From contig CAIJXJ010000261.1 of NCBI GenBank assembly GCA_903824575.1, positions 1 to 64,000 on the forward strand: a stretch of 64,000 nt of DNA, given 5' to 3'. The DNA comes from an uncultured Methylobacillus sp. (GTDB taxonomy: Bacteria > Pseudomonadota > Gammaproteobacteria > Burkholderiales > Methylophilaceae). The notes beneath the pieces were generated by a model. The model had not been told where the DNA came from. It ran no database searches and was given only the letters and a program-made list of their open reading frames with translations. Shown here one piece after another: positions 1 through 64,000 of the stretch (position 1 is the stretch's first letter; each line of letters begins with the position of its first letter). Both the position numbers and the translations under genes were made by a program.

Positions 1-368
1 CGCTTTCGTCCACGGTGTCGAGTGCCAACAACTTAGGAAATGTCCTGGCGCAGACAGCAGTTGCAGCTGTCACAACGTTGGCAGTTCCAGTGGGGAACCT
101 AGCGGCAAATGTTGGCGGGCTGGTTCAGGCCATCAACGCATTTAACGCCTCGTCCCCGGGAGCGGCCACGACTTCGCTGTTGATGACTGCGCCGAGATCA
201 ACGGCTGGCGCTGCACGCAATGTGGCTGACGCAGTTGCTACGCTGAATCAACTGGACGTTAATGGCAATCCGTTGAGCGCTCCTGTGATCGCGGTTGCCA
301 GCACGATCATGCCGGCACCGAGCCTGGTGCTTTCAGCCAGTAACGGCGTTCTGGCCACCAAGGTCTAG
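1..368 (+). CDS. 3' end of an unrecognised Ala/Val-rich protein (partial)
   Basis: The frame is open from the left edge to a TAG at 366-368, so only the C-terminal part (about 120 residues) is present. The internal GTG at 15 is not a convincing start because codons upstream of it stay open. The protein is rich in Ala, Val, Leu, Ser, Asn and Thr, has almost no charged residues or Cys, and shows no motif I recognise. Such a composition fits a secreted or surface protein tail, but that is a guess. No clear T-tailed terminator follows the stop. Confidence 0.55.
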   Translation, partial: LSSTVSSANNLGNVLAQTAVAAVTTLAVPVGNLAANVGGLVQAINAFNASSPGAATTSLLMTAPRSTAGAARNVADAVATLNQLDVNGNPLSAPVIAVASTIMPAPSLVLSASNGVLATKV

Positions 369-679
369 AACTTTCCGAAGGAGGCGGCATTTACTTACTG
401 ATTTTGCCGTGCCAGAGGCGGGGGCGATTGGGCCCCAAGCGTGATAATTGATGCCAGGGAACTGCCTCGCCCAAACTATTTTGCAGATAATTGCATATAT
501 ATTTGCATATTGAGGAAATAGCGTGCATAGTGCGCGGTAGCGATATTCAAGTCGTGTTGTTGCTGTCTGGTTCAGTACCCTCGCATCTTTCGGGTTTTTT
601 TCCTTCATCACCCCGCCGTCTTGACAATCGCCCACAGGGCAATCCCCTATTTTATTTTTTGTTTTAAGGATATCAAGAC
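369..679 (+). other. Leader/promoter region of the cold-shock gene
   Basis: This gene-free stretch of about 310 bp precedes csp. It contains an AT-rich block at 480-515 in which TTGCATAT-like octamers recur, a TTGACA hexamer at 621-626 without a good -10 at standard spacing, and a small hairpin at 627-643 (GCCC-ACA-GGGC core). A long structured 5' leader is typical of cspA-family mRNAs, so much of this may be transcribed. I could not assign a firm transcription start. The Shine-Dalgarno AAGGA lies at 666-670. Confidence 0.4.
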
Positions 680-886
680 ATGGCAACAGGTACAGTGAAG
701 TGGTTCAATGACGCTAAGGGTTTCGGCTTTGTAACCCCTGACGATGGCGGTGCAGATCTTTTCGTGCATTTCTCGGCAATTCAAAGCCAAGGTTTCAAGA
801 GCCTGCAAGAAAACCAGCGCATTAGCTTCGACGTAACCACCGGCCCTAAGGGTCAGCAAGCTTCCAACATTCGCGCTGCTGAATAA
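680..886 (+). CDS. Cold-shock protein, CspA family
   Basis: A 68-residue single-domain OB-fold nucleic-acid chaperone that binds single-stranded RNA/DNA and melts mRNA secondary structure. The RNP1 motif KGFGFV (residues 14-19) and the RNP2-type LFVHF motif (about residues 30-34) are intact, and the start [10 protein letters not shown] is the family standard. Length matches CspA/CspD-sized proteins. An AAGGA Shine-Dalgarno is well placed and a strong terminator follows at 979. infA comes immediately after, which joins two cold-adaptation translation factors. Family members cannot be told apart (A, C, D, E) from this sequence alone. Confidence 0.95.
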
Positions 887-978
887 AGCAACCGCATGGC
901 ATGGCTACCGTCGTGCCGAGAGTCACAATGGGGTTGCTTGGCTGGACATTTATGACCGGTTGATAACCCCACCGGAAG

Positions 979-1010
979 AGCCCGGCGCAATCCGGGCTTT
1001 TTCTTTTTTT
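979..1010 (+). terminator. Rho-independent terminator between csp and infA
   Basis: Stem AGCCCGG / CCGGGCT (979-985 and 992-998) with a 6-nt loop, followed directly by a T-rich tract to 1010. It ends only 23 bp before the inferred infA start, so little room remains for a separate infA promoter. Confidence 0.85.
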
Positions 1011-1033
1011 ACTTTTGCATGGAAGTGTCCCTC

Positions 1034-1294
1034 TTGGCTAAAGAAGAACTCATTGAAATGAATGGCGTGGTGTCCGAAGTGCTGCCGGATTCTCGCTTTC
1101 GCGTAACTCTGGAAAACGGGCATGTGCTTATTGCCTATACCGCCGGCAAGATGCGCAAGCACCACATCCGTATCCTGGCAGGCGACAAGATCACGCTTGA
1201 AATGTCGCCCTATGACGTCACTAAAGGACGTATCACGTTTCGCCACATTGAAACACGCGGACCTGCTCCCGTCGCTCGTCGCCGCACTTACTAA
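1034..1294 (+). CDS. infA: Translation initiation factor IF-1
   Basis: An S1-type OB-fold protein that binds the 30S A site with IF-2 and IF-3. The protein reads [11 protein letters not shown]... through HHIRIL, LEMSPYD and KGRITFRH, the hallmark IF-1 blocks, with a basic extension ending ARRRTY, 86 residues in all. I place the start at TTG 1034: it gives the canonical MAKEE N terminus and has GGAAG at 1021-1025 as Shine-Dalgarno, whereas the ATG at 1019 is preceded only by a T tract. The longer C-terminal tail resembles the second IF-1 copy of many betaproteobacteria. It is separated from csp only by the terminator at 979-1010. Confidence 0.92.
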
Positions 1295-1342
1295 CGCCGG
1301 CAAACGTTTCCCGGTCAGCCTCGACAACGTCTGCCGGTCGGG

Positions 1343-1555
1343 TTACTTGAGATACCACTCAATGCTGACGATGTGACTCACGTTCACCAACTTGCGCCCT
1401 TTTTTGTCCGGATTGTTGGACAAGACGACGCTGATGAATTGCCCGGATACCAATTCACAATCTCCTCGAATGCGGAACGATTCACCGTTGCTAAGACTTA
1501 AGGTGGCCTCAGCGCCCGCGATTTGTCCATTGAGGGCTTGGGCTAAGTCAAGCAT
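1343..1555 (-). CDS. Small conserved-looking hypothetical protein
   Basis: A 70-residue protein starting MLDLAQALNG, with alternating hydrophobic strands (ATLSLSNG, CELVSGQFISVVL, KLVNVSHIVSIEWYL) that suggest a small beta-barrel or Sm/PilZ-like fold; this is inference only. An AAAGGAA Shine-Dalgarno lies 8-9 bases before the ATG, and codon use looks like that of its neighbours. It is convergent with infA and upstream of the amidotransferase on the same strand. I do not recognise a family, so no function is assigned. Confidence 0.6.
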   Translation of the reverse strand: MLDLAQALNGQIAGAEATLSLSNGESFRIRGDCELVSGQFISVVLSNNPDKKGRKLVNVSHIVSIEWYLK

Positions 1556-1640
1556 TTGACATTCCTTTTCTGAGTCCGACGTTGGTTGGGCAAGACTATA
1601 TTGTACGCCTGTCAGCGCATCACTTTCGTTGTCCTTGGTG

Positions 1641-2345
1641 CTACATCAGGCCTTCGATCCAGCGCAAGTAAACCTGTTCGGCAACAGCGTTCAGTCGCGC
1701 CAGGCGTAACTCCAGATCACGTTTTATTTCATCTGATCTTTGCACGCCAGGACTGTTAGCTGCCAGGGATATTTCATCCTCACCCATCCTGCACCACTCA
1801 TGCACCATGGCAGCAGTCATTTCGATGTGGCACTGCAATGCGAGGTGTTTGCCGTAAGCAAAGGCTTGATGTTTGCAGTATCTGCTTTCCAGAAGATTGA
1901 CTGCACCTTCGGGGATGGAAAAGGTTTCGCCGTGCCAATGAAAGCTGGTAAAGCTGGTGGCATTACCAAACCAGCGTTGTGCATCGGCGCCCGGAAAAAC
2001 CTGAACTTCCCCCCAGCCTATCTCCTTCACCGGGTTGCGCGTGACCACGCCGCCCAGCGCTCGCGCCATCAGTTGGCCACCCAGGCAATGCCCAAGCACC
2101 GGAGTGTCTGCATCTACCGCCTGCCGGATCAGTTGCAGGGCATTGGGAATCCAGGCCAGATTGTCGTTGACGCTCATCGGCCCACCCATGAATACCAGGC
2201 CGCCATAAGTGGTTACGCTGTCGGGCAAGGGATCCCCGGCATCGATACGGATCAGTTGCCACGGAATTTCGCGGGAATCGAGAAATTCGGCGAGATAGCC
2301 TGGGCCCTCAGTGGGGGTGTGACGAAAGATGGCGATGGGTTTCAT
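1641..2345 (-). CDS. Class I glutamine amidotransferase (GATase1) family protein
   Basis: A 234-residue stand-alone GATase1 protein of the GuaA-N / YfeJ type. The nucleophile elbow GHCLGGQ places the catalytic Cys at about residue 87. The oxyanion-side MGGPMSVND and the catalytic-triad region QCHIEM are present. These proteins hydrolyse glutamine to deliver ammonia, or act as gamma-glutamyl hydrolases; the acceptor here is unknown because no synthase domain is fused. Its ATG overlaps the rluE stop by 4 bp (ATGA), so the two are translationally coupled. The family is clear and the substrate is not. Confidence 0.85.
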   Translation of the reverse strand: MKPIAIFRHTPTEGPGYLAEFLDSREIPWQLIRIDAGDPLPDSVTTYGGLVFMGGPMSVNDNLAWIPNALQLIRQAVDADTPVLGHCLGGQLMARALGGVVTRNPVKEIGWGEVQVFPGADAQRWFGNATSFTSFHWHGETFSIPEGAVNLLESRYCKHQAFAYGKHLALQCHIEMTAAMVHEWCRMGEDEISLAANSPGVQRSDEIKRDLELRLARLNAVAEQVYLRWIEGLM

Positions 2346-2881
2346 ATGGGCTCGATCTGTTTGTATTCTCCGGGGGAAAGTCCCTCCAGCGTGTGAGGGC
2401 CAACCGCCCAGCGGATCAGGCGCAGGGTTGGGAAGCCCACTTTTGCGGTCATGCGGCGTATCTGACGATTCTTGCCCTCGCTAATGACGATTTCCAGCCA
2501 TGAGGTTGGAATGGCCCGGCGCTCGCGGATTGGCGGATTGCGAGGCCATAACTTTGCGGGTTCTGCAATGATGCGTGCTTGTGCTGGCTGTGTGATGAAG
2601 TCCCCCAGATCCACGCCGCACCGTAACGGTGCGATGAGATCCTCATTAGGCACTCCTTCGACCTGCACCAGGTAAGTTTTGGGCAGTTTATGGCGAGGAT
2701 CGGACAAGCGATGTTGCAGTGTGCCGTCATCGGTTAAAATGAGCAATCCCTCGCTGTCGGTATCCAGCCGCCCTGCCGCGTAGACGCGTTCGATTGGAAT
2801 GTAGTCTTTGAGGCTCTGGTGCGTTTCGTGCTTGCTGAATTGGCAAACCACGTTGTACGGTTTATTGAACAGGATAATCAT
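2342..2881 (-). CDS. rluE: 23S rRNA pseudouridine synthase, RluE type
   Basis: A 179-residue RsuA/RluB/E/F-family enzyme that isomerises a uridine of 23S rRNA to pseudouridine. The signature [11 protein letters not shown] gives the catalytic Asp at about residue 40; the conserved KTYLVQVEG and GKNRQIRRM blocks follow. There is no N-terminal S4 domain, which separates RluE from RluB and RsuA and agrees with the length. It is head-to-head with icd with only 16 bp between starts, and it overlaps the amidotransferase downstream. The icd promoter must therefore lie inside this gene or in the tiny gap. Confidence 0.9.
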
Positions 2882-2897
2882 TTATTCAGGAGTTCGT

Positions 2898-4136
2898 ATG
2901 TCCAGCAAAATCACCATCCCCGCTAACGGGGAAAAAATCAAAGTCAATGCCGACAACAGTCTGCAGGTTCCCGACCACCCGATTATCCCATTTATCGAGG
3001 GCGATGGCATCGGCGTTGATATTACCCCGCCGATGCGGCGCGTAGTAGATGCCGCCGTCACCAAGGCTTATGGCGGACGCCGGGCGATTGCCTGGATGGA
3101 AGTCTATGCCGGCGAGAAATCCACCAAGGTCTACGGCGACAATGTCTGGCTGCCGCCAGAAACCATGCAAGCCGTTAAGGACTATGTCATTTCGATCAAG
3201 GGTCCGCTCACCACCCCGGTCGGTGGCGGCATCCGCTCGCTCAATGTGACTTTGCGACAGGAACTTGACCTCTACGTCTGCCTGCGTCCGGTACAGTATT
3301 TTCCTGGCGTGCCGAGTCCGGTTAAACACCCGGAATGGACCGACATGGTGATCTTTCGCGAAAACACCGAGGACATCTACGCCGGCATTGAGTTCGAGGC
3401 GGGGTCTGAGGATGTCAGGAAAGTCATCGCTTTCTTGCGTGAAATGGGCGCGGCCAAGAAAATCCGCTTCCCGGAAAGCTCCGCCATCGGCATCAAACCG
3501 GTGTCGATTGAGGGTACCAAGCGGTTGGTGCGCAAAGCCATTCAGTACACCATAGACAACAAGCGTGAGTCGCTCACCATCGTGCACAAGGGCAACATCA
3601 TGAAGTTCACCGAGGGTGGCTTCAAGACCTGGGCCTACGAAATTGCCAAGGAAGAGTTTGGTGCGGTCGAGATCGACGGCGGACCATGGTGCAAGCTGCC
3701 GAACGGCATCATCATCAAGGACTGCATTGCCGATGCCTTCCTGCAGGAAATCCTGCTCCACCCGCAGGATCATTCTGTGGTCGCCACCCTCAACCTCAAT
3801 GGTGACTATGTGTCGGATGCTTTGGCCGCTCAGGTTGGCGGTATCGGTATCGCGCCAGGCGCCAACCTGTCGGATACTATCGCCATGTTTGAAGCTACGC
3901 ATGGCACGGCTCCCAAGATCGCCGGCCAGGACCTCGCCAATCCGTCGTCCCTGATCCTGTCGGCTGAGATGATGCTGCGCCACATGGGCTGGACAGAGGC
4001 TGCTGATCTGGTGTTGCAGGGCGTAGCTCACGCCATTGCAAGTCGCCGCGTCACCTATGACTTCTCAAGTCAGATGGAAGGCGCGACGCAGGTTTCCAGT
4101 TCCCAGTTCGGTGAGGAAATTGTCAGTCAGATGTAG
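2898..4136 (+). CDS. icd: NADP-dependent isocitrate dehydrogenase
   Basis: A 412-residue TCA-cycle enzyme converting isocitrate to 2-oxoglutarate and CO2 with NADP. The ATG at 2898 has CAGGAG just upstream and gives [14 protein letters not shown]; a longer in-frame extension to 2808 would run through rluE and is rejected. The substrate loop [12 protein letters not shown] carries Ser at about residue 114, equivalent to the serine phosphorylated by IDH kinase in E. coli (family knowledge). The ENTEDIYAG block and the [17 protein letters not shown] metal site are intact. It converges on the glycosyltransferase with a 24-bp gap. Confidence 0.97.
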
Positions 4137-4160
4137 CCTTGGATTGGCTGGCATGCAGAA

Positions 4161-5246
4161 TTAGCGGCGCAAGCGCTGCTCCAGCCAGTCGGCTGCCTCG
4201 TCGATACCTGTAGCTGCCACAGGCTGCGGCTTGGGCTGGGCCAGCAGTTCCTGCAGAATTTCGGCGAAGTTGCCTGACTCCAGCGCGAGGCGGTCCACTT
4301 CGCGGCAAACCCCGTGTGTGGTCAGCCATTTTGCCAGAGCGGCAGTTTCCGGCCAGTCTTCGCGGCTGCTGTACAGCACTGGCACGCGACTGCAAGCCGC
4401 CTCGACGAAACTACCATAACCTGGCTTGCAAAGCAGTACGTCGCAGCTGGCCAGAATATCGCTGAAAGGCAGGTTGAGGTTTTCCAGCACATGTGCATCC
4501 GGATGCGTCGAATGCCAGCTGGCGGGCACCAGCCAGTGCACGCTTGGAATGCGTGGCCAGTGGCCCATGGGCAGGTGACCGGCAATGCCGCCGAGGGAGA
4601 CCAGTATCAGTTTTTCATCAGCTTGCAGATTTAGCAAAGCATTAATTTCATCGCGCCGAGACAGTCCGACATCCGCTATTGGGCCGATCAGCGTGCGTTG
4701 ATGCAAGCTCTCCATGTCCATACCAGGAGTCAGGCGTAGAAAGGTATCGGCGCTGTTGTACGCCATCAGCATCTGACTCGCTACGTGGTGCGTGCCGGAT
4801 ATCGCCTCGCAATAATGAGCGAAAATGTCTGCCCAGTTGATCGAACTCATGGCGGCGCAGGGGATGTTGGCATGATGCGCCCCCACCAGAGGCAGATAGC
4901 CCACATTGGACAGCACGAAATCCGGCGCGAGTTCACGCAAGGTTGCTGCTTCCTCAGCGACCAAGACACTCCATTCGCGATGCAGGGCAAGATAGGCGTC
5001 GACGCTTTCTTTGACGTTCACATCGAGGGCCGATGACATCAGCATGCCAATGTCACTGCCATCACGCACATAATCAAACGGCGCATGAATGCGCGAGCGC
5101 AGATGTTCAAGCGGCGCCTGACTGCGAACAGTAATGCGGAGGTCTGGCATCCTGGCGTGGAGTGCATTGAGGACAGGAGCGGTTTGCGCCACATGACCAA
5201 AACCGTGTGCCGAAATGCAAACTAACAGGTGGTATTGCTTGTCCAT
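4161..5246 (-). CDS. MurG-like GT-B glycosyltransferase family protein
   Basis: A 361-residue cytosolic protein with the two-Rossmann layout of GT-B enzymes. The N-terminal ISAHGFGHVAQ resembles the glycine-rich GxGH loop of MurG and UDP-glycosyltransferases, and the C-terminal KPGYGSFVEA resembles their nucleotide-sugar-binding segment. No signal peptide or membrane helix is visible. The residues next to the motifs differ from true MurG, and no murein or LPS gene adjoins, so donor and acceptor are unknown. It is divergent, with a 41-bp gap, from a gene for a secreted protein. Confidence 0.7.
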   Translation of the reverse strand: MDKQYHLLVCISAHGFGHVAQTAPVLNALHARMPDLRITVRSQAPLEHLRSRIHAPFDYVRDGSDIGMLMSSALDVNVKESVDAYLALHREWSVLVAEEAATLRELAPDFVLSNVGYLPLVGAHHANIPCAAMSSINWADIFAHYCEAISGTHHVASQMLMAYNSADTFLRLTPGMDMESLHQRTLIGPIADVGLSRRDEINALLNLQADEKLILVSLGGIAGHLPMGHWPRIPSVHWLVPASWHSTHPDAHVLENLNLPFSDILASCDVLLCKPGYGSFVEAACSRVPVLYSSREDWPETAALAKWLTTHGVCREVDRLALESGNFAEILQELLAQPKPQPVAATGIDEAADWLEQRLRR

Positions 5247-5287
5247 AGCTTAGCGTAAAATTGCGCATCCAAAATCAAGGAACTCTT

Positions 5288-6175
5288 ATGTATTTCATGC
5301 AACGACGCATTTCCTTCTTGGCCGCAATGCTGCTTGGTCACAGCCTGAGCAGTTACGCTCAGGTGTTGCCCGAGGCCATCGATAGCATGCAGATGCCACT
5401 CGCCGTCAAGGCGACATCGCGCCCGATGACTGTCGCCTATGACCCTGATTATAGCCGCTTCATCGTCGCTGATGGCGGTTTCACGGCCATGCCGGACGAG
5501 TTTGGCGTAGTTGCCTCAAAGTCGCAGGTGCATGTCTATGACGACAAGGGTCATTATGTGATGAGTGCAAAACCCGGCCTCAGTAACCGCTCGGTTTACT
5601 ACAACCCGAATCAGCATCGGCTGGAATCGGTTACCTATAACGCCTCCAGCGATATGGGTTTCGCTCCTAATACCGGCGTATTTTCGCTGGAAATGGACAA
5701 GCAGGGCCGCATGACGGACAACACCGAGACGCTGAGTCAGCCACACCACGCCTTTGGCCGCGCATCGACCTTCGCCAGCTTTGACGCTGTTCACAACCAG
5801 TATTACTGTAAGCAGGAAAGCAGCAACAAGGTGCTGATTGTCAGGTTGGACAAGGAGGAGGCTATTGGTGAAATATCACTCGATCTGGCAAGCGCTGGCG
5901 CCAAGACAGATGACATCAGTGAATACTGGGTGGCCTTTACCGGGATTCCAGGTGAGGAACTGGCTGCTCTCGATGTTGATCATAAATGTGTTTTGGTGTT
6001 TGATCTGAAGGGAAAATTCATCGGTAAGAGCACCCTGCCAGCCTCCATGAAGCTGCGAGCCAATAACCATTTCAACGGCCATGGTTATGCCAATGGCATG
6101 TTCTTTGTGTTCAACGAGAGCGAGGGCGAGTTCGGCACTTATCATGGCTTTCACATTTCGGATCAGGCCAAATAA
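5288..6175 (+). CDS. Secreted protein of unknown function, possibly beta-propeller-like
   Basis: A 295-residue protein whose start at ATG 5288 is set by CAAGGAA 7 bases upstream. The N terminus has a basic MQRR stretch, a hydrophobic core and a plausible signal-peptidase site near SSYAQ, so export to the periplasm or beyond is likely. The mature part has repeated strand blocks such as VAYDPDYSRFIVAD, VHVYDDKGHYVMS and VLVFDLKGKFIGKS, spaced as in NHL/YncE-like propellers. No catalytic motif and a single Cys pair region were noticed. The family is not recognised; the propeller idea is inference. Confidence 0.6.
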   Translation: MYFMQRRISFLAAMLLGHSLSSYAQVLPEAIDSMQMPLAVKATSRPMTVAYDPDYSRFIVADGGFTAMPDEFGVVASKSQVHVYDDKGHYVMSAKPGLSNRSVYYNPNQHRLESVTYNASSDMGFAPNTGVFSLEMDKQGRMTDNTETLSQPHHAFGRASTFASFDAVHNQYYCKQESSNKVLIVRLDKEEAIGEISLDLASAGAKTDDISEYWVAFTGIPGEELAALDVDHKCVLVFDLKGKFIGKSTLPASMKLRANNHFNGHGYANGMFFVFNESEGEFGTYHGFHISDQAK

Positions 6176-6183
6176 AAGACCAT

Positions 6184-6214
6184 AAAAAAACGGCGGACCA
6201 AGCAGTCCGCCGTT
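6184..6214 (-). terminator. Rho-independent terminator of the DUF1097 gene
   Basis: Perfect 10-bp stem AACGGCGGAC / GTCCGCCGTT (6189-6198 and 6205-6214) with a 6-nt loop. On the minus strand it is followed by a run of seven T. It lies between two convergent genes and may also stop the plus-strand transcript weakly. Confidence 0.85.
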
Positions 6215-6254
6215 GATTGATCACACCGAAGCGGTGAGACTTTCCAATGAAATC

Positions 6255-6776
6255 TTATTTGCCCAATACGCCTGCCAGTTTGCCGGATGCCAGACCAAAG
6301 GCGGCACCGATCACAAAGGATACGGACAGCAGCAGAACCGGGTTGGCCAGGCTGACCGAAGTCAGGCTTGCCAGCGGACCCACGCCGTCAGCCGTTGGCG
6401 TCTGCAGTGAATAGGCTACGGTTGCCGCATAGCCATAGACATTGTTTGGCACAACGGAGAGCAGGGTGTTGCCCGCAACGATCACCAGCAGAAACACGGT
6501 AACGGCCACATAAACAGGAGCTGCGGCAGCTGCCGGCAAACCGGCCGGGTTGTTGACGATCAGAAAGAGTGCGATGCCAGCAATAACAGAGCCATATACC
6601 ATACCGACGATGGTTTTTTGCAGCGCTGCATTGTCACCGCCGGTGTGGAAAAAAGCACCCCAGGCAATGAACGCAGCCCAAACCAGAGCAGAACCTGCAA
6701 GAGGCCCCAACGCGAGAAATACCCAAACGCCACCAAGTGCAGCAATACTGACCGAAAGTGCAGTTAATTGATTCAT
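6255..6776 (-). CDS. DUF1097 family inner-membrane protein
   Basis: A 173-residue, strongly hydrophobic protein with about five predicted membrane helices (LSVSIAALGGVWVFLALG, SALVWAAFIAWGAFF, IVGMVYGSVIAGIALFLIV, a VYVAVTVFLLVIV segment and a C-terminal LLLSVSFVIGAAFGLASG). This matches the DUF1097 (YcdZ-like) pattern of small integral membrane proteins with no proven function. A strong GGGAGGA Shine-Dalgarno lies before the ATG and a terminator follows. It is monocistronic. A transport or stress role is sometimes proposed for the family, but nothing here decides it. Confidence 0.75.
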   Translation of the reverse strand: MNQLTALSVSIAALGGVWVFLALGPLAGSALVWAAFIAWGAFFHTGGDNAALQKTIVGMVYGSVIAGIALFLIVNNPAGLPAAAAAPVYVAVTVFLLVIVAGNTLLSVVPNNVYGYAATVAYSLQTPTADGVGPLASLTSVSLANPVLLLSVSFVIGAAFGLASGKLAGVLGK

Positions 6777-6950
6777 ACCATTCCTCCCACAAAATGTTGA
6801 TAGGACTACTTACGGCGTTCAATGAATCAGCGCATGGGTCTTCGCCCAATTGATGATGCCTGTTCATCAAGCCTGCCGTGAGCAATAGTAAAACGGATTT
6901 CCCTGTGACGCAAACGTAAATTGCACCGGCATGGTGCGGCGTAGAAAAAC

Positions 6951-7541
6951 TCAGGACTCGGCGCGATAGATCCACTGCTTGTGCCAGGCGCCAACCACCA
7001 TATTGGGATATTCCGGCTGGCCCAGACTGCCGTTGTAACGCCCCAGGGCACGATACAAATCCCCATTTTCAATATCGAGATAATGGCGCAGGATGGTGCA
7101 GCCATAGCGCAGATTAATACGCCGGTCGAACAGATTCTGATCCGGCGCACCGATGGAGTGCACCCAGAACGGCATCACCTGCATGAAGCCGCGCGCACCA
7201 ACACTGGATATCGCATATTTTTTGAATCCGCTTTCGACTTGAATCAGCCCCAGTACCAGTTGCGGATCGAGTCCGGCGCGAGTGGCCTCGTAATGCACGA
7301 TTTTGAGGAAGTCGAGGCGAAACTCTCGATCTGGAATGCGTTTTTCCAGTCGGCGTGACATCTCTGAAAGCCAGGCAGTAGCTTCCCTCTCGCTGGAGAA
7401 CGCCAGCCTCGGCGGCGCTGAATCGCTGATGGATTTCTGCAGCATGGCCCGTACACTGGTCGACAACTGTTCTTCTTGTTGCCCCCCGGCCTGGGCAATG
7501 CAAGACAGGCACAGCAAAAAGAGAATCCAGTAGCGCATCAT
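6951..7541 (-). CDS. Lytic transglycosylase, SLT family
   Basis: A 196-residue periplasmic murein hydrolase that cleaves the MurNAc-GlcNAc bond to give 1,6-anhydro products. An N-terminal signal peptide ([16 protein letters not shown]) is followed by the SLT fold: the catalytic Glu of IQVESGF is at about residue 103, then the GLMQVMP-type motif as GFMQVMP and the N-R-Y substrate block LGRYNGSLG. The ATG overlaps the proS stop by 4 bp (or starts one codon later). Coupling to proS is common in related bacteria. The substrate-level role (recycling or assembly of envelope machines) is not resolved. Confidence 0.9.
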
Positions 7542-9244
7542 GCCGAAGTTATAAAACTCACGATCTCATGCAGGGCAATAGCGCGTGCTTCCGACTCGGT
7601 GCGCGCTTGGTGCTCGACCATGCCATCTTTCAGGCCGCGGTCGCCCAGTGTTATGCGGTGCGGGATGCCGATCAGCTCGAGATCGGCAAACATGACGCCG
7701 GGGCGCTCCCCTCTATCGTCCAGCAACACGTCAATCCCGGCCGCTTCTAGTTCTTCGTGTAATTTTAGTGCCGCTTCCCGCACCATTTCACTGCGGTCGA
7801 AGCCGATCGCGGCAATGGCCACCTTGAATGGCGCAATCGCCACCGGGAAGATGATGCCGCGCTCGTCGTTGCCTTGTTCGATGGCGGCTCCCACGATGCG
7901 CGACACACCGATGCCGTAGCAGCCCATTTCCATGACCTGAGACTGACCCATTTCGTCCAGATAGCTCGCATTCATGGCGCTGGAGTACTTGTTGCCGAGC
8001 TGAAAGATGTGACCGACTTCGATGCCTCGGCAAATCTCCAGGGTTCCCTTGCCATCGGCACAGGGATCCCCTGCCACCACATTGCGGATGTCGGCTACCA
8101 CGTCAGGTTCTGGCAAGTCACGTCCCCAGTTGGCTCCGGCCAGGTGGAATTTTGGTTTGTTGGCGCCGCAGATGAAGTCGCTCATGGCAGCCACGCTGCG
8201 GTCGGCAATGACACGAATTTGACTGCGGTCAATGCCGATGGGTCCAAGAAATCCGGGGGGGCAATTGAATGCCTCGCGGATTTCTGATTCGGATGCAAAG
8301 CGGAAATCGGCCAACCCTTCGATCTTGCCCGTCTTTACTTCGTTCAGGTGGTGGTCACCACGGATCAGCAATACGTGCAGTTTTTCGCCAGCCATTACCG
8401 CGATCAGCTTGACCGTGCGTTGCAAGGCAATACCCAGCAAGGCGGCCACATCTTCGCAAGTAGTCTGTTTTGGCGTGTCGATGTCACGCAGGGCTTCAAG
8501 CGCGGCTTGGCGAGGTAGGGTGGGTGGCAGTGCCTCAGCCATCTCGACGTTGGCGGCGTAACTGGAGGCCGGGTTGAATGCGATGGCATCCTCGCCAGAA
8601 TCAGCCAGTACGTGGAACTCATGAGAACCGCTGCCGCCGATGGCGCCGGTGTCAGCACTCACGGCACGAAACTCTAGCCCCAGGCGGTTGAAAATGTTGG
8701 AATAAGTCTGATACATCAGCGCGTAGGTTTGCTCCAGGCAGGCATGGCTGGTGTGGAAGGAATAGGCATCCTTCATCAGGAATTCGCGGGCGCGCATGAC
8801 GCCGAAACGTGGACGGATTTCGTCACGGAACTTGGTCTGGATCTGGTAGAAATTGATTGGCAACTGTTTGTAACTGCGAATTTCCTTGCGCGCAATGTCG
8901 GTGATGACTTCTTCATGCGTGGGGCCGAAGCAATAGTCGCGTTCGTGCCGGTCCTTTATTTTCAGCATTTGCGGGCCGAACACGTCCCAGCGTCCGGTTT
9001 CCTGCCATAGTTCAGCGGGCGTCACCGCCGGCATCAAGAGTTCCAGCGCGCCTGCCTTGTCCATCTCTTCTCGCACGATGTTCTCGACCCGCCGCAACAC
9101 GCGCAAGCCCAGCGGCATCCAGCTATAGAGGCCGGCACCGATGCGCTTGATGAGTCCCGCGCGCAGCATCAGTCGATGCGAAGCCAGTTCGGCTTCGTTA
9201 GGGGCTTCCTTCTGAGTGGAAATGAAAAATTGGGAGGCGCGCAT
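7538..9244 (-). CDS. proS: Prolyl-tRNA synthetase (bacterial type)
   Basis: A 568-residue class II synthetase charging tRNA-Pro. Motif 2 region ([21 protein letters not shown]) and motif 3 region ([13 protein letters not shown]) are intact, and the long insertion between motifs 2 and 3 (about residues 220-400) is the editing domain that hydrolyses Ala-tRNA-Pro, with GTGAIGGS-like residues [12 protein letters not shown] before it. Length agrees with the E. coli-type enzyme. It is the first gene of a unit with the lytic transglycosylase. Confidence 0.97.
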
Positions 9245-9425
9245 GGGAATAGGATGTCCGGAATTCGTATAGAGGCGGGATTTTATCCCAGAAAAAGCGC
9301 TTCAACCATGGGGAGAGCACGGAGGAATTAGCATGATCTTGGTGGGTTACGACTTTATTATGCGGCTTGGTTGTTTCATTAGTAGGCTTCGGGTACACCG
9401 GGCACACACGGAAATTCAACGATTA

Positions 9426-10322
9426 TTAGGTAACGACGGGTGCTGTAGATTGCAATTTTTTCATGGTGGCACGGGCCAGACACAGGTCTGTCCACACCAG
9501 ATTCTTGTCCAGCGGCTTGCGCAGCAGATAGGCCGGGTGGTAAGTCACGATCACCGGTACGCCATGGTAATCATGTAATCTGCCACGCAATTCAGAGATC
9601 AGCGCCGTGCTATTCAACAGGGACTGAGCGGCCACATGCCCTAGCGCCACGATCAATTTTGGTGCGATGAGTTCGATCTGCTTCTTGAGGAAGGGATCGC
9701 ACTGTTCGATTTCATCGTGCTGCGGCTTGCGGTTCTCGGGTGGTCGGCATTTCATTACATTGGAGATGTAGACATTCTCGCCGCGCCTGATTTGTATTGC
9801 TGTCAGCATGTTGTCGAGCAATTTTCCTGCCTCGCCCACAAACGGCTCGCCGCACTGGTCTTCCTCTGCTCCCGGTGCCTCGCCCACGAACAGCCAGTCG
9901 GCGTGCTCGTCACCGTTGCCAAATACGGTGCGGGTGCGGCCCTCGGCTAAGGCGCACGATTGGCAACGACTGACAGATTCGCGCAATGCCTTCCAGTCCA
10001 TGTGACTGATGGCTGTGGCGCGATGCTCGCCCAGCGGCAGATCATCGTTGATGGCGTGGCGCAAGGGACCATCCTGCCGGTAGGGATGCACGTCTGGCAC
10101 CAGGTGATTGTCTGCAGGCGAGGCCGCCTGCGCTACCGGTGGTGGTGCCACGTGCCCCAAGGGCACTTCTTTCAGGGCGCACCCCAGGGGTACTTCCTTC
10201 GGGGCGCACCCCAGGGGTACTTCCTTCGGGGCGCATTCGGGCTCATTCGGAATAGCAACACGCCGTCGCCAAGCCGGAAATAGTTCCAGTTCTTTTAGTA
10301 CGGCGTTCGTCGGCGGGGTCAT
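9426..10322 (-). CDS. Uracil-DNA glycosylase, family 4/5 (iron-sulfur type)
   Basis: A 298-residue DNA-repair enzyme that removes uracil from DNA. The catalytic core occupies the last 190 residues: [11 protein letters not shown] and the [20 protein letters not shown] block are the signature, with an [13 protein letters not shown] segment and HPAYLLR near the end; the cysteines fit a [4Fe-4S] cluster. The N-terminal third is a low-complexity linker carrying three 9-residue repeats with the core KEVPLG, encoded by a 27-bp DNA repeat (10152-10232). The ATG overlaps rimI by 4 bp. The tsaB-rimI-udg order is common in betaproteobacteria. Confidence 0.93.
10152..10232. repeat. Three tandem 27-bp repeats inside the uracil-DNA glycosylase gene
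   Basis: Units at 10152-10178, 10179-10205 and 10206-10232; the second and third are identical and the first is diverged. Each has a CCCCAGGGG-type palindromic core followed by TACTTCCTTC. A related copy lies in the grpE-dnaK spacer at 41269-41297, so this looks like a dispersed element that expanded in frame in a protein linker. Confidence 0.85.
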
Positions 10323-10780
10323 AGCGCCAAGCCCATCAAAATTGCATCCTCACGTCCATTTTTCGCCGGGTAATAGCCGCGGCGCACTGAAAACTCGTTA
10401 AACCCCATGCTTTCATACAGGCCAAGCGCCGCAACATTGGATGGCCGCGCCTCGAGAAACATCATCTGACCTCCGTGATGACGCGCCAGTTCAATGAAAT
10501 GCAATAACAGGGCACGTCCCAGGCCGCGTCCCTGAAATGTCTGGGCGATGCTGATGTTTAGCAGATGCGCCTCATCCAGCACCACCATCAGCACGCCATA
10601 GCCGATCACTTCCTTGTCGTGTTCACATACCCAGCAACTGTAGCCCGATCGAATTGAATCGGCAAAGTTGCCGCGCGACCAGGGGTGGGAATAAATCTTC
10701 GGCTCGATCGCCATGATAGCAGCGAGATCAAGCTCCTGCATCGGGCGATAAGTCACGGCAGGTTTCGGCCGAGCGCTCAT
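10319..10780 (-). CDS. rimI: Ribosomal-protein-S18-alanine N-acetyltransferase
   Basis: A 153-residue GNAT acetyltransferase that acetylates the N-terminal Ala of ribosomal protein S18. The acetyl-CoA motif A is read as QTFQGRGLGRALL (Q/RxxGxG/A at about residues 80-92), preceded by the strand ending LLNISIA and followed by FLEARPSNVAALGLYESMGF, the conserved RimI block. It overlaps tsaB by 4 bp and the glycosylase by 4 bp, so the three form a coupled unit. Confidence 0.92.
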   Translation of the reverse strand: MSARPKPAVTYRPMQELDLAAIMAIEPKIYSHPWSRGNFADSIRSGYSCWVCEHDKEVIGYGVLMVVLDEAHLLNISIAQTFQGRGLGRALLLHFIELARHHGGQMMFLEARPSNVAALGLYESMGFNEFSVRRGYYPAKNGREDAILMGLAL

Positions 10781-11460
10781 TTTTTCGCCTCTCGCTCGCT
10801 GATGGTAAACGCCACCTTGTTGCGCACATAGAGCGGCGCGGCCAAGCTTGGTGCCAGGCCTTCGCCGTGCGCGAATCCGGGCGCGGCCAGTTCCGCCATA
10901 TATCGTGCCAGCGGATGGGCGCCGGCAATTTTAGTGTTGATTTGAGTGCCATACACGGCATCCAGTGCCGGGCCAAAATTGTCCCAGCCGCTGCCAATGG
11001 CGCACCAGCCGGCGCCTTCCAGTGTCGGTACTTGGGGCGGCGGGTAAAGGCCGGGAGGCAGCACCGTGCGCCAAGCATTGTCCTCTCGTTCATAGGCGGC
11101 GTGGTAGACCTCGTTCATGCGTGCGTCGAGACAGGCGATGACGCGTGCGGCGCCTGCTTGTTGCGCCAATGCTTCCAGGGTGCAGACGCCGATGACCGGC
11201 AGTCCGGCACCGAACGCCAGTCCCTGTGCCACGCCGCAACCGATGCGCAAGCCAGTGAACGAACCCGGCCCCTCGCCAAACACGATGCCGTTGAGGTTCT
11301 TCAGTTGCAGTCCGCACTCGTCCAGCAATTCGCGGATCAGGGGCAGCAGCAGGGTGGAATGTTTCTGTCCTGCCAGTTGTTCGCGGCATGCGATGCTGCC
11401 GTCCTGCCATAGCGCAAGCGAGAGGTATTCGGTGGAGGTGTCGAGTGCGAGTATTTTCAT
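10777..11460 (-). CDS. tsaB: tRNA threonylcarbamoyladenosine biosynthesis protein TsaB
   Basis: A 227-residue ASKHA-fold protein that partners TsaD and TsaE in adding the t6A modification at position 37 of ANN-decoding tRNAs. The N-terminal ILALDTSTEYLSLAL, the GPGSFTGLRIG loop and LDARMNEVY are diagnostic of TsaB rather than TsaD; the metal-binding HxxxH of TsaD is absent. It is the first gene of the tsaB-rimI-udg unit, a frequent arrangement. Confidence 0.94.
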   Translation of the reverse strand: MKILALDTSTEYLSLALWQDGSIACREQLAGQKHSTLLLPLIRELLDECGLQLKNLNGIVFGEGPGSFTGLRIGCGVAQGLAFGAGLPVIGVCTLEALAQQAGAARVIACLDARMNEVYHAAYEREDNAWRTVLPPGLYPPPQVPTLEGAGWCAIGSGWDNFGPALDAVYGTQINTKIAGAHPLARYMAELAAPGFAHGEGLAPSLAAPLYVRNKVAFTISEREAKK

Positions 11461-11498
11461 GAGCCCCTCATTTTGCCACAGGTCAACCTTTGGCCGCC

Positions 11499-11906
11499 TT
11501 ATGACTCATCCACCTTGCCACGCATGGCCTTTACCTTCCCGCGCTGCGTCTTGGTTTCCAGTCGGCGCAGTTTCGAGCCCGGCGTCGGGCGCGTTGCCCT
11601 CCGCACCGGGGGTGGTCGCGCCACGCCGTTCACCAGCGCATGCAGCCTTAGCATCGCGTCCTGTCGGTTCATGTCCTGGCTGCGGTAACGCTGCGCCTTG
11701 ATGATGACGATACCCTCTGTCGTTATCCGATGGTCATGCAGTGCCAGCAACCGTGCCTTTACCCCCTCAGGCAAGGACGATGCCTTGATATCAAAGCGCA
11801 GATGCACTGCGCTGGAGACTTTGTTGACATTCTGCCCACCCGCACCCTGCGCACGCACGGCAGTAAACTCTATTTCATTGTCGGGGATGAGGATGGTTTC
11901 AGGCAT
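11499..11906 (-). CDS. arfB: Alternative ribosome-rescue factor / peptidyl-tRNA hydrolase ArfB
   Basis: A 135-residue release-factor-like protein (formerly YaeJ) that frees ribosomes stalled at mRNA ends without a stop codon. The GGQ catalytic motif is present in AQGAGGQNVNKV (about residues 22-24), followed by the domain-3-like fold. The C-terminal 35 residues are strongly basic (RRATRPTPGSKLRRLETKTQ, then RGKVKAMRGK) and correspond to the tail that enters the empty mRNA channel. It has no codon-recognition domain, which distinguishes it from RF1/RF2. Confidence 0.94.
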   Translation of the reverse strand: MPETILIPDNEIEFTAVRAQGAGGQNVNKVSSAVHLRFDIKASSLPEGVKARLLALHDHRITTEGIVIIKAQRYRSQDMNRQDAMLRLHALVNGVARPPPVRRATRPTPGSKLRRLETKTQRGKVKAMRGKVDES

Positions 11907-12123
11907 AGTGGGCTCCAGTTCAGAATTTTGACAGTATTCAGCGCGGCGATAAGGGCCGCCATGAAAAAGCTGCCGGATTGATGGCGCCAGTGAATCTCAG
12001 GCGCCAAAAATGTCGAAGAAATAAGGGCTTGGAAATGGATTTAAATTTGCGGCGCCAAATACTGTACGGATTACAATTTAGCTATAAAATACACGAATAG
12101 AGGGGTACCAAGGTGAATAGAGC

Positions 12124-12507
12124 GTGAGCAATCTAAACTCGGTTGGCAGTTCAATATCATCAGGGATTGCCACAGGTGGTACGAGCACTTCAGCGCCCTC
12201 CGCCGGCACGCAGGCCTCTCAAGTTGCGGTCTCTCCCGTCGCGGGGTTGCAGGGTCGAATAGCAACTGACAAGCCCAGCGCAGTGAGTGTGCAGAATGCT
12301 GTCAACAGTATCAATCAGGCGTTCCAGCAGAACGGCACCAACATGCAATTCAGTATTGATCCCGGCACCAAGGAAGACGTGGTGCAGGTGACGGATACGA
12401 GTACCGGACAAGTCATCTGGCAAATCCCCTCAAAAGTGACACTCGGGATCTCTGCGGCAATTGCCCAGGAAATGACCCGTGGTGCCTTGCTCTACCAGAA
12501 GGCTTAG
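12124..12507 (+). CDS. FlaG-family flagellar protein (orphan)
   Basis: A 127-residue protein with a Ser/Ala/Thr-rich N terminus and a C-terminal FlaG domain: the block MQFSIDPGTKEDVVQVTDTS followed by GQVIWQIPS matches the FlaG consensus in which a beta-hairpin ends in IRQIPxE. FlaG proteins influence flagellar filament length. The start is GTG 12124 with AAGG about 11 bases upstream; the spacing is loose, so the start is uncertain. It is alone here, convergent with uvrD and away from other flagellar structural genes. Three GGCGCC palindromes lie upstream (11983, 12000, 12051). Confidence 0.72.
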   Translation: MSNLNSVGSSISSGIATGGTSTSAPSAGTQASQVAVSPVAGLQGRIATDKPSAVSVQNAVNSINQAFQQNGTNMQFSIDPGTKEDVVQVTDTSTGQVIWQIPSKVTLGISAAIAQEMTRGALLYQKA

Positions 12508-12536
12508 TGACGCGCATCAAAGTGACGCGCATCAAA
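12507..12536. repeat. 15-bp perfect tandem duplication between flaG and uvrD
   Basis: GTGACGCGCATCAAA occurs twice back to back (12507-12521 and 12522-12536). The first copy begins at the last base of the flaG stop, and the second overlaps the uvrD stop. Confidence 0.9.
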
Positions 12537-14661
12537 CCGGCTCCAGCTTGGCGTATTCCACTGCCAGCCACTTCATGCCGGTGTGACCAAAATTGACTTG
12601 CACCCGCAGGTCATCCTCATTGCCTTCGTAATTCACCACCACGCCCGATCCGAACTTCTGGTGGTTGACCGCCAGGCCGATGCGCCACGGATATTGCGCA
12701 TTGGGGTTCCTCGGCGCAACCTGAGCTGGGGCAGAAAATTTTGGCGCGGCGCGGGTGTTGATCTGCTTCAGCAACGCTTCAGGGATTTCATCGATGAAGC
12801 GCGATGGCACGCCGTAGCGCACTTGGCCATGCAGTAAACGGCTTTGTGCGTGGGTGAGATAGAGTCGTCGGCGCGCCCGCGTCACCGCCACGTACATCAG
12901 GCGTCGCTCTTCTTCCAGCCCGTTGGCTTCGAACATGCTTTGCTCATGCGGGAACAGTCCTTCCTCTACGCCGACGATGAACACGGAATGGAACTCAAGC
13001 CCCTTGGAGGCGTGCACGGTCATCAGTTGCAAGGCTTCCCGCCCCGGGTCGGCCTGGTGCTCGCCGGCTTCCAAACTGGCGAAAGTTAAAAAGTCCACGA
13101 GTTGGCTGTCATCGTTTTCCTTGATGAAGGCCATCGCCGCACTGACCAGTTCATCCAGATTGGCGACGCGGTCATCACCTTCTTTTTCCAGTTGATAATG
13201 CTGGCGCAGGCCGGACTGCGCGGTGACCACGTCTATCATCTCCGGCAGGGTGAGGCCGGTACATTGCTCCTGCAACTGCTTGATCAGGGCGACGAAGCCG
13301 GGAATGCCCTTGCCCCCGTTCGCAGTCCCTCGGCTGGCGGCGGTACAGGCTGCGACCCACAGGTTGGATTGGGCCTGTCGCGCGGCTTCCTGTAGCGCCT
13401 CCAGACTGCGCGCGCCGATACCACGGGTCGGAAAATTGATCACGCGTAGCAGTGCGGTATCGTCGTCAGGGTTGGCTACCAAGCGCAGGTAGGCCATCGC
13501 ATGCTTGATTTCGGCACGTTCGAAGAAGCGCAGGCCACCATACACCCGATAAGGCACGCCCGCGGAAAACAGCGCGTGTTCCAGCACCCGCGATTGCGCG
13601 TTGGAACGATAAAGCAGGGCCATGTCGGCCAGTGACTGTCCTTCATTCTGCAGGGCTTTCACTTCTTCTACAATGAAATTGGCTTCCTCGATGTCGTTAT
13701 AGCCCTGGAATACGCGTACCGGTTCGCCGGCGCCGCTTGACGTCCACAGGTTCTTGCCCAAGCGCTTAGTGTTATGCGTGATGATGGCGTTAGCGGCATC
13801 GAGGATATTGCTGTGCGAGCGGTAATTTTGCTCCAGCTTGATGACGGTCTTGATCTTGAAATCATGCTCGAAATCCAGCATGTTGCCCACCCGCGCGCCG
13901 CGGAAGGCATAGATCGACTGGTCATCATCACCTACCGCCAGCACGCAATTGTCGGTTCCAGCCAGGAGTTTGAGCCACAGGTATTGCAAGCGGTTGGTGT
14001 CCTGGAATTCGTCTACCAGCACATACTTGAAGCGGCTCTGGTAATGTTCACGCAATGCTGTTTCGCGGACCAATACTTCATAGCAGCGCAACAGCAACTC
14101 GGCGAAATCAACCACGCCTTCGCGCTGGCATTGCGCGTCGTACTCGGCATAGATCTCGCGTAAGCGCTCGGAATGCTTGTCGTAGGCATCCAGTTGAGCG
14201 GCGCGCAACCCCTCTTCCTTGCTGTTGTTGATGTAGGACTGCACCTGTTTGGGCGGAAATTTCTCGTCGTCGACCTGCATTAGTTTCATCACGCGTTTGA
14301 CTGCGGACAATTGGTCGGCCATGTCCAGAATCTGGAAGCTTGCAGGCAGTCGCGCCTCGTGCTGGTGTAGTCGCAGGAAGCGATTGCAAAGACCGTGGAA
14401 GGTGCCGACCCACATGCCACGCGTATTGATTGGTAGCATGGCAGACAATCGTGCCAGCATTTCCTTGGCTGCCTTATTGGTAAAGGTGACCGCTAATAGG
14501 CCGCTGGGGCTGACTTGGCCGGTTTGCACCAGCCAGGCGATGCGGGTCGTCAATACGCGCGTCTTGCCACTGCCGGCTCCGGCCAGGATCAGGGCTGACT
14601 GGTGCGGCAAGGTTACTGCCTCCAGTTGCTTGTTGTTGAGTCCTTCGAGAAGATCAGTCAT
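12532..14661 (-). CDS. uvrD: UvrD/Rep/PcrA-type DNA helicase
   Basis: A 709-residue SF1A 3'-5' helicase for nucleotide-excision and mismatch repair and for removing blocks to replication. Walker A AGAGSGKT is at residues 27-34, followed by motif Ia (TFTNKAAKEM), motif II DEFQDTN, motif III GDDDQSIYAFRGA, motif V (TVHASKGLEF) and motif VI (EERRLMYVAVTRAR). The C-terminal Tudor-like segment after VNHQKFGSG is present, as in UvrD/PcrA. The start MTDLLEGLN is standard. Assignment to UvrD rather than Rep rests on this tail. Confidence 0.93.
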   Translation of the reverse strand: MTDLLEGLNNKQLEAVTLPHQSALILAGAGSGKTRVLTTRIAWLVQTGQVSPSGLLAVTFTNKAAKEMLARLSAMLPINTRGMWVGTFHGLCNRFLRLHQHEARLPASFQILDMADQLSAVKRVMKLMQVDDEKFPPKQVQSYINNSKEEGLRAAQLDAYDKHSERLREIYAEYDAQCQREGVVDFAELLLRCYEVLVRETALREHYQSRFKYVLVDEFQDTNRLQYLWLKLLAGTDNCVLAVGDDDQSIYAFRGARVGNMLDFEHDFKIKTVIKLEQNYRSHSNILDAANAIITHNTKRLGKNLWTSSGAGEPVRVFQGYNDIEEANFIVEEVKALQNEGQSLADMALLYRSNAQSRVLEHALFSAGVPYRVYGGLRFFERAEIKHAMAYLRLVANPDDDTALLRVINFPTRGIGARSLEALQEAARQAQSNLWVAACTAASRGTANGGKGIPGFVALIKQLQEQCTGLTLPEMIDVVTAQSGLRQHYQLEKEGDDRVANLDELVSAAMAFIKENDDSQLVDFLTFASLEAGEHQADPGREALQLMTVHASKGLEFHSVFIVGVEEGLFPHEQSMFEANGLEEERRLMYVAVTRARRRLYLTHAQSRLLHGQVRYGVPSRFIDEIPEALLKQINTRAAPKFSAPAQVAPRNPNAQYPWRIGLAVNHQKFGSGVVVNYEGNEDDLRVQVNFGHTGMKWLAVEYAKLEPV

Positions 14662-14782
14662 GGCTGTTGAACCTTTTTTTCATCCTGCATTTGGGTGAAG
14701 GCAAGGCGAAAGTCTGCAGACAGGTCATACAGGTCGGCAAGGACTAACAGCGCTGGATTTACCCAAATGCAACATGAATTAC

Positions 14783-14819
14783 AAATAAAAAATGCGTGCG
14801 GCTGTTAAGCGACACGCAT
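14783..14819 (-). terminator. Minus-strand terminator-like hairpin upstream of uvrD
   Basis: Stem ATGCGTG / CACGCAT (14792-14798 and 14813-14819) with a 3-bp inner stem. On the minus strand it is followed by TTTTTATTT. It could end the DUF167 transcript or an unannotated minus-strand RNA before uvrD begins. Confidence 0.55.
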
Positions 14820-14875
14820 GAAAATATTACATTAGCGGGAACTTATTTGCTTATTGCAAATCTTATTCATTAGAC

Positions 14876-14974
14876 GCTTATCGTCTCCCGCTTCTCCTCC
14901 CTGAGCGGGCACCTTATCTTTAATAAGGTATCTTGTGCCCCGGTTTTACTCCCCTTTAACCGGGGCCTTTTTTT
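14876..14974 (+). ncRNA. Candidate small RNA with an anti-Shine-Dalgarno loop
   Basis: Three consecutive hairpins lie in a stretch without a convincing gene. Hairpin 1 has stem CCCGCT/AGCGGG (14887-14892, 14904-14909) and a loop containing TCTCCTCCC, complementary to a Shine-Dalgarno sequence. Hairpin 2 is ACCTTAT/ATAAGGT (14911-14917, 14923-14929). Hairpin 3 is a perfect 9-bp stem GCCCCGGTT/AACCGGGGC (14937-14945, 14958-14966) followed by seven T, a textbook terminator. Anti-SD loops of CCUCC type define the so-called cuckoo sRNAs of alphaproteobacteria. The 5' end is a guess, as no strong promoter was found. Confidence 0.5.
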
Positions 14975-15071
14975 GCCTGTCATGTGGCAACAGGCAAAGT
15001 ATATGCTCAGGTTTTGCGTTGCGCAAAGAAAAAGCATGAATGGAAATAATTGATTGCCGTGAGTGACTTTA

Positions 15072-15383
15072 TCAGGCATCTTTTGTGGCGTGGGCTAGTT
15101 CCCGGCTGATCACGTCGGGAAGGCTCTTTGGGCCGGTGATACGCAGTTGTTTGTTGATGTTCATGCGGCCAAACACCACTTCAATGTCCGTGCTGGCAAC
15201 GCCGAATTCTCGAGCCAGAAACTTTATCATATGATCGGTGGCCCGGCCTGCCACAGGGGCGGCAGTGACGCTTACCTTGAGTTGATGGCCCTTAGGTTTG
15301 CCTATGGCGTCCTTTTTTGCACTCGGCGTGCCGAGGATATTGAGCACCAGGATCGGTCCATCCCAGGCGCAGAATGTGTTCAT
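15072..15383 (-). CDS. DUF167 / YggU family protein
   Basis: A 103-residue protein of the widespread UPF0235 (YggU) family, whose function is unknown. The conserved core LKVSVTAAPVAGRATDHMIKFL and a following VVFGRMNINKQLRI are seen. I choose ATG 15383 because MNTFCAWDG aligns with the usual N terminus; an in-frame ATG at 15404 is possible, as neither has a strong Shine-Dalgarno. The gene starts about 40 bp after the groEL terminator on the same strand. Confidence 0.85.
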   Translation of the reverse strand: MNTFCAWDGPILVLNILGTPSAKKDAIGKPKGHQLKVSVTAAPVAGRATDHMIKFLAREFGVASTDIEVVFGRMNINKQLRITGPKSLPDVISRELAHATKDA

Positions 15384-15418
15384 GGTCAGTCTTTTGCTTG
15401 CCATAGGCACCCATGATA

Positions 15419-15443
15419 ACAAAAGCCCCGCTTGCGCGGGGCT
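15419..15443 (-). terminator. Rho-independent terminator of groES-groEL
   Basis: Perfect 8-bp stem AGCCCCGC / GCGGGGCT (15424-15431, 15436-15443) with a 4-nt loop, followed by TTTTGTT on the minus strand. Confidence 0.85.
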
Positions 15444-15529
15444 CGTGTGATAGATGCAGCCTGACTTCCGTCATGCAGAAAACGGTTTGAAAGGAACCCT
15501 GAAGCGGGCACCTTTCATCTGCTTTCTGA

Positions 15530-17182
<1,653 letters not shown>

Positions 17183-17203
17183 TTATCTCCTGAATTCGGT
17201 TAA

Positions 17204-17494
17204 TTAGGCTTCGACTACGCCCATGATGTCTTCTTCGCGCATCACCAGCAACTCGTCACCAGACACTTTGACGGTTTGGCCGGCATACTTGCCAAACAGC
17301 ACCTTGTCGCCGACCTTGACGTCGAGGGTGATCTGTTTGCCGTTGTCATCGCGTTTTCCCGGGCCGACGGCTACGACTTCGCCTTGATCAGGCTTTTCGG
17401 TTGCGGTGTCAGGGATGACGATGCCGGAAGCGGTCTTGCGTTCTTCTTCCAGGCGCTTGACGATGACGCGGTCATGCAAAGGACGAATTTTCAT
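17204..17494 (-). CDS. groS: Co-chaperonin GroES
   Basis: A 96-residue lid protein of the GroEL chamber. It begins [18 protein letters not shown], contains the mobile-loop segment around [10 protein letters not shown], and ends with [14 protein letters not shown], all canonical. AAGGAGAA precedes the ATG. The 5' leader includes the CIRCE operator. Confidence 0.98.
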
Positions 17495-17558
17495 ATGGTT
17501 CTCCTTGATGTGAATTCGAGTATTTTAATAGTTTGGATCTTGAGGCGAATAGAATCTG

Positions 17559-17585
17559 TTAGCACTCATGACATCCGAGTGCTAA
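17559..17585 (-). promoter_or_regulatory. CIRCE operator (HrcA-binding site)
   Basis: A perfect match to TTAGCACTC-N9-GAGTGCTAA at 17559-17585, 65 bp before the groES start. It begins at the promoter -10, so HrcA bound here would block initiation. hrcA itself is not in the window. Confidence 0.96.
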
Positions 17586-17613
17586 TGATAGGGGTCGTTG
17601 GGATAAATTTCAA
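17585..17613 (-). promoter_or_regulatory. groESL promoter, sigma70-like overlapping a sigma32-like one
   Basis: On the minus strand TTGAAA (17613-17608) is separated by 17 bp from TATCAT (17590-17585), a good sigma70 promoter. The same bases can be read as CTTGAAA, 13 bp, then CCCCTATC, close to the sigma32 consensus. The CIRCE operator directly follows. Confidence 0.75.
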
Positions 17614-17971
17614 GTGCTGGTTGAGGAATGTTTCTAAAATTAAGGAAGAATAGGGGGCTCGTGCATCAGCTCTAGACCGCTGAGTGGTAACTGATCGCTC
17701 ATACCGCGATCAGTCTGGACGGCGCCAACGTCCGTATCCGTGATAACCCAACTCAAGGGCTGAGTCGCCAGGAACTAGCCCCCGATGATACAGTCGGCTT
17801 ACTGAATAAGGAACAGCAAAGCGCAGCGGCCAGATCATTCGAGTGAACGATAAGTTGCTCAACCTGATTAAGGCGACCGGTGGCAGTTGGACAAAACATA
17901 GAAGTTAGTCAATAGTCGATAGTTTCTTGGGCTAACGACTAGCTACTAACGACTGGTTTTAACTGGATTTA
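17614..17971. other. Gene-free spacer between fba and the groES promoter
   Basis: About 360 bp without an intact gene. It holds a perfect 9-bp stem ACTGATCGC/GCGATCAGT (17690-17698, 17706-17714), a short coding-like frame (17691-17846), and near 17908-17950 a pair of CTAACGACT repeats. fba ends at 17972; no T-tailed terminator for it was seen. Confidence 0.5.
17691..17846 (+). pseudogene. Possible gene remnant (51 codons, no start)
   Basis: The frame after TAA 17688 runs to TGA 17844 and reads like protein (for example ISLDGANVRIRDNP and then QELAPDDTVGLLN), in the opposite direction to its neighbours. It lacks a start codon and Shine-Dalgarno. It could be the decayed tail of a lost gene or chance; I do not recognise the family. 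Confidence 0.25.
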
Positions 17972-19036
17972 CTATTTTATGACTGCGGCGAGTTCACCCT
18001 TGCGGTAACGCACGGCCATGATCTCGCACGACAGAGGTTTGATCCGGTTGGCCTGACCGGCAGAACCGAAGGCTTCGAAGCGCGCAGTGCAGACCTCCTG
18101 CATGGCTTTGGTCGCCACGCTTAAGAACTTGCGTGGATCGAATTCGCTGCGGTTCTGTGCCAGGAAGTGACGAATTGCTCCGGTGGAGGCGAGGCGCAGA
18201 TCGGTGTCGATATTAACCTTGCGCACGCCATGCTTGATGCCTTCAACGATTTCCGACACCGGCACGCCATAGGTCTCATGGATGTCGCCACCACATTCGT
18301 TGATGATCTTGAGCCATTCCTGCGGCACGGAAGATGAACCGTGCATGACCAGATGGGTGTTCGGGATACGCGCGTGGATTTCCTTGATGCGACTGATTGC
18401 CAGCACGTCGCCGGTAGGTGGACGAGTGAACTTGTAGGCTCCGTGCGAGGTGCCGATAGCGATCGCCAACGCATCGACGCCAGTGGCTTTGACGAAGGCG
18501 GCGGCTTCTTCTGGATCGGTCAAGAGGCTGGCGTGATCCAGCTTGCCAGCCGCACCATGGCCGTCTTCCTCCCCCGCCATGCCGGTTTCGAGTGACCCCA
18601 AGCAGCCCAGTTCGCCTTCTACCGATACGCCAACGGCATGCGATATTTCCACCACATTTTTCGTAACGTTAACGTTGTAGTCATAGCTGGAAGGTGTTTT
18701 GCCATCCTCATTTAATGAGCCATCCATCATCACGCTGGAAAAGCCAGAGCGAATTGCCTGGATGCAAACGGCAGGCGATGCGCCATGATCCTGATGCATG
18801 ACCACCGGAATGTGCGGATAAGCTTCCACGGCCGCCGCCACCAGGTGCCGCAGGAAGGCCTCTCCTGCATATTTTCGCGCCCCTGCGGAGCCCTGCAGGA
18901 TCACCGGGCTGTCCACGGCATCTGCCGCCAGCATGATGGCATGGATCTGCTCCATGTTGTTGACGTTGAACGCCGGCAGGCCATAGGCATGTTCTGCCGC
19001 GTGATCCAGCAATTGTCTCAGCGATACGAGTGCCAT
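17972..19036 (-). CDS. fba: Fructose-bisphosphate aldolase, class II (CbbA-type)
   Basis: A 354-residue Zn-dependent aldolase interconverting fructose-1,6-bisphosphate with DHAP and glyceraldehyde-3-phosphate (and sedoheptulose-bisphosphate in Calvin-cycle organisms). The zinc/catalytic segment [10 protein letters not shown], the VEGELGCLG block, [10 protein letters not shown] and [10 protein letters not shown] are intact; this set marks the long class II subfamily found with Calvin-cycle clusters. It is the last gene of the tkt-gap-pgk-pyk-fba run. Presence in this cluster does not by itself prove autotrophy. Confidence 0.96.
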
Positions 19037-19067
19037 GATGTGCTCCTTTGAATTAAAAGCAATTAGA

Positions 19068-20504
19068 TCAGCTTTTGCGGTGCTCGCCTACCTTGACGAT
19101 CTTGAGGGTATTGGTGCCCCCGGAAATGCCGATCGGTTCGCCAATGGTCAACAGGATGAGGTCACCATCGACGACAGCACCACGGCTCTTCAGTTCATCC
19201 TCGGCGTCCATCAGAATCTGGTCACGGTCATTGTTGTGTTGCTCGAACGGGAACGGATAAACGCCGCGGAACAGTGTCAGTTTGCGGCGCGTTTCTTTTT
19301 TGGAGGCCAAGGCATAAATTGGCACCAGGATATTGGCCCGCGACAGCCACATCACGGCGGTGCCGGATTCCGTCAGGGAGGCAATTGCCTTGACCTTCAG
19401 ATGCTGTGCAACGTGCACCGCCGCCATCGCAATGGATTCGTCGATGCGGTGGAAGCCCTTGTTGCCACGCGGTTTTGCATGCTGGCTGTCGAAATCCTTC
19501 TCCGCTTCGCGACAGACCCGATCCATGGCCAGGATGGACTCGACCGGATACTTGCCGGCGGCACTTTCGGCCGACAGCATGACAGCATCGGTACCGTCCA
19601 GCACAGCATTGGCCACATCGGAAACCTCAGCACGGGTCGGAATGGGGCTGGTAATCATGGATTCCATCATCTGGGTTGCAGTGATGACCAGTTTGTTGCG
19701 CGCGCGGGCCATGCGGATCATGCGCTTTTGTAGACCGGGTACAGCGGCGTCCCCCACTTCGACGCCAAGATCGCCGCGTGCCACCATAATGGCGTCTGAC
19801 GCATCGATAATTTCTTCCAGAGCGCCGATCGCCTCTGCACGTTCGATCTTGGCAATGATGCCAGCGTGACCTCCTGCGGCCTGAACCAATTGACGTGCAA
19901 GCTGCACATCGGCAGCGGAACGCGGAAATGAAATCGCCACGTAATCGGCGTCCAATGCTACCGCGGTTAGGATGTCGGCCTTATCCTTGTCAGTCAGTGC
20001 CTCTGCAGCCAAACCTCCACCCTGACGGTTGATGCCCTTGTTGTTGGACAGGTCACCTCCGGCGTTGACCACGCAATGGATTTCCGTGCCACGAACCTCG
20101 ATTACCGTCATCACGATGCGGCCATCATCAAGCAGCAGCACGGTCTTCGCTTCGACCTCGGCGGGCAGGGTCTTGTAATCCAGACCCACCCGCGTCTGAT
20201 TCCCCAACTTGCAATCGGCGTCAAGAATGAATTTGTCGCCGGCAGCCAGCTGAATTTTGTTGTGTTCGAACTTGCCGATGCGGATCTTCGGACCTTGCAG
20301 GTCGCACAGTACACCGATGGGGCGGCGGTGTCTGGACGCGATTTCGCGTACCAGGTTGGCGCGGTCGATATGGTCCTGCGCCGTTCCATGTGAAAAGTTG
20401 AGTCGAACCAGATCGACGCCGGCATCTGCCATCCGATTGATTACCTCTTCGGAACTGGAAGCCGGTCCCAGAGTGGCGACAATTTTAGTCTTGCGTAAAG
20501 TCAT
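19068..20504 (-). CDS. pyk: Pyruvate kinase
   Basis: A 478-residue glycolytic enzyme that makes pyruvate and ATP from PEP and ADP. The N-terminal [15 protein letters not shown], the LVRLNFSHG block, the active-site signature with catalytic Lys ([11 protein letters not shown]), and [10 protein letters not shown] are intact. The C-terminal domain is complete. It starts 82 bp after pgk, with an intervening terminator-like hairpin (20528-20569), so pyk may be expressed at a lower level or from its own promoter. Confidence 0.97.
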
Positions 20505-20527
20505 GGTTTTCTGTTTCTTTGGATTTC

Positions 20528-20569
20528 AAAAAATGAACACGGGAAGCCCGAGATTTGCGGCTTCCCGTG
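20528..20569 (-). terminator. Terminator-like hairpin between pgk and pyk
   Basis: An 11-bp stem CACGGGAAGCC / GGCTTCCCGTG (20538-20548, 20559-20569) followed on the minus strand by TTCATTTTTTG. It is positioned to attenuate read-through from pgk into pyk. Confidence 0.75.
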
Positions 20570-20586
20570 GTTGTAGTTTGGCGCTA

Positions 20587-21795
20587 TCAGTCCTGTGCCC
20601 GTTGTTCCAGCATTTCCACAGCAGGCAATTTCTTGCCCTCAAGAAATTCAAGGAAGGCGCCACCACCGGTGGAAATGTAGGAAACGCGGTCGGCTATGCC
20701 GTACTTGGCAATGGCTGCCAGCGTGTCGCCCCCACCGGCGATGGAGAACGCAGAACTTACCGCAATCGCTGTGCCTAGTGATCTTGTGCCTTCGCCAAAC
20801 TGGTCGAACTCGAACACGCCTACGGGTCCATTCCAGACGATGGTGCCGGCCTTATTGATGTAATCGGCGTAGATTTTCGAGGTCTCGGGTCCGATATCAA
20901 AGATCATATCGTCATCCTCGATGTCTCTGACGCTCTTGATCACGGCGGGCTCATTAGCGGCAAACTTCTTGCCAACAACGACATCGGTCGGTACCGGGAT
21001 TGAGCCGCCTTTGGCGACTGCCGCTGCCATCAGGCGTTTTGCCTCGTCCACCAAGTCGGCTTCATACAGTGATTTTCCGACGTTGTAGCCGGCGGCCTTG
21101 ATGAAGGTGTTGGCAATGCCACCGCCGACGATTAACTGATCCACGATATGCGAAAGTGACTCCAGCACGGTCAGTTTGGTGGAAACCTTGCTGCCACCAA
21201 CGATGGCCACCATTGGGCGCGCAGGCTCATGTAATGCCTTGCCAAGGGCTGTCAGTTCGGCGGCCAAGAGTGGGCCGGCACATGATACCGGGGCAAACTT
21301 CGCCACACCGTGGGTGGATGCCTGAGCACGATGCGCGGTACCGAAGGCATCCATCACGTAGATGTCGCACAACTGGGCCATTTCCCAGGACAAGCGATCT
21401 TCGTTGTTGTTTTCGCCAATATTGAAGCGGACATTTTCCAGTATTGCAACTTCGCCATCACGCATCTGCTGCACGTAAATTCTGCCGTTGCCAAGCCAGT
21501 CCTGATAAAGCCTGACTTCACGACCCAGCAGTTTTCCCAGGTGTTCGGCCACCGGACGCAGGCTGTCCACGTCGGTGTAGCGTCCCTCGGTTGGCCCTTC
21601 CTTGGGACGACCCAGATGCGACATCAGCATCACCTTGGCGCCTGCATTCATGGCATGGATGATGGTTGGCAGGGACGCTCGAATGCGCGTGTCATCAGCG
21701 ACTGAGCCATCATCATTCTGCGGTACATTGAGGTCTTCTCGGATCAGGACACGTTTACCCTTTAGATCGAGATCGGTCATTTTTATCACGGACAT
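20587..21795 (-). CDS. pgk: Phosphoglycerate kinase
   Basis: A 402-residue monomeric kinase interconverting 1,3-bisphosphoglycerate/ADP and 3-phosphoglycerate/ATP. The signature [12 protein letters not shown] lies near the N terminus, the hinge region includes [13 protein letters not shown], and the nucleotide site [13 protein letters not shown] is near the C terminus. [13 protein letters not shown] gives the start, with GGAG upstream (AGGAGCTATAA). A palindromic repeat element (21811-21900) separates it from gap. Confidence 0.97.
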
Positions 21796-21810
21796 TTATA
21801 GCTCCTCGAA

Positions 21811-21900
21811 ACGGGGCTAGGGGCTGGCAACCAGGAACTAGGGAGGGGCAGTGCTTGCCCTGATCTCTAGTCCCTAGCCCCTAGTCCCTAGTAGTCCCTG
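21811..21900. repeat. CTAG-rich inverted-repeat element between gap and pgk
   Basis: The left arm contains GGGGCTAGGGGCTGG and ACTAGGGAGGGG, the right arm CTCTAGTCCCTAGCCCC and CTAGTCCCTAG, so the two arms are complementary and could form a long hairpin. The same type of element fills the dnaJ-dnaK spacer (39171-39254). It is REP/MITE-like, with no coding capacity. Confidence 0.8.
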
Positions 21901-21901
21901 A

Positions 21902-22952
<1,051 letters not shown>

Positions 22953-22976
22953 TTTCATTAGTTCAACTGCATCGTT

Positions 22977-23093
22977 TTACAGAACGGAGTTTACGGTCTT
23001 GACCACATTGTGGCTTTGGCCGGCCGCTGACGCGACCTTAACGTTCGTTGCGCTCACGTTAGCCTGCACCGAAATGGGGTCAATAGCATTCAT
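22977..23093 (-). CDS. 38-residue micro-ORF coupled to tkt, resembling the tkt C terminus
   Basis: The ATG overlaps the last base of the tkt TAA stop (TAATG), and the frame runs 38 codons to TAA. The protein begins [14 protein letters not shown] and ends HNVVKTVNSVL, strikingly like the transketolase end [11 protein letters not shown]. The DNA of the last 11 codons including the stop is about 24 of 33 bases identical to tkt. It sits inside the tkt transcript before the terminator. It may be a degenerate tail duplication or a real small protein; no family is recognised. Confidence 0.45.
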   Translation of the reverse strand: MNAIDPISVQANVSATNVKVASAAGQSHNVVKTVNSVL

Positions 23094-25081
23094 TACAGAA
23101 TACTGTTTGCTGTTTTGACCACATTTTCCACCGTAAAGCCAAAGTGCTTCATCAGCACGCCGCCAGGAGCGGATTCGCCGAAGGTGTCGATGCCGACCAC
23201 TGCGCCGTCCAAGCCCACATACTTGCGCCAGAAGTCGGGGTGAGCCGCCTCGATCGCAACGCGCTTGACGCCAGAGGTCAACACACTGTCCTTGTAGGCC
23301 TGATCCTGACGATCAAACACGTTGGTCGATGGCATGGAAACTACGCGCACCTTCTTGCCTGCTGTTGTCAGTTCAGCGGCAGCCTTGATCGCCAGATCCA
23401 GTTCTGAACCGTTGGCGATGAGGATGACGTCAGGCTTGCCACCAGCGTCTGAGAACACATAACCGCCGCGGCCGATCAGTGCAAGTTGCGCCTCGTCATG
23501 CTTGATGCCAGGCACGTTCTGACGAGACAACACCAGTGCAGCAGGTCCTTCGCTACGCTCGACTGCCGCTACCCAAGCCACCGCAGTTTCGGTGGAGTCA
23601 GCCGGACGCCATACATCCAGACGCGGGATGTAGCGCAGGCCGGAGGTGTTTTCGACCGGTTGGTGTGTCGGGCCGTCTTCGCCCTGACCGATAGAGTCAT
23701 GGGTCAGCACGTAGATCACGCGTTGATGCATCAGCGCAGACATGCGGATGCCGGACTTCATGTAGTCGGAGAACATGTGGAAGGTGCCGCCGAACGGCAG
23801 GATACCGCCATGTAGTGCCAGGCCGTTCATGATGTGCGCCATGCCGAATTCGCGTACGCCGTAGGAGATGTAATTGCCAGGTGTCTTGCCATGTACGTGA
23901 TGCGCGCCTGTCCAGTTGGTCAGGTTGGAGCCGGTCAAGTCGGCAGAACCGCCGACGAATTCCGGTAGCACGGCTGCCAGTGCATTGATGACGTTTTGTG
24001 AAGCCTTGCGCGTGGCAATGGTTTCAGCCTTGTCATTGGTGGCCTTGATCAGGGCCGTGGTGGCTGTCTTCCAGTTGGCCGGCAATTCGCCTGCCGTGCG
24101 GCGCTTGAATTCTGCAGCTTCTGCTGGATAAGCCTTGGCGTATTCGGCAAACTTGTTGTTCCACAGCGATTCGGAGCCTTGGCCCTTGGTGCGGGCATCC
24201 CAGCCTTCATAGACATCCTTGGGGATGACGAACGGTTCGTGATTCCAGCCGATGTTGGCGCGGGTGGCGGCCACTTCAGCCTCGCCCAGTGCGGAACCGT
24301 GGCAGTCGTGGCTGCCGGACTTGTTGGGGGAGCCCCAGCCGATGATGGTCTTGGTGCAGATCAGGGAAGGACGATCGGTCACCTTGGTGGCTTCCTGGAT
24401 TGCGGCTTCGATCGCCAGCGGATCGTGGCCATCGACATTGCGCACTACGTGCCAGCCATAGGCTTCGAAACGCATGGCGGTGTCGTCGGTATACCAGCCT
24501 TCGATATGGCCGTCGATCGAGATGCCGTTGTCATCCCAGAATGCGGTCAGTTTGTCGAGACCCCAGGTACCGGCTAGCGCACAAGCTTCATGGGAGATGC
24601 CTTCCATCATACAGCCGTCACCCAGGAACACCCAGGTGCGGTGATTGACGATGTCATGGCCGGGCTTGTTGAACTGGTGGGCCAGCAGCTTTTCTGCCAT
24701 GGCGAAGCCCACGGCGTTGGTGATGCCCTGACCCAGAGGGCCGGTGGTGGTTTCAACTCCGGGTGCATAACCTAGTTCTGGGTGACCGGCACACTTGGAA
24801 TGCAGTTGGCGGAAGGTCTTGATTTCTTCTATCGGCAGATCGTAGCCGCTCAAGTGCAGCAGCGAATAGATCAGCATCGAGCCGTGACCGTTGGACAGCA
24901 CGAAACGATCGCGATCGGCCCACTTCGGGTTGGACGGATTGTGGCGTAGATGGTTGTTCCACAACACTTCGGCGATATCTGCCATGCCCATGGGTGCGCC
25001 GGGGTGGCCGGAGTTTGCCTTTTGTACAGCATCCATTGCCAATGCGCGAATGGCATTTGCCAAGTCTTTACGAGTTGCCAT
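23093..25081 (-). CDS. tkt: Transketolase
   Basis: A 662-residue thiamine-diphosphate enzyme transferring two-carbon ketol units in the pentose-phosphate and Calvin cycles. The start [14 protein letters not shown], the substrate-binding SGHPGAPMG, the TPP motif [13 protein letters not shown] to NGISIDG, and the transketolase signature [11 protein letters not shown] are intact. It is the first gene of the carbon cluster and is followed without gap by a micro-ORF, then a terminator. Confidence 0.97.
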
Positions 25082-25276
25082 AGTCGTTCCTATCGATTAT
25101 CAAAAGCGAAAAAAACCTCCGGCCATTGTTGGCAGGGGTCGAATCTAATTTCCTCAGGGATTTCCCATGGAGTCAGGCGTTTGGACTAATTATGCTGCCT
25201 GCAACGGGAAAGTTTTCAGATTATTCCCCTTTTATGTCATCAGAGCAATAGCCCCAGGGCATCAAATCAGATATAG

Positions 25277-25831
25277 CTATGCACTTGTCCATTTGATCGA
25301 GCAGCCGATGGAAGGAATCTGTAGCGTGGGACCCTGGCCGGTTTCGGCCACCTGTCGCATGGCATTGAACAGGTCGCGGGTACTATTCTGAGCCATCTCC
25401 TTGCGTGATTCGTCGAACCTGCCGCGATATTGCAACGCTAGATTGGCGTTAAATCCAAAGAAGTCCGGCGTGCAAATCGCACCATAGGCTTTTGCCACCT
25501 GCTGGGTCGGGTCGATTACGTAGGGAAAGGGGAAGGAGAATTCATGTGCCACGGCCTTCATGTGGTCAAAACTGTCCTCAGGATAATCGGCGGGATCGTT
25601 GGACATGATGGCGATGGCGTTGACGCCGTGCAGTTGCAATTCCCTTAAGTCTTGCACCAGGCGTGGACGGATGGCCTTCACATAAGGGCAGTGATTGCAC
25701 AGGAACATGACCAGTAGACCATGTTCACCACGTGCGTCGGCCAATGTGTAAGTCTTGCCATCGACGCCCTGCAGGCTGAAATCCGGTGCCTTCCAGCCGA
25801 AATTGCAAATCGGGGTTTGCAGGCTTGCCAT
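25277..25831 (-). CDS. Thioredoxin-family / AhpC-TSA-like redoxin
   Basis: A 184-residue protein with a peroxiredoxin-like thioredoxin fold: APDFSLQGVDGKTYTL at the N terminus, then a CxxY redox site in FLCNHCPYVKAI, and a cis-Pro region in ICTPDFFGF. The NHCPYV motif is typical of the DUF-type thioredoxin family often found in betaproteobacteria. ATG 25831 has AAGGAG 8 bases upstream; the TTG further upstream would bury the Shine-Dalgarno. No signal peptide is seen, so it is probably cytosolic. The substrate is unknown. Confidence 0.85.
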   Translation of the reverse strand: MASLQTPICNFGWKAPDFSLQGVDGKTYTLADARGEHGLLVMFLCNHCPYVKAIRPRLVQDLRELQLHGVNAIAIMSNDPADYPEDSFDHMKAVAHEFSFPFPYVIDPTQQVAKAYGAICTPDFFGFNANLALQYRGRFDESRKEMAQNSTRDLFNAMRQVAETGQGPTLQIPSIGCSIKWTSA

Positions 25832-25895
25832 GAATTGACTCCTTTTCAATTACAATTAGAGCGTCGATTTTATCACCGCACAGTGGCTCAAACGT

Positions 25896-26627
25896 ATGTC
25901 TACACCACGCTTTTATTGCAATGCAAAACTCGGCCCCGGCGCGCAGCTTGAGCTGCCGGAGGCAGCTGCCCACCACGCCAGTCGCGTGCTGCGCCTCAAG
26001 GCCGGCGACGAGGCCCGTCTGTTCAATGGCGACGGCAGCGACTATCGCGTGGAGTTGCTGCGCGTCGCCCGGGAAGGCGTGACGGTAAAAGTGATTGAAT
26101 GGACAACTGTGTCGCGCGAATCCCCGCTTCGGGTGACGCTGGCGCAAGCTATCTCCTCTGGCGACCGCATGGATTTCACCCTGCAGAAGGCCGTGGAATT
26201 GGGCGTCGACGCCATCCATCCCCTGGCCGCAGAACGCAGTGTGGTCAAGCTGGCGGGTGAACGTGCGGAAAAGAGACGCGATCACTGGCAGAATGTCGTC
26301 ATCTCTGCCTGTGAGCAGAGTGGTCGTGCCCGGGTGCCGCAAGTAGCTCCACCCACTGCCATGCTTAACTGGCTGGGCGCCATGCCGGATTTTAAGCAGA
26401 AGATCATGCTTTCTCCCGACGCGCCACAATCCCTGCATGAGTTGCCCCGTCCGGCTGGCGATATCTGCCTGTTGATTGGTTGCGAGGGCGGTTTCGCACC
26501 TGCGGAAATAAAAGCGGCGACAAGCGTGGGCTTTACCCCGGTGCGACTGGGCCCCAGAGTGCTGCGTACCGAAACCGCAGCCCTGGCAGCACTGTCTGCA
26601 ATGCAAACGTTATGGGGTGATTTTTAG
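25896..26627 (+). CDS. rsmE: 16S rRNA (uracil-1498-N3)-methyltransferase
   Basis: A 243-residue SPOUT-class enzyme that methylates U1498 of 16S rRNA using SAM. An N-terminal PUA-like domain (ASRVLRLKAGDEARLFNGDG) is followed by the trefoil-knot domain with QKAVELGVD, the SAM-binding LIGCEGGFAPAE and LGPRVLRTETA. Length fits the family. It diverges from the redoxin gene with a 64-bp gap. Confidence 0.95.
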   Translation: MSTPRFYCNAKLGPGAQLELPEAAAHHASRVLRLKAGDEARLFNGDGSDYRVELLRVAREGVTVKVIEWTTVSRESPLRVTLAQAISSGDRMDFTLQKAVELGVDAIHPLAAERSVVKLAGERAEKRRDHWQNVVISACEQSGRARVPQVAPPTAMLNWLGAMPDFKQKIMLSPDAPQSLHELPRPAGDICLLIGCEGGFAPAEIKAATSVGFTPVRLGPRVLRTETAALAALSAMQTLWGDF

Positions 26628-26649
26628 TCGAGCCCATATTTGATGTTCT

Positions 26650-26702
26650 AAGCTATTTGATGGCCTAACCCATTGGATGGATTAAGCCATTAGATGGATT
26701 AA
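26650..26702. repeat. About three 17-bp tandem repeats between rsmE and pyrD
   Basis: Units of the form CCATTxGATGGATTAA recur at 26669-26685 and 26686-26702, with a more diverged unit at 26650-26668. The last unit runs into the pyrD stop codon. Confidence 0.75.
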
Positions 26703-27709
26703 CCCAGGGCTTTACAGATTTCCCTGATCAGTGCCGGACCGCGATAGACGAGGCCGCTGTATACCTGTACCAAGCTGGCGCCGGCTTCGATTTTTTCGCT
26801 GGCATCTTTTCCCTGCAGGATGCCGCCGACGCCAATGATCGGGATTTCCCGGCCCAGTGCCTGTGACAATTGCCGAATGACGACGGTGGATTGCAAGCGC
26901 ACCGGCGACCCGGACAGGCCGCCCGCCTCTTCCGCGTTCGGCAAGCCCTTGACGCCTTCGCGCGACAGTGTGGTGTTGGTGGCGATGACGGCGTCGATGC
27001 TGTGTGTGAGCAGCAAGTCGGCGATCTCGATGACCTGCTCCGCGCTCAAGTCTGGCGCAATCTTGAGCGCGATGGGAACGTATTTGCCGTGGGTATCGCT
27101 GAGGCGGGTTTGTTCCTGTTTTAGCGCAGCCAGCAAGCCGGCGAGTGCTTCCCTGTCCTGCAGTTGGCGCAAGTTCTTGGTGTTGGGCGAAGAAATGTTG
27201 ACGGCCACATAGCTGGCATGGACATAGACCTGGCGCAAACAGATCAGGTAGTCATCGACCGCGCGCTCAATCGGCGTGTCGAAATTCTTGCCGATATTGA
27301 TCCCCAGAATGCCATCGTAGGTCGAATTCTTCACATTCTCGATCAGGGCCTCGACACCGTCATTATTGAAGCCAAAGCGATTGATGATGCCTGTCGCTTG
27401 TGGCAGGCGGAACAGGCGTGGACGAGGGTTGCCCGGTTGCGGGCGCGGCGTGATTGTGCCGACCTCAATAAAACCGAAACCGAGATTTGCCAAGGCGTCA
27501 ATATAGGCGCCATTCTTGTCCATGCCGGCGGCAAGTCCCACCGGGTTGGGAAAATTCAACCCCATCACCGTCCGCTGTTGACAAGGCTGGGGCTGAGGGA
27601 TCAGGCGGCATAGTCCTGACTGATGGACCGCTTGCAGCGCTTGCAGCGTCATGTGATGGATGCGTTCGGGATCGAGACAAAACAGCAGTGGTCGGATGGC
27701 GCGGTACAT
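26699..27709 (-). CDS. pyrD: Dihydroorotate dehydrogenase (quinone), class 2
   Basis: A 336-residue membrane-associated flavoprotein that oxidises dihydroorotate to orotate with quinone in pyrimidine synthesis. The N-terminal amphipathic segment [22 protein letters not shown], the FMN block [25 protein letters not shown] with the catalytic Ser, and IIGVGGI are present and mark class 2. The start ATG 27709 overlaps the cysS stop (TGATG) and has GGAGGAG upstream; a 5-residue longer start is less likely. Confidence 0.95.
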
Positions 27710-29079
27710 CACTGTCTCCTCCAAGTCGTTCCCTGCGGACTATCTTCCAGCACGATGCCCTGATCCAGCAGGTTCTGACGGATTTGATCGGCCTCGGCAA
27801 AGTTGCGTTTTTTCTTGGCGTTCGCTCGTTCTGTAATCAGGTTTTCGATGTCCTCCGCATCGAATCCGCCGCCGGCAGCTTCTCCTTGCAGAAACTCTTC
27901 CGGTACGCGTTGCAGCAGACCGAGCGTGCCGGCGAGCGCCTTGAGTTGCGCTGCAGTGTTGGTGTCATGGCTACGGTTGACTTCGCCCGCCAAGTCGAAC
28001 AGCACGGCCAGCGCTTCCGGCGTATTGAAATCATCGTCCATCGCAGCCTTGAAGCGCGCCGTGAAGGGCTGGCTCCAATCAGGCTGGATTGATGGCGTAT
28101 CCATCCCGCGCAGTGAGGTATAGAGGCGTGTAAGCGCTTGCTTTGCATCATCCAGATGCTGATCGGAATAGTTGAGCGGACTGCGATAATGTGCACGCAG
28201 AATGAAGAAGCGCAGCACTTCCGGGTCGTAGACTTTCAGGACTTCGCGGATGGTGAAGAAGTTGTCCAGCGACTTGGACATCTTTTCGTCATCTACCCGC
28301 ACGAAACCGTTGTGCATCCAGTAGTTGACATAGGTGCAGTGATGCGCGCCTTCGGACTGGGCAATCTCGTTTTCATGGTGCGGGAATTGCAGGTCCTGGC
28401 CACCACCATGAATGTCGAAATGGTGGCCGAGGTGATGCTCGCTCATGGCGGAGCACTCGATGTGCCAACCGGGGCGGCCCATACCCCAGGGCGAATCCCA
28501 GGACGGCTCTCCTGGCTTGGCGGCTTTCCATAGCACAAAGTCGAGCGGGTCGCGCTTATAACTGTCAACTTCGACGCGTTCCCCCGCGCGCAGGTCCTGC
28601 AGTGACTTCCCGGAGAGCTTGCCATAGCCTTCGAAGCCGCGCACTGCGTAGTAGACGTCACCATTATCGGCGCGGTACGCCAGTCCGTTCGTCTCCAACT
28701 GTTTGATCAGGGCCAGCATATCGGGAATGTGACGGGTAGCACGTGGTTCCAGATCGGGTTTGATCACGCCCAGGGCAGCGGCGTCCAGATCCATCGCCTC
28801 GATGAAACGTGCCGTCAGCGCCTCGATGGTTTCATTGTTTTGTGTGGCACGGGCGATGATTTTGTCGTCTATATCGGTGATGTTGCGTACATAAGTCAGC
28901 GCATAGCCCGAGTTTCGCAACCAGCGCGCGACCATGTCAAATACCACCAGGACACGGGCGTGGCCGAGATGGCAGTAGTCGTAGACGGTCATGCCGCAGA
29001 CATACATGCGCACTTGGCCAGGCTGGATGGGTTTGAATTCCTGTTTGTCACGAGCCAGGGTGTTGTATATTTTTAGCAT
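27709..29079 (-). CDS. cysS: Cysteinyl-tRNA synthetase
   Basis: A 456-residue class I synthetase charging tRNA-Cys. The HIGH-type motif is HLGH in [11 protein letters not shown] and the KMSKS loop is read in [13 protein letters not shown]. Zn ligands (Cys28-type in YVCGMTVYD, then [14 protein letters not shown]) are in place. It is coupled to pyrD downstream by a 1-bp stop/start overlap and divergent from the TPR gene. Confidence 0.97.
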
Positions 29080-29181
29080 GAAAGAGCTCTGGAATGTATG
29101 GGAAGTGCTTGAAACTGTTGGAGATGGCGGCGCTTGTTGATAGAATTGGGGGCTTAGACAGCCTCCAAAAAGTATATCACA

Positions 29182-30279
29182 ATGCCGATTCGTTCCTTCA
29201 TGCTCGCAGTTCCTTTGCTGGGCGTGCTGTTTTTTTCAAGCTTCAGTGTTCGTGCGGACGATCTCAAAGATATTTCACAACTGATCAACCAGGGGCAGCA
29301 CGGGCAGGCACTGGACAAGATCAACGGCTATCTGGCGCTGCATCCGAGTGAAGTACAGGCGCAGTTTCTAAAGGGTGTTATTCTGGCAGAAACCGGCAAG
29401 TCAGCCGATGCCATCAAGTTATTCACCGAGATTACTACAAGACATCCTGAGTTGCCCGAACCTTACAATAATCTTGCCGTGATCTACGCTGACCAGGGCC
29501 AGTACGACAAGGCGCGCCACGCGCTGGAACTCGCGATTAAGACGCACCCCAGTTATGCCACTGCGCATGAAAACTTGGGGGATGTCTATGCCAAGATGGC
29601 GACCGATGCCTATGACAAGGCGCTGCAACTCGATAAGAATAATGCGCGTACCCAGACCAAGCTGGCGCTGGTAAAGGAACTCTTCACGGCGGGATCTGCT
29701 CGTCCGCTACCGGTCGTGGCTAAAGTGGATGCGCCGCCGGCCAAGGTCGCCGCATTGCCGCAGCCGCAGCCAGCATCATCGCCACCTCCCGCAGAGACTG
29801 TTGCCAAGCCGGTCGCGCCAACCGCACCTTCGGTGGTGGCTCCCGATCCAGTCAAGCCGGAGGCGGTCTTGACGCCGGCTGCCAAGCCGGAACTGAAGGC
29901 GGAGTCAAAATCGGACTCGAAACCGGATCAGGGTAACCAGAAAAAGGCCGTAGAGGAAATGGTCAGAGGCTGGGCCCATGCCTGGTCTGACAAGAATGTG
30001 GATGCGTATCTTGCATATTATGGCTCAGGGTTTAAAGTGCCCAATGGAGAGCGGCGCAGTGTGTGGGAGAAAACCAGGCGCCAGCGCATTAGCGCCCCGG
30101 CTTCCATCAAGGTCGAACTGAGCGCTATCAGGATTAAACTGGAGGACGACAGTCTCGCGACGGTCAGCTTTCACCAGAGTTACCGCGCGGGAGACTTGGC
30201 CAAGCGGACCGCAAAATCACTGGTGTTGAAAAAGGGTGGCAGCAAATGGTTTATCGAGCAAGAGTTGACTGACCATTGA
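29182..30279 (+). CDS. Exported TPR protein with C-terminal NTF2/Cds6-like domain
   Basis: A 365-residue protein. A signal peptide ([22 protein letters not shown]) is followed by three to four TPR units (about residues 28-165; for example [20 protein letters not shown] and [20 protein letters not shown]), a Pro/Ala/Lys-rich linker (170-255), and a C-terminal domain (about 258-365) beginning [20 protein letters not shown]. That domain resembles the NTF2-like module attached to some L,D-transpeptidases, and a homologous copy ends the next gene. The two proteins therefore probably act together at the cell wall; this is inference. Confidence 0.8.
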
Positions 30280-30304
30280 GAAAGTTCAAGTGAGAAAGTT
30301 CAAG
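30277..30304. repeat. 14-bp tandem duplication at the TPR/L,D-transpeptidase junction
   Basis: TGAGAAAGTTCAAG is repeated exactly (30277-30290, 30291-30304). The first copy contains the stop of the TPR gene and the second encodes the first residues of the transpeptidase. Confidence 0.9.
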
Positions 30305-31540
30305 TTGAGACTCATTCAGCTCTCCGGGCTGGCGGCGTTGGCCGTCATCGGTGTTGTCTGTCTGTCGTGGAGTGCCACGGCTTTTGATTTTCCCGGATTT
30401 GCACGAAAACCCAAGTTAGCGCCGGTGCGTCCACCCCTGTTGCGTGACAACGAAGGGCTGCTGGTCAAGAGCCTGTTGCAGATCACGCAAGGGCAGAACC
30501 AAGCGGCGCTAGAAACGCTGGATGACCTGACCCGCATCGCGCCCAACTTCAAGCTGGCACAACTGGTGCGTGGCGACCTGCTGATGGCGCATGCCCGCGA
30601 GTTGAATGGTTTTGGTGGGGCGTCAGCCGGATCCAAGGAGGCTATTTCTGACTTTCGGGAAGAGGCACGCGTCCGTCTCGATCATTATCTGACCCAGCAG
30701 AACACGCCGGCAGTTCCGGATTATCTATGGCAACTCGATGCCAGCCAGCAGAACGCCATCGTCGTCGATACCAGCCGCTCCCGCTTGTATCTCTATCGCA
30801 ATGAAAATGGCAAACCACACTATGTCGCAGATTACTATGTCACGGTCGGCAAAAACGGCACTGAGAAGACCAAGGAAGGCGACAAACGAACGCCGCTAGG
30901 CATTTATTTTGCTGGTCGGCAGATGGAGCAACGACAGCTTCCAGACATGTATGGTATTGCGGCCTTTCCGCTTAGCTACCCCAACGAATGGGATAGGCAC
31001 CAAGGCAAGGATGGTCACGGCATCTGGTTGCACGGCACGCCAAGTAATACCTACAGCCGTCCGCCACACGCCAGTGATGGTTGCGTGGTCATGACCAACC
31101 CTGATCTCAGTGCGCTGACCCCCATCTTGCAAAATGGCAAGACGCCTGTGGTCATCGCACACGATCTGGTCCCGTCGGGTGAGCAAGCGGTGGCGCAGAA
31201 AGAGGAGTTGGTGCAGGCGATGGAACAATGGCGTCGCGACTGGGAAGCGCAGGACTCTGACCATTATCTCGCCTTTTACTCGCGTAGTTTCTTCAGCCCT
31301 GAGCGCAATTATGATGGTTGGGCACAGGAAAAGCGGCGCATTCAGTCCGCCGGCATCAAGGCCAGCATCACCCTGTCCAATATCAGCATGTTCCGTTATC
31401 CTGACGACAAGCAGCAAATGGTGGTCGTGACTTTTGCTCAGAGATTCAAGAACGGCATTCTCAATAATGAGATGCGAAAGCGCCAGTACTGGGTGCTGGA
31501 AAGCGGGCGTTGGAAAATTCTGTATGAAGGCGCCGTATAA
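30290..31540 (+). CDS. L,D-transpeptidase (YkuD) with C-terminal NTF2/Cds6-like domain
   Basis: A 416-residue exported enzyme. A signal or anchor helix (SGLAALAVIGVVCLSWSATAF) is followed by a helical region, the YkuD domain (about residues 150-285) with WLHGTPSNTYSRPPHASDGC, in which Cys265 is the catalytic nucleophile, and a C-terminal NTF2-like domain from about 300. Such enzymes form 3-3 crosslinks or attach proteins to peptidoglycan. The start is GTG 30290, 11 bp after the TPR stop, with only a weak Shine-Dalgarno; a 14-bp tandem duplication appears to have moved the start. Start position is therefore less certain than the domain call. Confidence 0.87.
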   Translation: MRKFKLRLIQLSGLAALAVIGVVCLSWSATAFDFPGFARKPKLAPVRPPLLRDNEGLLVKSLLQITQGQNQAALETLDDLTRIAPNFKLAQLVRGDLLMAHARELNGFGGASAGSKEAISDFREEARVRLDHYLTQQNTPAVPDYLWQLDASQQNAIVVDTSRSRLYLYRNENGKPHYVADYYVTVGKNGTEKTKEGDKRTPLGIYFAGRQMEQRQLPDMYGIAAFPLSYPNEWDRHQGKDGHGIWLHGTPSNTYSRPPHASDGCVVMTNPDLSALTPILQNGKTPVVIAHDLVPSGEQAVAQKEELVQAMEQWRRDWEAQDSDHYLAFYSRSFFSPERNYDGWAQEKRRIQSAGIKASITLSNISMFRYPDDKQQMVVVTFAQRFKNGILNNEMRKRQYWVLESGRWKILYEGAV

Positions 31541-31562
31541 GTTATTCCTGAGGGGGTTTGCC

Positions 31563-32216
31563 TTGAATGCCATCCTGAAAGCCTTGTTATGCGTATGCTT
31601 CATGTACAGCTCATTGGCAATAGCGGCAAACCCTCAAGTCGAGTTCCGAACCAATCAGGGCAGTTATGTGGTAGAACTTTATCCGGACAAGGCGCCGCAA
31701 ACAGTCGCCAATTTTCTGCAATATGTGGAGACCGGATTTTATGAGGGCACGATCTTTCATCGTGTGATTGAGGGGTTCGTGGCGCAAGGTGGTGGATTGA
31801 CACCGGATCTGCATCAGAAACCAACTCTGGCACCGATCCGGAACGAGGCCGACAACGGTCTCAAGAACGAGTACGGAACCTTGTCCATGGCGCGCCTGTT
31901 CAAGGCGGATTCTGCCACGGCACAGTTTTTCATCAATGTGGCGGAAAACAAGACGCTCAACTATACGCGTCCGGATTCCGCTCATATGGGCTATTGTGTG
32001 TTCGGACGGGTCATACGCGGCATGGACGTGGTTGAGAGAATCACACATCTGCCGACGCAAGTCATCAATAGATGGTCAGATGTACCGACTCAGGTCGTCA
32101 TGATCGAACAAGTGGCGGTGCTGGATTCGCCACTGCTGGCCGAGAATACCGTACAAAACCCGGCGGAATCAACGCCAATAAAATTTGCTTCATCTGTGAA
32201 AAAAGGAAAGAAATAA
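31563..32216 (+). CDS. Periplasmic peptidyl-prolyl isomerase, cyclophilin type
   Basis: A 217-residue PPIase catalysing cis-trans isomerisation of X-Pro bonds in exported proteins. TTG 31563 with AGGGGG 6 bases before it gives [21 protein letters not shown], a clear signal peptide; upstream ATGs lie inside the transpeptidase gene. The cyclophilin core has [13 protein letters not shown] and the [10 protein letters not shown] block. Relative to PpiA, the C terminus carries an extra Lys-rich tail. It is tightly followed (1 bp) by ppiB. Confidence 0.9.
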
Positions 32217-32217
32217 C

Positions 32218-32709
32218 GTGGTCAAACTGCATACCAACTTCGGCGATATCACCCTGGAACTGGACGCCGAGAAGGCCCCAATTACCGTCGCCAATTTTCT
32301 CGAGTACGTCAACAGCGGCTTTTACAATAACACCATCTTTCACCGCGTCATTGATGGCTTCATGATTCAGTGTGGTGGTTTTGAGCCTGGCATGGAGCAG
32401 AAGCCTACCAATGCCACCATCAAGAACGAAGCCGACAACGGTCTGCTGAACAAGGTCTATACCCTTGCCATGGCACGTACGCCGAGCCCTCATTCGGCCA
32501 GCAGCCAATTCTTCATCAATGTCGCCGATAACGATTTCCTCAATTATTCGGCACCCACCTCCAGCGGATGGGGTTATTGCGTGTTCGCCAAGGTGGTCGC
32601 GGGTACTGAAGTCGTGGATGCCATATCCAAGGTAAAGACCGGTAACAAGGGCGGCCATCAGGATGTGCCGGTAGATGACGTCATCATCGAGAGCGTGGAG
32701 GCGAGCTGA
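32218..32709 (+). CDS. ppiB: Cytosolic peptidyl-prolyl isomerase B, cyclophilin type
   Basis: A 163-residue cyclophilin without a signal peptide. It has [15 protein letters not shown] at the start, the catalytic [11 protein letters not shown] (Arg and Gln of the active site), [10 protein letters not shown] and YCVFAKVV. The start is GTG 32218 with AAAGGAAAG upstream. It is paralogous to the exported cyclophilin immediately upstream, and the lpxH start overlaps its stop. Confidence 0.95.
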
Positions 32710-33437
32710 AGCCGGTTTTCCTGATCTCGGACTTGCATCTGTGCGCGAGTCAAACCCATACCACGCAGTTGTTACTGGATTTTCTCGGCACCACGGCGCG
32801 TGAGGCCGGGAGCCTCTATGTGCTGGGTGATCTGTTTGAATCTTGGGCCGGCGATGATGTGTTGGCGAATGATGCGCATGCGCGGGAGGTGGCGGGTGGG
32901 TTCAAGGCCTTGTCGCAAAGCGGTACGCTGGTTGCCATCATGCATGGTAACCGCGACTTTCTGCTAGGGCAGAATTTTGCCCGTGCGGCCGGCGCGACCC
33001 TGTTGCCGGATCCGGTCGAGACTAGCGTGAGCGGTCAACGCGTATTGCTAAGCCATGGCGATATCTTATGTACGGATGACGTTGCCTACCAGGACTTTCG
33101 TCGGCAGGTGCGCAGCAAGGCCTGGCAGCAATCGTTCCTTGCCCAGTCGCTGGCCGCTCGTCGGGCCACGATAGCAGGCTTGCGACGCGATAGCGAGGCT
33201 GAAAAATCCACTAAATCGGACGCGATCATGGATGTGAATGAGGGCGCGGTGCAAGCCTTGCTCGGAGAGCACCAGTTTCCGGATCTGCTGATCCACGGTC
33301 ATACCCACAGACCTCAAGAGCATGCCATCACGGTCGATGGGCATCATTCCACGCGCTGGGTATTGGGCGACTGGCATCAAAACGGGGATTATCTTCGCCT
33401 TGATGCATCTGGTTGCACGCGGCACCTTATTCCTTAG
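32706..33437 (+). CDS. lpxH: UDP-2,3-diacylglucosamine diphosphatase LpxH
   Basis: A 243-residue metallophosphoesterase that makes lipid X in lipid A synthesis. Metal-binding motifs are ISDLHL near the N terminus, [20 protein letters not shown] and LIHGHTHRP. The DLH motif lies upstream of the only ATG/GTG/TTG available (TTG 32733), so that codon cannot be the true start. The only plausible start in frame is CTG 32706, which gives (M)[11 protein letters not shown], has GGAGG at 32697-32701 and overlaps the ppiB stop by 4 bp (CTGA). This is an unusual start codon. Its 3' end overlaps the convergent Sel1 gene by 11 bp. Confidence 0.9.
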
Positions 33438-34179
33438 TAGCGGTTTTCTTTTTCCTGGAACTTGCCGCCTTTTTCTTATTTGCGGTTTTTTTCGCAGGTA
33501 TTTTTTTCGTCAACTCCGGGGCATACTTTTTCTGCCACCAGGTGCTGGCCATGCGTTGCGCCTCGACTTGTTGTTCCGGTTGCAGTAGATCGCGCGTTTT
33601 TTCCCGTGCGTCCAGCGCATCCTTCATCGCCTGGTTGGCTTGGTCATCTGGCTCTTGGCCGTTGATGGGGGTGGCCGCGATGTCGTACCACATATAAGCC
33701 CTGACCAGGTCACGCGCAGTGCCTTCACCATTGGCATAGAGATTGCCAAGCATCAATTGCCCGGCATGGTCGCCTGAATTTGCCAGGCGCTCTGTCCATT
33801 GGAACGCTTCCACCAGATCGACTTGCATGTCATACCCTGTGTACAGCTTTACGGCCAGCAGGCGAAGCGCATCGCGTTGGCCGGCACTTGCTGCCTTTCG
33901 CAGCCAGGTCAGGGCTTCGAAAGCATTTTTTGGCTGGTCGCGGCCATAGTTGTAACGTGAACCCAACTCAAACTGGGCGGCAGCATCATTTGCTTTGGCC
34001 ATTTTCAGTAACGCGGGATAGGCCAACTTGTCGTACTCGATCTTTTTTGGTGCAGCCGGTTCCTGCGGTGCGCTTTCCTTTGGCTTTTGGGCTGCATCGG
34101 GGGTATCCCCTGGTTCGGCCGCCAGGATTGAACTGCAGGCCAGTAGGAGAGTGATGCCGGCAATAAATAGTCTGCTCAT
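33427..34179 (-). CDS. Exported Sel1/TPR-repeat protein
   Basis: A 250-residue protein. The N terminus has a signal sequence with a possible lipobox LLAC (Cys about residue 15), so it may be a lipoprotein. Sel1-like repeats follow (for example AAAQFELGSRYNYG, NAFEALTWLRKAASAGQ and AGQLMLGNLYANGEG to residue 165). The C-terminal 25 residues are very Lys-rich (KKIPAKKTANKKKAASSRKK), perhaps binding an acidic polymer. Sel1 proteins are scaffolds; the partner is not evident. Confidence 0.8.
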   Translation of the reverse strand: MSRLFIAGITLLLACSSILAAEPGDTPDAAQKPKESAPQEPAAPKKIEYDKLAYPALLKMAKANDAAAQFELGSRYNYGRDQPKNAFEALTWLRKAASAGQRDALRLLAVKLYTGYDMQVDLVEAFQWTERLANSGDHAGQLMLGNLYANGEGTARDLVRAYMWYDIAATPINGQEPDDQANQAMKDALDAREKTRDLLQPEQQVEAQRMASTWWQKKYAPELTKKIPAKKTANKKKAASSRKKKTATKE

Positions 34180-34275
34180 GAGGATGGATATTACCGGAAA
34201 TTAATCAGGCCTGCCCGGCGCCAGGAATTTTCCTCGATGGCGACCAGACGCAGGGCAAGAAGCATTTCCTGCAGA

Positions 34276-35133
34276 TCAAACCAGCAGGCCGTTCTGGTAG
34301 TCATGAATGGCTTGCTCGATTTCTTCGCGTGTATTCATGACGAAAGGGCCATATTGAACCACCGGTTCTTGTAGCGGACGAGCAGCCAACAATAGAAAGG
34401 CGGCAGGTTCTTCAGCAGTCCCTATTTTTATGGAATCGCCGGGTGACAGAACACCGGCCGTTTGTGCCGCCACGATTCGTCTTGCTGTTGTCGGGCCTAT
34501 TTCCACCTGTCCTTCGTAGGGATAGACAAATGCGCTATGGCCCATCGGCAATGGCGTAGCAAATGAAGAGCCTGCCGGTAGCCGGACATCGAGAAACAAA
34601 GGTTCAGTGCTGAGGCCCTGGATGGCACCTTTAATATTTCGCCCATCAGCCTTCGTGCTACCAGCGATTATTCTGACCCGACCGCCATTGGCCAGGTTGA
34701 ATTCAGGGATGTCTTCGGGCTGGATGTCACGATAGGCGGCAGACTTCATTTTTTCATTCGCCGGCAGGTTGATCCAGAGCTGGAAGCCACGCATGCGGCC
34801 GCTTTCCTGCTGTGGCATTTCGGCATGAATGATGCCACGGCCAGCCGTCATCCATTGAGCTCCGCCGCTCTTCAAGTTCCCCTGATTGCCAAGGTGGTCG
34901 CTATGCAGCATGTGGCCGTCAAGCATGTAGGTTACAGTCTCGAAGCCTCGATGTGGGTGATCTGGAAACCCCGCGATGTAGTCTTCTGCATTGGCAGAAC
35001 TGAACTCGTCCAGCATCAGGAAAGGATCGAGGCGCAGACTGGCAGCCTGGCCAATACTTCGGCGCAGCTTGACCCCTGCGCCATCCGATGTCGGGATGGA
35101 ATGAATCACTTGCTTGAGAGTACGTGTGCGCAT
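34276..35133 (-). CDS. Pirin-family protein
   Basis: A 285-residue bicupin. The N-terminal cupin has the metal ligands in DHPHRGFETVTYML and the later GRGIIHAEMP, as in pirin and YhhW. Some members are quercetin 2,3-dioxygenases and others regulators, so the reaction here is open. It is the last gene of the group cytochrome b561-YceI-YceI-pirin facing a LysR regulator, a set often tied to redox or stress responses. Confidence 0.9.
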   Translation of the reverse strand: MRTRTLKQVIHSIPTSDGAGVKLRRSIGQAASLRLDPFLMLDEFSSANAEDYIAGFPDHPHRGFETVTYMLDGHMLHSDHLGNQGNLKSGGAQWMTAGRGIIHAEMPQQESGRMRGFQLWINLPANEKMKSAAYRDIQPEDIPEFNLANGGRVRIIAGSTKADGRNIKGAIQGLSTEPLFLDVRLPAGSSFATPLPMGHSAFVYPYEGQVEIGPTTARRIVAAQTAGVLSPGDSIKIGTAEEPAAFLLLAARPLQEPVVQYGPFVMNTREEIEQAIHDYQNGLLV

Positions 35134-35197
35134 TTAAATCTCCACAATAAGACCGGTGACAGGATGCTTGGCCACCGGCACCGGCTAGCAATGAATC

Positions 35198-35764
35198 CTA
35201 TTCCTTGACGGCTTCCACGGGAATCGTGATCGTAACTTCGTCGCCGACATAGGGCGCATACTTGCCCATGTTGAAGTCGGTGCGCTTCACTACGGCGGTG
35301 GCGTTGGCGCCACAGGCATCTTTTTTCACCATCGGGTGCGGCATGCACATGAATGACGTCACCGTCAGGGTGACCGGGTGGCTCACGCCCTTGAGGGTCA
35401 ACGTGCCATCGATGGTGGAAATCTTGTCGCCATCGAAATTGATCTTGCTAGAGGCGAAGTTGGCGGTGGGAAATTTGGCCGTGCTCAGGAAATCTTCTCC
35501 CTGGATGTGTTCGTTGAACAGCGGGTAGCCTGTATCCACTGAAGTGGTTTCAATGGTGACATCCAGTGAACCGGTTTTGGCGGCACGATCAATGGTGATC
35601 TTGCCGGAAGTCTTGTCGAAGCGGCTCATTTGGGTTGAATAGCCAAAATGGCTGTAGGAAAAACGCGGCAAGGTATGGGTGCCGTCGATCACATAGGTTT
35701 CCGGTGCGGCGAAAGCCGTTGTGGAAATGGTTGCGGCAACCGCTAAAAGAGCAAAATATTTCAT
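35198..35764 (-). CDS. YceI-family periplasmic lipid-binding protein (first copy)
   Basis: A 188-residue protein with a signal peptide (MKYFALLAVAATISTTAFA) and the YceI lipocalin-like barrel: YVIDGTHTLPRFSYSHFG, VTIETTSVDTGYPLFNEHI, FPTANFASSKI and LTLKGVSHPVTL. Family members bind isoprenoid or quinone-like lipids. Two cysteines (FMCMPHPMVKKDACG) may form a disulfide. It has a paralog directly upstream at 35804. Confidence 0.93.
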   Translation of the reverse strand: MKYFALLAVAATISTTAFAAPETYVIDGTHTLPRFSYSHFGYSTQMSRFDKTSGKITIDRAAKTGSLDVTIETTSVDTGYPLFNEHIQGEDFLSTAKFPTANFASSKINFDGDKISTIDGTLTLKGVSHPVTLTVTSFMCMPHPMVKKDACGANATAVVKRTDFNMGKYAPYVGDEVTITIPVEAVKE

Positions 35765-35803
35765 GGTAAATCTCCTGTGGATTAAAGATGAAAAAGTGGA
35801 TGC

Positions 35804-36367
35804 TTACTTCCCGCCCATGGCCTGGAAGTGGAACTTGATTTGAATTTCGTTGGCAACCGTGCCGAAGTCAGACCAGGACCCCTCGCCGATCGCATAGTCG
35901 GCACGTTTCAGCACGAAACTACCGTCGACGGCTGCGCCATTGGCTTGCGGAGTCAATGTAAAGGGTGTGCTGACCACTATTGTGTGCCCCTTGATGCTCA
36001 TCTTTCCGCTCACCTCATAACGATTGCCTCCGAGCGCTTTGAATCCGGTTGACTCGAATTTGGCATGGGGAAAGGCCTTGGTATTGAACCAGTCGCGGCC
36101 TGCCACTTCGTCGTTAGCCTCATCGGTACCGGCATCGATGCTGGCTAGATCCAGTTCAAACACTGCGCGGGCAGCAGCGGGTTTGGCCGGATCAAAATTG
36201 AGCTGAGCTGAAAACTTCTTGAAATGTCCATCGACGGGGACACCGATCTGCTTGTAAATGAAGTCCAAACTGCTCTTGTCTGCCTGAATACCGTTGTAAT
36301 CCAAAGCGTGCGCCAGAGGGGTCAGCGCCAGACCACTCAGCAATACGAAAATTATCTTGTACCTCAT
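35804..36367 (-). CDS. YceI-family periplasmic lipid-binding protein (second copy)
   Basis: A 187-residue YceI protein. ATG 36367 gives MRYKIIFVLLSGLALTPLAHA, a good signal peptide, with GGGAG upstream; an earlier ATG would put the Shine-Dalgarno inside the gene. The barrel is recognised from DKSSLDFIYKQIGVPVDGHF, FELDLASIDAGTDEANDEV and KMSIKGHTIVVSTPF. It belongs to the periplasmic partners of cytochrome b561 encoded next door. Confidence 0.92.
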   Translation of the reverse strand: MRYKIIFVLLSGLALTPLAHALDYNGIQADKSSLDFIYKQIGVPVDGHFKKFSAQLNFDPAKPAAARAVFELDLASIDAGTDEANDEVAGRDWFNTKAFPHAKFESTGFKALGGNRYEVSGKMSIKGHTIVVSTPFTLTPQANGAAVDGSFVLKRADYAIGEGSWSDFGTVANEIQIKFHFQAMGGK

Positions 36368-36387
36368 GATAATTTCTCCCGTCATGA

Positions 36388-36948
36388 TTAACTGGAATGT
36401 CGTGGCAACATGCGGGTCAGCACGTCATCCTTGTCGATCAGGTGATGCTTGAGTGCGGCACCCGCATGACCGATCACGACAGCCAAGAGAACAAAGTTCA
36501 GTGCCTCATGCACTTCACGTAACAGATTGCCCAGTTCCTTGTTCTTCGCCAACAGGTCAGGGATCGGCAACACACCGAAGTAGACTGTCTGAAATCCCTT
36601 AGCTGAACTCATCAGCCAGCCGGTCAATGGGATGCAGATCATCAGCAGGTAGAGCAAGGTATGCCCGGCATGGGCTGCCAGTTCGGCAGGTTTCGACAGG
36701 GTGCGAGGCAACGGTGGCGGGCGGTGCGTGTATCTCCACGACAGTCTTGCCAGCACCAGCAGGAATGCGGTTATTCCGGCCCACTTGTGCCAGGAGTAGA
36801 TCTGTAACTTCCATGGCGACAACGGCAGCTCATGCATGTAGACGCCGGCCATGAATAGACTAAACAGCAGAATTGCCATCATCCAGTGCAGGCTGATGGC
36901 AGTGGAGGTATAGTGGCTACTCGAATCCGGATGCTGCAAGGACGTCAT
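36388..36948 (-). CDS. Cytochrome b561 (CybB type)
   Basis: A 186-residue di-heme b membrane cytochrome with four helices. The heme-ligand His residues are in ISLHWMMAILLFS, SWHKWAGITAFL, AAHAGHTLLYLLM and VIGHAGAALKHHLI. It probably exchanges electrons between the quinone pool and a periplasmic partner, perhaps the YceI-bound lipid encoded next. It is the first gene of the group and is divergent from the LysR gene. Confidence 0.93.
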   Translation of the reverse strand: MTSLQHPDSSSHYTSTAISLHWMMAILLFSLFMAGVYMHELPLSPWKLQIYSWHKWAGITAFLLVLARLSWRYTHRPPPLPRTLSKPAELAAHAGHTLLYLLMICIPLTGWLMSSAKGFQTVYFGVLPIPDLLAKNKELGNLLREVHEALNFVLLAVVIGHAGAALKHHLIDKDDVLTRMLPRHSS

Positions 36949-37012
36949 TTTGAGTGTTCCTCGATTGACTATGTCGACATTAAGCCACCATTAAATTAGA
37001 TAAAAAAGTATA

Positions 37013-37031
37013 ATAATTAGGCTTTAATTAT
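37013..37031. promoter_or_regulatory. Inverted repeat, likely LysR-type operator
   Basis: ATAATTA-N5-TAATTAT (37013-37019, 37025-37031) in the divergent spacer, 22 bp before the LysR start. The size and AT-rich dyad fit LysR-type regulator sites. Confidence 0.55.
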
Positions 37032-37052
37032 CGAATTATTAGATTGGTTTAC

Positions 37053-37952
37053 ATGATGCATCCGCAAATAACGCTGGAACAATGGAGGTCTCTGATCGCC
37101 GTCGTCGAGGCGGGCGGCTATGCGCAGGCGGCCGAAAAACTCTATAAAAGCCAGTCGGCGGTAACCTACGCGGTCCAGAAAATAGAGACGCTGCTTGAAG
37201 TCAAGGCCTTCAAGATTCAAGGCCGCAAGGCGATGCTGACGCTGACAGGGCAAATGCTTTACCGTCGCGCATTGGCGCTGGTCGAGGAAGCAGGCGATCT
37301 GGAAAGCGCCGCACATGCGCTCTCCGCTGGCTGGGAGGCCGTCATTGGGATTGCCTCTGAAATATTGTTTCCTTCGCACATTCTCTTGAAATGTCTGGAC
37401 CGATTTGGTCAGGAAAGCCCCCGTACTAGAGTCGAACTGATTGAGTCGGTACTAGGTGGAACTTCCGAGGCCCTGCAGAGCGGTGAGGTTGATCTGGCCA
37501 TTTCGCCACAACTTCCGACCGGTGTTTTGGGTGAACTCCTGACGCGTATCCGCCTGATCGCAGTCGCGCATGCAGATCATCCGCTTAACCGCCAGAGTCG
37601 AGAATTGACGAACCGTGACTTGCGAGCGCATCGTCATCTGGTGGTGCGAGATTCCGGCGTTAAACGTGACTTGCGTGCGGTCACCGTTGAGGTTGATCAG
37701 CGCTGGACGGTAAGTCAGGTCGAAACTTCGATTCGTGCGGTTTGCATGGGTTATGGGTTTGCCTGGCTACCGGAGGAGCATATACGGGACGAACTGGATC
37801 GAGGAATTTTACGGCCTCTTTCTTTGCGCGAGGGTGGAGTACGTGAAATCCCATTGTATCTGATTGTCGCAGATCCGGATTTCGCCGGATCTGGAGTGAG
37901 ACGTCTGGCTGAAATCATTAAGCAAGAAGTGGGGTCATGGACTATTCCCTGA
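37053..37952 (+). CDS. LysR-family transcriptional regulator
   Basis: A 299-residue regulator. The N-terminal winged helix-turn-helix (ITLEQWRSLIAVVEAGGYAQ and then AAEKLYKSQSAVTYAVQKIE) is canonical, followed by a two-lobed effector domain (about residues 90-295). ATG 37053 (or 37056) is chosen; the in-frame TTG upstream has no better Shine-Dalgarno. It is divergently placed from the cytochrome b561-YceI-pirin group and most likely controls it through the operator at 37013-37031. The effector is unknown. Confidence 0.9.
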   Translation: MMHPQITLEQWRSLIAVVEAGGYAQAAEKLYKSQSAVTYAVQKIETLLEVKAFKIQGRKAMLTLTGQMLYRRALALVEEAGDLESAAHALSAGWEAVIGIASEILFPSHILLKCLDRFGQESPRTRVELIESVLGGTSEALQSGEVDLAISPQLPTGVLGELLTRIRLIAVAHADHPLNRQSRELTNRDLRAHRHLVVRDSGVKRDLRAVTVEVDQRWTVSQVETSIRAVCMGYGFAWLPEEHIRDELDRGILRPLSLREGGVREIPLYLIVADPDFAGSGVRRLAEIIKQEVGSWTIP

Positions 37953-38053
37953 ATTAAGGCTGCACAACAGGCCTTGCTTGCCATGGCCATGATGTGTAGT
38001 CGTTAAAAAGCCTGCACCAGGCCAAGCCTCTTAGCGCACGCTCGTTATGGGAA

Positions 38054-39163
38054 CTACTGGAAGAAGGTCTTCACCTTTTCCATCCATGATTTTGCCCTTG
38101 GGCTATGCTTCTGCGCGTCCTGCTGGTTGAGATCTTCCATTTCGCGCAACAGTTCCTTCTGGCGCTCGGTCAGCTTGACCGGGGTTTCTACCATGACGTG
38201 GCAGATCAGGTCGCCGTGTTCGCTAGTGCGGAGTGGTTTGATGCCTTTGCCACGCAGGCGGAACTTGGCGCCGGTCTGGGTTTCGGCCGGGATTTTCATC
38301 TTGGCGTGGCCATCGAGAGTCGGAATTTCAATTTCGCCACCGAGGGCTGCCACGGTGAAGCTGATTGGCATCTCGCAATGTAGGTCGCCGCCATCGCGTT
38401 GGAAAATGCTGTGTGCCTTCAGGTGCACGACCACATAAAGGTCACCGGGCGGCCCGCCGTTGACGCCGGCTTCGCCTTCGCCTGACAAACGAATGCGATC
38501 GCCTTCATCCACGCCTGCCGGAATCTTGACGGCGAGTGTCTTGTGCTGTTTGACGCGACCATCACCACGGCAGGTGGGGCAGGGTTCTTTGATCATCTTG
38601 CCGTTGCCTTGGCATTTTGGGCAAGTCTGTTGGATCGAGAAAAAGCCCTGCTGCACACGTACCTGACCGTGGCCGCCACAGCTGGTGCAGGTGACGGGCG
38701 AGGTGCCGGGCTTGGCACCGCTGCCGTGACAGGTCTCGCATGAAGCCATGACAGGAATGCGGATCTTGGACTCAGTGCCGCGTGCCGCTTCTTCGAGCGT
38801 GATTTCCATGTTGTAGCGCAGATCGGCTCCACGGTAGACGTTGGAGCGTCGACTGCCGCCACCGCCGAAGATATCGCCAAAGATATCGCCAAAGGCATCA
38901 GAAAAATTACCAGATCCGCTGCCCATACCAGCCTGTCCATCAACGCCGGCATGACCGTGCTGGTCGTAGGCTGCACGTTTTTGTGCGTCTGACAGGATCT
39001 CGTAGGCTTCCTTGGCCTCCTTGAAGCTGTCCTCCGCCTTCGGATTGTCCGGGTTGCGGTCAGGATGAAACTTCATGGCCAGCTTGCGGTAGGCCTTCTT
39101 GATGTCATCGTCACTGGCATCGCGGTTAATGCCGAGAACTTCGTAGTAATCTTTTTTTGCCAT
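38054..39163 (-). CDS. dnaJ: Chaperone DnaJ
   Basis: A 369-residue Hsp40 that delivers unfolded proteins to DnaK and triggers its ATPase. The J domain has the HPD motif in [12 protein letters not shown], then a Gly/Phe-rich linker, the four-CxxCxGxG zinc region ([32 protein letters not shown]) and the C-terminal substrate-binding domains. It is third in grpE-dnaK-dnaJ; a palindromic repeat lies in the dnaK spacer. Confidence 0.98.
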
Positions 39164-39170
39164 TTAAAAT

Positions 39171-39254
39171 AGGGCCTAGGGGCTAGGGGCTAGGGGTTAG
39201 GATTAGGGGCGGGGGTTCGGGATTTTTAATCCCTAGTCCCCAGCCCCTAGTCCC
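39171..39254. repeat. CTAG-rich inverted-repeat element between dnaK and dnaJ
   Basis: Left arm with three CTAGGGG-type units, right arm with CCCTAGTCCCC and CCCCTAGTCCC, complementary to each other. It ends exactly at the dnaK stop and is related to the element at 21811-21900. In RNA it would form a strong hairpin between two cistrons. Confidence 0.8.
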
Positions 39255-41177
39255 TCATTTCTTCTCGTTCTTTACTTCTTCGAACTCGGCATCGACCACT
39301 TCGGCATCGACTGTCTTTTCGCCTTGTGGCTTCGCATCTTGGCCGGCTTCGGGCTGCTGCTGGGCGTAGATTTTCTCCGCCAGCTTGTGTGATGCTTCCG
39401 ACAGTGCATTGGTCTTGGCTTCGATGGCGTCTTTGTCGTCTGCCGTCATGGCTTCTTCGACATCCTTGATGGCAGCTTCAATCTTTTCCTTTTCACCTGC
39501 ATCGAGTTTGTCGCCGTGTTCGGTGAGCGACTTCTTCACGCTATGTACCAAGCCATCGGCGGCATTGCGGGCATCGACCAGTTCACGCAGTTTCTTGTCT
39601 TCGTCGGCGTGGGCGGCCGCATCATCTTCCATGCGGCGGATTTCTTCCTCACTCAGACCGGAGCTGGCCTTGATGGTGATGTTGCTTTCTTTGCCGGTGG
39701 CCTTGTCCTTGGCGGAGACATGCAGGATGCCGTTGGCGTCAATGTTGAACGCGACTTCAATCTGCGGCATGCCACGAGGTGCCGGTGGAATGTCGGTCAG
39801 GTTGAACTGGCCCAGACTCTTGTTGCCAGAAGCCATTTCACGCTCGCCCTGCAGCACCTGAATGGTCACGGCGGACTGATTGTCATCAGCGGTGGAGAAT
39901 ACCTGGCTAGCCTTAGTCGGGATGGTGGTGTTCTTCTTGATCAGCTTGGTCATGACACCGCCAAGGGTTTCGATGCCGAGCGACAACGGGGTCACGTCCA
40001 GCAGCAACACGTCTTTGACTTCGCCTTGCAGCACGCCGCCCTGGATGCAGGCACCAACAGCAACGGCTTCATCAGGGTTGACGTCCTTACGTGGTTCCTT
40101 GCCGAAGATTTCCTGCACCTTTTCTTGCACCTTGGGCATGCGAGTCTGACCGCCGACCAGAATGACGTCGGTGATGTCTTCGATCTTGACGCCAGCATCT
40201 TTTAGCGCAGTGCGGCAAGGCGCGATGGTGCGTTCGATTAGCTCTTCCACCAGGGATTCGAACTTGGTGCGGGTGATCTTGACCACCAAGTGCTTCGGTC
40301 CCGTTGCATCCGCCGTGATATAAGGCAAGTTCACTTCAGTTTGCTGCGCCGAGGATAGTTCGATCTTGGCTTTTTCTGCAGCCTCCTTCAGGCGCTGCTT
40401 GGCCAGCAGGTCATTGCGCAGGTCGAGGCCGCCGTTGTCACGCTTGAATTCTTCCGCCAGGAAATCGATCAGACGATTATCGAAGTCTTCGCCACCCAGA
40501 AAGGTGTCGCCGTTGGTGGATAACACTTCGAACTGATGTTCGCCGTCGAGTTCTGCGATTTCGATGATGGAAACGTCGAATGTGCCGCCTCCCAGGTCAT
40601 ACACTGCAATCTTGCGGTCGCCTTCCTGCTTGTCCATGCCGAAAGCCAAGGCGGCTGCGGTAGGCTCATTGATGATGCGCTTGACCTCTAACCCGGCGAT
40701 GCGTCCGGCGTCCTTGGTGGCCTGGCGCTGGGAGTCATTGAAATAGGCCGGTACCGTGATCACGGCCTCGGTCACTTCTTCGCCCAGATAGTCCTCCGCA
40801 GTCTTCTTCATCTTGCGCAGCACTTCGGCGGAAATTTGTGGCGGCGCCATCTTGCTGCCGCGTACTTCCACCCAGGCGTCGCCGTTGTCGGCCTTGACGA
40901 TGGAATAGGGCATCAGGCCGATGTCCTTCTGCACTTCCTTTTCTTCGAAGCGGCGGCCGATCAGGCGCTTGACCGCATACAGCGTGTTCTTGGGGTTGGT
41001 CACCGCCTGGCGCTTGGCAGGGGCGCCCGCCAGAATCTCACCATCTTCCTGATAGGCGATGATGGAGGGCGTGGTGCGTGTGCCTTCAGCGTTTTCGATG
41101 ACGCGCGGCTTGCCGCCTTCCATCACAGCTACGCAGGAGTTGGTGGTGCCCAAGTCAATACCGATAATCTTACCCAT
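39255..41177 (-). CDS. dnaK: Chaperone DnaK (Hsp70)
   Basis: A 640-residue Hsp70. The ATPase signatures [13 protein letters not shown], the [15 protein letters not shown] block and [13 protein letters not shown] are present. The substrate domain has [20 protein letters not shown], and the protein ends [10 protein letters not shown]. It works with DnaJ and GrpE. It is second in the operon behind the sigma32-type promoter, after a 169-bp spacer that carries a dispersed-repeat copy. Confidence 0.98.
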
Positions 41178-41268
41178 TGTATTTTTCCTTTTCTAAAAAG
41201 TCTGTAACCGCCAGGACGTCGGGGGACGTCAAGTTCATGCGGAGTATTCAAACCGCTCTGCACTCTAG

Positions 41269-41297
41269 GCGTACCCCAAGGGACTTGCTTCAGGGCG
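41269..41297. repeat. Dispersed-repeat copy in the grpE-dnaK spacer
   Basis: GCGTACCCCAAGGGACTTGC and following CTTCAGGGCG match the 27-bp units in the uracil-DNA glycosylase gene (10152-10232) with the same order of palindromic core and TTCxGGGCG end. The flanking 41206-41235 also has two GACGTC palindromes. Confidence 0.65.
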
Positions 41298-41346
41298 ACT
41301 TATGCGGTTCAGTTTTGTCTGTAAAGTGGGGATGGCGTTTTGGATT

Positions 41347-41880
41347 TCAAGCTTTAGGTTTTGCCACCATGACCAACGCCGGGCGCAGCACACGTTCATT
41401 CAGCTTGTAGCCCTTTTGCAGCACCTGCACCACGGTGTTGGGTTCGGCATCGGCATCGACCAGGCTGATGGCCTGGTGGTGATGCGGATCAAACTTTTCG
41501 CCGATGGGATGCACTTCGGTGATATTAAATTTTTCAAAGATGCTGACCAGTTGCTTGTGCGTGAGCTCGACACCGTTCTTGTAGCTGGCGATATCGTCGG
41601 TTTCAACAGCCAGCGCGGCATCGAGCGAATCCTTCACCGCCAGTAACTCGCCGGAGAATTTTTCCAGAGCAAACTTGCGTGCCTTGTCGGTATCTTCGTG
41701 TGCGCGACGGCGGATATTTTCGGATTCGGCCTTGGCATACATCCAGGCGTCGTAATGTTCCTGTGCCTTGAGTTCGGCCGCTTGTAGCAGTTCTTCCAGG
41801 CTGGGCATGATTTCAACTTCGTGCCCGGTGCCCTGATCTTCGGCCCTATCCGTTGGCTGAGTTGTTTGTTCTTGCGTCAT
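41347..41880 (-). CDS. grpE: Nucleotide-exchange factor GrpE
   Basis: A 177-residue factor that releases ADP from DnaK. A long N-terminal coiled-coil helix ([20 protein letters not shown]) is followed by [13 protein letters not shown] and the C-terminal beta domain with [18 protein letters not shown] and [18 protein letters not shown]. First gene of grpE-dnaK-dnaJ; the sigma32-type promoter lies 34-61 bp upstream. Confidence 0.96.
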
Positions 41881-41913
41881 GAAGTTCCTCGATTTTTATA
41901 ACGAACTTTGGTT

Positions 41914-41941
41914 AAATGGGGATGGCGAAGAAGAAATCAAG
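41914..41941 (-). promoter_or_regulatory. Sigma32-type promoter of grpE-dnaK-dnaJ
   Basis: On the minus strand CTTGATT (41941-41935), 13 bp, then CCCCATTT (41921-41914), an exact match to the CCCCATNT -10. No CIRCE site is present here, unlike groESL. Confidence 0.8.
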
Positions 41942-42088
41942 CCCTTAATTTTAAACTTCGCACGCAATAATCAAGGCGTCACAGTTAAGCTGTCAGGATT
42001 TCCTTGTAACATGTTGCATTTGAACTTTGCAACCATAGAACATAGAATTCGCTGCTTGGAATAATAACCTTTAGATATTGGTTGGCCA

Positions 42089-44602
42089 TTGCAGCAAAAA
42101 TCTCTCCATTCGAACGCCACGGACGATGATGTCCTCGCCTTAAGTCCTGACCTCGAATCAGGCCGAGCATTCAAGATCGCCATCGTCGGGTCCGGCCCTG
42201 GCGGGCTGTCTGCGGCAGCGCACGCGGCGGAGCTCGGCATTTCTTATGTGCTGCTGGAATCCGAAGCGGCACCGGCCAACACCACGCGAAATTTCCAGAA
42301 GGGCAAGCACGTGATGGCCGAGCCTGGTTCTCTGCCGCTAAGGAGTTCACTCCCCTTTGCCACCGGAACCCGCGAAGCCGTCATCGGGGTTTGGGAACAG
42401 GCAATCCAGAGTCGTGGGATCAACCTGCGGCTCAATGCACGGGTGACCTCCATTACGGGCGAACAGGGGAGTTTTGACGTTGGTCTGGAGTCAAACGAGA
42501 CCATACGCGCAGAATTCGTCATTCTGGCGATCGGACTTCAGGGCAATATTCGCAAACTTGAGGTGCCGGGCGCCAATCATCCACGTGTGCAATACCAGTT
42601 GGACGATCCGGAAGAATATCAGGATGAAACCATATTGGTGGTGGGTGGAGGAGATGCCGGCGTGGAGGACGCGCTGGCGCTCAAGGCCAAAAACCACGTC
42701 ATTCTAGTTAATCGTCAGGAAGACTTCATCAATTGCGGTGACGAGAACTTCGAGCGCATCATCGCCTCACTCAAGGCGGCGGAACTTGAGAGTCGTCTCG
42801 ATACCGCGATTACAAGTGTTGAAGTGTCCGATAGCGAAACGGCCATCCTCACGGTCGTCGCCAACACACCGCATGGTATCGAGCGTATCAGTTGCCACCG
42901 AGTCATTGCCCGCTTGGGGGCCGAGCCGCCCAGGCGATTGCTGGACAGCTTCGGCATCCGTTTTCAGAGCGAGGATGCCGCCGCCTTGCCGCTCATGGGG
43001 TTGCATGCCGAATCCTCCGTTCCCGGCATTTACATCATTGGTGCGCTGGGTGGCCATCCGCTCATCAAACAGGCCATCAACCAGGGTTATGATGTCGTCG
43101 AGTGCATCATGGGGCGCGCACTGGAGTCTCTGGATGAAGCCATGCTGCGGCAAAAGCTTGCACTGTGTTATCAGTTCGAAACGGTTAGTGATGGCCTGGC
43201 CGCGTTGCAGCAAGGCATTCCCCATCTGGCCGCACTCAATACGCAACAATTACGTGAGTTCGTTCTGGCCAGTACCTTTCGTGGATACGTGCCGGAACAG
43301 GTCGTGTTTCAGCGCAATGATTACGGCACCGATTTCTACTCTATCGCCAGGGGCGAGATCGATGTCCATGTCGATGAAAAGGGCACCATTGCCGCCACTT
43401 TAAGTTGTGGCCAATTTTTTGGTGAAATGGGGCTGATCTCGGGGCGGCGTCGGTCTGCCACTATTAAGGCGAAATCTGCCTGCACGCTGATTGAAACACC
43501 TCGTCGCACCATGCTCAATCTGCTTGATGCGGTGGAGGAGTTGCGTCGTCTGTTGGATGCTGCCGCACTCAAGCGCGCCATTCATACCTATCTTGGCCTC
43601 TCGCTTGCGCCAGCTGAATTGGACGCGCTGGTAGCTGGTGCCAAGGTTCGTCATTTCGCCGCCGGTGAGGTCTTGTTTAATGAAGGTGACAAGGCCGACG
43701 GGCTGCATCTGATCAGGCGAGGTTCTGTCACGGTGTCGCGCATGATTGCCGGTCGCGATTACACCTTGTCCTATGTTTCCGCCGGCAATTACGTCGGCGA
43801 GATGGCGTTGTTGTCTGGCGGCCCATGCCAGGCAACGGTGCGGGCTGCCGTCAACACCGAGACCATCCTGTTGGAGACAGAGCATGTCGCAGTCAGGGTC
43901 GAGCAAAACTCCGCCTTTCGTAAGCAGCTGGACGCACGCTACCTGGAAAACATGCAGAGCGAGGAAGGCCAGTCCATACCGGCAAATCCAGGGAACTACG
44001 TTTCCAGTCGTGCCACCAATCTGGTTGCCTTTCTTACCCAGCAGGGTCTTGGCGAAGCTACCGATGTATTGTTGATTGATTATTCCAAATGCATCCGTTG
44101 CGACAACTGCGTTACTGCCTGTGCCGATACCCATGGTGGCACCTCACGCTTGGACCGCGAGGCCGGACCGACCTATGCCAATATCCATGTGCCGACTTCA
44201 TGCCGCCATTGCGAACACCCGCACTGCATGAAGGATTGTCCACCGGATGCACTGCGCCGTTCGACCAATGGCGAGGTTTACATTACCGATCAGTGCATAG
44301 GCTGCGGCAACTGCGTTAGCAACTGTCCCTACGGCGTCATCCAGCTTGCAGCGGCCCAGCCCACGATTCGTGACAAGAGCATGCTCGGATTTTTGATCGA
44401 ACTGGCTACCGGGACTCACCCCGTGACGCATACCACAGCAATCAGTGCGCCGCAGCAGGCCGTCAAGTGCGACATGTGCCAGAGTTTTCGGGATGGCCCG
44501 GTCTGCGTCCGTTCCTGTCCCACGGGCGCCGCGTTACGCGTTAACCCGGATGATTTCTTAAGCTTCGCCCATCAATTGGGTGCAGAAGCCATACAACTCT
44601 AA
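42089..44602 (+). CDS. Fused NAD(P)/FAD oxidoreductase - two cyclic-nucleotide-binding domains - 4x[4Fe-4S] ferredoxin
   Basis: An 837-residue soluble multidomain protein. Residues about 28-350 are a thioredoxin-reductase-like FAD/NAD(P) module, with GSGPGG at 34-39 and a second Rossmann motif VVGGGDAGVEDA near 187; it lacks a CxxC redox disulfide. Two cNMP-binding domains follow, with phosphate-cassettes GEMGLISGRRRSAT (Arg455) and GEMALLSGGPCQAT (Cys580 where Arg is usual). From Cys668 onward four cysteine clusters (CIRCDNC, CRHCEHPHC, CIGCGNC, CDMC) fit four [4Fe-4S] centres of the HycB/DMSO-subunit type. No signal peptide. Start TTG 42089 is uncertain. Next to a cytochrome-b-like and a decaheme gene, it probably carries electrons from NAD(P)H toward the membrane under cyclic-nucleotide control (inference). 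Confidence 0.88.
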   Translation: MQQKSLHSNATDDDVLALSPDLESGRAFKIAIVGSGPGGLSAAAHAAELGISYVLLESEAAPANTTRNFQKGKHVMAEPGSLPLRSSLPFATGTREAVIGVWEQAIQSRGINLRLNARVTSITGEQGSFDVGLESNETIRAEFVILAIGLQGNIRKLEVPGANHPRVQYQLDDPEEYQDETILVVGGGDAGVEDALALKAKNHVILVNRQEDFINCGDENFERIIASLKAAELESRLDTAITSVEVSDSETAILTVVANTPHGIERISCHRVIARLGAEPPRRLLDSFGIRFQSEDAAALPLMGLHAESSVPGIYIIGALGGHPLIKQAINQGYDVVECIMGRALESLDEAMLRQKLALCYQFETVSDGLAALQQGIPHLAALNTQQLREFVLASTFRGYVPEQVVFQRNDYGTDFYSIARGEIDVHVDEKGTIAATLSCGQFFGEMGLISGRRRSATIKAKSACTLIETPRRTMLNLLDAVEELRRLLDAAALKRAIHTYLGLSLAPAELDALVAGAKVRHFAAGEVLFNEGDKADGLHLIRRGSVTVSRMIAGRDYTLSYVSAGNYVGEMALLSGGPCQATVRAAVNTETILLETEHVAVRVEQNSAFRKQLDARYLENMQSEEGQSIPANPGNYVSSRATNLVAFLTQQGLGEATDVLLIDYSKCIRCDNCVTACADTHGGTSRLDREAGPTYANIHVPTSCRHCEHPHCMKDCPPDALRRSTNGEVYITDQCIGCGNCVSNCPYGVIQLAAAQPTIRDKSMLGFLIELATGTHPVTHTTAISAPQQAVKCDMCQSFRDGPVCVRSCPTGAALRVNPDDFLSFAHQLGAEAIQL

Positions 44603-44612
44603 ACGGATTCCC

Positions 44613-45539
44613 ATGCAACGCCTGACCCTGTTGGAATACAAGAACTATCGTTATCTGAAACCCGCAGCGGGCTTGGTGGCGCTTGCTGTCCTGGCCTATC
44701 TTTTCCATAGCCCGGTGCTGGGTCCCCGTGGCGATACCTGGCTGGGCTACACGCTGGCCGTCATCGGCGCTGCCGCAGTGTTTATCCTGGCCTGGTATGG
44801 CGTGGTGCGAAGGCGCATTCCGGTACTCGCCGAACGCCGCAAAATGACCCCTTTGACCTTGTTGCAGGAGAAGAATTTTCAGGAACGACGCATGAACCGA
44901 GTGCGCTTTCTCCGTCGCCGTGCCTCAACTCTGCAAGGCTGGCTTTCCGCACACATCTATCTGGGGCTGGCGACCTTTGTCATCGTCACCTTGCATAGCG
45001 GCTTTCATTTTGGCTGGAATATTCACACTCTGACCTATGCCCTGCTGATCGGCGTGATTGTGACCGGGCTCTATGGCGTGTATGCCTATTTGCGCTTTCC
45101 GCGTTTGATGACGGACAACCTAGGAGGGGACAGCATGAGCACCCTGCTGGCTGACATTAGCGAACTGGATCAATTGGCACGCACCAATGCCCTGCGCTTG
45201 CCGGATGAATTTGACGCCATCGTACAGCGTTCCAGTCGCGACACGCGCATTACCGGCGGCTTGCTGGAGCAATTGCGGGGGCGGCCGCGTCTATGTGCTA
45301 CACGGGTCGGTATCGACCAACTGCAACAATTGAATGTCGCCCTGGACCCGGCACAGATTCAGGTATTTCGCGATATTTGCTCGTTGCTGCTGCGCAAGGA
45401 GTCCCAGCTCAAAAGGGTGCGCCTGGAATTGATGTACAAGAGCCGGTTACAGATCTGGCTGCATGTTCATGTGCCTCTTGCTATTGGCCTGATTGCGGCG
45501 TTGTTCGCGCATGTCACCGCCGTTTTCTTTTTCTGGTAA
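44613..45539 (+). CDS. Cytochrome-b-like integral membrane protein
   Basis: A 308-residue protein with about five membrane helices (about 18-37, 43-66, 112-132, 140-160 and 283-308) and a large soluble loop at 165-280. His114 and His128 lie in one helix and His286 and His300 in another; 14-residue spacing in both is the classic pattern for two stacked b hemes. ATG 44613 (with weak ACGGA upstream) is preferred; it starts 10 bp after the upstream gene. It likely moves electrons through the membrane between the iron-sulfur protein and the decaheme. The family was not firmly recognised. Confidence 0.8.
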   Translation: MQRLTLLEYKNYRYLKPAAGLVALAVLAYLFHSPVLGPRGDTWLGYTLAVIGAAAVFILAWYGVVRRRIPVLAERRKMTPLTLLQEKNFQERRMNRVRFLRRRASTLQGWLSAHIYLGLATFVIVTLHSGFHFGWNIHTLTYALLIGVIVTGLYGVYAYLRFPRLMTDNLGGDSMSTLLADISELDQLARTNALRLPDEFDAIVQRSSRDTRITGGLLEQLRGRPRLCATRVGIDQLQQLNVALDPAQIQVFRDICSLLLRKESQLKRVRLELMYKSRLQIWLHVHVPLAIGLIAALFAHVTAVFFFW

Positions 45540-45545
45540 AAATTG

Positions 45546-47138
45546 ATGATACGCTGCCTGCTCATCAAGATCGGACGCAACCAGCGTGGTTTGCCCATCC
45601 GTGCCGAACGCAATGTCGACGGTGATGTCCTGCGCATTGGCCGCTCGGCCGAATGTAACATTCATCTGCCGGATCACCGCGTCAGTTTGCACCACGCGCA
45701 TATACGCCACAGTACGGACGGCAAACTTTACATCGATAGTGCGCATGCGGAACTGAATGTAGACGGTACATTTGTCCAGAGTGCTGAACTGGCTGTCGGC
45801 ATGATGATCCATCTCGGCCCGTATCAATTTGTCGTCGAGGCAATGCCGCAAGCGGATCAGTTGACCTTGTCCTACGAACTTCTGACATCACAGCAGCTTG
45901 ATGTCGTGGCCGACCTGAAGAACTGGCAGCCACCTTCGCTCCACAATCTCTGGTTCAATCAACGCCGTGCGGCATGGCTGCTGGTCGGGCTGATTGTGCT
46001 GGGTTTCATGCTGCTGCCCATGTTGCAAGCCACCAGTCCACAGGTGGGGGCCTGGTTGCAGAAACTGTCGGTCAATCCCCACCAGCTCTGGAGTTCCGGT
46101 GCGCTGTCGAATGCCCACCGAGGATCGAACGCGAGTTGCATGGATTGCCATAACCAGCCGTTTCAGGCGGTCGCCAACGCCGCCTGTCTCAAATGCCATG
46201 CCGATACGGCGGTGCATGGCAAGCACCCGTCGCAGAAGGGAACAAGCAGGACGAATTGCATCGAGTGCCATCGTGAGCATCAGGGCGGGCGCGCCATGCC
46301 GAATCGCAGCGAAGGTGAGTGCGTTCGATGCCACGCCGACATTAAGCGCTTCGAACCAGTATCAAGGCTGCCTAACATCCGCGATTTTGGCCATGATCAT
46401 CCCGAGTTCCAACTTAGCATCCGGACCGGCCCCAATAAAGGCGATCTGCGCCTCTTCTTGCCGAGTGAAGCCCAGCCTCCCAGGCAGGATCCCGGCCTGA
46501 AGTTTTCGCACGCCACGCATATTGGCAAGGTGTCGATCCCGTGGGATCAGATGACGGTCAGGGAACTCAAGTGTGCCAGTTGCCACCAGCCGGACCAGGT
46601 GGGCCTCGGTACGAGGCCGGTGAATTTCAGGCAACATTGCTTTTACTGTCATCAGGACAAGCTTGAGTTCGATCCGGTGGTGGCCGGGCGTAAATTGCCG
46701 CATGGGTCTGTTGCTGAGCTGAGCGACACCCTGCGGGATTATTATGCCGGTCTTGCCTTCGGTAGCCGCCAGACGCCGCAGTGGGTCAGCGCCAGCTTGG
46801 AGCATGCGGCCAAGACCTTGACCGATGAGGAAGATGGCTGTGCTTATTGCCATACCATTCGCGCCAATGCCGACCCGCGAAAACTGTTCGAGGTGGCTAC
46901 TGTCCTACAGAACCAGCATTGGTTCCCGGCAGCCAGATTCCCGCATAACCGGCACGTCACCTCGAAATGCGTGGATTGCCACAAGATTACCGAGTCCAAG
47001 GACAGCGCTGAGATTTTCATCCCCGACCTGGCCACCTGTCGCAAATGCCATGCCGGCATGAATCCGGTGGCGAATAAGGTCAGCAGCCCTTGCATGAGCT
47101 GCCACGATTACCACTTTGCGACCGCAAAGGAACTCTGA
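45546..47138 (+). CDS. FHA domain - transmembrane - decaheme c-type cytochrome
   Basis: A 530-residue protein. Residues about 25-98 form a forkhead-associated domain (IGRS at 31-34, SLHH at 47-50), the fold that reads phosphothreonine. One helix (about 142-162, RRAAWLLVGLIVLGFMLLPML) crosses the membrane, so FHA is cytosolic and the rest periplasmic. Ten CxxCH heme motifs follow from Cys198 to near 518 (CMDCH, CLKCH, CIECH, CVRCH, CASCH, CFYCH, CAYCH, CVDCH, CRKCH, CMSCH). It probably accepts electrons from the cytochrome b and passes them to a periplasmic or outer partner, with a cytosolic phospho-signal input (inference). ATG 45546 lies 6 bp after the previous stop. Confidence 0.9.
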   Translation: MIRCLLIKIGRNQRGLPIRAERNVDGDVLRIGRSAECNIHLPDHRVSLHHAHIRHSTDGKLYIDSAHAELNVDGTFVQSAELAVGMMIHLGPYQFVVEAMPQADQLTLSYELLTSQQLDVVADLKNWQPPSLHNLWFNQRRAAWLLVGLIVLGFMLLPMLQATSPQVGAWLQKLSVNPHQLWSSGALSNAHRGSNASCMDCHNQPFQAVANAACLKCHADTAVHGKHPSQKGTSRTNCIECHREHQGGRAMPNRSEGECVRCHADIKRFEPVSRLPNIRDFGHDHPEFQLSIRTGPNKGDLRLFLPSEAQPPRQDPGLKFSHATHIGKVSIPWDQMTVRELKCASCHQPDQVGLGTRPVNFRQHCFYCHQDKLEFDPVVAGRKLPHGSVAELSDTLRDYYAGLAFGSRQTPQWVSASLEHAAKTLTDEEDGCAYCHTIRANADPRKLFEVATVLQNQHWFPAARFPHNRHVTSKCVDCHKITESKDSAEIFIPDLATCRKCHAGMNPVANKVSSPCMSCHDYHFATAKEL

Positions 47139-47321
47139 GGCAAGAGTGACTTGAGGCTTAAGAAAAATAGGTTGAACCCGTAGCAGTTTTGGCGTATAAA
47201 TTGAACCAAGGCTTCAAACAGTAATCAGGGGGTAGATATCGAGACTGTTAGTGGTGCTGATCTGATTTGAGTTTTGCGCCAGGCTCAGGACTGGCAATAT
47301 CGGCCGCCCATAGGCCGACAC

Positions 47322-47346
47322 ATAACGCCGCGCAATGCGGCGTTAT
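47322..47346. terminator. Hairpin between convergent conduit and nifJ groups
   Basis: Perfect 10-bp stem ATAACGCCGC / GCGGCGTTAT with a 5-nt loop. It lacks a T tract on either strand, so termination is probable but not certain. The rest of the 266-bp spacer (47139-47404) shows no gene. Confidence 0.5.
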
Positions 47347-47404
47347 CATGTCTGCTAACTGCTCTTTCTTATCGCATACACCTACTTATCGCAGTACTCC
47401 CAAC

Positions 47405-48424
47405 CTATCGCAGTACACCCGGAGGCGACGTGTAGCTGTCCAGAACATTGATGTAATTGACCCGTTCATAAGCCGCCGGGTCGATGGCATGACGGCCGCT
47501 GACACTGCCCTTCATCTGGCGTACCGACTGATAATCATGCTGCTCCAGCCAATCATTGAGTCCTGCCAGAACTGTGCCCAAGTGACCGGGTCCAAGGAGC
47601 AGTAGCGCGCTGCACAGATGAGTCACGTCCGCCCCAGCCAGGAGCGCACGGATGACATCCTGTGCTGTGTGAAAGCCACCCGTCACTGCCAGCGAGAGTT
47701 TTACCCTGCCATGTAGCAAGGCTACCCAACGGATGCGGAGGCTTGCCTCCGTCGAGGTCGATAGCTCCAGTTTTGGCATAACCTGCAAGGTCTCGAGATC
47801 GATGTCGGGTTGGTAGAATCGGTTGAATAGCGCGAGTCCATCGGCGCCTGCCGCCTCCAGTTGTCGTGCCAGATGGAGTGGTGCGCTAAACTGTGACGAT
47901 AGCTTCATGGTGACTGGCAGGCTGACATTGCGCTTGAGTGCTTCGAGCAACTCGACGTAACGCCGCTCGACCTCAGCACCACTTTCATCGATGTTTGCCG
48001 CCACGTGATAGACATTGAGTTCCAGGGCGTCGGCGCCGGCACGCTGCAACTCTGTGCCGTGTTCTATCCAGCCCTCCAGTGAGGTGCCGTTGAGGCTGGC
48101 GATTACCGGGATATCGAGGGCCGATTTCAGCCTTTGTAATTGGTCCAGGTAAGTGTCCACATAACCGGTAAATTCCTGGGGGACGGGGTGAAAGGAGGTC
48201 GCCTCGGCATGGCCGATGGCCTGCTGCTGGAAGAAGCGTGCCGCGTGTTGTTGTTCGTTACGGACTTTTTCCTCGAACAGCGAATACATGACGAGGGCGG
48301 CGGCTCCTGCATCCTCCAGTCGTTTTGCCATGTCGAGATCGCGCGACAGGGGGGATGCCGAGGGGACCAGAGGGTTGGCGAGCTTGAGGCCCAGATATTC
48401 CGTCGACAGATCAATCATGGTCAA
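47405..48424 (-). CDS. Dihydroorotate-dehydrogenase-like flavoprotein next to nifJ
   Basis: A 339-residue TIM-barrel protein of the PyrD superfamily, not the biosynthetic enzyme (pyrD is at 26699). It has MIDLSTEYLGLKLANPLVPS, IASLNGTSLEGW, LELNVYHVA and LAVTGGFHTAQDVIRALLAGAD, which fits an FMN barrel. Such genes are commonly paired with nifJ; the reaction is not established. The ATG overlaps the nifJ stop by 4 bp. Confidence 0.82.
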   Translation of the reverse strand: MTMIDLSTEYLGLKLANPLVPSASPLSRDLDMAKRLEDAGAAALVMYSLFEEKVRNEQQHAARFFQQQAIGHAEATSFHPVPQEFTGYVDTYLDQLQRLKSALDIPVIASLNGTSLEGWIEHGTELQRAGADALELNVYHVAANIDESGAEVERRYVELLEALKRNVSLPVTMKLSSQFSAPLHLARQLEAAGADGLALFNRFYQPDIDLETLQVMPKLELSTSTEASLRIRWVALLHGRVKLSLAVTGGFHTAQDVIRALLAGADVTHLCSALLLLGPGHLGTVLAGLNDWLEQHDYQSVRQMKGSVSGRHAIDPAAYERVNYINVLDSYTSPPGVLR

Positions 48425-51400
48425 TCCTTCTCGATGCCGGCTTTGATCTGGGCCTTCACCGCAGATACGCTGATGGCGTCATTCCAGTTGAGTTCGGACA
48501 ACTGCTTGTAATATTGGTAGCGCTGGTGCACATCCTGCTGCGCCTGTTGCAGGAAGCGTTCGGCAGCCTCCGGGTGGGTTTGCCACAGCATGGAAAAGCG
48601 GGTTTCGGACTGGACAAATTCGCGGTAAGGGAGGGAGGGTTCCGCCGAATCCAGGTGCAGTGGGTTCTGCCCCTGCGCGATGCGCTTGGGATCAAAGCGG
48701 AACAGTGGCCAGTGGCCGCACTTGACCGCCAGGTTTTGCTGGCGGTGGTTGTTGGACAGATCCACGCCATGCGCGATGCAGGGGGAGTAGGCGATGATGA
48801 TGGACGGGCCCTCATGCGCTTCGGCCTCCAGAAAAGCACGCAAGGTCTGCACGTCTTTTGCGCCATAGGCGACATGCGCCACGTAAACATTCTCATAGTC
48901 CATGGCCAGCATCGCCAGATCCTTCTTGGCGTTGGGTTTGCCACCGGAGGAAAATTTGGCCACGGCACCGCGCGGGGTGGCCTTGGAGGTCTGGCCGCCG
49001 GTATTCGAATAGACCTCGGTGTCGAGCACCAGAATATTGACGTTGCGGCCACTTGCCAGCACATGGTCGAGACCACCATAGCCGATGTCGTAGGCCCAGC
49101 CGTCGCCGCCTATGATCCACACGCTCTTGCGGCACAGGTTCGCGGCCAGGTCCAGCAGTGTGGTCGCGCGCGGATCGTCCAGTTGTTGCAGCGCCTCGCA
49201 CAAGGCAAGCACGCGCTGCCGTTGCTCATGAATGCCGGCCTCAGTCGATTGATCGGCCTGCAATAGCGATTCCGCGAGTCCTGCCGGCAACCGGTCTGCC
49301 AACAGCGATAACAGTTCAGTCGCGAACATTGACTGTTGGTCGATTGACACCCGCATGCCGAGACCGAATTCCGCGTTATCTTCGAACAGGGAATTGTTCC
49401 ATGCAGGTCCCCGTCCTTCCGCGTTCATACTCCAGGGCGTGGTGGGCAGATTGCCGCCGTAGATGGAGGAGCAGCCGGTAGCGTTGGCCACTACCATGCG
49501 GTCGCCAAACAACTGGCTGGCCAACTTGAGGTAGGGCGTCTCGCCGCAGCCGACACATGCGGCGGAAAACTCGAACAGCGGTTGCAGTACCATTGCTCCC
49601 TTGATGGTGGTCAGGTTGAGGGTGCTGCGGTCATATTCCGGCAGGGTTAGGAAGTAGTCCCAGTTGTTCCTTTCCTGCACCCGCAGCGGCGCTTGTGGCG
49701 CCATGTTCAGTGCCTTGCGGCTGGCATTCGACTTGTCGCGGATCGGGCAGATATCGACGCACAGTCCGCAACCGGTGCAGTCCTCAGGCGCGACCTGATA
49801 GCTCATCTGCAGGCCTGCCGGGAATTCCTTGCCTAGCATCGGCATGTGCTTGAAGCTGTCGGGCGCAGTGTCGAGCGTTGCGGCCGGGAATATCTTGCTG
49901 CGGATTGCCGCGTGCGGGCAGACCATAGGGCATTTGCCACACTGCGTGCACAGGTCGGTCTCCCATACCGGGATCTGCAGTGCGAGATTGCGTTTCTCGA
50001 GGGCTGCCGTGCCTAGCGGGAAGGTGCCATCCGCAGGCATCAGGCTGACCGGCAGGGCGTCGCCGCGCCCTGCAATGATACCCATCGTGACTTGTTTGAT
50101 GAAGCTGGTTGCTGGCAACATTGGCTCAACCGGAGCTTGGCTGGTGCCGACCGGGCCAATGGCTACGCGATGCAGATTGGCCAGGGTTTCATCGATCGCC
50201 CTGAAGTTGAGTTCAACCAGACGCCGTCCTTTCTTGCCATAGGTCTTCTCTGCCGCGTTCTTGATCGCTGCGATGGCCTGGGCCTGGGGAAGAATATCGG
50301 AAATGGCAAAGAAACAGGCCTGCATGATGGTGTTGATGCGTTTGCCCATGCCGGCGATTTCGGCTACGGCATAGGCATCGATGGCATAGAAGGTGATTCC
50401 CTGGTCGATGATCCTCTGCTGCATGTTGATGGGCAAGGAGTTCCACACCTGCTCCGGTGCCAGTTGCGAGTTGAGCAGGAACACGGATTTCTTTGCCGCT
50501 TTGTCCAGCAGGGGGAAGCGTTCGAGGAAAACGCTCTGGTGGCAGGCGATGAAATTAGCGTCATTGTCGCCGATCAGATAGGTCGAACGTATCGGATCGG
50601 GACCGAAGCGCAGATGTGAAATGGTCACCGCACCCGCTTTTCTGGAATCGTAGACAAAATAGCCCTGAGCGTGCCAGTCGGTGGTCTCCCCGATGATCTT
50701 GATGCTGTTCTTGTTGGCGCTCACCGTGCCATCGCTGCCCAGGCCATAGAACATGGCCTGGAATGTATTGGCATGCGCATCGGTGCGGTAATCCGCATCC
50801 CAGTCGAGACTCAAGTGCGTCACATCGTCCTGGATGCCGATGGTAAAGTCGTTTTTCGGCTGCTGTTGGCTGAGTTCGTCGAACACGCGCTTGACCATGC
50901 CAGGCGTGAACTCCTTGGAAGCCAGCCCATAGCGGCCACCAATAATTCTTGGCAGGGTAGAGAATTTGCCTCTGCCAGTGCTGTAGTCTTGTGCCACGGC
51001 TGTCAGCACATCCTTGTACAGGGGTTCGCCATCCGATCCCGGTTCCTTGGTGCGGTCCAGTACCGCGATGGACTGGCAACTCGCGGGCAGGGCGGCGATC
51101 AAGGCATTGGCATCGAACGGCCGGTACAGGCGCACCTTGACGAGGCCCACTGTTTCGCCTTGACGCACCAGAAAATCGACGGTTTCGATCGCCGTTTCGG
51201 CGCCAGAGCCCATCAGCAGAAGGATGCGCGTCGCCTGCGGGTGGCCGGCATACTCAAACAGGTGATAGTGACGCCCTGTCAGTTTGCCCAGCCTGTCCAT
51301 GGTGTGCTGCACGATGCCGGGGAAGCGCTGGTAATACGCATTGACCGATTCCCTCGCCTGAAAATAGACGTCCGGGTTCTGTGAACTGCCGCGTAACACC

Positions 51401-52032
51401 GGGTGCTCGGGGGACAGTGAGCGAGCACGGTGCGCGGAGATCCAGTCTGGCTGGATCATCGCGCTCAGGATGTCGTCATCGATAGAGTCGAGTTTTGCCA
51501 CTTCGTGTGAGGTGCGGAAGCCGTCGAAAAAGTGCAGTATTGGAATGCGTCCCTCAAGGCTTGCCACGTGGGCGATCAGGGCGAAGTCCATGGCCTGTTG
51601 CGGCGAATTGGAGCACAGCATGCCGAAGCCGGTCTGGCGTGCGCTCATGACGTCGCTGTGGTCGCCAAAGATGGATAACGCCTGGCAGGCCAGCGCACGC
51701 GCGGCAATATGGAACACGGCCGGTGTCAACTCGCCGGCGATCTTGTACATATTGGGCAACATCAGGAGCAGGCCTTGCGATGCGGTGAAGGTGGTGGCAA
51801 GCGACCCTGCCTGCAGCGCGCCGTGGATTGCGCCGGCGACCCCGCCCTCGCTCTGCATCTCGACCACGTGCGGAACCGTGCCCCACAGGTTGGTCTGGCC
51901 ATGGGACGACCATTCATCGGCCCATTCGCCCATGGTAGACGAAGGTGTGATGGGGAAAATGAATAGCACTTCACTGAGCTTGTGCGCAATCATGGCAACG
52001 GCTTGATTGCCATCGATGGTCAGTTTGTCCAT
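48421..52032 (-). CDS. nifJ: Pyruvate:ferredoxin (flavodoxin) oxidoreductase
   Basis: A 1203-residue single-chain PFOR converting pyruvate and CoA to acetyl-CoA and CO2 with reduction of ferredoxin. Domain I has FPITPSSTMGEWADEW, the [4Fe-4S] pair is CTQCGKCPMVCP and CTGCGLCVDICP, and the thiamine-diphosphate domain has GGDGWAYDIGYGG and VYSNTGGQTSKATP. Length agrees with the homodimeric enzyme. It is oxygen-sensitive in most bacteria. It is coupled to the dihydroorotate-dehydrogenase-like gene and converges on the electron-conduit genes. Confidence 0.97.
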   Translation of the reverse strand: MDKLTIDGNQAVAMIAHKLSEVLFIFPITPSSTMGEWADEWSSHGQTNLWGTVPHVVEMQSEGGVAGAIHGALQAGSLATTFTASQGLLLMLPNMYKIAGELTPAVFHIAARALACQALSIFGDHSDVMSARQTGFGMLCSNSPQQAMDFALIAHVASLEGRIPILHFFDGFRTSHEVAKLDSIDDDILSAMIQPDWISAHRARSLSPEHPVLRGSSQNPDVYFQARESVNAYYQRFPGIVQHTMDRLGKLTGRHYHLFEYAGHPQATRILLLMGSGAETAIETVDFLVRQGETVGLVKVRLYRPFDANALIAALPASCQSIAVLDRTKEPGSDGEPLYKDVLTAVAQDYSTGRGKFSTLPRIIGGRYGLASKEFTPGMVKRVFDELSQQQPKNDFTIGIQDDVTHLSLDWDADYRTDAHANTFQAMFYGLGSDGTVSANKNSIKIIGETTDWHAQGYFVYDSRKAGAVTISHLRFGPDPIRSTYLIGDNDANFIACHQSVFLERFPLLDKAAKKSVFLLNSQLAPEQVWNSLPINMQQRIIDQGITFYAIDAYAVAEIAGMGKRINTIMQACFFAISDILPQAQAIAAIKNAAEKTYGKKGRRLVELNFRAIDETLANLHRVAIGPVGTSQAPVEPMLPATSFIKQVTMGIIAGRGDALPVSLMPADGTFPLGTAALEKRNLALQIPVWETDLCTQCGKCPMVCPHAAIRSKIFPAATLDTAPDSFKHMPMLGKEFPAGLQMSYQVAPEDCTGCGLCVDICPIRDKSNASRKALNMAPQAPLRVQERNNWDYFLTLPEYDRSTLNLTTIKGAMVLQPLFEFSAACVGCGETPYLKLASQLFGDRMVVANATGCSSIYGGNLPTTPWSMNAEGRGPAWNNSLFEDNAEFGLGMRVSIDQQSMFATELLSLLADRLPAGLAESLLQADQSTEAGIHEQRQRVLALCEALQQLDDPRATTLLDLAANLCRKSVWIIGGDGWAYDIGYGGLDHVLASGRNVNILVLDTEVYSNTGGQTSKATPRGAVAKFSSGGKPNAKKDLAMLAMDYENVYVAHVAYGAKDVQTLRAFLEAEAHEGPSIIIAYSPCIAHGVDLSNNHRQQNLAVKCGHWPLFRFDPKRIAQGQNPLHLDSAEPSLPYREFVQSETRFSMLWQTHPEAAERFLQQAQQDVHQRYQYYKQLSELNWNDAISVSAVKAQIKAGIEKD

Positions 52033-52139
52033 GCGAGCCCTCCAATCCCGTTTTCACGTTGATTGATGTCAGAGCGGTATTGTAGGACGCTATGAATGCA
52101 AGCGGGAGGGAATTTTGGCGGGAGGGTGAATTACTTTTT

Positions 52140-52325
52140 TTACAATAATTTCTTCAACCGTTGTTCCAGGCGCCCCCTACATTGTTTGCAGATCCAGCGG
52201 TGTTGCGTCTGGTCCTCCGACAGGAAGTTCATGCCGCCAACGGGCGGGCAGAGGGTGTTGCACTGGGCGCAGACTCTGCCCTCCGTCGGCGTGACAGGGG
52301 TTTCTTTTTTCGTGGACTTGGTCAT
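52140..52325 (-). CDS. Small zinc-ribbon-like protein
   Basis: A 61-residue protein with two cysteine pairs (VCAQCNTLCPP and RWICKQCRGR) arranged as a zinc ribbon and a basic tail (EQRLKKLL). It starts 12 bp after the PilZ gene on the same strand, probably in one transcript. Shine-Dalgarno is weak. I do not recognise the family; DNA/RNA or protein binding is possible. Confidence 0.55.
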   Translation of the reverse strand: MTKSTKKETPVTPTEGRVCAQCNTLCPPVGGMNFLSEDQTQHRWICKQCRGRLEQRLKKLL

Positions 52326-52337
52326 GGCTGGTCTGCG

Positions 52338-53297
52338 TTAAGCCTGTTCCAGCATTTTTTGATACACCATGCTCTGCAGCACCAGAAGGTCCTGCGTCTT
52401 CAGATCCTTGAACTGGACGCCGTAACGGTATTTGCCATTGGCATCGCCTTCAATGGGCGCCTCGGATCGAATGATGCTATCGACGATCGGCAGAACTTCA
52501 ATATCCTGGATCTTTACGCGAAAGGCGATGCGCAGAATGTCACCCCGGCCAACGGCCCCCTTGGGCGCAACGAAGGCGGCTCCGGTGGTGCTGAAGTCAA
52601 CGATCAGCACCGAAAAGCGGTCGCCGACAACTTCATCTTTCACTCTGGATGCCATGCCGATGACGTTGAAAGGGATGCGGGAGGATTCGCGTACCGATAC
52701 CTTATCCACATACTCCGGGTAATTAAGATGCAGATAGGGGAATGGCAACTTGGACGCCTTGTTCACTGTGGTCCAGAATCCATAGGCATTCTTGCCGGAA
52801 AAAGAGCGGACAATCACTTCCTGGTCTGCATGTACCGCTATATGGTCGCTGGCACCACTCGGCGCTTCAATGATGATCGTTCTGCCGACGGCGTAGCCGA
52901 TCAATTTGACCTTGCACCGTTCATCCCGGAACGGGCCCATCACCTGAAGCAGCAGCACATCTCCGACCCGGGCACCCATTTCTTCAAACTTGCTGCGCTG
53001 GGTTTTGTTTGACGGGGAAGCTCTGTCGCTGAAGGCATGGTCTAACTCGGCCTCTTTGTCCTGCAGTTCGTGCTTGCCCTTTATTTCGATCTTGTCCTGT
53101 ACCTCAGGCTCGCCACCTTCCCGGCGAAAAATGACGGTGTTTACCGCATCGACAATTTCGTCCTGGGAGGCGAATACATGCCCTTCCGGCCACAGCACGG
53201 CCTCATCCTGATCGTAGATGGACCAGGGAATGGGCTTGCCTGCCGACAGGTCCGATTCTTCAAGAAGTATCAAAAATGAGTCTGTGACCATTGCCAA
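52338..53297 (-). CDS. YcgR-like flagellar brake, PilZ-domain protein
   Basis: A 319-residue protein. The N-terminal YcgR-type domain (about 90-200, including VGDVLLLQVMGPF) precedes a C-terminal PilZ domain with the c-di-GMP-binding RxxxR motif (RESSR) and DxSxxG motif (DFSTTGAAF). Members bind c-di-GMP and slow the flagellar motor. It is followed by the zinc-ribbon gene and preceded by cheZ, so this trio concerns motility, though no other flagellar genes lie nearby. Confidence 0.87.
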   Translation of the reverse strand: MAMVTDSFLILLEESDLSAGKPIPWSIYDQDEAVLWPEGHVFASQDEIVDAVNTVIFRREGGEPEVQDKIEIKGKHELQDKEAELDHAFSDRASPSNKTQRSKFEEMGARVGDVLLLQVMGPFRDERCKVKLIGYAVGRTIIIEAPSGASDHIAVHADQEVIVRSFSGKNAYGFWTTVNKASKLPFPYLHLNYPEYVDKVSVRESSRIPFNVIGMASRVKDEVVGDRFSVLIVDFSTTGAAFVAPKGAVGRGDILRIAFRVKIQDIEVLPIVDSIIRSEAPIEGDANGKYRYGVQFKDLKTQDLLVLQSMVYQKMLEQA

Positions 53298-53452
53298 AGT
53301 GCCGGGCCTCTAATATGAAAGCGGTTTGACTTATCAATCAGTCAATGGATTGTAGCCGACAGCGTAAAACTTGGAAGCTAATGACGGGAATATAAATTTC
53401 CAAGCGCTTGCCTCAAGTTTATGATTGTTCCGGGCAGATGCTACGGTCGGTC

Positions 53453-54067
53453 TCAGAACCCCAGGGACGATAGCAGGTCGTCTACCTCATCCTGGCCGCT
53501 GACGCCGTTCTGGTCGGCTCGGATGGCGGGCCCGGAAGTCAGGCCCTCCTTGGTAATGAGGGAGTCATTGGCTTCTGGCGCGTATTCACGCAACAGATCC
53601 AGCAGGATTTTTTCAATTTCAGCGGCGGCATCGACAATTTTGTTGACCATCTGCCCAGCCACATCGCGAAACTCCTGTGCCTCCAGGATTTGCAACAGGT
53701 TGTGGCGCAGTATCTCTTCCTTGGAGGCCACTTCGCCTAGATGTGAAATGGTGTCCTGTACCAGTGCATGATGCGCCAAGTCCGGTGCATTTGAAAGCCG
53801 CTGTGCCAGATCGATGCAGGTAGTGCGCCCGAATTCGGTCAGTGGCAATGAATTTTCAACTGCACTGATCGTTTTTTCCGATGCTTCGTGCATGGTCTGG
53901 TCGATGAAATTCAGGCGTTCGCGGGCATCTGGCATAGTCGCTGCCGTCTGTTGTAAGCCTTTGGCATAGCCCAACTCCTTCAGCAGACGGTGCAAGGAGG
54001 CCGTTGCCTTGCCGATTTTTTCAACCTTTGCCCGGGACAGCCCGGAATTGTTTTTTTGCGTGGTCAT
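53453..54067 (-). CDS. cheZ: Chemotaxis protein phosphatase CheZ
   Basis: A 204-residue protein that dephosphorylates CheY-P. The core helix has LQILEAQEFRDVAGQMVNKI, containing the active-site Gln and family consensus, and the C-terminal DEVDDLLSSLGF is the CheY-binding peptide. Coiled-coil segments flank the core. No cheY, cheA or cheW is in the window, so this is an orphan copy. DUF3426 starts 8 bp upstream. Confidence 0.92.
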   Translation of the reverse strand: MTTQKNNSGLSRAKVEKIGKATASLHRLLKELGYAKGLQQTAATMPDARERLNFIDQTMHEASEKTISAVENSLPLTEFGRTTCIDLAQRLSNAPDLAHHALVQDTISHLGEVASKEEILRHNLLQILEAQEFRDVAGQMVNKIVDAAAEIEKILLDLLREYAPEANDSLITKEGLTSGPAIRADQNGVSGQDEVDDLLSSLGF

Positions 54068-54075
54068 GGTAAGTC

Positions 54076-55499
<1,424 letters not shown>

Positions 55500-55503
<4 letters not shown>

Positions 55504-56390
55504 TGCCTCACTCCTGTCAGCAGGGTCCAATTCTCCATGAATATCGGCGCCTGCATGTCGAACCAGTTGTTGTAACAAGCGCTTACATCGGCAGCTTGTT
55601 CGGCTAGCACGCCAGACAGCGCGATGCGTCCACCCGGGCGGCAATGGCTGGCCAGGGCTGGTGCCAGCAGTTTGAGCGGGCTGGAGAGAATGTTGGCGAC
55701 CAGGATATCGGCCGCAAACGGCGGCATGTCATCGGGTAGCACGAAGTTTACGTCGCCAGCCTGATTGTTTTCCGCGTTATAGCGACTGGCAAGCATGGCC
55801 TGCGGGTCGATGTCGACCCCCATCACGGTGCCGGCTCCCAGTCGTTTTGCGGCAATTGCCAGGATGCCCGAGCCGCAACCATAATCGAGCACACTCTCTC
55901 CCGGATGAAGATGGTCGCATAGCCAAGCCAGGCATAGATGCGTGGTGGGGTGGCTACCGGTGCCAAAAGCGAGGCCGGGGTCGAGTACGATGTTCAGCGC
56001 GTTCGGGTTGGGGGCGACATGCCATGATGGAACAATCCACAAATCGTCCCGGATGCAAATGGGTTCGAATTGGGACTGGGTTGCGCGCACCCAATCCTGC
56101 TCCGCGATGGTTTCTACGGTGTAGGACAGGTGATCAAGTCCGGTGGCGGCAGCCAGCGCCAGCATGACGGCAGGAATATCCATTTCATCATTGAACAAGG
56201 CACTGACAACATTGTGTTGCCACATGCCGGGTGGCGGCTCGCCCGGTTCACCGAAGATCGGCTGTTCGTCCAGGGTCTCGGCATCGGCATCCTCGATGCT
56301 TGCCGACAGGGCCCCCAGATCCATGAGTGCATCGCTCAAAACTTCGGCGGTATCTTCTCCCGCCTGGATCTTAAGCGATTGCCAACCCAT
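55500..56390 (-). CDS. prmA: Ribosomal protein L11 methyltransferase
   Basis: A 296-residue SAM methyltransferase that trimethylates lysines of ribosomal protein L11. The SAM motif is VLDYGCGSGILAIAAKRLGA (about residues 165-184), followed by VMGVDIDPQAM and ILVANILSSPLKLL, with the N-terminal L11-recognition domain before it. It overlaps the accC stop by 1 bp and the DUF3426 start by 4 bp. Confidence 0.95.
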
Positions 56391-57739
56391 TATTTGGCCA
56401 CGATGCCGAGCTTGTGTTCAAGATAATGAATGCTGGTACCGCCCTGATGGAAAGCCGCGTCATTCATCAGTTCGACATGCAACGGGATGTTGGTCTTGAT
56501 GCCTTCCACCACCATTTCGGACAGTGCAATGCGCATGCGGGCGATGGCTTGGTCACGGGTGTCACCATAGGTGATGAGCTTGCCTATCATCGAGTCATAA
56601 TGCGAGGGTACGACGTAATTTTGGTAGGCATGCGTATCGACGCGCACGCCAGGGCCGCCCGGCATATGGAAGCCGGTAATGCGACCGGGGGACGGCACGA
56701 AAGTGTGTGAGTCCTCCGCGTTGAGACGGCATTCGATGGCGTGCCCGCGGAACTGAATGTCTTTCTGCTTGAATGGCAGCTTCTCGCCGGCAGCGACGTG
56801 CAATTGCATCTGCACGATGTCGATACCGGTAATCAGTTCTGTGACCGGGTGCTCGACCTGAACTCGCGTGTTCATTTCGATGAAGTAAAACTCATTGTTC
56901 TCAAACAGAAACTCGAAGGTCCCTGCGCCACGGTAGCCTATGGTGCGGCAGGCCTCGGCGCAGCGCTCGCCGATCATGGCGATATGCTTGCGATCGATGC
57001 CATAAGCCGGTGCCTCTTCCAGAACTTTTTGATGCCGGCGTTGCATCGAGCAATCGCGCTCGCCCAGATAAACGGCGTTGCCATGTTCATCGGCCAGTAC
57101 CTGGATTTCAATATGGCGTGGATGCTCCAGGAATTTCTCCATGTACACCATGGGATTACTGAAGGCCGACTGTGCCTCCGCTTTGGTCATGTTGATCGAG
57201 GTCAGCAGGGCGGCCTCGGTATGCACCACGCGCATGCCGCGCCCACCACCACCGCCGGCCGCCTTGATGATGACCGGGTAGCCAATGTCGCGGGCGGCAC
57301 GCATGTTTTCTTCGGCGTCATCCCCCAGCGCACCCTCAGAGCCTGGTACGCAGGGCACGCCGGATTTTCGCATGGCATCTTTGGCCGAGACCTTGTCGCC
57401 CATCAGGCGTATGGTTTCAGCGCGCGGGCCGATGAAGACAAAGCCGCTCTGTTCCACGCGCTCGGCAAAGTCGGCATTTTCCGACAGGAAGCCGTATCCG
57501 GGATGGATGGCTTCGGCATCGGTCACTTCGGCTGCGCTGATGACCGCCGGAATATTCAGATAGCTCTGGCTGGAAGGGGCCGGACCGATGCAGACTGACT
57601 CATCGGCCAGCTTGACATATTTGGCCTCGCGGTCGGCCTCGGAATGCACAGCCACGGTCTTGATGCCCATTTCACGGCAGGCGCGCTGCACACGCAGGGC
57701 AATCTCCCCCCGGTTGGCGATTAGAACTTTTTCAAACAT
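56390..57739 (-). CDS. accC: Acetyl-CoA carboxylase, biotin carboxylase subunit
   Basis: A 449-residue ATP-grasp enzyme that carboxylates biotin on AccB. It begins [20 protein letters not shown], has the ATP-grasp glycine loop [11 protein letters not shown], and the [16 protein letters not shown] block. It pairs with accB upstream (14 bp spacing), the conserved accBC operon for fatty-acid synthesis. Confidence 0.97.
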
Positions 57740-57753
57740 GGGAATTCCTTGGC

Positions 57754-58209
57754 TTAACCGATGATGAACAGAGGTTCGCCGTACTCGACGGGTTGACCAT
57801 TTTCGACCAGGATGGCCTTGATGACGCCGCCCTTGTCAGTTTCAATTTCATTCAACAGCTTCATGGCCTCGATGATGCATAAGGTCTCGCCGGCGGCAAC
57901 ATTACTGCCTAGTTCGACAAAGTGCTTGGAGTCAGGCGATGGCGAGCGGTAAAAGGTGCCGACCATGGGTGACTTGACGACATGGCCTTCAATCACAGGC
58001 TCGGCCGGCTCAATGACAGGTGCCAAGGCAGCGGCAGGAGCGGCATGCATCTGGGGTTGCTGCATGTAGGCCGGGGCGTAATGCACTTGCTGGCCAGCGG
58101 GGGGCAGGCGGCTGATGCGTACTTTTTCTTCTCCCTCGGTTAGTTCCAACTCCGAAATGCCAGATTCTTCGACCAAATCGATCAGTTTCTTCAGTTTGCG
58201 CAGATCCAT
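57754..58209 (-). CDS. accB: Acetyl-CoA carboxylase, biotin carboxyl carrier protein
   Basis: A 151-residue carrier. The biotinylated Lys is in the [10 protein letters not shown] motif (about residue 117). A Pro/Ala-rich linker links an N-terminal helix ([17 protein letters not shown]) to the biotinyl domain. First of accB-accC. Confidence 0.97.
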
Positions 58210-58223
58210 GGGGTTCTCCTGAT

Positions 58224-58676
58224 TTAAACTTTATTTGTTATGTTGAGTGCGTAATCCAGCGCCAATGCATAGCCGTGAGCGCCCAGTCCGCAGATCACCC
58301 CGACCGCGATGTCGGAGAAGTAGGAGTGTTGGCGAAAGGGTTCACGGGCGTGGATGTTGGAAAGATGTACTTCGATAAATGGAATTTTGACGGCCGCCAG
58401 AGCGTCGCGCAGGGCGATCGAGGTATGGGTGAATGCTGCCGGATTGATGATGATGAAATCGACCGGGTTATCGATCAGCGATTGCACTTTATGGATCAAC
58501 TCAGCCTCGCTGTTGCTCTGAAATGCCTCCAGCTTTCCCCCGGCATCCTGTGCGCGGCGCATCAGGAGATCGTCAATGCTGGCGAGCGTCTCGTTACCGT
58601 AATGATTGGGTTCTCGCATCCCAAGCAGGTTCAGATTGGGGCCGTGCAATACGAGGATTGTCTTGTTTTTAGCCAT
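58224..58676 (-). CDS. aroQ: 3-dehydroquinate dehydratase, type II
   Basis: A 150-residue enzyme of the shikimate pathway. [19 protein letters not shown] and the later [19 protein letters not shown], with catalytic Tyr and His regions, mark the type II family. ATG 58676 gives the usual length; a 25-residue longer start exists but is unlikely. It lies just upstream of accB. Confidence 0.94.
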
Positions 58677-58785
58677 ATTTCGTATCGATTCCGTTGCCGG
58701 ATTGAAGCGCAAGTTTGCCGCAAGTTGATGGATGTTGTCCAGCAGATTCACCGGAGTTTGACGAAATTCAAGTTATTTCAGAAGC

Positions 58786-59325
58786 TTACAGCAGGGGCGC
58801 CAGCGCGCTTTCCAGTTCCAGGCTGTCAATACGGCCGAAATGGTTGATGGCTACGCTGCCGTCACGCCGCAAAATAACGGTATAAGGCAGGACATCGCGA
58901 TCGTTGCCCATGGTCGTGGCCAGGTCGAGGCCAGCGGCATCTCCCGCCAGCAAGGGGTAGCTGACCGGTGCTTCGCGCGCAAATTGCTGCATTTTCGCGG
59001 CATCATCGGTGGAGATGCCCAGTACTACCACGCCGCGGTCACGGTATTTATCCTGCAATTGGGACAATTCCGGCATTTCTTCCCGGCATGGCGGGCACCA
59101 AGAGGCCCAGAAATTGACGATCAGGACTCGACCCCGCCATTGTGCCAGTGGCTGCATGTTGCCATTGGCGTCACTGAATTGCGCGGCGAACAGGCTGTCG
59201 CTGACGGCTCCGGCCGGATTTTCCATGTGGGCAGGCTGCGCGAAATGCGTCACGGCCGCCAACAGGATAGCCACCATGAGCGCCACACCGGCGCAGAGGA
59301 TCAACAGGCGAGAGCGGCTGGACAT
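58786..59325 (-). CDS. TlpA-like periplasmic thioredoxin
   Basis: A 179-residue membrane-anchored thioredoxin. An N-terminal helix (LLILCAGVALMVAILLAAV) is followed by the thioredoxin fold with the redox site FWASWCPPCREE, about residues 73-84. It overlaps dsbD by 25 bp, so it probably receives electrons from DsbD to reduce periplasmic disulfides, for example in cytochrome c maturation. Confidence 0.92.
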   Translation of the reverse strand: MSSRSRLLILCAGVALMVAILLAAVTHFAQPAHMENPAGAVSDSLFAAQFSDANGNMQPLAQWRGRVLIVNFWASWCPPCREEMPELSQLQDKYRDRGVVVLGISTDDAAKMQQFAREAPVSYPLLAGDAAGLDLATTMGNDRDVLPYTVILRRDGSVAINHFGRIDSLELESALAPLL

Positions 59326-61127
59326 TCACCCCCCTTTGCAGCATACAGGCTATTAAGAATAACCAGGAATTGGTTCGCGTCACGGTAACCCACCACCTTG
59401 AGCGGCACGACTTCGCGGCCAGTGGGATCAAAAAACAGGATGCCGGGTGGGCCAAACAGGCCAAAGCGTTTGAGCAGGGCATCGTCTTCAGCGCTGTTCA
59501 AGGTTACGTCAGCCTGCAGCATGACGGTATTCTTAAGCAATTTTTGCACGCGTGCATCGCGGAAGGTGTTCTGTTCATATTCTTTGCAGGAGACACACCA
59601 GTCTGCATAGAAATCGAGCATGACAAATTTGCCTGTTGCCTGTTTCAACGCGTCATCGAGTTCCTGCACACTCTTGACGCGCATGAAAGGCAGCGCCGGC
59701 TCGTTATCGACAGCAGTTGTGGCACGCAGGCCGGCCAGTGGTTGCCATGGGTTCTTGTTGCCGGCCAGTGCGCCTAACAGCAACGCTGCGCCATAGATCA
59801 GCAGAATGATACCCACGCCTTTCCATAACCGATTCCAGTTGTTCGCATGTTGCGACAGCGCGTCCAGTGCACGCAGATTGATGGCCGATACGATCAGGAT
59901 AAGCGCATACAAAGCCAAGGACAGCGCCGGCGGAATGACCGGACCGATCAGCCAGACTGCCATCCCCAACATCAGCACACCGAAGAAATTCTTGACCGCA
60001 TTCATCCAGGCACCGGCCTTGGGCAACAAGGCGCCCGCCGAAGCGCCAACCAGGAGTAATGGCACACCCATGCCGATGGACAGGGCAAACAGCGCAACGC
60101 CACCCAGCACCACGTCATGAGTCTGACCTATATAGAGCAGGGCTCCGGCCAGGGGGGCCGCGATGCAGGGGCTGACGATCAGAGCGGACAGTGCTCCCAT
60201 GGCGAATACGCCGGCAAAACGTCCGCCCTTGATGCGGTTGGTGAGGTTGACCATGCCGCTCTCCAAACTGCTCGGCAATTGCAGGTCATAAAAGCCGAAC
60301 ATGGACAGCGCCAGCAGCACGAACAACAGCGCGCCGGTACCCAGCACCCATGGGTTTTGCAGGGCGGCGCTGATGAGGTGCCCGGAAAGCCCGGCGGCGA
60401 TTCCAGCCAAGGTGTAAGCCAGAGCCATGCCGAGGGTATAAGCCAGCGACAGATTGAAAGCATGCAAGCGGCTCGGATGTGCACCTTGTCCGACGATGAT
60501 GCCGGACAGGATGGGGATCATGGGGAATACGCATGGCGTAAAAGCCAGTAGCAGGCCAAAGCCGAAGAAGCCAACGGCGATCAGCCACAATTTGCCGCCC
60601 GCGAGCAGCGTCCTGACGGCGTCCTGTTCAGGCGCGTCGGGCGCGGTCGCGGCCTGTCCGGTTGACGGCAAAGATATCTGCAATGTTTTCTTGATCGGCG
60701 CGTAACACAGGCCTTTTTCGCTGCAACCCTGGTACTTCGCCAGCAGGGTAACGCTGGCGAGCGTTGCGCCGGTGTGCTGCAAGTGAATGATGGCGTCTAT
60801 GCTGTGGTGAAACACCTCGGTGTCGCCCAGGTTGGCATCGTGCTTGGCTTCACCCCGCGGCAGGTCAACGCTTTGTATGGCGTTGGGCGAGTCATCTTTC
60901 AGCTTGAAGCTGATACGGTCACGATAAAGGTAATGGCCGGGGGCGATGGAGAGGCTGGCACGTAGCGTCTGCCCGTTCTCAGCGCTGACCGTGAGCTTGA
61001 AAGCCTGGTCTGGCTGCAAAATGTCGCCGGAATTGTCGAATAATTGACTGAGGCTGTTGGCTGCGCCGGCTTCGGTGCAGGCTGGCAAGGCGTAAAGACA
61101 AAACAACAGAAGCAGGGTGCGAAGCAT
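59301..61127 (-). CDS. dsbD: Thiol:disulfide interchange protein DsbD
   Basis: A 608-residue protein that carries electrons from cytosolic thioredoxin to the periplasm. An N-terminal periplasmic domain (with the cysteine pair in YQGCSEKGLCYAP), an eight-helix membrane domain with the paired cysteines in AFTPCVFPMIPIL and SPCIAAPLAGALL, and a C-terminal thioredoxin domain with DWCVSCKEYE are present. Signal sequence MLRTLLLLFCLYALPAC. Overlaps tlpA by 25 bp and abuts cutA by 1 bp. Confidence 0.96.
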   Translation of the reverse strand: MLRTLLLLFCLYALPACTEAGAANSLSQLFDNSGDILQPDQAFKLTVSAENGQTLRASLSIAPGHYLYRDRISFKLKDDSPNAIQSVDLPRGEAKHDANLGDTEVFHHSIDAIIHLQHTGATLASVTLLAKYQGCSEKGLCYAPIKKTLQISLPSTGQAATAPDAPEQDAVRTLLAGGKLWLIAVGFFGFGLLLAFTPCVFPMIPILSGIIVGQGAHPSRLHAFNLSLAYTLGMALAYTLAGIAAGLSGHLISAALQNPWVLGTGALLFVLLALSMFGFYDLQLPSSLESGMVNLTNRIKGGRFAGVFAMGALSALIVSPCIAAPLAGALLYIGQTHDVVLGGVALFALSIGMGVPLLLVGASAGALLPKAGAWMNAVKNFFGVLMLGMAVWLIGPVIPPALSLALYALILIVSAINLRALDALSQHANNWNRLWKGVGIILLIYGAALLLGALAGNKNPWQPLAGLRATTAVDNEPALPFMRVKSVQELDDALKQATGKFVMLDFYADWCVSCKEYEQNTFRDARVQKLLKNTVMLQADVTLNSAEDDALLKRFGLFGPPGILFFDPTGREVVPLKVVGYRDANQFLVILNSLYAAKGGECPAALAC

Positions 61128-61444
61128 CAGTGCGCGGTCTCTTCAGATAGCCATGCGAGGTAAGCCGGCAAGCCACCGGTTATTGGGAGCTGAAGGATTT
61201 CAGGGGTTTCATAGGGGTGCAGCTTGCAAATGGCGGCCTCTATCTCCATATAGCGTGATTGGCTGGTCTTGATCAGAAGCGGGATTTCTTGCGCGGTTTC
61301 AAGCTTGCCCTGCCAGTGGTAGATTGAGGTGACGGGTGCGAGGATGTTGACACAGGCAGCCAGTCCCTGCTTGACCAGATGTTCCGCCAGCCGGGTGGCA
61401 ATGGTTTGGTCCGGCAAATTGGTCAGCACGAGAATTTGATCCAT
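61127..61444 (-). CDS. cutA: Divalent-cation tolerance protein CutA
   Basis: A 105-residue trimeric protein of the CutA1 family. MDQILVLTNLPDQTIA at the start, then ACVNILAPVTSIYHWQGKLE and KLHPYETPEILQLPI, are diagnostic. ATG 61444 is the homology-based start; a longer one would overlap fxsA. Coupled to dsbD by a 1-bp overlap. Its role in metal tolerance is debated. Confidence 0.95.
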   Translation of the reverse strand: MDQILVLTNLPDQTIATRLAEHLVKQGLAACVNILAPVTSIYHWQGKLETAQEIPLLIKTSQSRYMEIEAAICKLHPYETPEILQLPITGGLPAYLAWLSEETAH

Positions 61445-61461
61445 ATTTTGAGAGTCTTCAT

Positions 61462-61839
61462 ATGCGCTTACTTTTTTTGGTAATTTTACTCGCATTCCCG
61501 GTGCTGGAGTTGGTGCTGTTGATCCAGTTGGCAGAACACTATGGTTGGTGGTTGCTGGACTATCTGTTGCTGTCCGCCGCTTGCGGCTTGTGGCTGCTGA
61601 GAGAGGAGCGTCGCGGGGCGTTGCCGCGCATGATGGATGCCTTGCGAGCCGGGCAGCATCCGGTGCGTTCCTTACTCACCAGTGCCAGAAAGGTAGTGGC
61701 CGGCATCTTGCTGATCCTGCCAGGCGTGCTGAGTGATTTGTTTGCGCTTTTAATCCTGCTGGTGCCGGTTCCTCGCATGCAATCACCGTCGTCGCCTGAC
61801 GATGGCGCGATCGAGGGCGAATGGCGGCGTGAAGACTAG
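61462..61839 (+). CDS. fxsA: FxsA-family membrane protein
   Basis: A 125-residue cytoplasmic-membrane protein with helices near residues 1-22 (MRLLFLVILLAFPVLELVLL), 25-44 and 74-98 (VVAGILLILPGVLSDLFALL), the last block being typical of FxsA/YtzA. FxsA in E. coli is linked to phage exclusion suppression. The start is 17 bp from the divergent cutA start. Confidence 0.88.
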   Translation: MRLLFLVILLAFPVLELVLLIQLAEHYGWWLLDYLLLSAACGLWLLREERRGALPRMMDALRAGQHPVRSLLTSARKVVAGILLILPGVLSDLFALLILLVPVPRMQSPSSPDDGAIEGEWRRED

Positions 61840-61910
61840 TTTTGGAGCCGCTGTCAGCTATGCCTATGATAAAATGCGCCCATTTCGTTAAGCCATCAGA
61901 AAGTTGAAGC

Positions 61911-62927
61911 ATGTCTTTCCAGGTCACTGTTCAGCCCAGCGGGCACACTTTTAGCGTCGCTCGCGATCAAACGATCCTTGGTGCCGGAATAGACGCAGGC
62001 CTCAGTTTGCCCTACGGCTGCCGCAATGGCGCTTGTGGCGCCTGCAAGGGTCGGGTGCTGGCGGGCACGGTCGAACATACTGATTATCAGGCCCATGCGC
62101 TGAGTGATAAAGAACTGAATGACGGCCTGGCCTTGTTTTGCTGCGCCACCGCCCAGTCTGATCTGGTGATCGAATGCCGCGAAGCTGGCCTGGCGACAGG
62201 CATTGCCCCCAGAACGCTGCCTTGCCGCGTGGAAAAGAAAACCCAGCTGGCGCCAGATGTGATCTCCATCCACCTCAAGCTGCCGGCCAATGAGCGTCTG
62301 CAGTTCTTGCCCGGCCAGTACGTCGAATTCCTTCTGAAGGATGGCGCGCGCCGGGCATTTTCGCTAGCCAATGCCCCGTTCGATGACCAGATGCTTGAAT
62401 TTCACCTGCGCCTGATCCCCGGCGGCAAATTCACCGAATACGTGTTCAACGAAATGTCGGAAAAAGCCATCCTGCGCTTCGAAGGGCCATTCGGCACCTT
62501 TACCCTGCGCGAAGACTCCGACAAGCCCATTATCTTCGTCGCTGGTGGCACCGGTTTCGCCCCGATCAAAGGCATCATCGAACATGCGCTGCATCATCAT
62601 GCCACTCGCGAGATGGTGTTGTACTGGGGCGCCCTGGCCAAGCCGGATCTGTACCTGCCAGAGCTGCCGGCCCAATGGGCGGCCCTGCATCCCAACTTCC
62701 ATTTCATTCCCGTGCTGTCTGCGCCTGCAGCATTGGATGCCTGGACGGGTCGCGTTGGTCTCGTCCATCAAGCCGTGCTGGCAGACCATCCAGACTTGAG
62801 CGATTACCAGGTTTATTGTTGCGGTGCGCCGGCCATGGTAGAAGCGGCGCATGCTGATTTCACTGGTAGCGGCCTGCCGGAGAACGAATTCTTTTCCGAC
62901 GCCTTTACCTTCGCGCCGAAGAAGTAG
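61911..62927 (+). CDS. 2Fe-2S / FAD-NAD(P) reductase (CDP-6-deoxyglucoseen reductase-like)
   Basis: A 338-residue electron-transfer protein. An N-terminal plant-type [2Fe-2S] domain (CRNGACGACKGRV, then LFCCATAQSD) is followed by a ferredoxin-reductase FAD domain (RRAFSLANAP) and a NAD(P) domain (VAGGTGFAPIKGII, then CCGAPAMVEAA). Such proteins accompany diverse oxygenases or dehydratases; no partner is adjacent. It follows fxsA on the same strand by 71 bp. Confidence 0.88.
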   Translation: MSFQVTVQPSGHTFSVARDQTILGAGIDAGLSLPYGCRNGACGACKGRVLAGTVEHTDYQAHALSDKELNDGLALFCCATAQSDLVIECREAGLATGIAPRTLPCRVEKKTQLAPDVISIHLKLPANERLQFLPGQYVEFLLKDGARRAFSLANAPFDDQMLEFHLRLIPGGKFTEYVFNEMSEKAILRFEGPFGTFTLREDSDKPIIFVAGGTGFAPIKGIIEHALHHHATREMVLYWGALAKPDLYLPELPAQWAALHPNFHFIPVLSAPAALDAWTGRVGLVHQAVLADHPDLSDYQVYCCGAPAMVEAAHADFTGSGLPENEFFSDAFTFAPKK

Positions 62928-62976
62928 TCGCGCCAGTCGCCGAAACTGGCGCTGCAAAAAAACGCCAGTTCGAGCC

Positions 62977-63009
62977 GCCAACAAGTGCTGTTGGCACTTC
63001 GATTTTTTT
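62977..63009 (+). terminator. Rho-independent terminator downstream of the flavin reductase
   Basis: Stem GCCAACA/TGTTGGC (62977-62983, 62989-62995), with an alternative stem AAGTGC/GCACTT ending nearer the tract, followed by seven T at 63003-63009. An extra 8-bp hairpin (GCGCCAGT/ACTGGCGC) lies just upstream at 62930-62952. Confidence 0.75.
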
Positions 63010-63137
63010 GCCTCCTTTTGTCCGGTTTTTGAGCCCATCCATTTGTGTTAGCGAGGACTCACGCTCGCCACCTTCAAGCCGGTCCGTCACGTGCTGGAAG
63101 TCAACCAAAATAATTCATTATTCCCCAGAATCTCTGC

Positions 63138-63166
63138 TTGACGATCACAAGTCTTGGGTTTATCTT
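63138..63166 (+). promoter_or_regulatory. Predicted nrdJ promoter
   Basis: TTGACG (63138-63143), 17 bp, TATCTT (63161-63166). About 70-120 bp upstream of the two possible nrdJ starts. Confidence 0.6.
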
Positions 63167-63191
63167 TGCGCTCTGACACTATATGTTGTGG
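63145..63191 (+). promoter_or_regulatory. Paired NrdR-type boxes
   Basis: ACACTATATGTTGTGG at 63176-63191 closely fits the NrdR box (ACACAATATATTGTGT form). A weaker match (TCACAAGTCTTGGGTT, 63145-63160) starts exactly 31 bp earlier, the usual spacing for two boxes. The pair overlaps and follows the predicted promoter, as expected for repression of ribonucleotide reductase. Confidence 0.6.
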
Positions 63192-63235
63192 TTTTTCATT
63201 TTAATCAATAAAAACAAGCTGGAGGAAAATGGGAC

Positions 63236-64000
63236 ATGCTTAAAGCGGTGAAGTTGGCGCAACAAACGGAACGGGAGGTTCCCATGCAGCCGGTGTCGCT
63301 AGACATCTGGGACAAGAAATACCGGCTTAAGACCAAACAGGGTGAAGTGCTGGATAGTACCATCGACGACACCTACAAACGTGTCGCGCGTGCCCTGTCG
63401 GATGCTGAAACCACGGAAGAGAAGAAGGCCCATTGGTACGACAAGTTCGTCTGGGCGCTGCGCCGTGGCGCTATTCCCGCCGGGCGTATCACTTCCAACG
63501 CCGGCGCTCTCGAGCATAAGCCTGCTACCAGCACCATCAACTGCACCGTTTCCGGCATCGTCGAAGACTCCATGGATGACATCCTGGGCAAGGTGCACGA
63601 AGCCGGACTCACGCTGAAAGCCGGATGCGGCATCGGCTACGAATTCTCCACCCTGCGTCCCAAGGGCGCGTTCGTCGCCGGCGCTGGCGCCTACACCAGC
63701 GGCCCGCTGTCGTTCATGGATATCTACGACAAGATGTGCTTCACGGTTTCCTCCGCCGGTGGTCGTCGCGGCGCACAGATGGCCACCTTCGACATTTCCC
63801 ACCCTGATATTGCCGACTTCGTCAAAGCCAAGCGCGAAGCCGGGCGCTTGCGCCAGTTCAACCTGTCAGCCCTGATCACCGCCGAATTCATGGAAGCAGT
63901 GAAGTATGACACCGAATGGAAGCTGGCCTTTCCGGTCACTGCCAAGGAAGCCAAAGCTGATGCCCTGGTCCTGGATGACATCAACCAGGTGGTGTGGCGC
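63236..64000 (+). CDS. nrdJ: Adenosylcobalamin-dependent ribonucleoside-diphosphate reductase, class II (partial)
   Basis: The 5' part (about 255 codons) of a class II ribonucleotide reductase, which runs off the right edge without a stop. Visible are LDIWDKKYRLKTKQGEVLDS, RITSNAGALEH, the first active-site Cys in TINCTVSG, LKAGCGIGYEFS and SSAGGRRGAQM, which fit the B12-dependent NrdJ type rather than NrdA. ATG 63236 has GGAGGA upstream; ATG 63284 (also with GGGAGG) gives the usual MQPVSLDIW start, so either may be used. Radical sites further downstream are not in view. Confidence 0.88.
   Translation, partial: MLKAVKLAQQTEREVPMQPVSLDIWDKKYRLKTKQGEVLDSTIDDTYKRVARALSDAETTEEKKAHWYDKFVWALRRGAIPAGRITSNAGALEHKPATSTINCTVSGIVEDSMDDILGKVHEAGLTLKAGCGIGYEFSTLRPKGAFVAGAGAYTSGPLSFMDIYDKMCFTVSSAGGRRGAQMATFDISHPDIADFVKAKREAGRLRQFNLSALITAEFMEAVKYDTEWKLAFPVTAKEAKADALVLDDINQVVWR

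Follow-up and report, generated by a model that had tools for sequence, protein, structure and literature searches.

A conserved three-gene module for a predicted electron conduit across the inner membrane in an uncultured Methylobacillus sp.

Gene content of the locus

We analyzed a 64,000-nucleotide stretch of DNA (the window) from an uncultured Methylobacillus sp. (GenBank assembly GCA_903824575.1, contig CAIJXJ010000261.1), in which three co-directional genes, P1, P2 and P3, are separated by gaps of 10 bp (P1–P2) and 6 bp (P2–P3). The open reading frames, strand and gaps, as well as the domain content assessed by Pfam and motif counts, agreed with a preliminary description of this DNA. The features are as follows.

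42089..44602, + strand: P1, FAD/NAD(P) oxidoreductase with two cNMP domains and four [4Fe-4S] sites (Pfam/NCBIfam, PDB sequence matches, conservation in 60 sequences)
P1 residues ~28-340: FAD/NAD(P) oxidoreductase domain (Pfam Pyr_redox_3/2)
P1 residues ~390-490 and ~510-610: cNMP-binding domains (Pfam cNMP_binding)
43415..43465, + strand: phosphate-binding cassette of cNMP domain 1, residues 443-459, with Glu446 and Arg455 each in 60/60 sequences
43790..43840, + strand: phosphate-binding cassette of cNMP domain 2, residues 568-584, with Glu571 intact and Arg replaced by Cys580
P1 residues ~660-820: four [4Fe-4S] sites (Fer4 families)
44613..45539, + strand: P2, membrane protein with five predicted TM helices and two WX3HX13H motifs (conservation, AlphaFold2, charge distribution)
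44820..44915, + strand: extra stretch of ~31 residues in the TM2–TM3 loop of the window P2, about residues 70-101, absent from 9 other alignment rows
P2 W110/H114/H128 and W282/H286/H300: WX3HX13H motifs, on TM3 and TM5
45546..47138, + strand: P3, FHA domain, one TM segment and decaheme c domain (Pfam, CXXCH count, TM and charge)

By eye, the TTG at 42089 is the sole in-frame start codon (ATG, GTG or TTG) of P1 upstream of its FAD motif, with no evident ribosome-binding site. Promoter and terminator scans at the locus found 4 and 5 candidates, against 3.8 and 5.1 expected from shuffles. The triad is flanked upstream by chaperone genes (named by eye) and downstream by DHOD-like and PFOR genes; the latter two were ruled out as partners, since tblastn gave no match to them across 80 loci. 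An anti-phage link was also rejected, the PADLOC model matches being limited to the cNMP domains of P1.

P1 matched, by sequence in the PDB, YpdA/Bdr, ferredoxin-NADP reductase, PKA/PKG regulatory domains and the HycB3/NrfC Fe-S subunits. Pfam cNMP_binding covered two stretches with 123 bits (cut-off 27.5), and PF13247 was found with 36.3 bits (E 6.8e-9, cut-off 26.2). In the conservation set, which comprised the 60 of 66 P1 sequences longer than 700 aa, the 16 cluster cysteines (at 668-678, 705-717, 736-746 and 794-810) were conserved in 60/60. The pocket arginine of cNMP domain 2 was kept in 58/60, with His in one and Cys in the window. The cyclic-nucleotide input proposed earlier for P1 is thus plausible from the invariant arginine of domain 1 and the nearly invariant one of domain 2, whereas Cys580 speaks against domain 2 of the window itself. 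Two class III cyclase matches are present in the same genome.

In P2, the preliminary description had pointed to two pairs of histidines with 14-residue spacing, and these were indeed conserved, His114 and His128 in 81/81 sequences and His286 and His300 in the 80/80 that have letters at these positions, together with the motif tryptophans (80/81 in the first and 80/80 in the second). Five hydrophobic helices were predicted from an AlphaFold2 model and charge analysis, and a helical insert at residues 159-279 is predicted to be cytoplasmic from the charge distribution. The model was computed from a 77-row alignment (pLDDT 89.8); one from a 10-row alignment (66.3) was set aside. On TM4, the window has TGLYG, with Thr for Ser of SGXXG, a position occupied by S in 74, T in 4 and N in 3 of 81 sequences, while both glycines are invariant (81/81). 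Searches of Pfam and NCBIfam with P2 gave no family at E≤0.001, and Foldseek with the model returned 203 matches at E≤10, none of them at E≤0.001. Against 837 chains (VIA), the best Z was 10.9, to the TorS sensor domain, which lies within the tool's range for unrelated helical models; neither Foldseek nor VIA matched the model to a solved diheme cytochrome b.

P3 has the FHA-TM-decaheme architecture given for it previously, namely an FHA domain at residues ~30-91 (37 bits, Pfam cut-off 20.7), a single hydrophobic segment at ~142-160 and a c domain at 198-523 with 10 CXXCH motifs. The FHA domain precedes the TM segment and was placed in the cytoplasm by charge in 62 of 73 P3 sequences, with 8 ties and 3 against. 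The preliminary description had proposed that, besides cNMP on the donor side, a phosphoprotein read by the FHA domain through phosphothreonine would gate the acceptor side. The Ser/Thr kinase search that it called for indeed gave three Pkinase matches over the cut-off in the genome, and Gly-Arg, Ser47 and His50 are retained in the FHA domain of the window, with Leu48, His49 and His67 (the Asn position) around them. However, across the 71 of 78 P3 sequences used for residue counts (451-639 aa), the GR motif was kept in 71/71, but the Ser of SxxH in only 16; the next residue was Leu, Met or Phe in all 71 and basic in none, Arg occupied the second position in only 3, and the Asn of Asn-Gly was kept in 29. 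In contrast, L172, another FHA protein encoded in this genome, does keep GR, SxxH and TNG. With the phosphothreonine-reading residues missing in most relatives and the domain predicted to be cytoplasmic, the FHA domain of P3 was rejected as a phosphothreonine reader, and we regard gating by a phosphoprotein as very improbable.

Linkage, distribution and fusion

The same gene order was sought across genomes, and it recurred in Pseudomonadota more than expected by chance. Of 398 Pseudomonadota genomes, 15 contain P1 and the same 15 contain full-length P2; this set includes the source genome, and the two genes were adjacent in 15/15, a tally that is a lower bound, with two candidates scored per genome. 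The thresholds were E≤1e-100 for P1 and E≤1e-60 for P2, the latter chosen after the E-value gap was visible (next P2 match, 2.1e-11). Among 187 genomes of the source's family, P1 was detected in 49, P2 in 47 and both in 47, on one contig in 46 of these 47.

From a P2 scan, 80 named loci were kept, of which 65 have P1 upstream, 77 have P3 downstream and 62 have both. The gaps, calculated with script-picked starts, were below 50 bp in 58/65 cases for P1–P2 and 68/77 for P2–P3; the P1 gaps of L063, L082 and L096 are start-picking artefacts. In Magnetococcales, P1 and P2 are encoded as one ORF (L064, 1123 aa; L082, 1118 aa). P3 lacks the FHA domain in L027 and L028, and in one of these cases (G037) the genome has a P1 match.

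P1 was absent beside P2 in 15/80 loci, and adjacency cannot be judged in L071 and L074, which lie at contig edges. In 16 genomes with P2 and no adjacent P1, a search that covered 13 of the 15 P1-less named loci (all except L084 and L091), a P1 match was located elsewhere in 14, and in 12 of them it spans 700 or more of the 813 positions. It was only partial in G451 and G456, and none was found in G039 and G461; three of the matches elsewhere carry one in-frame stop. In another genome (G061), a second P1 (L175) adjoins only a P2-like remnant of 80 aa, as judged by eye. A six-gene version of the cluster runs on to a probable outer-membrane barrel, which was not found in the source genome and was present in 2 of 61 relatives.

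Relation to known systems

Ferric reductases and NOX enzymes transfer electrons from NAD(P)H and flavin to two b hemes. P2 resembles the ferric reductase domain/NOX (PF01794) in the HX13H spacing on two helices, a comparison made by He et al. (2017, PMC5566968), but differs in that its neighbor here is a multiheme cytochrome; Pfam gave no PF01794 match in P2 at E≤1, and the fold search contained no such row. The membrane part of the module is already described, in that P2 resembles the inner-membrane proteins of PCC3 and PCC4, for which the sections of He et al. that deal with them (PMC5566968) report five TM helices, a WX3HX13H motif on each of TM3 and TM5 and SGXXG on TM4, and propose two b hemes. 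PCC4 consists there of a porin and a tetraheme, a pentaheme and a decaheme cytochrome in the periplasm, to which subgroup II adds an upstream Fe-S (pfam13247) gene, and PCC3 combines a porin with very-many-heme periplasmic and extracellular cytochromes (PMC5566968; PMC10734462).

The window triad is like PCC4 subgroup II, as outlined in PMC5566968, in its upstream Fe-S pfam13247 gene, its five-TM protein with two WX3HX13H motifs and its decaheme. Unlike PCC4 as set out there, P1 has a fused FAD/NAD(P) domain and P3 an FHA domain; the flanking genes include no porin and no tetraheme or pentaheme gene, the decaheme P3 being the sole cytochrome among the listed surrounding ORFs. Locus L174 encodes homologues of P1, P2 and P3, arranged as in the window, and its Fe-S protein contains cNMP domains (identities of 27% for the cNMP-Fe-S protein, E 6e-39, of 23% for the membrane protein, E 8e-7, and of 23% for the decaheme, E 2e-9). 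By its gene content L174 appears PCC4-like, with a putative porin of 481 aa at the contig edge, which has no Pfam match, and no pentaheme seen.

P2 also shares the twofold WX3HX13H with the PCC3 inner-membrane protein (PMC5566968, PMC10734462), which has SGXXG where the window has TGLYG. A PCC3-type porin and very-many-heme cytochromes are absent at the window locus, and PCC3-like genes lie on another contig of the same genome (L138), where a distant P2 relative (E 6e-13) is encoded upstream of genes with 27 and 28 CXXCH motifs. At L138, no P1-type gene was seen next to this relative, and the stretch examined contains no porin.

He et al. proposed a quinone role for the PCC3/PCC4 protein on the grounds that its HX13H motifs resemble those of FRD and bc1/hydrogenase cytochrome b (PMC5566968). 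If P2 likewise used quinones, the module would be a quinone oxidoreductase linked to NAD(P)H or to cytochromes, and in iron oxidizers periplasmic electrons would enter the quinone pool through it. This reading also accords with 12 of the 80 loci, in which P2–P3 without P1 lie next to outer-membrane-type genes. However, in most of the examined loci P2 has a soluble partner in P1, encoded either next to it or as a fusion, and we consider the quinone reading rather unlikely.

In a Gallionellaceae pangenome (PMC10734462, 2023), Table 1 lists a 'Forkhead-associated protein' with 10 motifs (cluster 403) in 27 of 87 iron-oxidizer genomes. From its name and motif count, this cluster is probably P3, and neither a function nor linkage to P1 or P2 figures in that part of the paper. 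A Magnetospirillum cNMP-domain gene with iron-dependent transcripts was set aside, the portion of the report concerned with it (PMC5459824) showing no link to the triad.

Proposed electron path

Co-occurrence, adjacency, P1–P2 fusion, conserved cofactor ligands and predicted topology support the single redox unit across the inner membrane that the preliminary description had proposed. We thus consider it probable that P1–P2–P3 constitute one trans-inner-membrane electron conduit, with biochemical functions predicted from the sequences. Cytoplasmic P1 would exchange electrons with NAD(P)H via FAD and then along the four [4Fe-4S] clusters, and the cNMP domains, situated between the flavin and Fe-S domains, probably gate the flavin-to-Fe-S step. 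P2 would carry two b hemes, ligated by H114-H286 near the cytoplasm and H128-H300 near the periplasm, and would pass electrons to the periplasmic decaheme part of P3, whose cytoplasm-facing FHA domain most likely serves in assembly or docking of P1/P2 rather than in reading phosphothreonine. In our view, the net flow would be outward, from NAD(P)H to the periplasmic c hemes, such that the module would act as a regulated electron outlet.

The signaling-type domains, cNMP in P1 and FHA in P3, could instead belong to a redox sensor, in which the decaheme reads the periplasmic redox state, electrons reach the Fe-S and flavin centers of P1, and the cNMP and FHA domains relay the signal with a small flux. 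Yet the FAD, 4 Fe-S, 2 b and 10 c sites, some 17 cofactors in all, are conserved as a chain, Pfam gave none of the three proteins an output domain of the kinase or DNA-binding type, and the six-gene versions extend to the probable outer-membrane barrel; a sensor therefore seems quite improbable.

If the preferred conduit holds, NAD(P)H should serve as its electron donor or acceptor, and a cyclic nucleotide should act on the electron path itself. Whereas He et al. gave the PCC3/PCC4 membrane protein a proposed role only (PMC5566968), P1 is an explicit soluble partner for that class. Among the papers listed by searches of the PMC library, none was seen to describe the P1-P2-P3 triad. New relative to these are the conservation of P1-P2-P3 as a module, the presence of cNMP domains within a PCC4-like core, and the six-gene version that extends to a probable outer-membrane barrel. 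More tentatively, and as a possibility rather than an expectation, the triad, the PCC4-like clusters and the six-gene cluster reaching to the outer membrane may form a bacterial class of 'electron valve' with a wide distribution, in which cAMP/cGMP binding would directly open or close the NAD(P)H-multiheme electron flow across the inner membrane. The module can be tested because named strains other than MAGs carry the triad, namely Methylotenera mobilis 13, M. oryzisoli La3113 and Oceanibacterium hippocampi CECT 7691.

Composition and occurrence of the three-gene unit

On re-reading of the open reading frames and domain matches, the gene count, strand, gaps (10 and 6 bp) and domains given in the preliminary description were all borne out, and the three genes, hereafter the triad, are as follows.

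42089-44602, plus strand: P1, 837 aa, start codon TTG, with FAD/NAD(P), cNMP and Fe-S parts
44613-45539, plus strand: P2, membrane protein, 308 aa
45546-47138, plus strand: P3, 530 aa, with an FHA domain, one TM helix and ten CXXCH motifs

The FAD/NAD(P) domain of P1 matched YpdA/Bdr, thioredoxin reductase and ferredoxin-NADP reductase, and the list of its cysteines contained no CxxC pair. The two cNMP domains matched PKA/PKG regulatory units, and the Fe-S part, with 16 Cys, matched HycB3 and NrfC-type subunits. P2 matched no Pfam or NCBIfam family at E ≤ 0.001. A charged stretch of about 31 residues in its TM2-TM3 loop (44820-44915) is missing from the nine other rows of the first P2 alignment.

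Several lines of evidence say that P1, P2 and P3 form one unit. We scored two candidates per genome in 398 evenly drawn genomes of the phylum, with cut-offs of E ≤ 1e-100 for P1 and E ≤ 1e-60 for P2, the latter falling in a wide gap (1.4e-64 versus 2.1e-11). Exactly the same 15 genomes, including the window's own, contained both proteins, whose genes adjoin on one strand by coordinates in all 15 and form one open frame in two (G094 and G212). The single conduit proposed in the preliminary description is thus a likely reading of the triad, as a trans-membrane path for electrons. At the looser E ≤ 0.001, P2 was found in 36 of the 398 genomes, the remaining 21 being distant relatives; each of the 15 distant relatives whose loci were taken (L123-L137) has an open frame with 6-13 CXXCH motifs in the sequence retrieved around it.

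We also retained the best 80 of at least 582 P2-related stretches from a single scan of named genomes, in which P1 lies upstream in 65, P3 downstream in 77, and both in 62. The P1-P2-P3 order, for which the preliminary description had proposed a search, therefore recurs. Furthermore, P1 and P2 are a single ORF in two Magnetococcales loci (L064 and L082), with the P2 N-terminus attached to the Fe-S end of P1. An Fe-S gene and a membrane protein of Oceanospirillum beijerinckii are likewise annotated jointly, but the authors think that they might be separable (He et al. 2017, PMC5566968). In L082, two small minus-strand ORFs resembling by eye a toxin-antitoxin pair (10986-11584) lie between the fusion and P3.

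Counter to a strict unit, P2 has no adjoining P1 in 15 of these best 80 loci. We searched 16 whole genomes for P1, covering thirteen of these 15 loci together with G058, G037 and G039. At E ≤ 1e-20, a P1 match was found elsewhere in 14 of the 16: 12 cover 700 or more of 813 positions, three of them interrupted by one in-frame stop, and two are partial. G039 and G461 gave no match. In G061, locus L175 (contig 17, 4485-7215) holds a second P1 copy and, behind it, an ORF of 80 aa; by eye this ORF matches P2 at its start only and looks like the remnant of a broken copy.

P2 was present in 10 of 61 relatives of the window's genome (315 contigs, 3.66 Mb). Across 187 genomes of the family, own genome counted, P1 was found in 49 and P2 in 47, and the two with P1 only (G589 and G591) have partial matches. 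The best 80 of at least 582 named matches include Methylotenera, Gallionella, Ferrigenium, Sideroxydans, Sulfuritalea, Magnetococcales, Rhodospirillales, Ferrovibrio and others.

Membrane protein and proposed direction of electron flow

We then investigated the putative heme ligands of P2. H114 and H128 are kept in 81/81 sequences, and H286 and H300 in 80/80 with letters at these positions; an AlphaFold2 model from a 77-row alignment was confident (pLDDT 89.8, pTM 0.81). Positive charge (mean K+R) is concentrated in the N-terminus (2.7), the TM2-TM3 loop (6.5) and the long TM4-TM5 insert (18.8, with D+E 15.2), versus 0.33 and 0.06 in the remaining two loops. This charge distribution predicts that the first three segments should be cytoplasmic, and on this topology H114 and H286 should lie toward the cytoplasm and H128 and H300 toward the periplasm. 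We infer the pairs H114/H286 and H128/H300.

Energetically, electrons would run downhill from NAD(P)H to the periplasmic hemes, with the inside-negative potential helping, while the reverse would require a very low-potential donor. We therefore favour, with moderate confidence, a regulated outlet from NAD(P)H to the periplasmic hemes. The model of He et al. (PMC5566968), linked to quinones, remains a rival in the iron oxidisers. These authors describe the inner-membrane proteins of the PCC3 and PCC4 gene clusters as having five TM helices, two WX3HX13H motifs and SGXXG, and suggest that they bind two b hemes and act with quinones. P2 shares both WX3HX13H motifs; in the window, Thr replaces the Ser of SGXXG. 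A pfam13247 Fe-S gene lies upstream in PCC4 subgroup II, and similar membrane proteins are reported next to further multiheme genes, in most cases along with an additional redox protein (PMC5566968). The membrane-protein class is thus already on record, and the triad extends it. The FHA-cytochrome is probably on record as well; the available text of the Gallionellaceae pangenome (PMC10734462) gives, without comment, a 'Forkhead-associated protein' with 10 motifs in 27 of 87 iron oxidisers. The terms 'cyclic nucleotide', 'cNMP', 'FHA' and 'forkhead' are absent from the main text of He et al. (PMC5566968), and we found no published account of the triad in the literature searched.

The cNMP and FHA domains

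In known cNMP proteins, a Glu/Arg cassette pair binds the sugar-phosphate. Among 60 P1 sequences, no variation was seen in the 16 Fe-S Cys, the tested FAD glycines or the cassette Glu of either domain. Domain 1 keeps the cassette Arg in 60/60 and domain 2 in 58/60, the window being one exception with Cys580. The kept pair makes nucleotide binding likely in the P1 family, and in the window probably by domain 1 only. A cNMP gate on the conduit is plausible. Direct gating of transmembrane electron flow by a nucleotide, if demonstrated, would be a surprise.

In P3, K/R residues are more numerous before the TM helix than after it in 62 of 73 sequences (8 ties, 3 opposite), suggesting that the FHA domain is probably cytoplasmic, on the same side as P1. 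Of the known pThr-reading residues, Gly-Arg is kept in 71 sequences, while the SxxH Ser is Ser in 16/71 and the Asn is kept in 29/71. The residue after the Ser position is Leu, Met or Phe in 71/71, and the following one is Arg in 3/71. GR, SxxH and TNG are all kept in a second FHA protein of the window's genome (L172). The phosphoprotein gate at the FHA domain, as first proposed, is therefore unlikely, and because of the predicted side and the mostly lost residues we read this domain as one for docking or assembly. It also matches the T3SS YscD cytoplasmic domain in Pfam, under that family's cut-off. Two P3 relatives lack FHA (L027 and L028), and their genomes have a P1 match in G037 and none in G039.

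Related clusters and window neighbours

Homologues of all three proteins are encoded at locus L174: the P1 homologue combines cNMP and Fe-S parts and has 16 cluster Cys, the P2 homologue is a membrane protein carrying both motifs, and the P3 homologue has 10 CXXCH. Separate NAD-binding/2Fe-2S and 4-CXXCH genes are also present. Pfam finds three cNMP stretches there, one with the canonical cassette by pattern. In 29 of the best 80 of at least 582 named loci (e.g. L092, L097, L065, L085), the genes after P3 keep one order: an HbpS-like protein (Pfam match in 4/4 examples scanned), then a candidate barrel of ~620 aa and, in 27 of these 29, a ~870 aa 10-CXXCH protein. The ~620 aa protein is a probable outer-membrane barrel, one of three examples scanned just passing the Alginate_exp cut-off, and the six-gene version is possibly a cytoplasm-to-exterior conduit. 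Related inner-membrane cores thus stand beside differing envelope parts. No such barrel was found in the window's genome, nor any literature on the six-gene order in a literature search.

On contig 135 of the window's own genome, a distant P2 relative (L138) is directly followed by 27-CXXCH and 28-CXXCH genes (6416-9202 and 9443 onward), which are PCC3-like; by eye, cytochrome c maturation genes adjoin this set. In L129, L130, L134 and L135, a short membrane protein distantly related to P2 (192-197 aa in L129, L134 and L135) is flanked by an NAD-binding/2Fe-2S reductase gene on one side and a gene with 8-12 CXXCH on the other.

Convergent with the triad, a DHOD-like protein and a full-length pyruvate:ferredoxin/flavodoxin oxidoreductase are encoded at 47405-52032 (minus strand), and tblastn gave no match to either in the best 80 of at least 582 named loci. 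An ORF at 54076-55644 (minus strand) comprises, by eye, a zinc-ribbon-like N-terminal part, a long Glu-Pro repeat and a C-terminal TM part.
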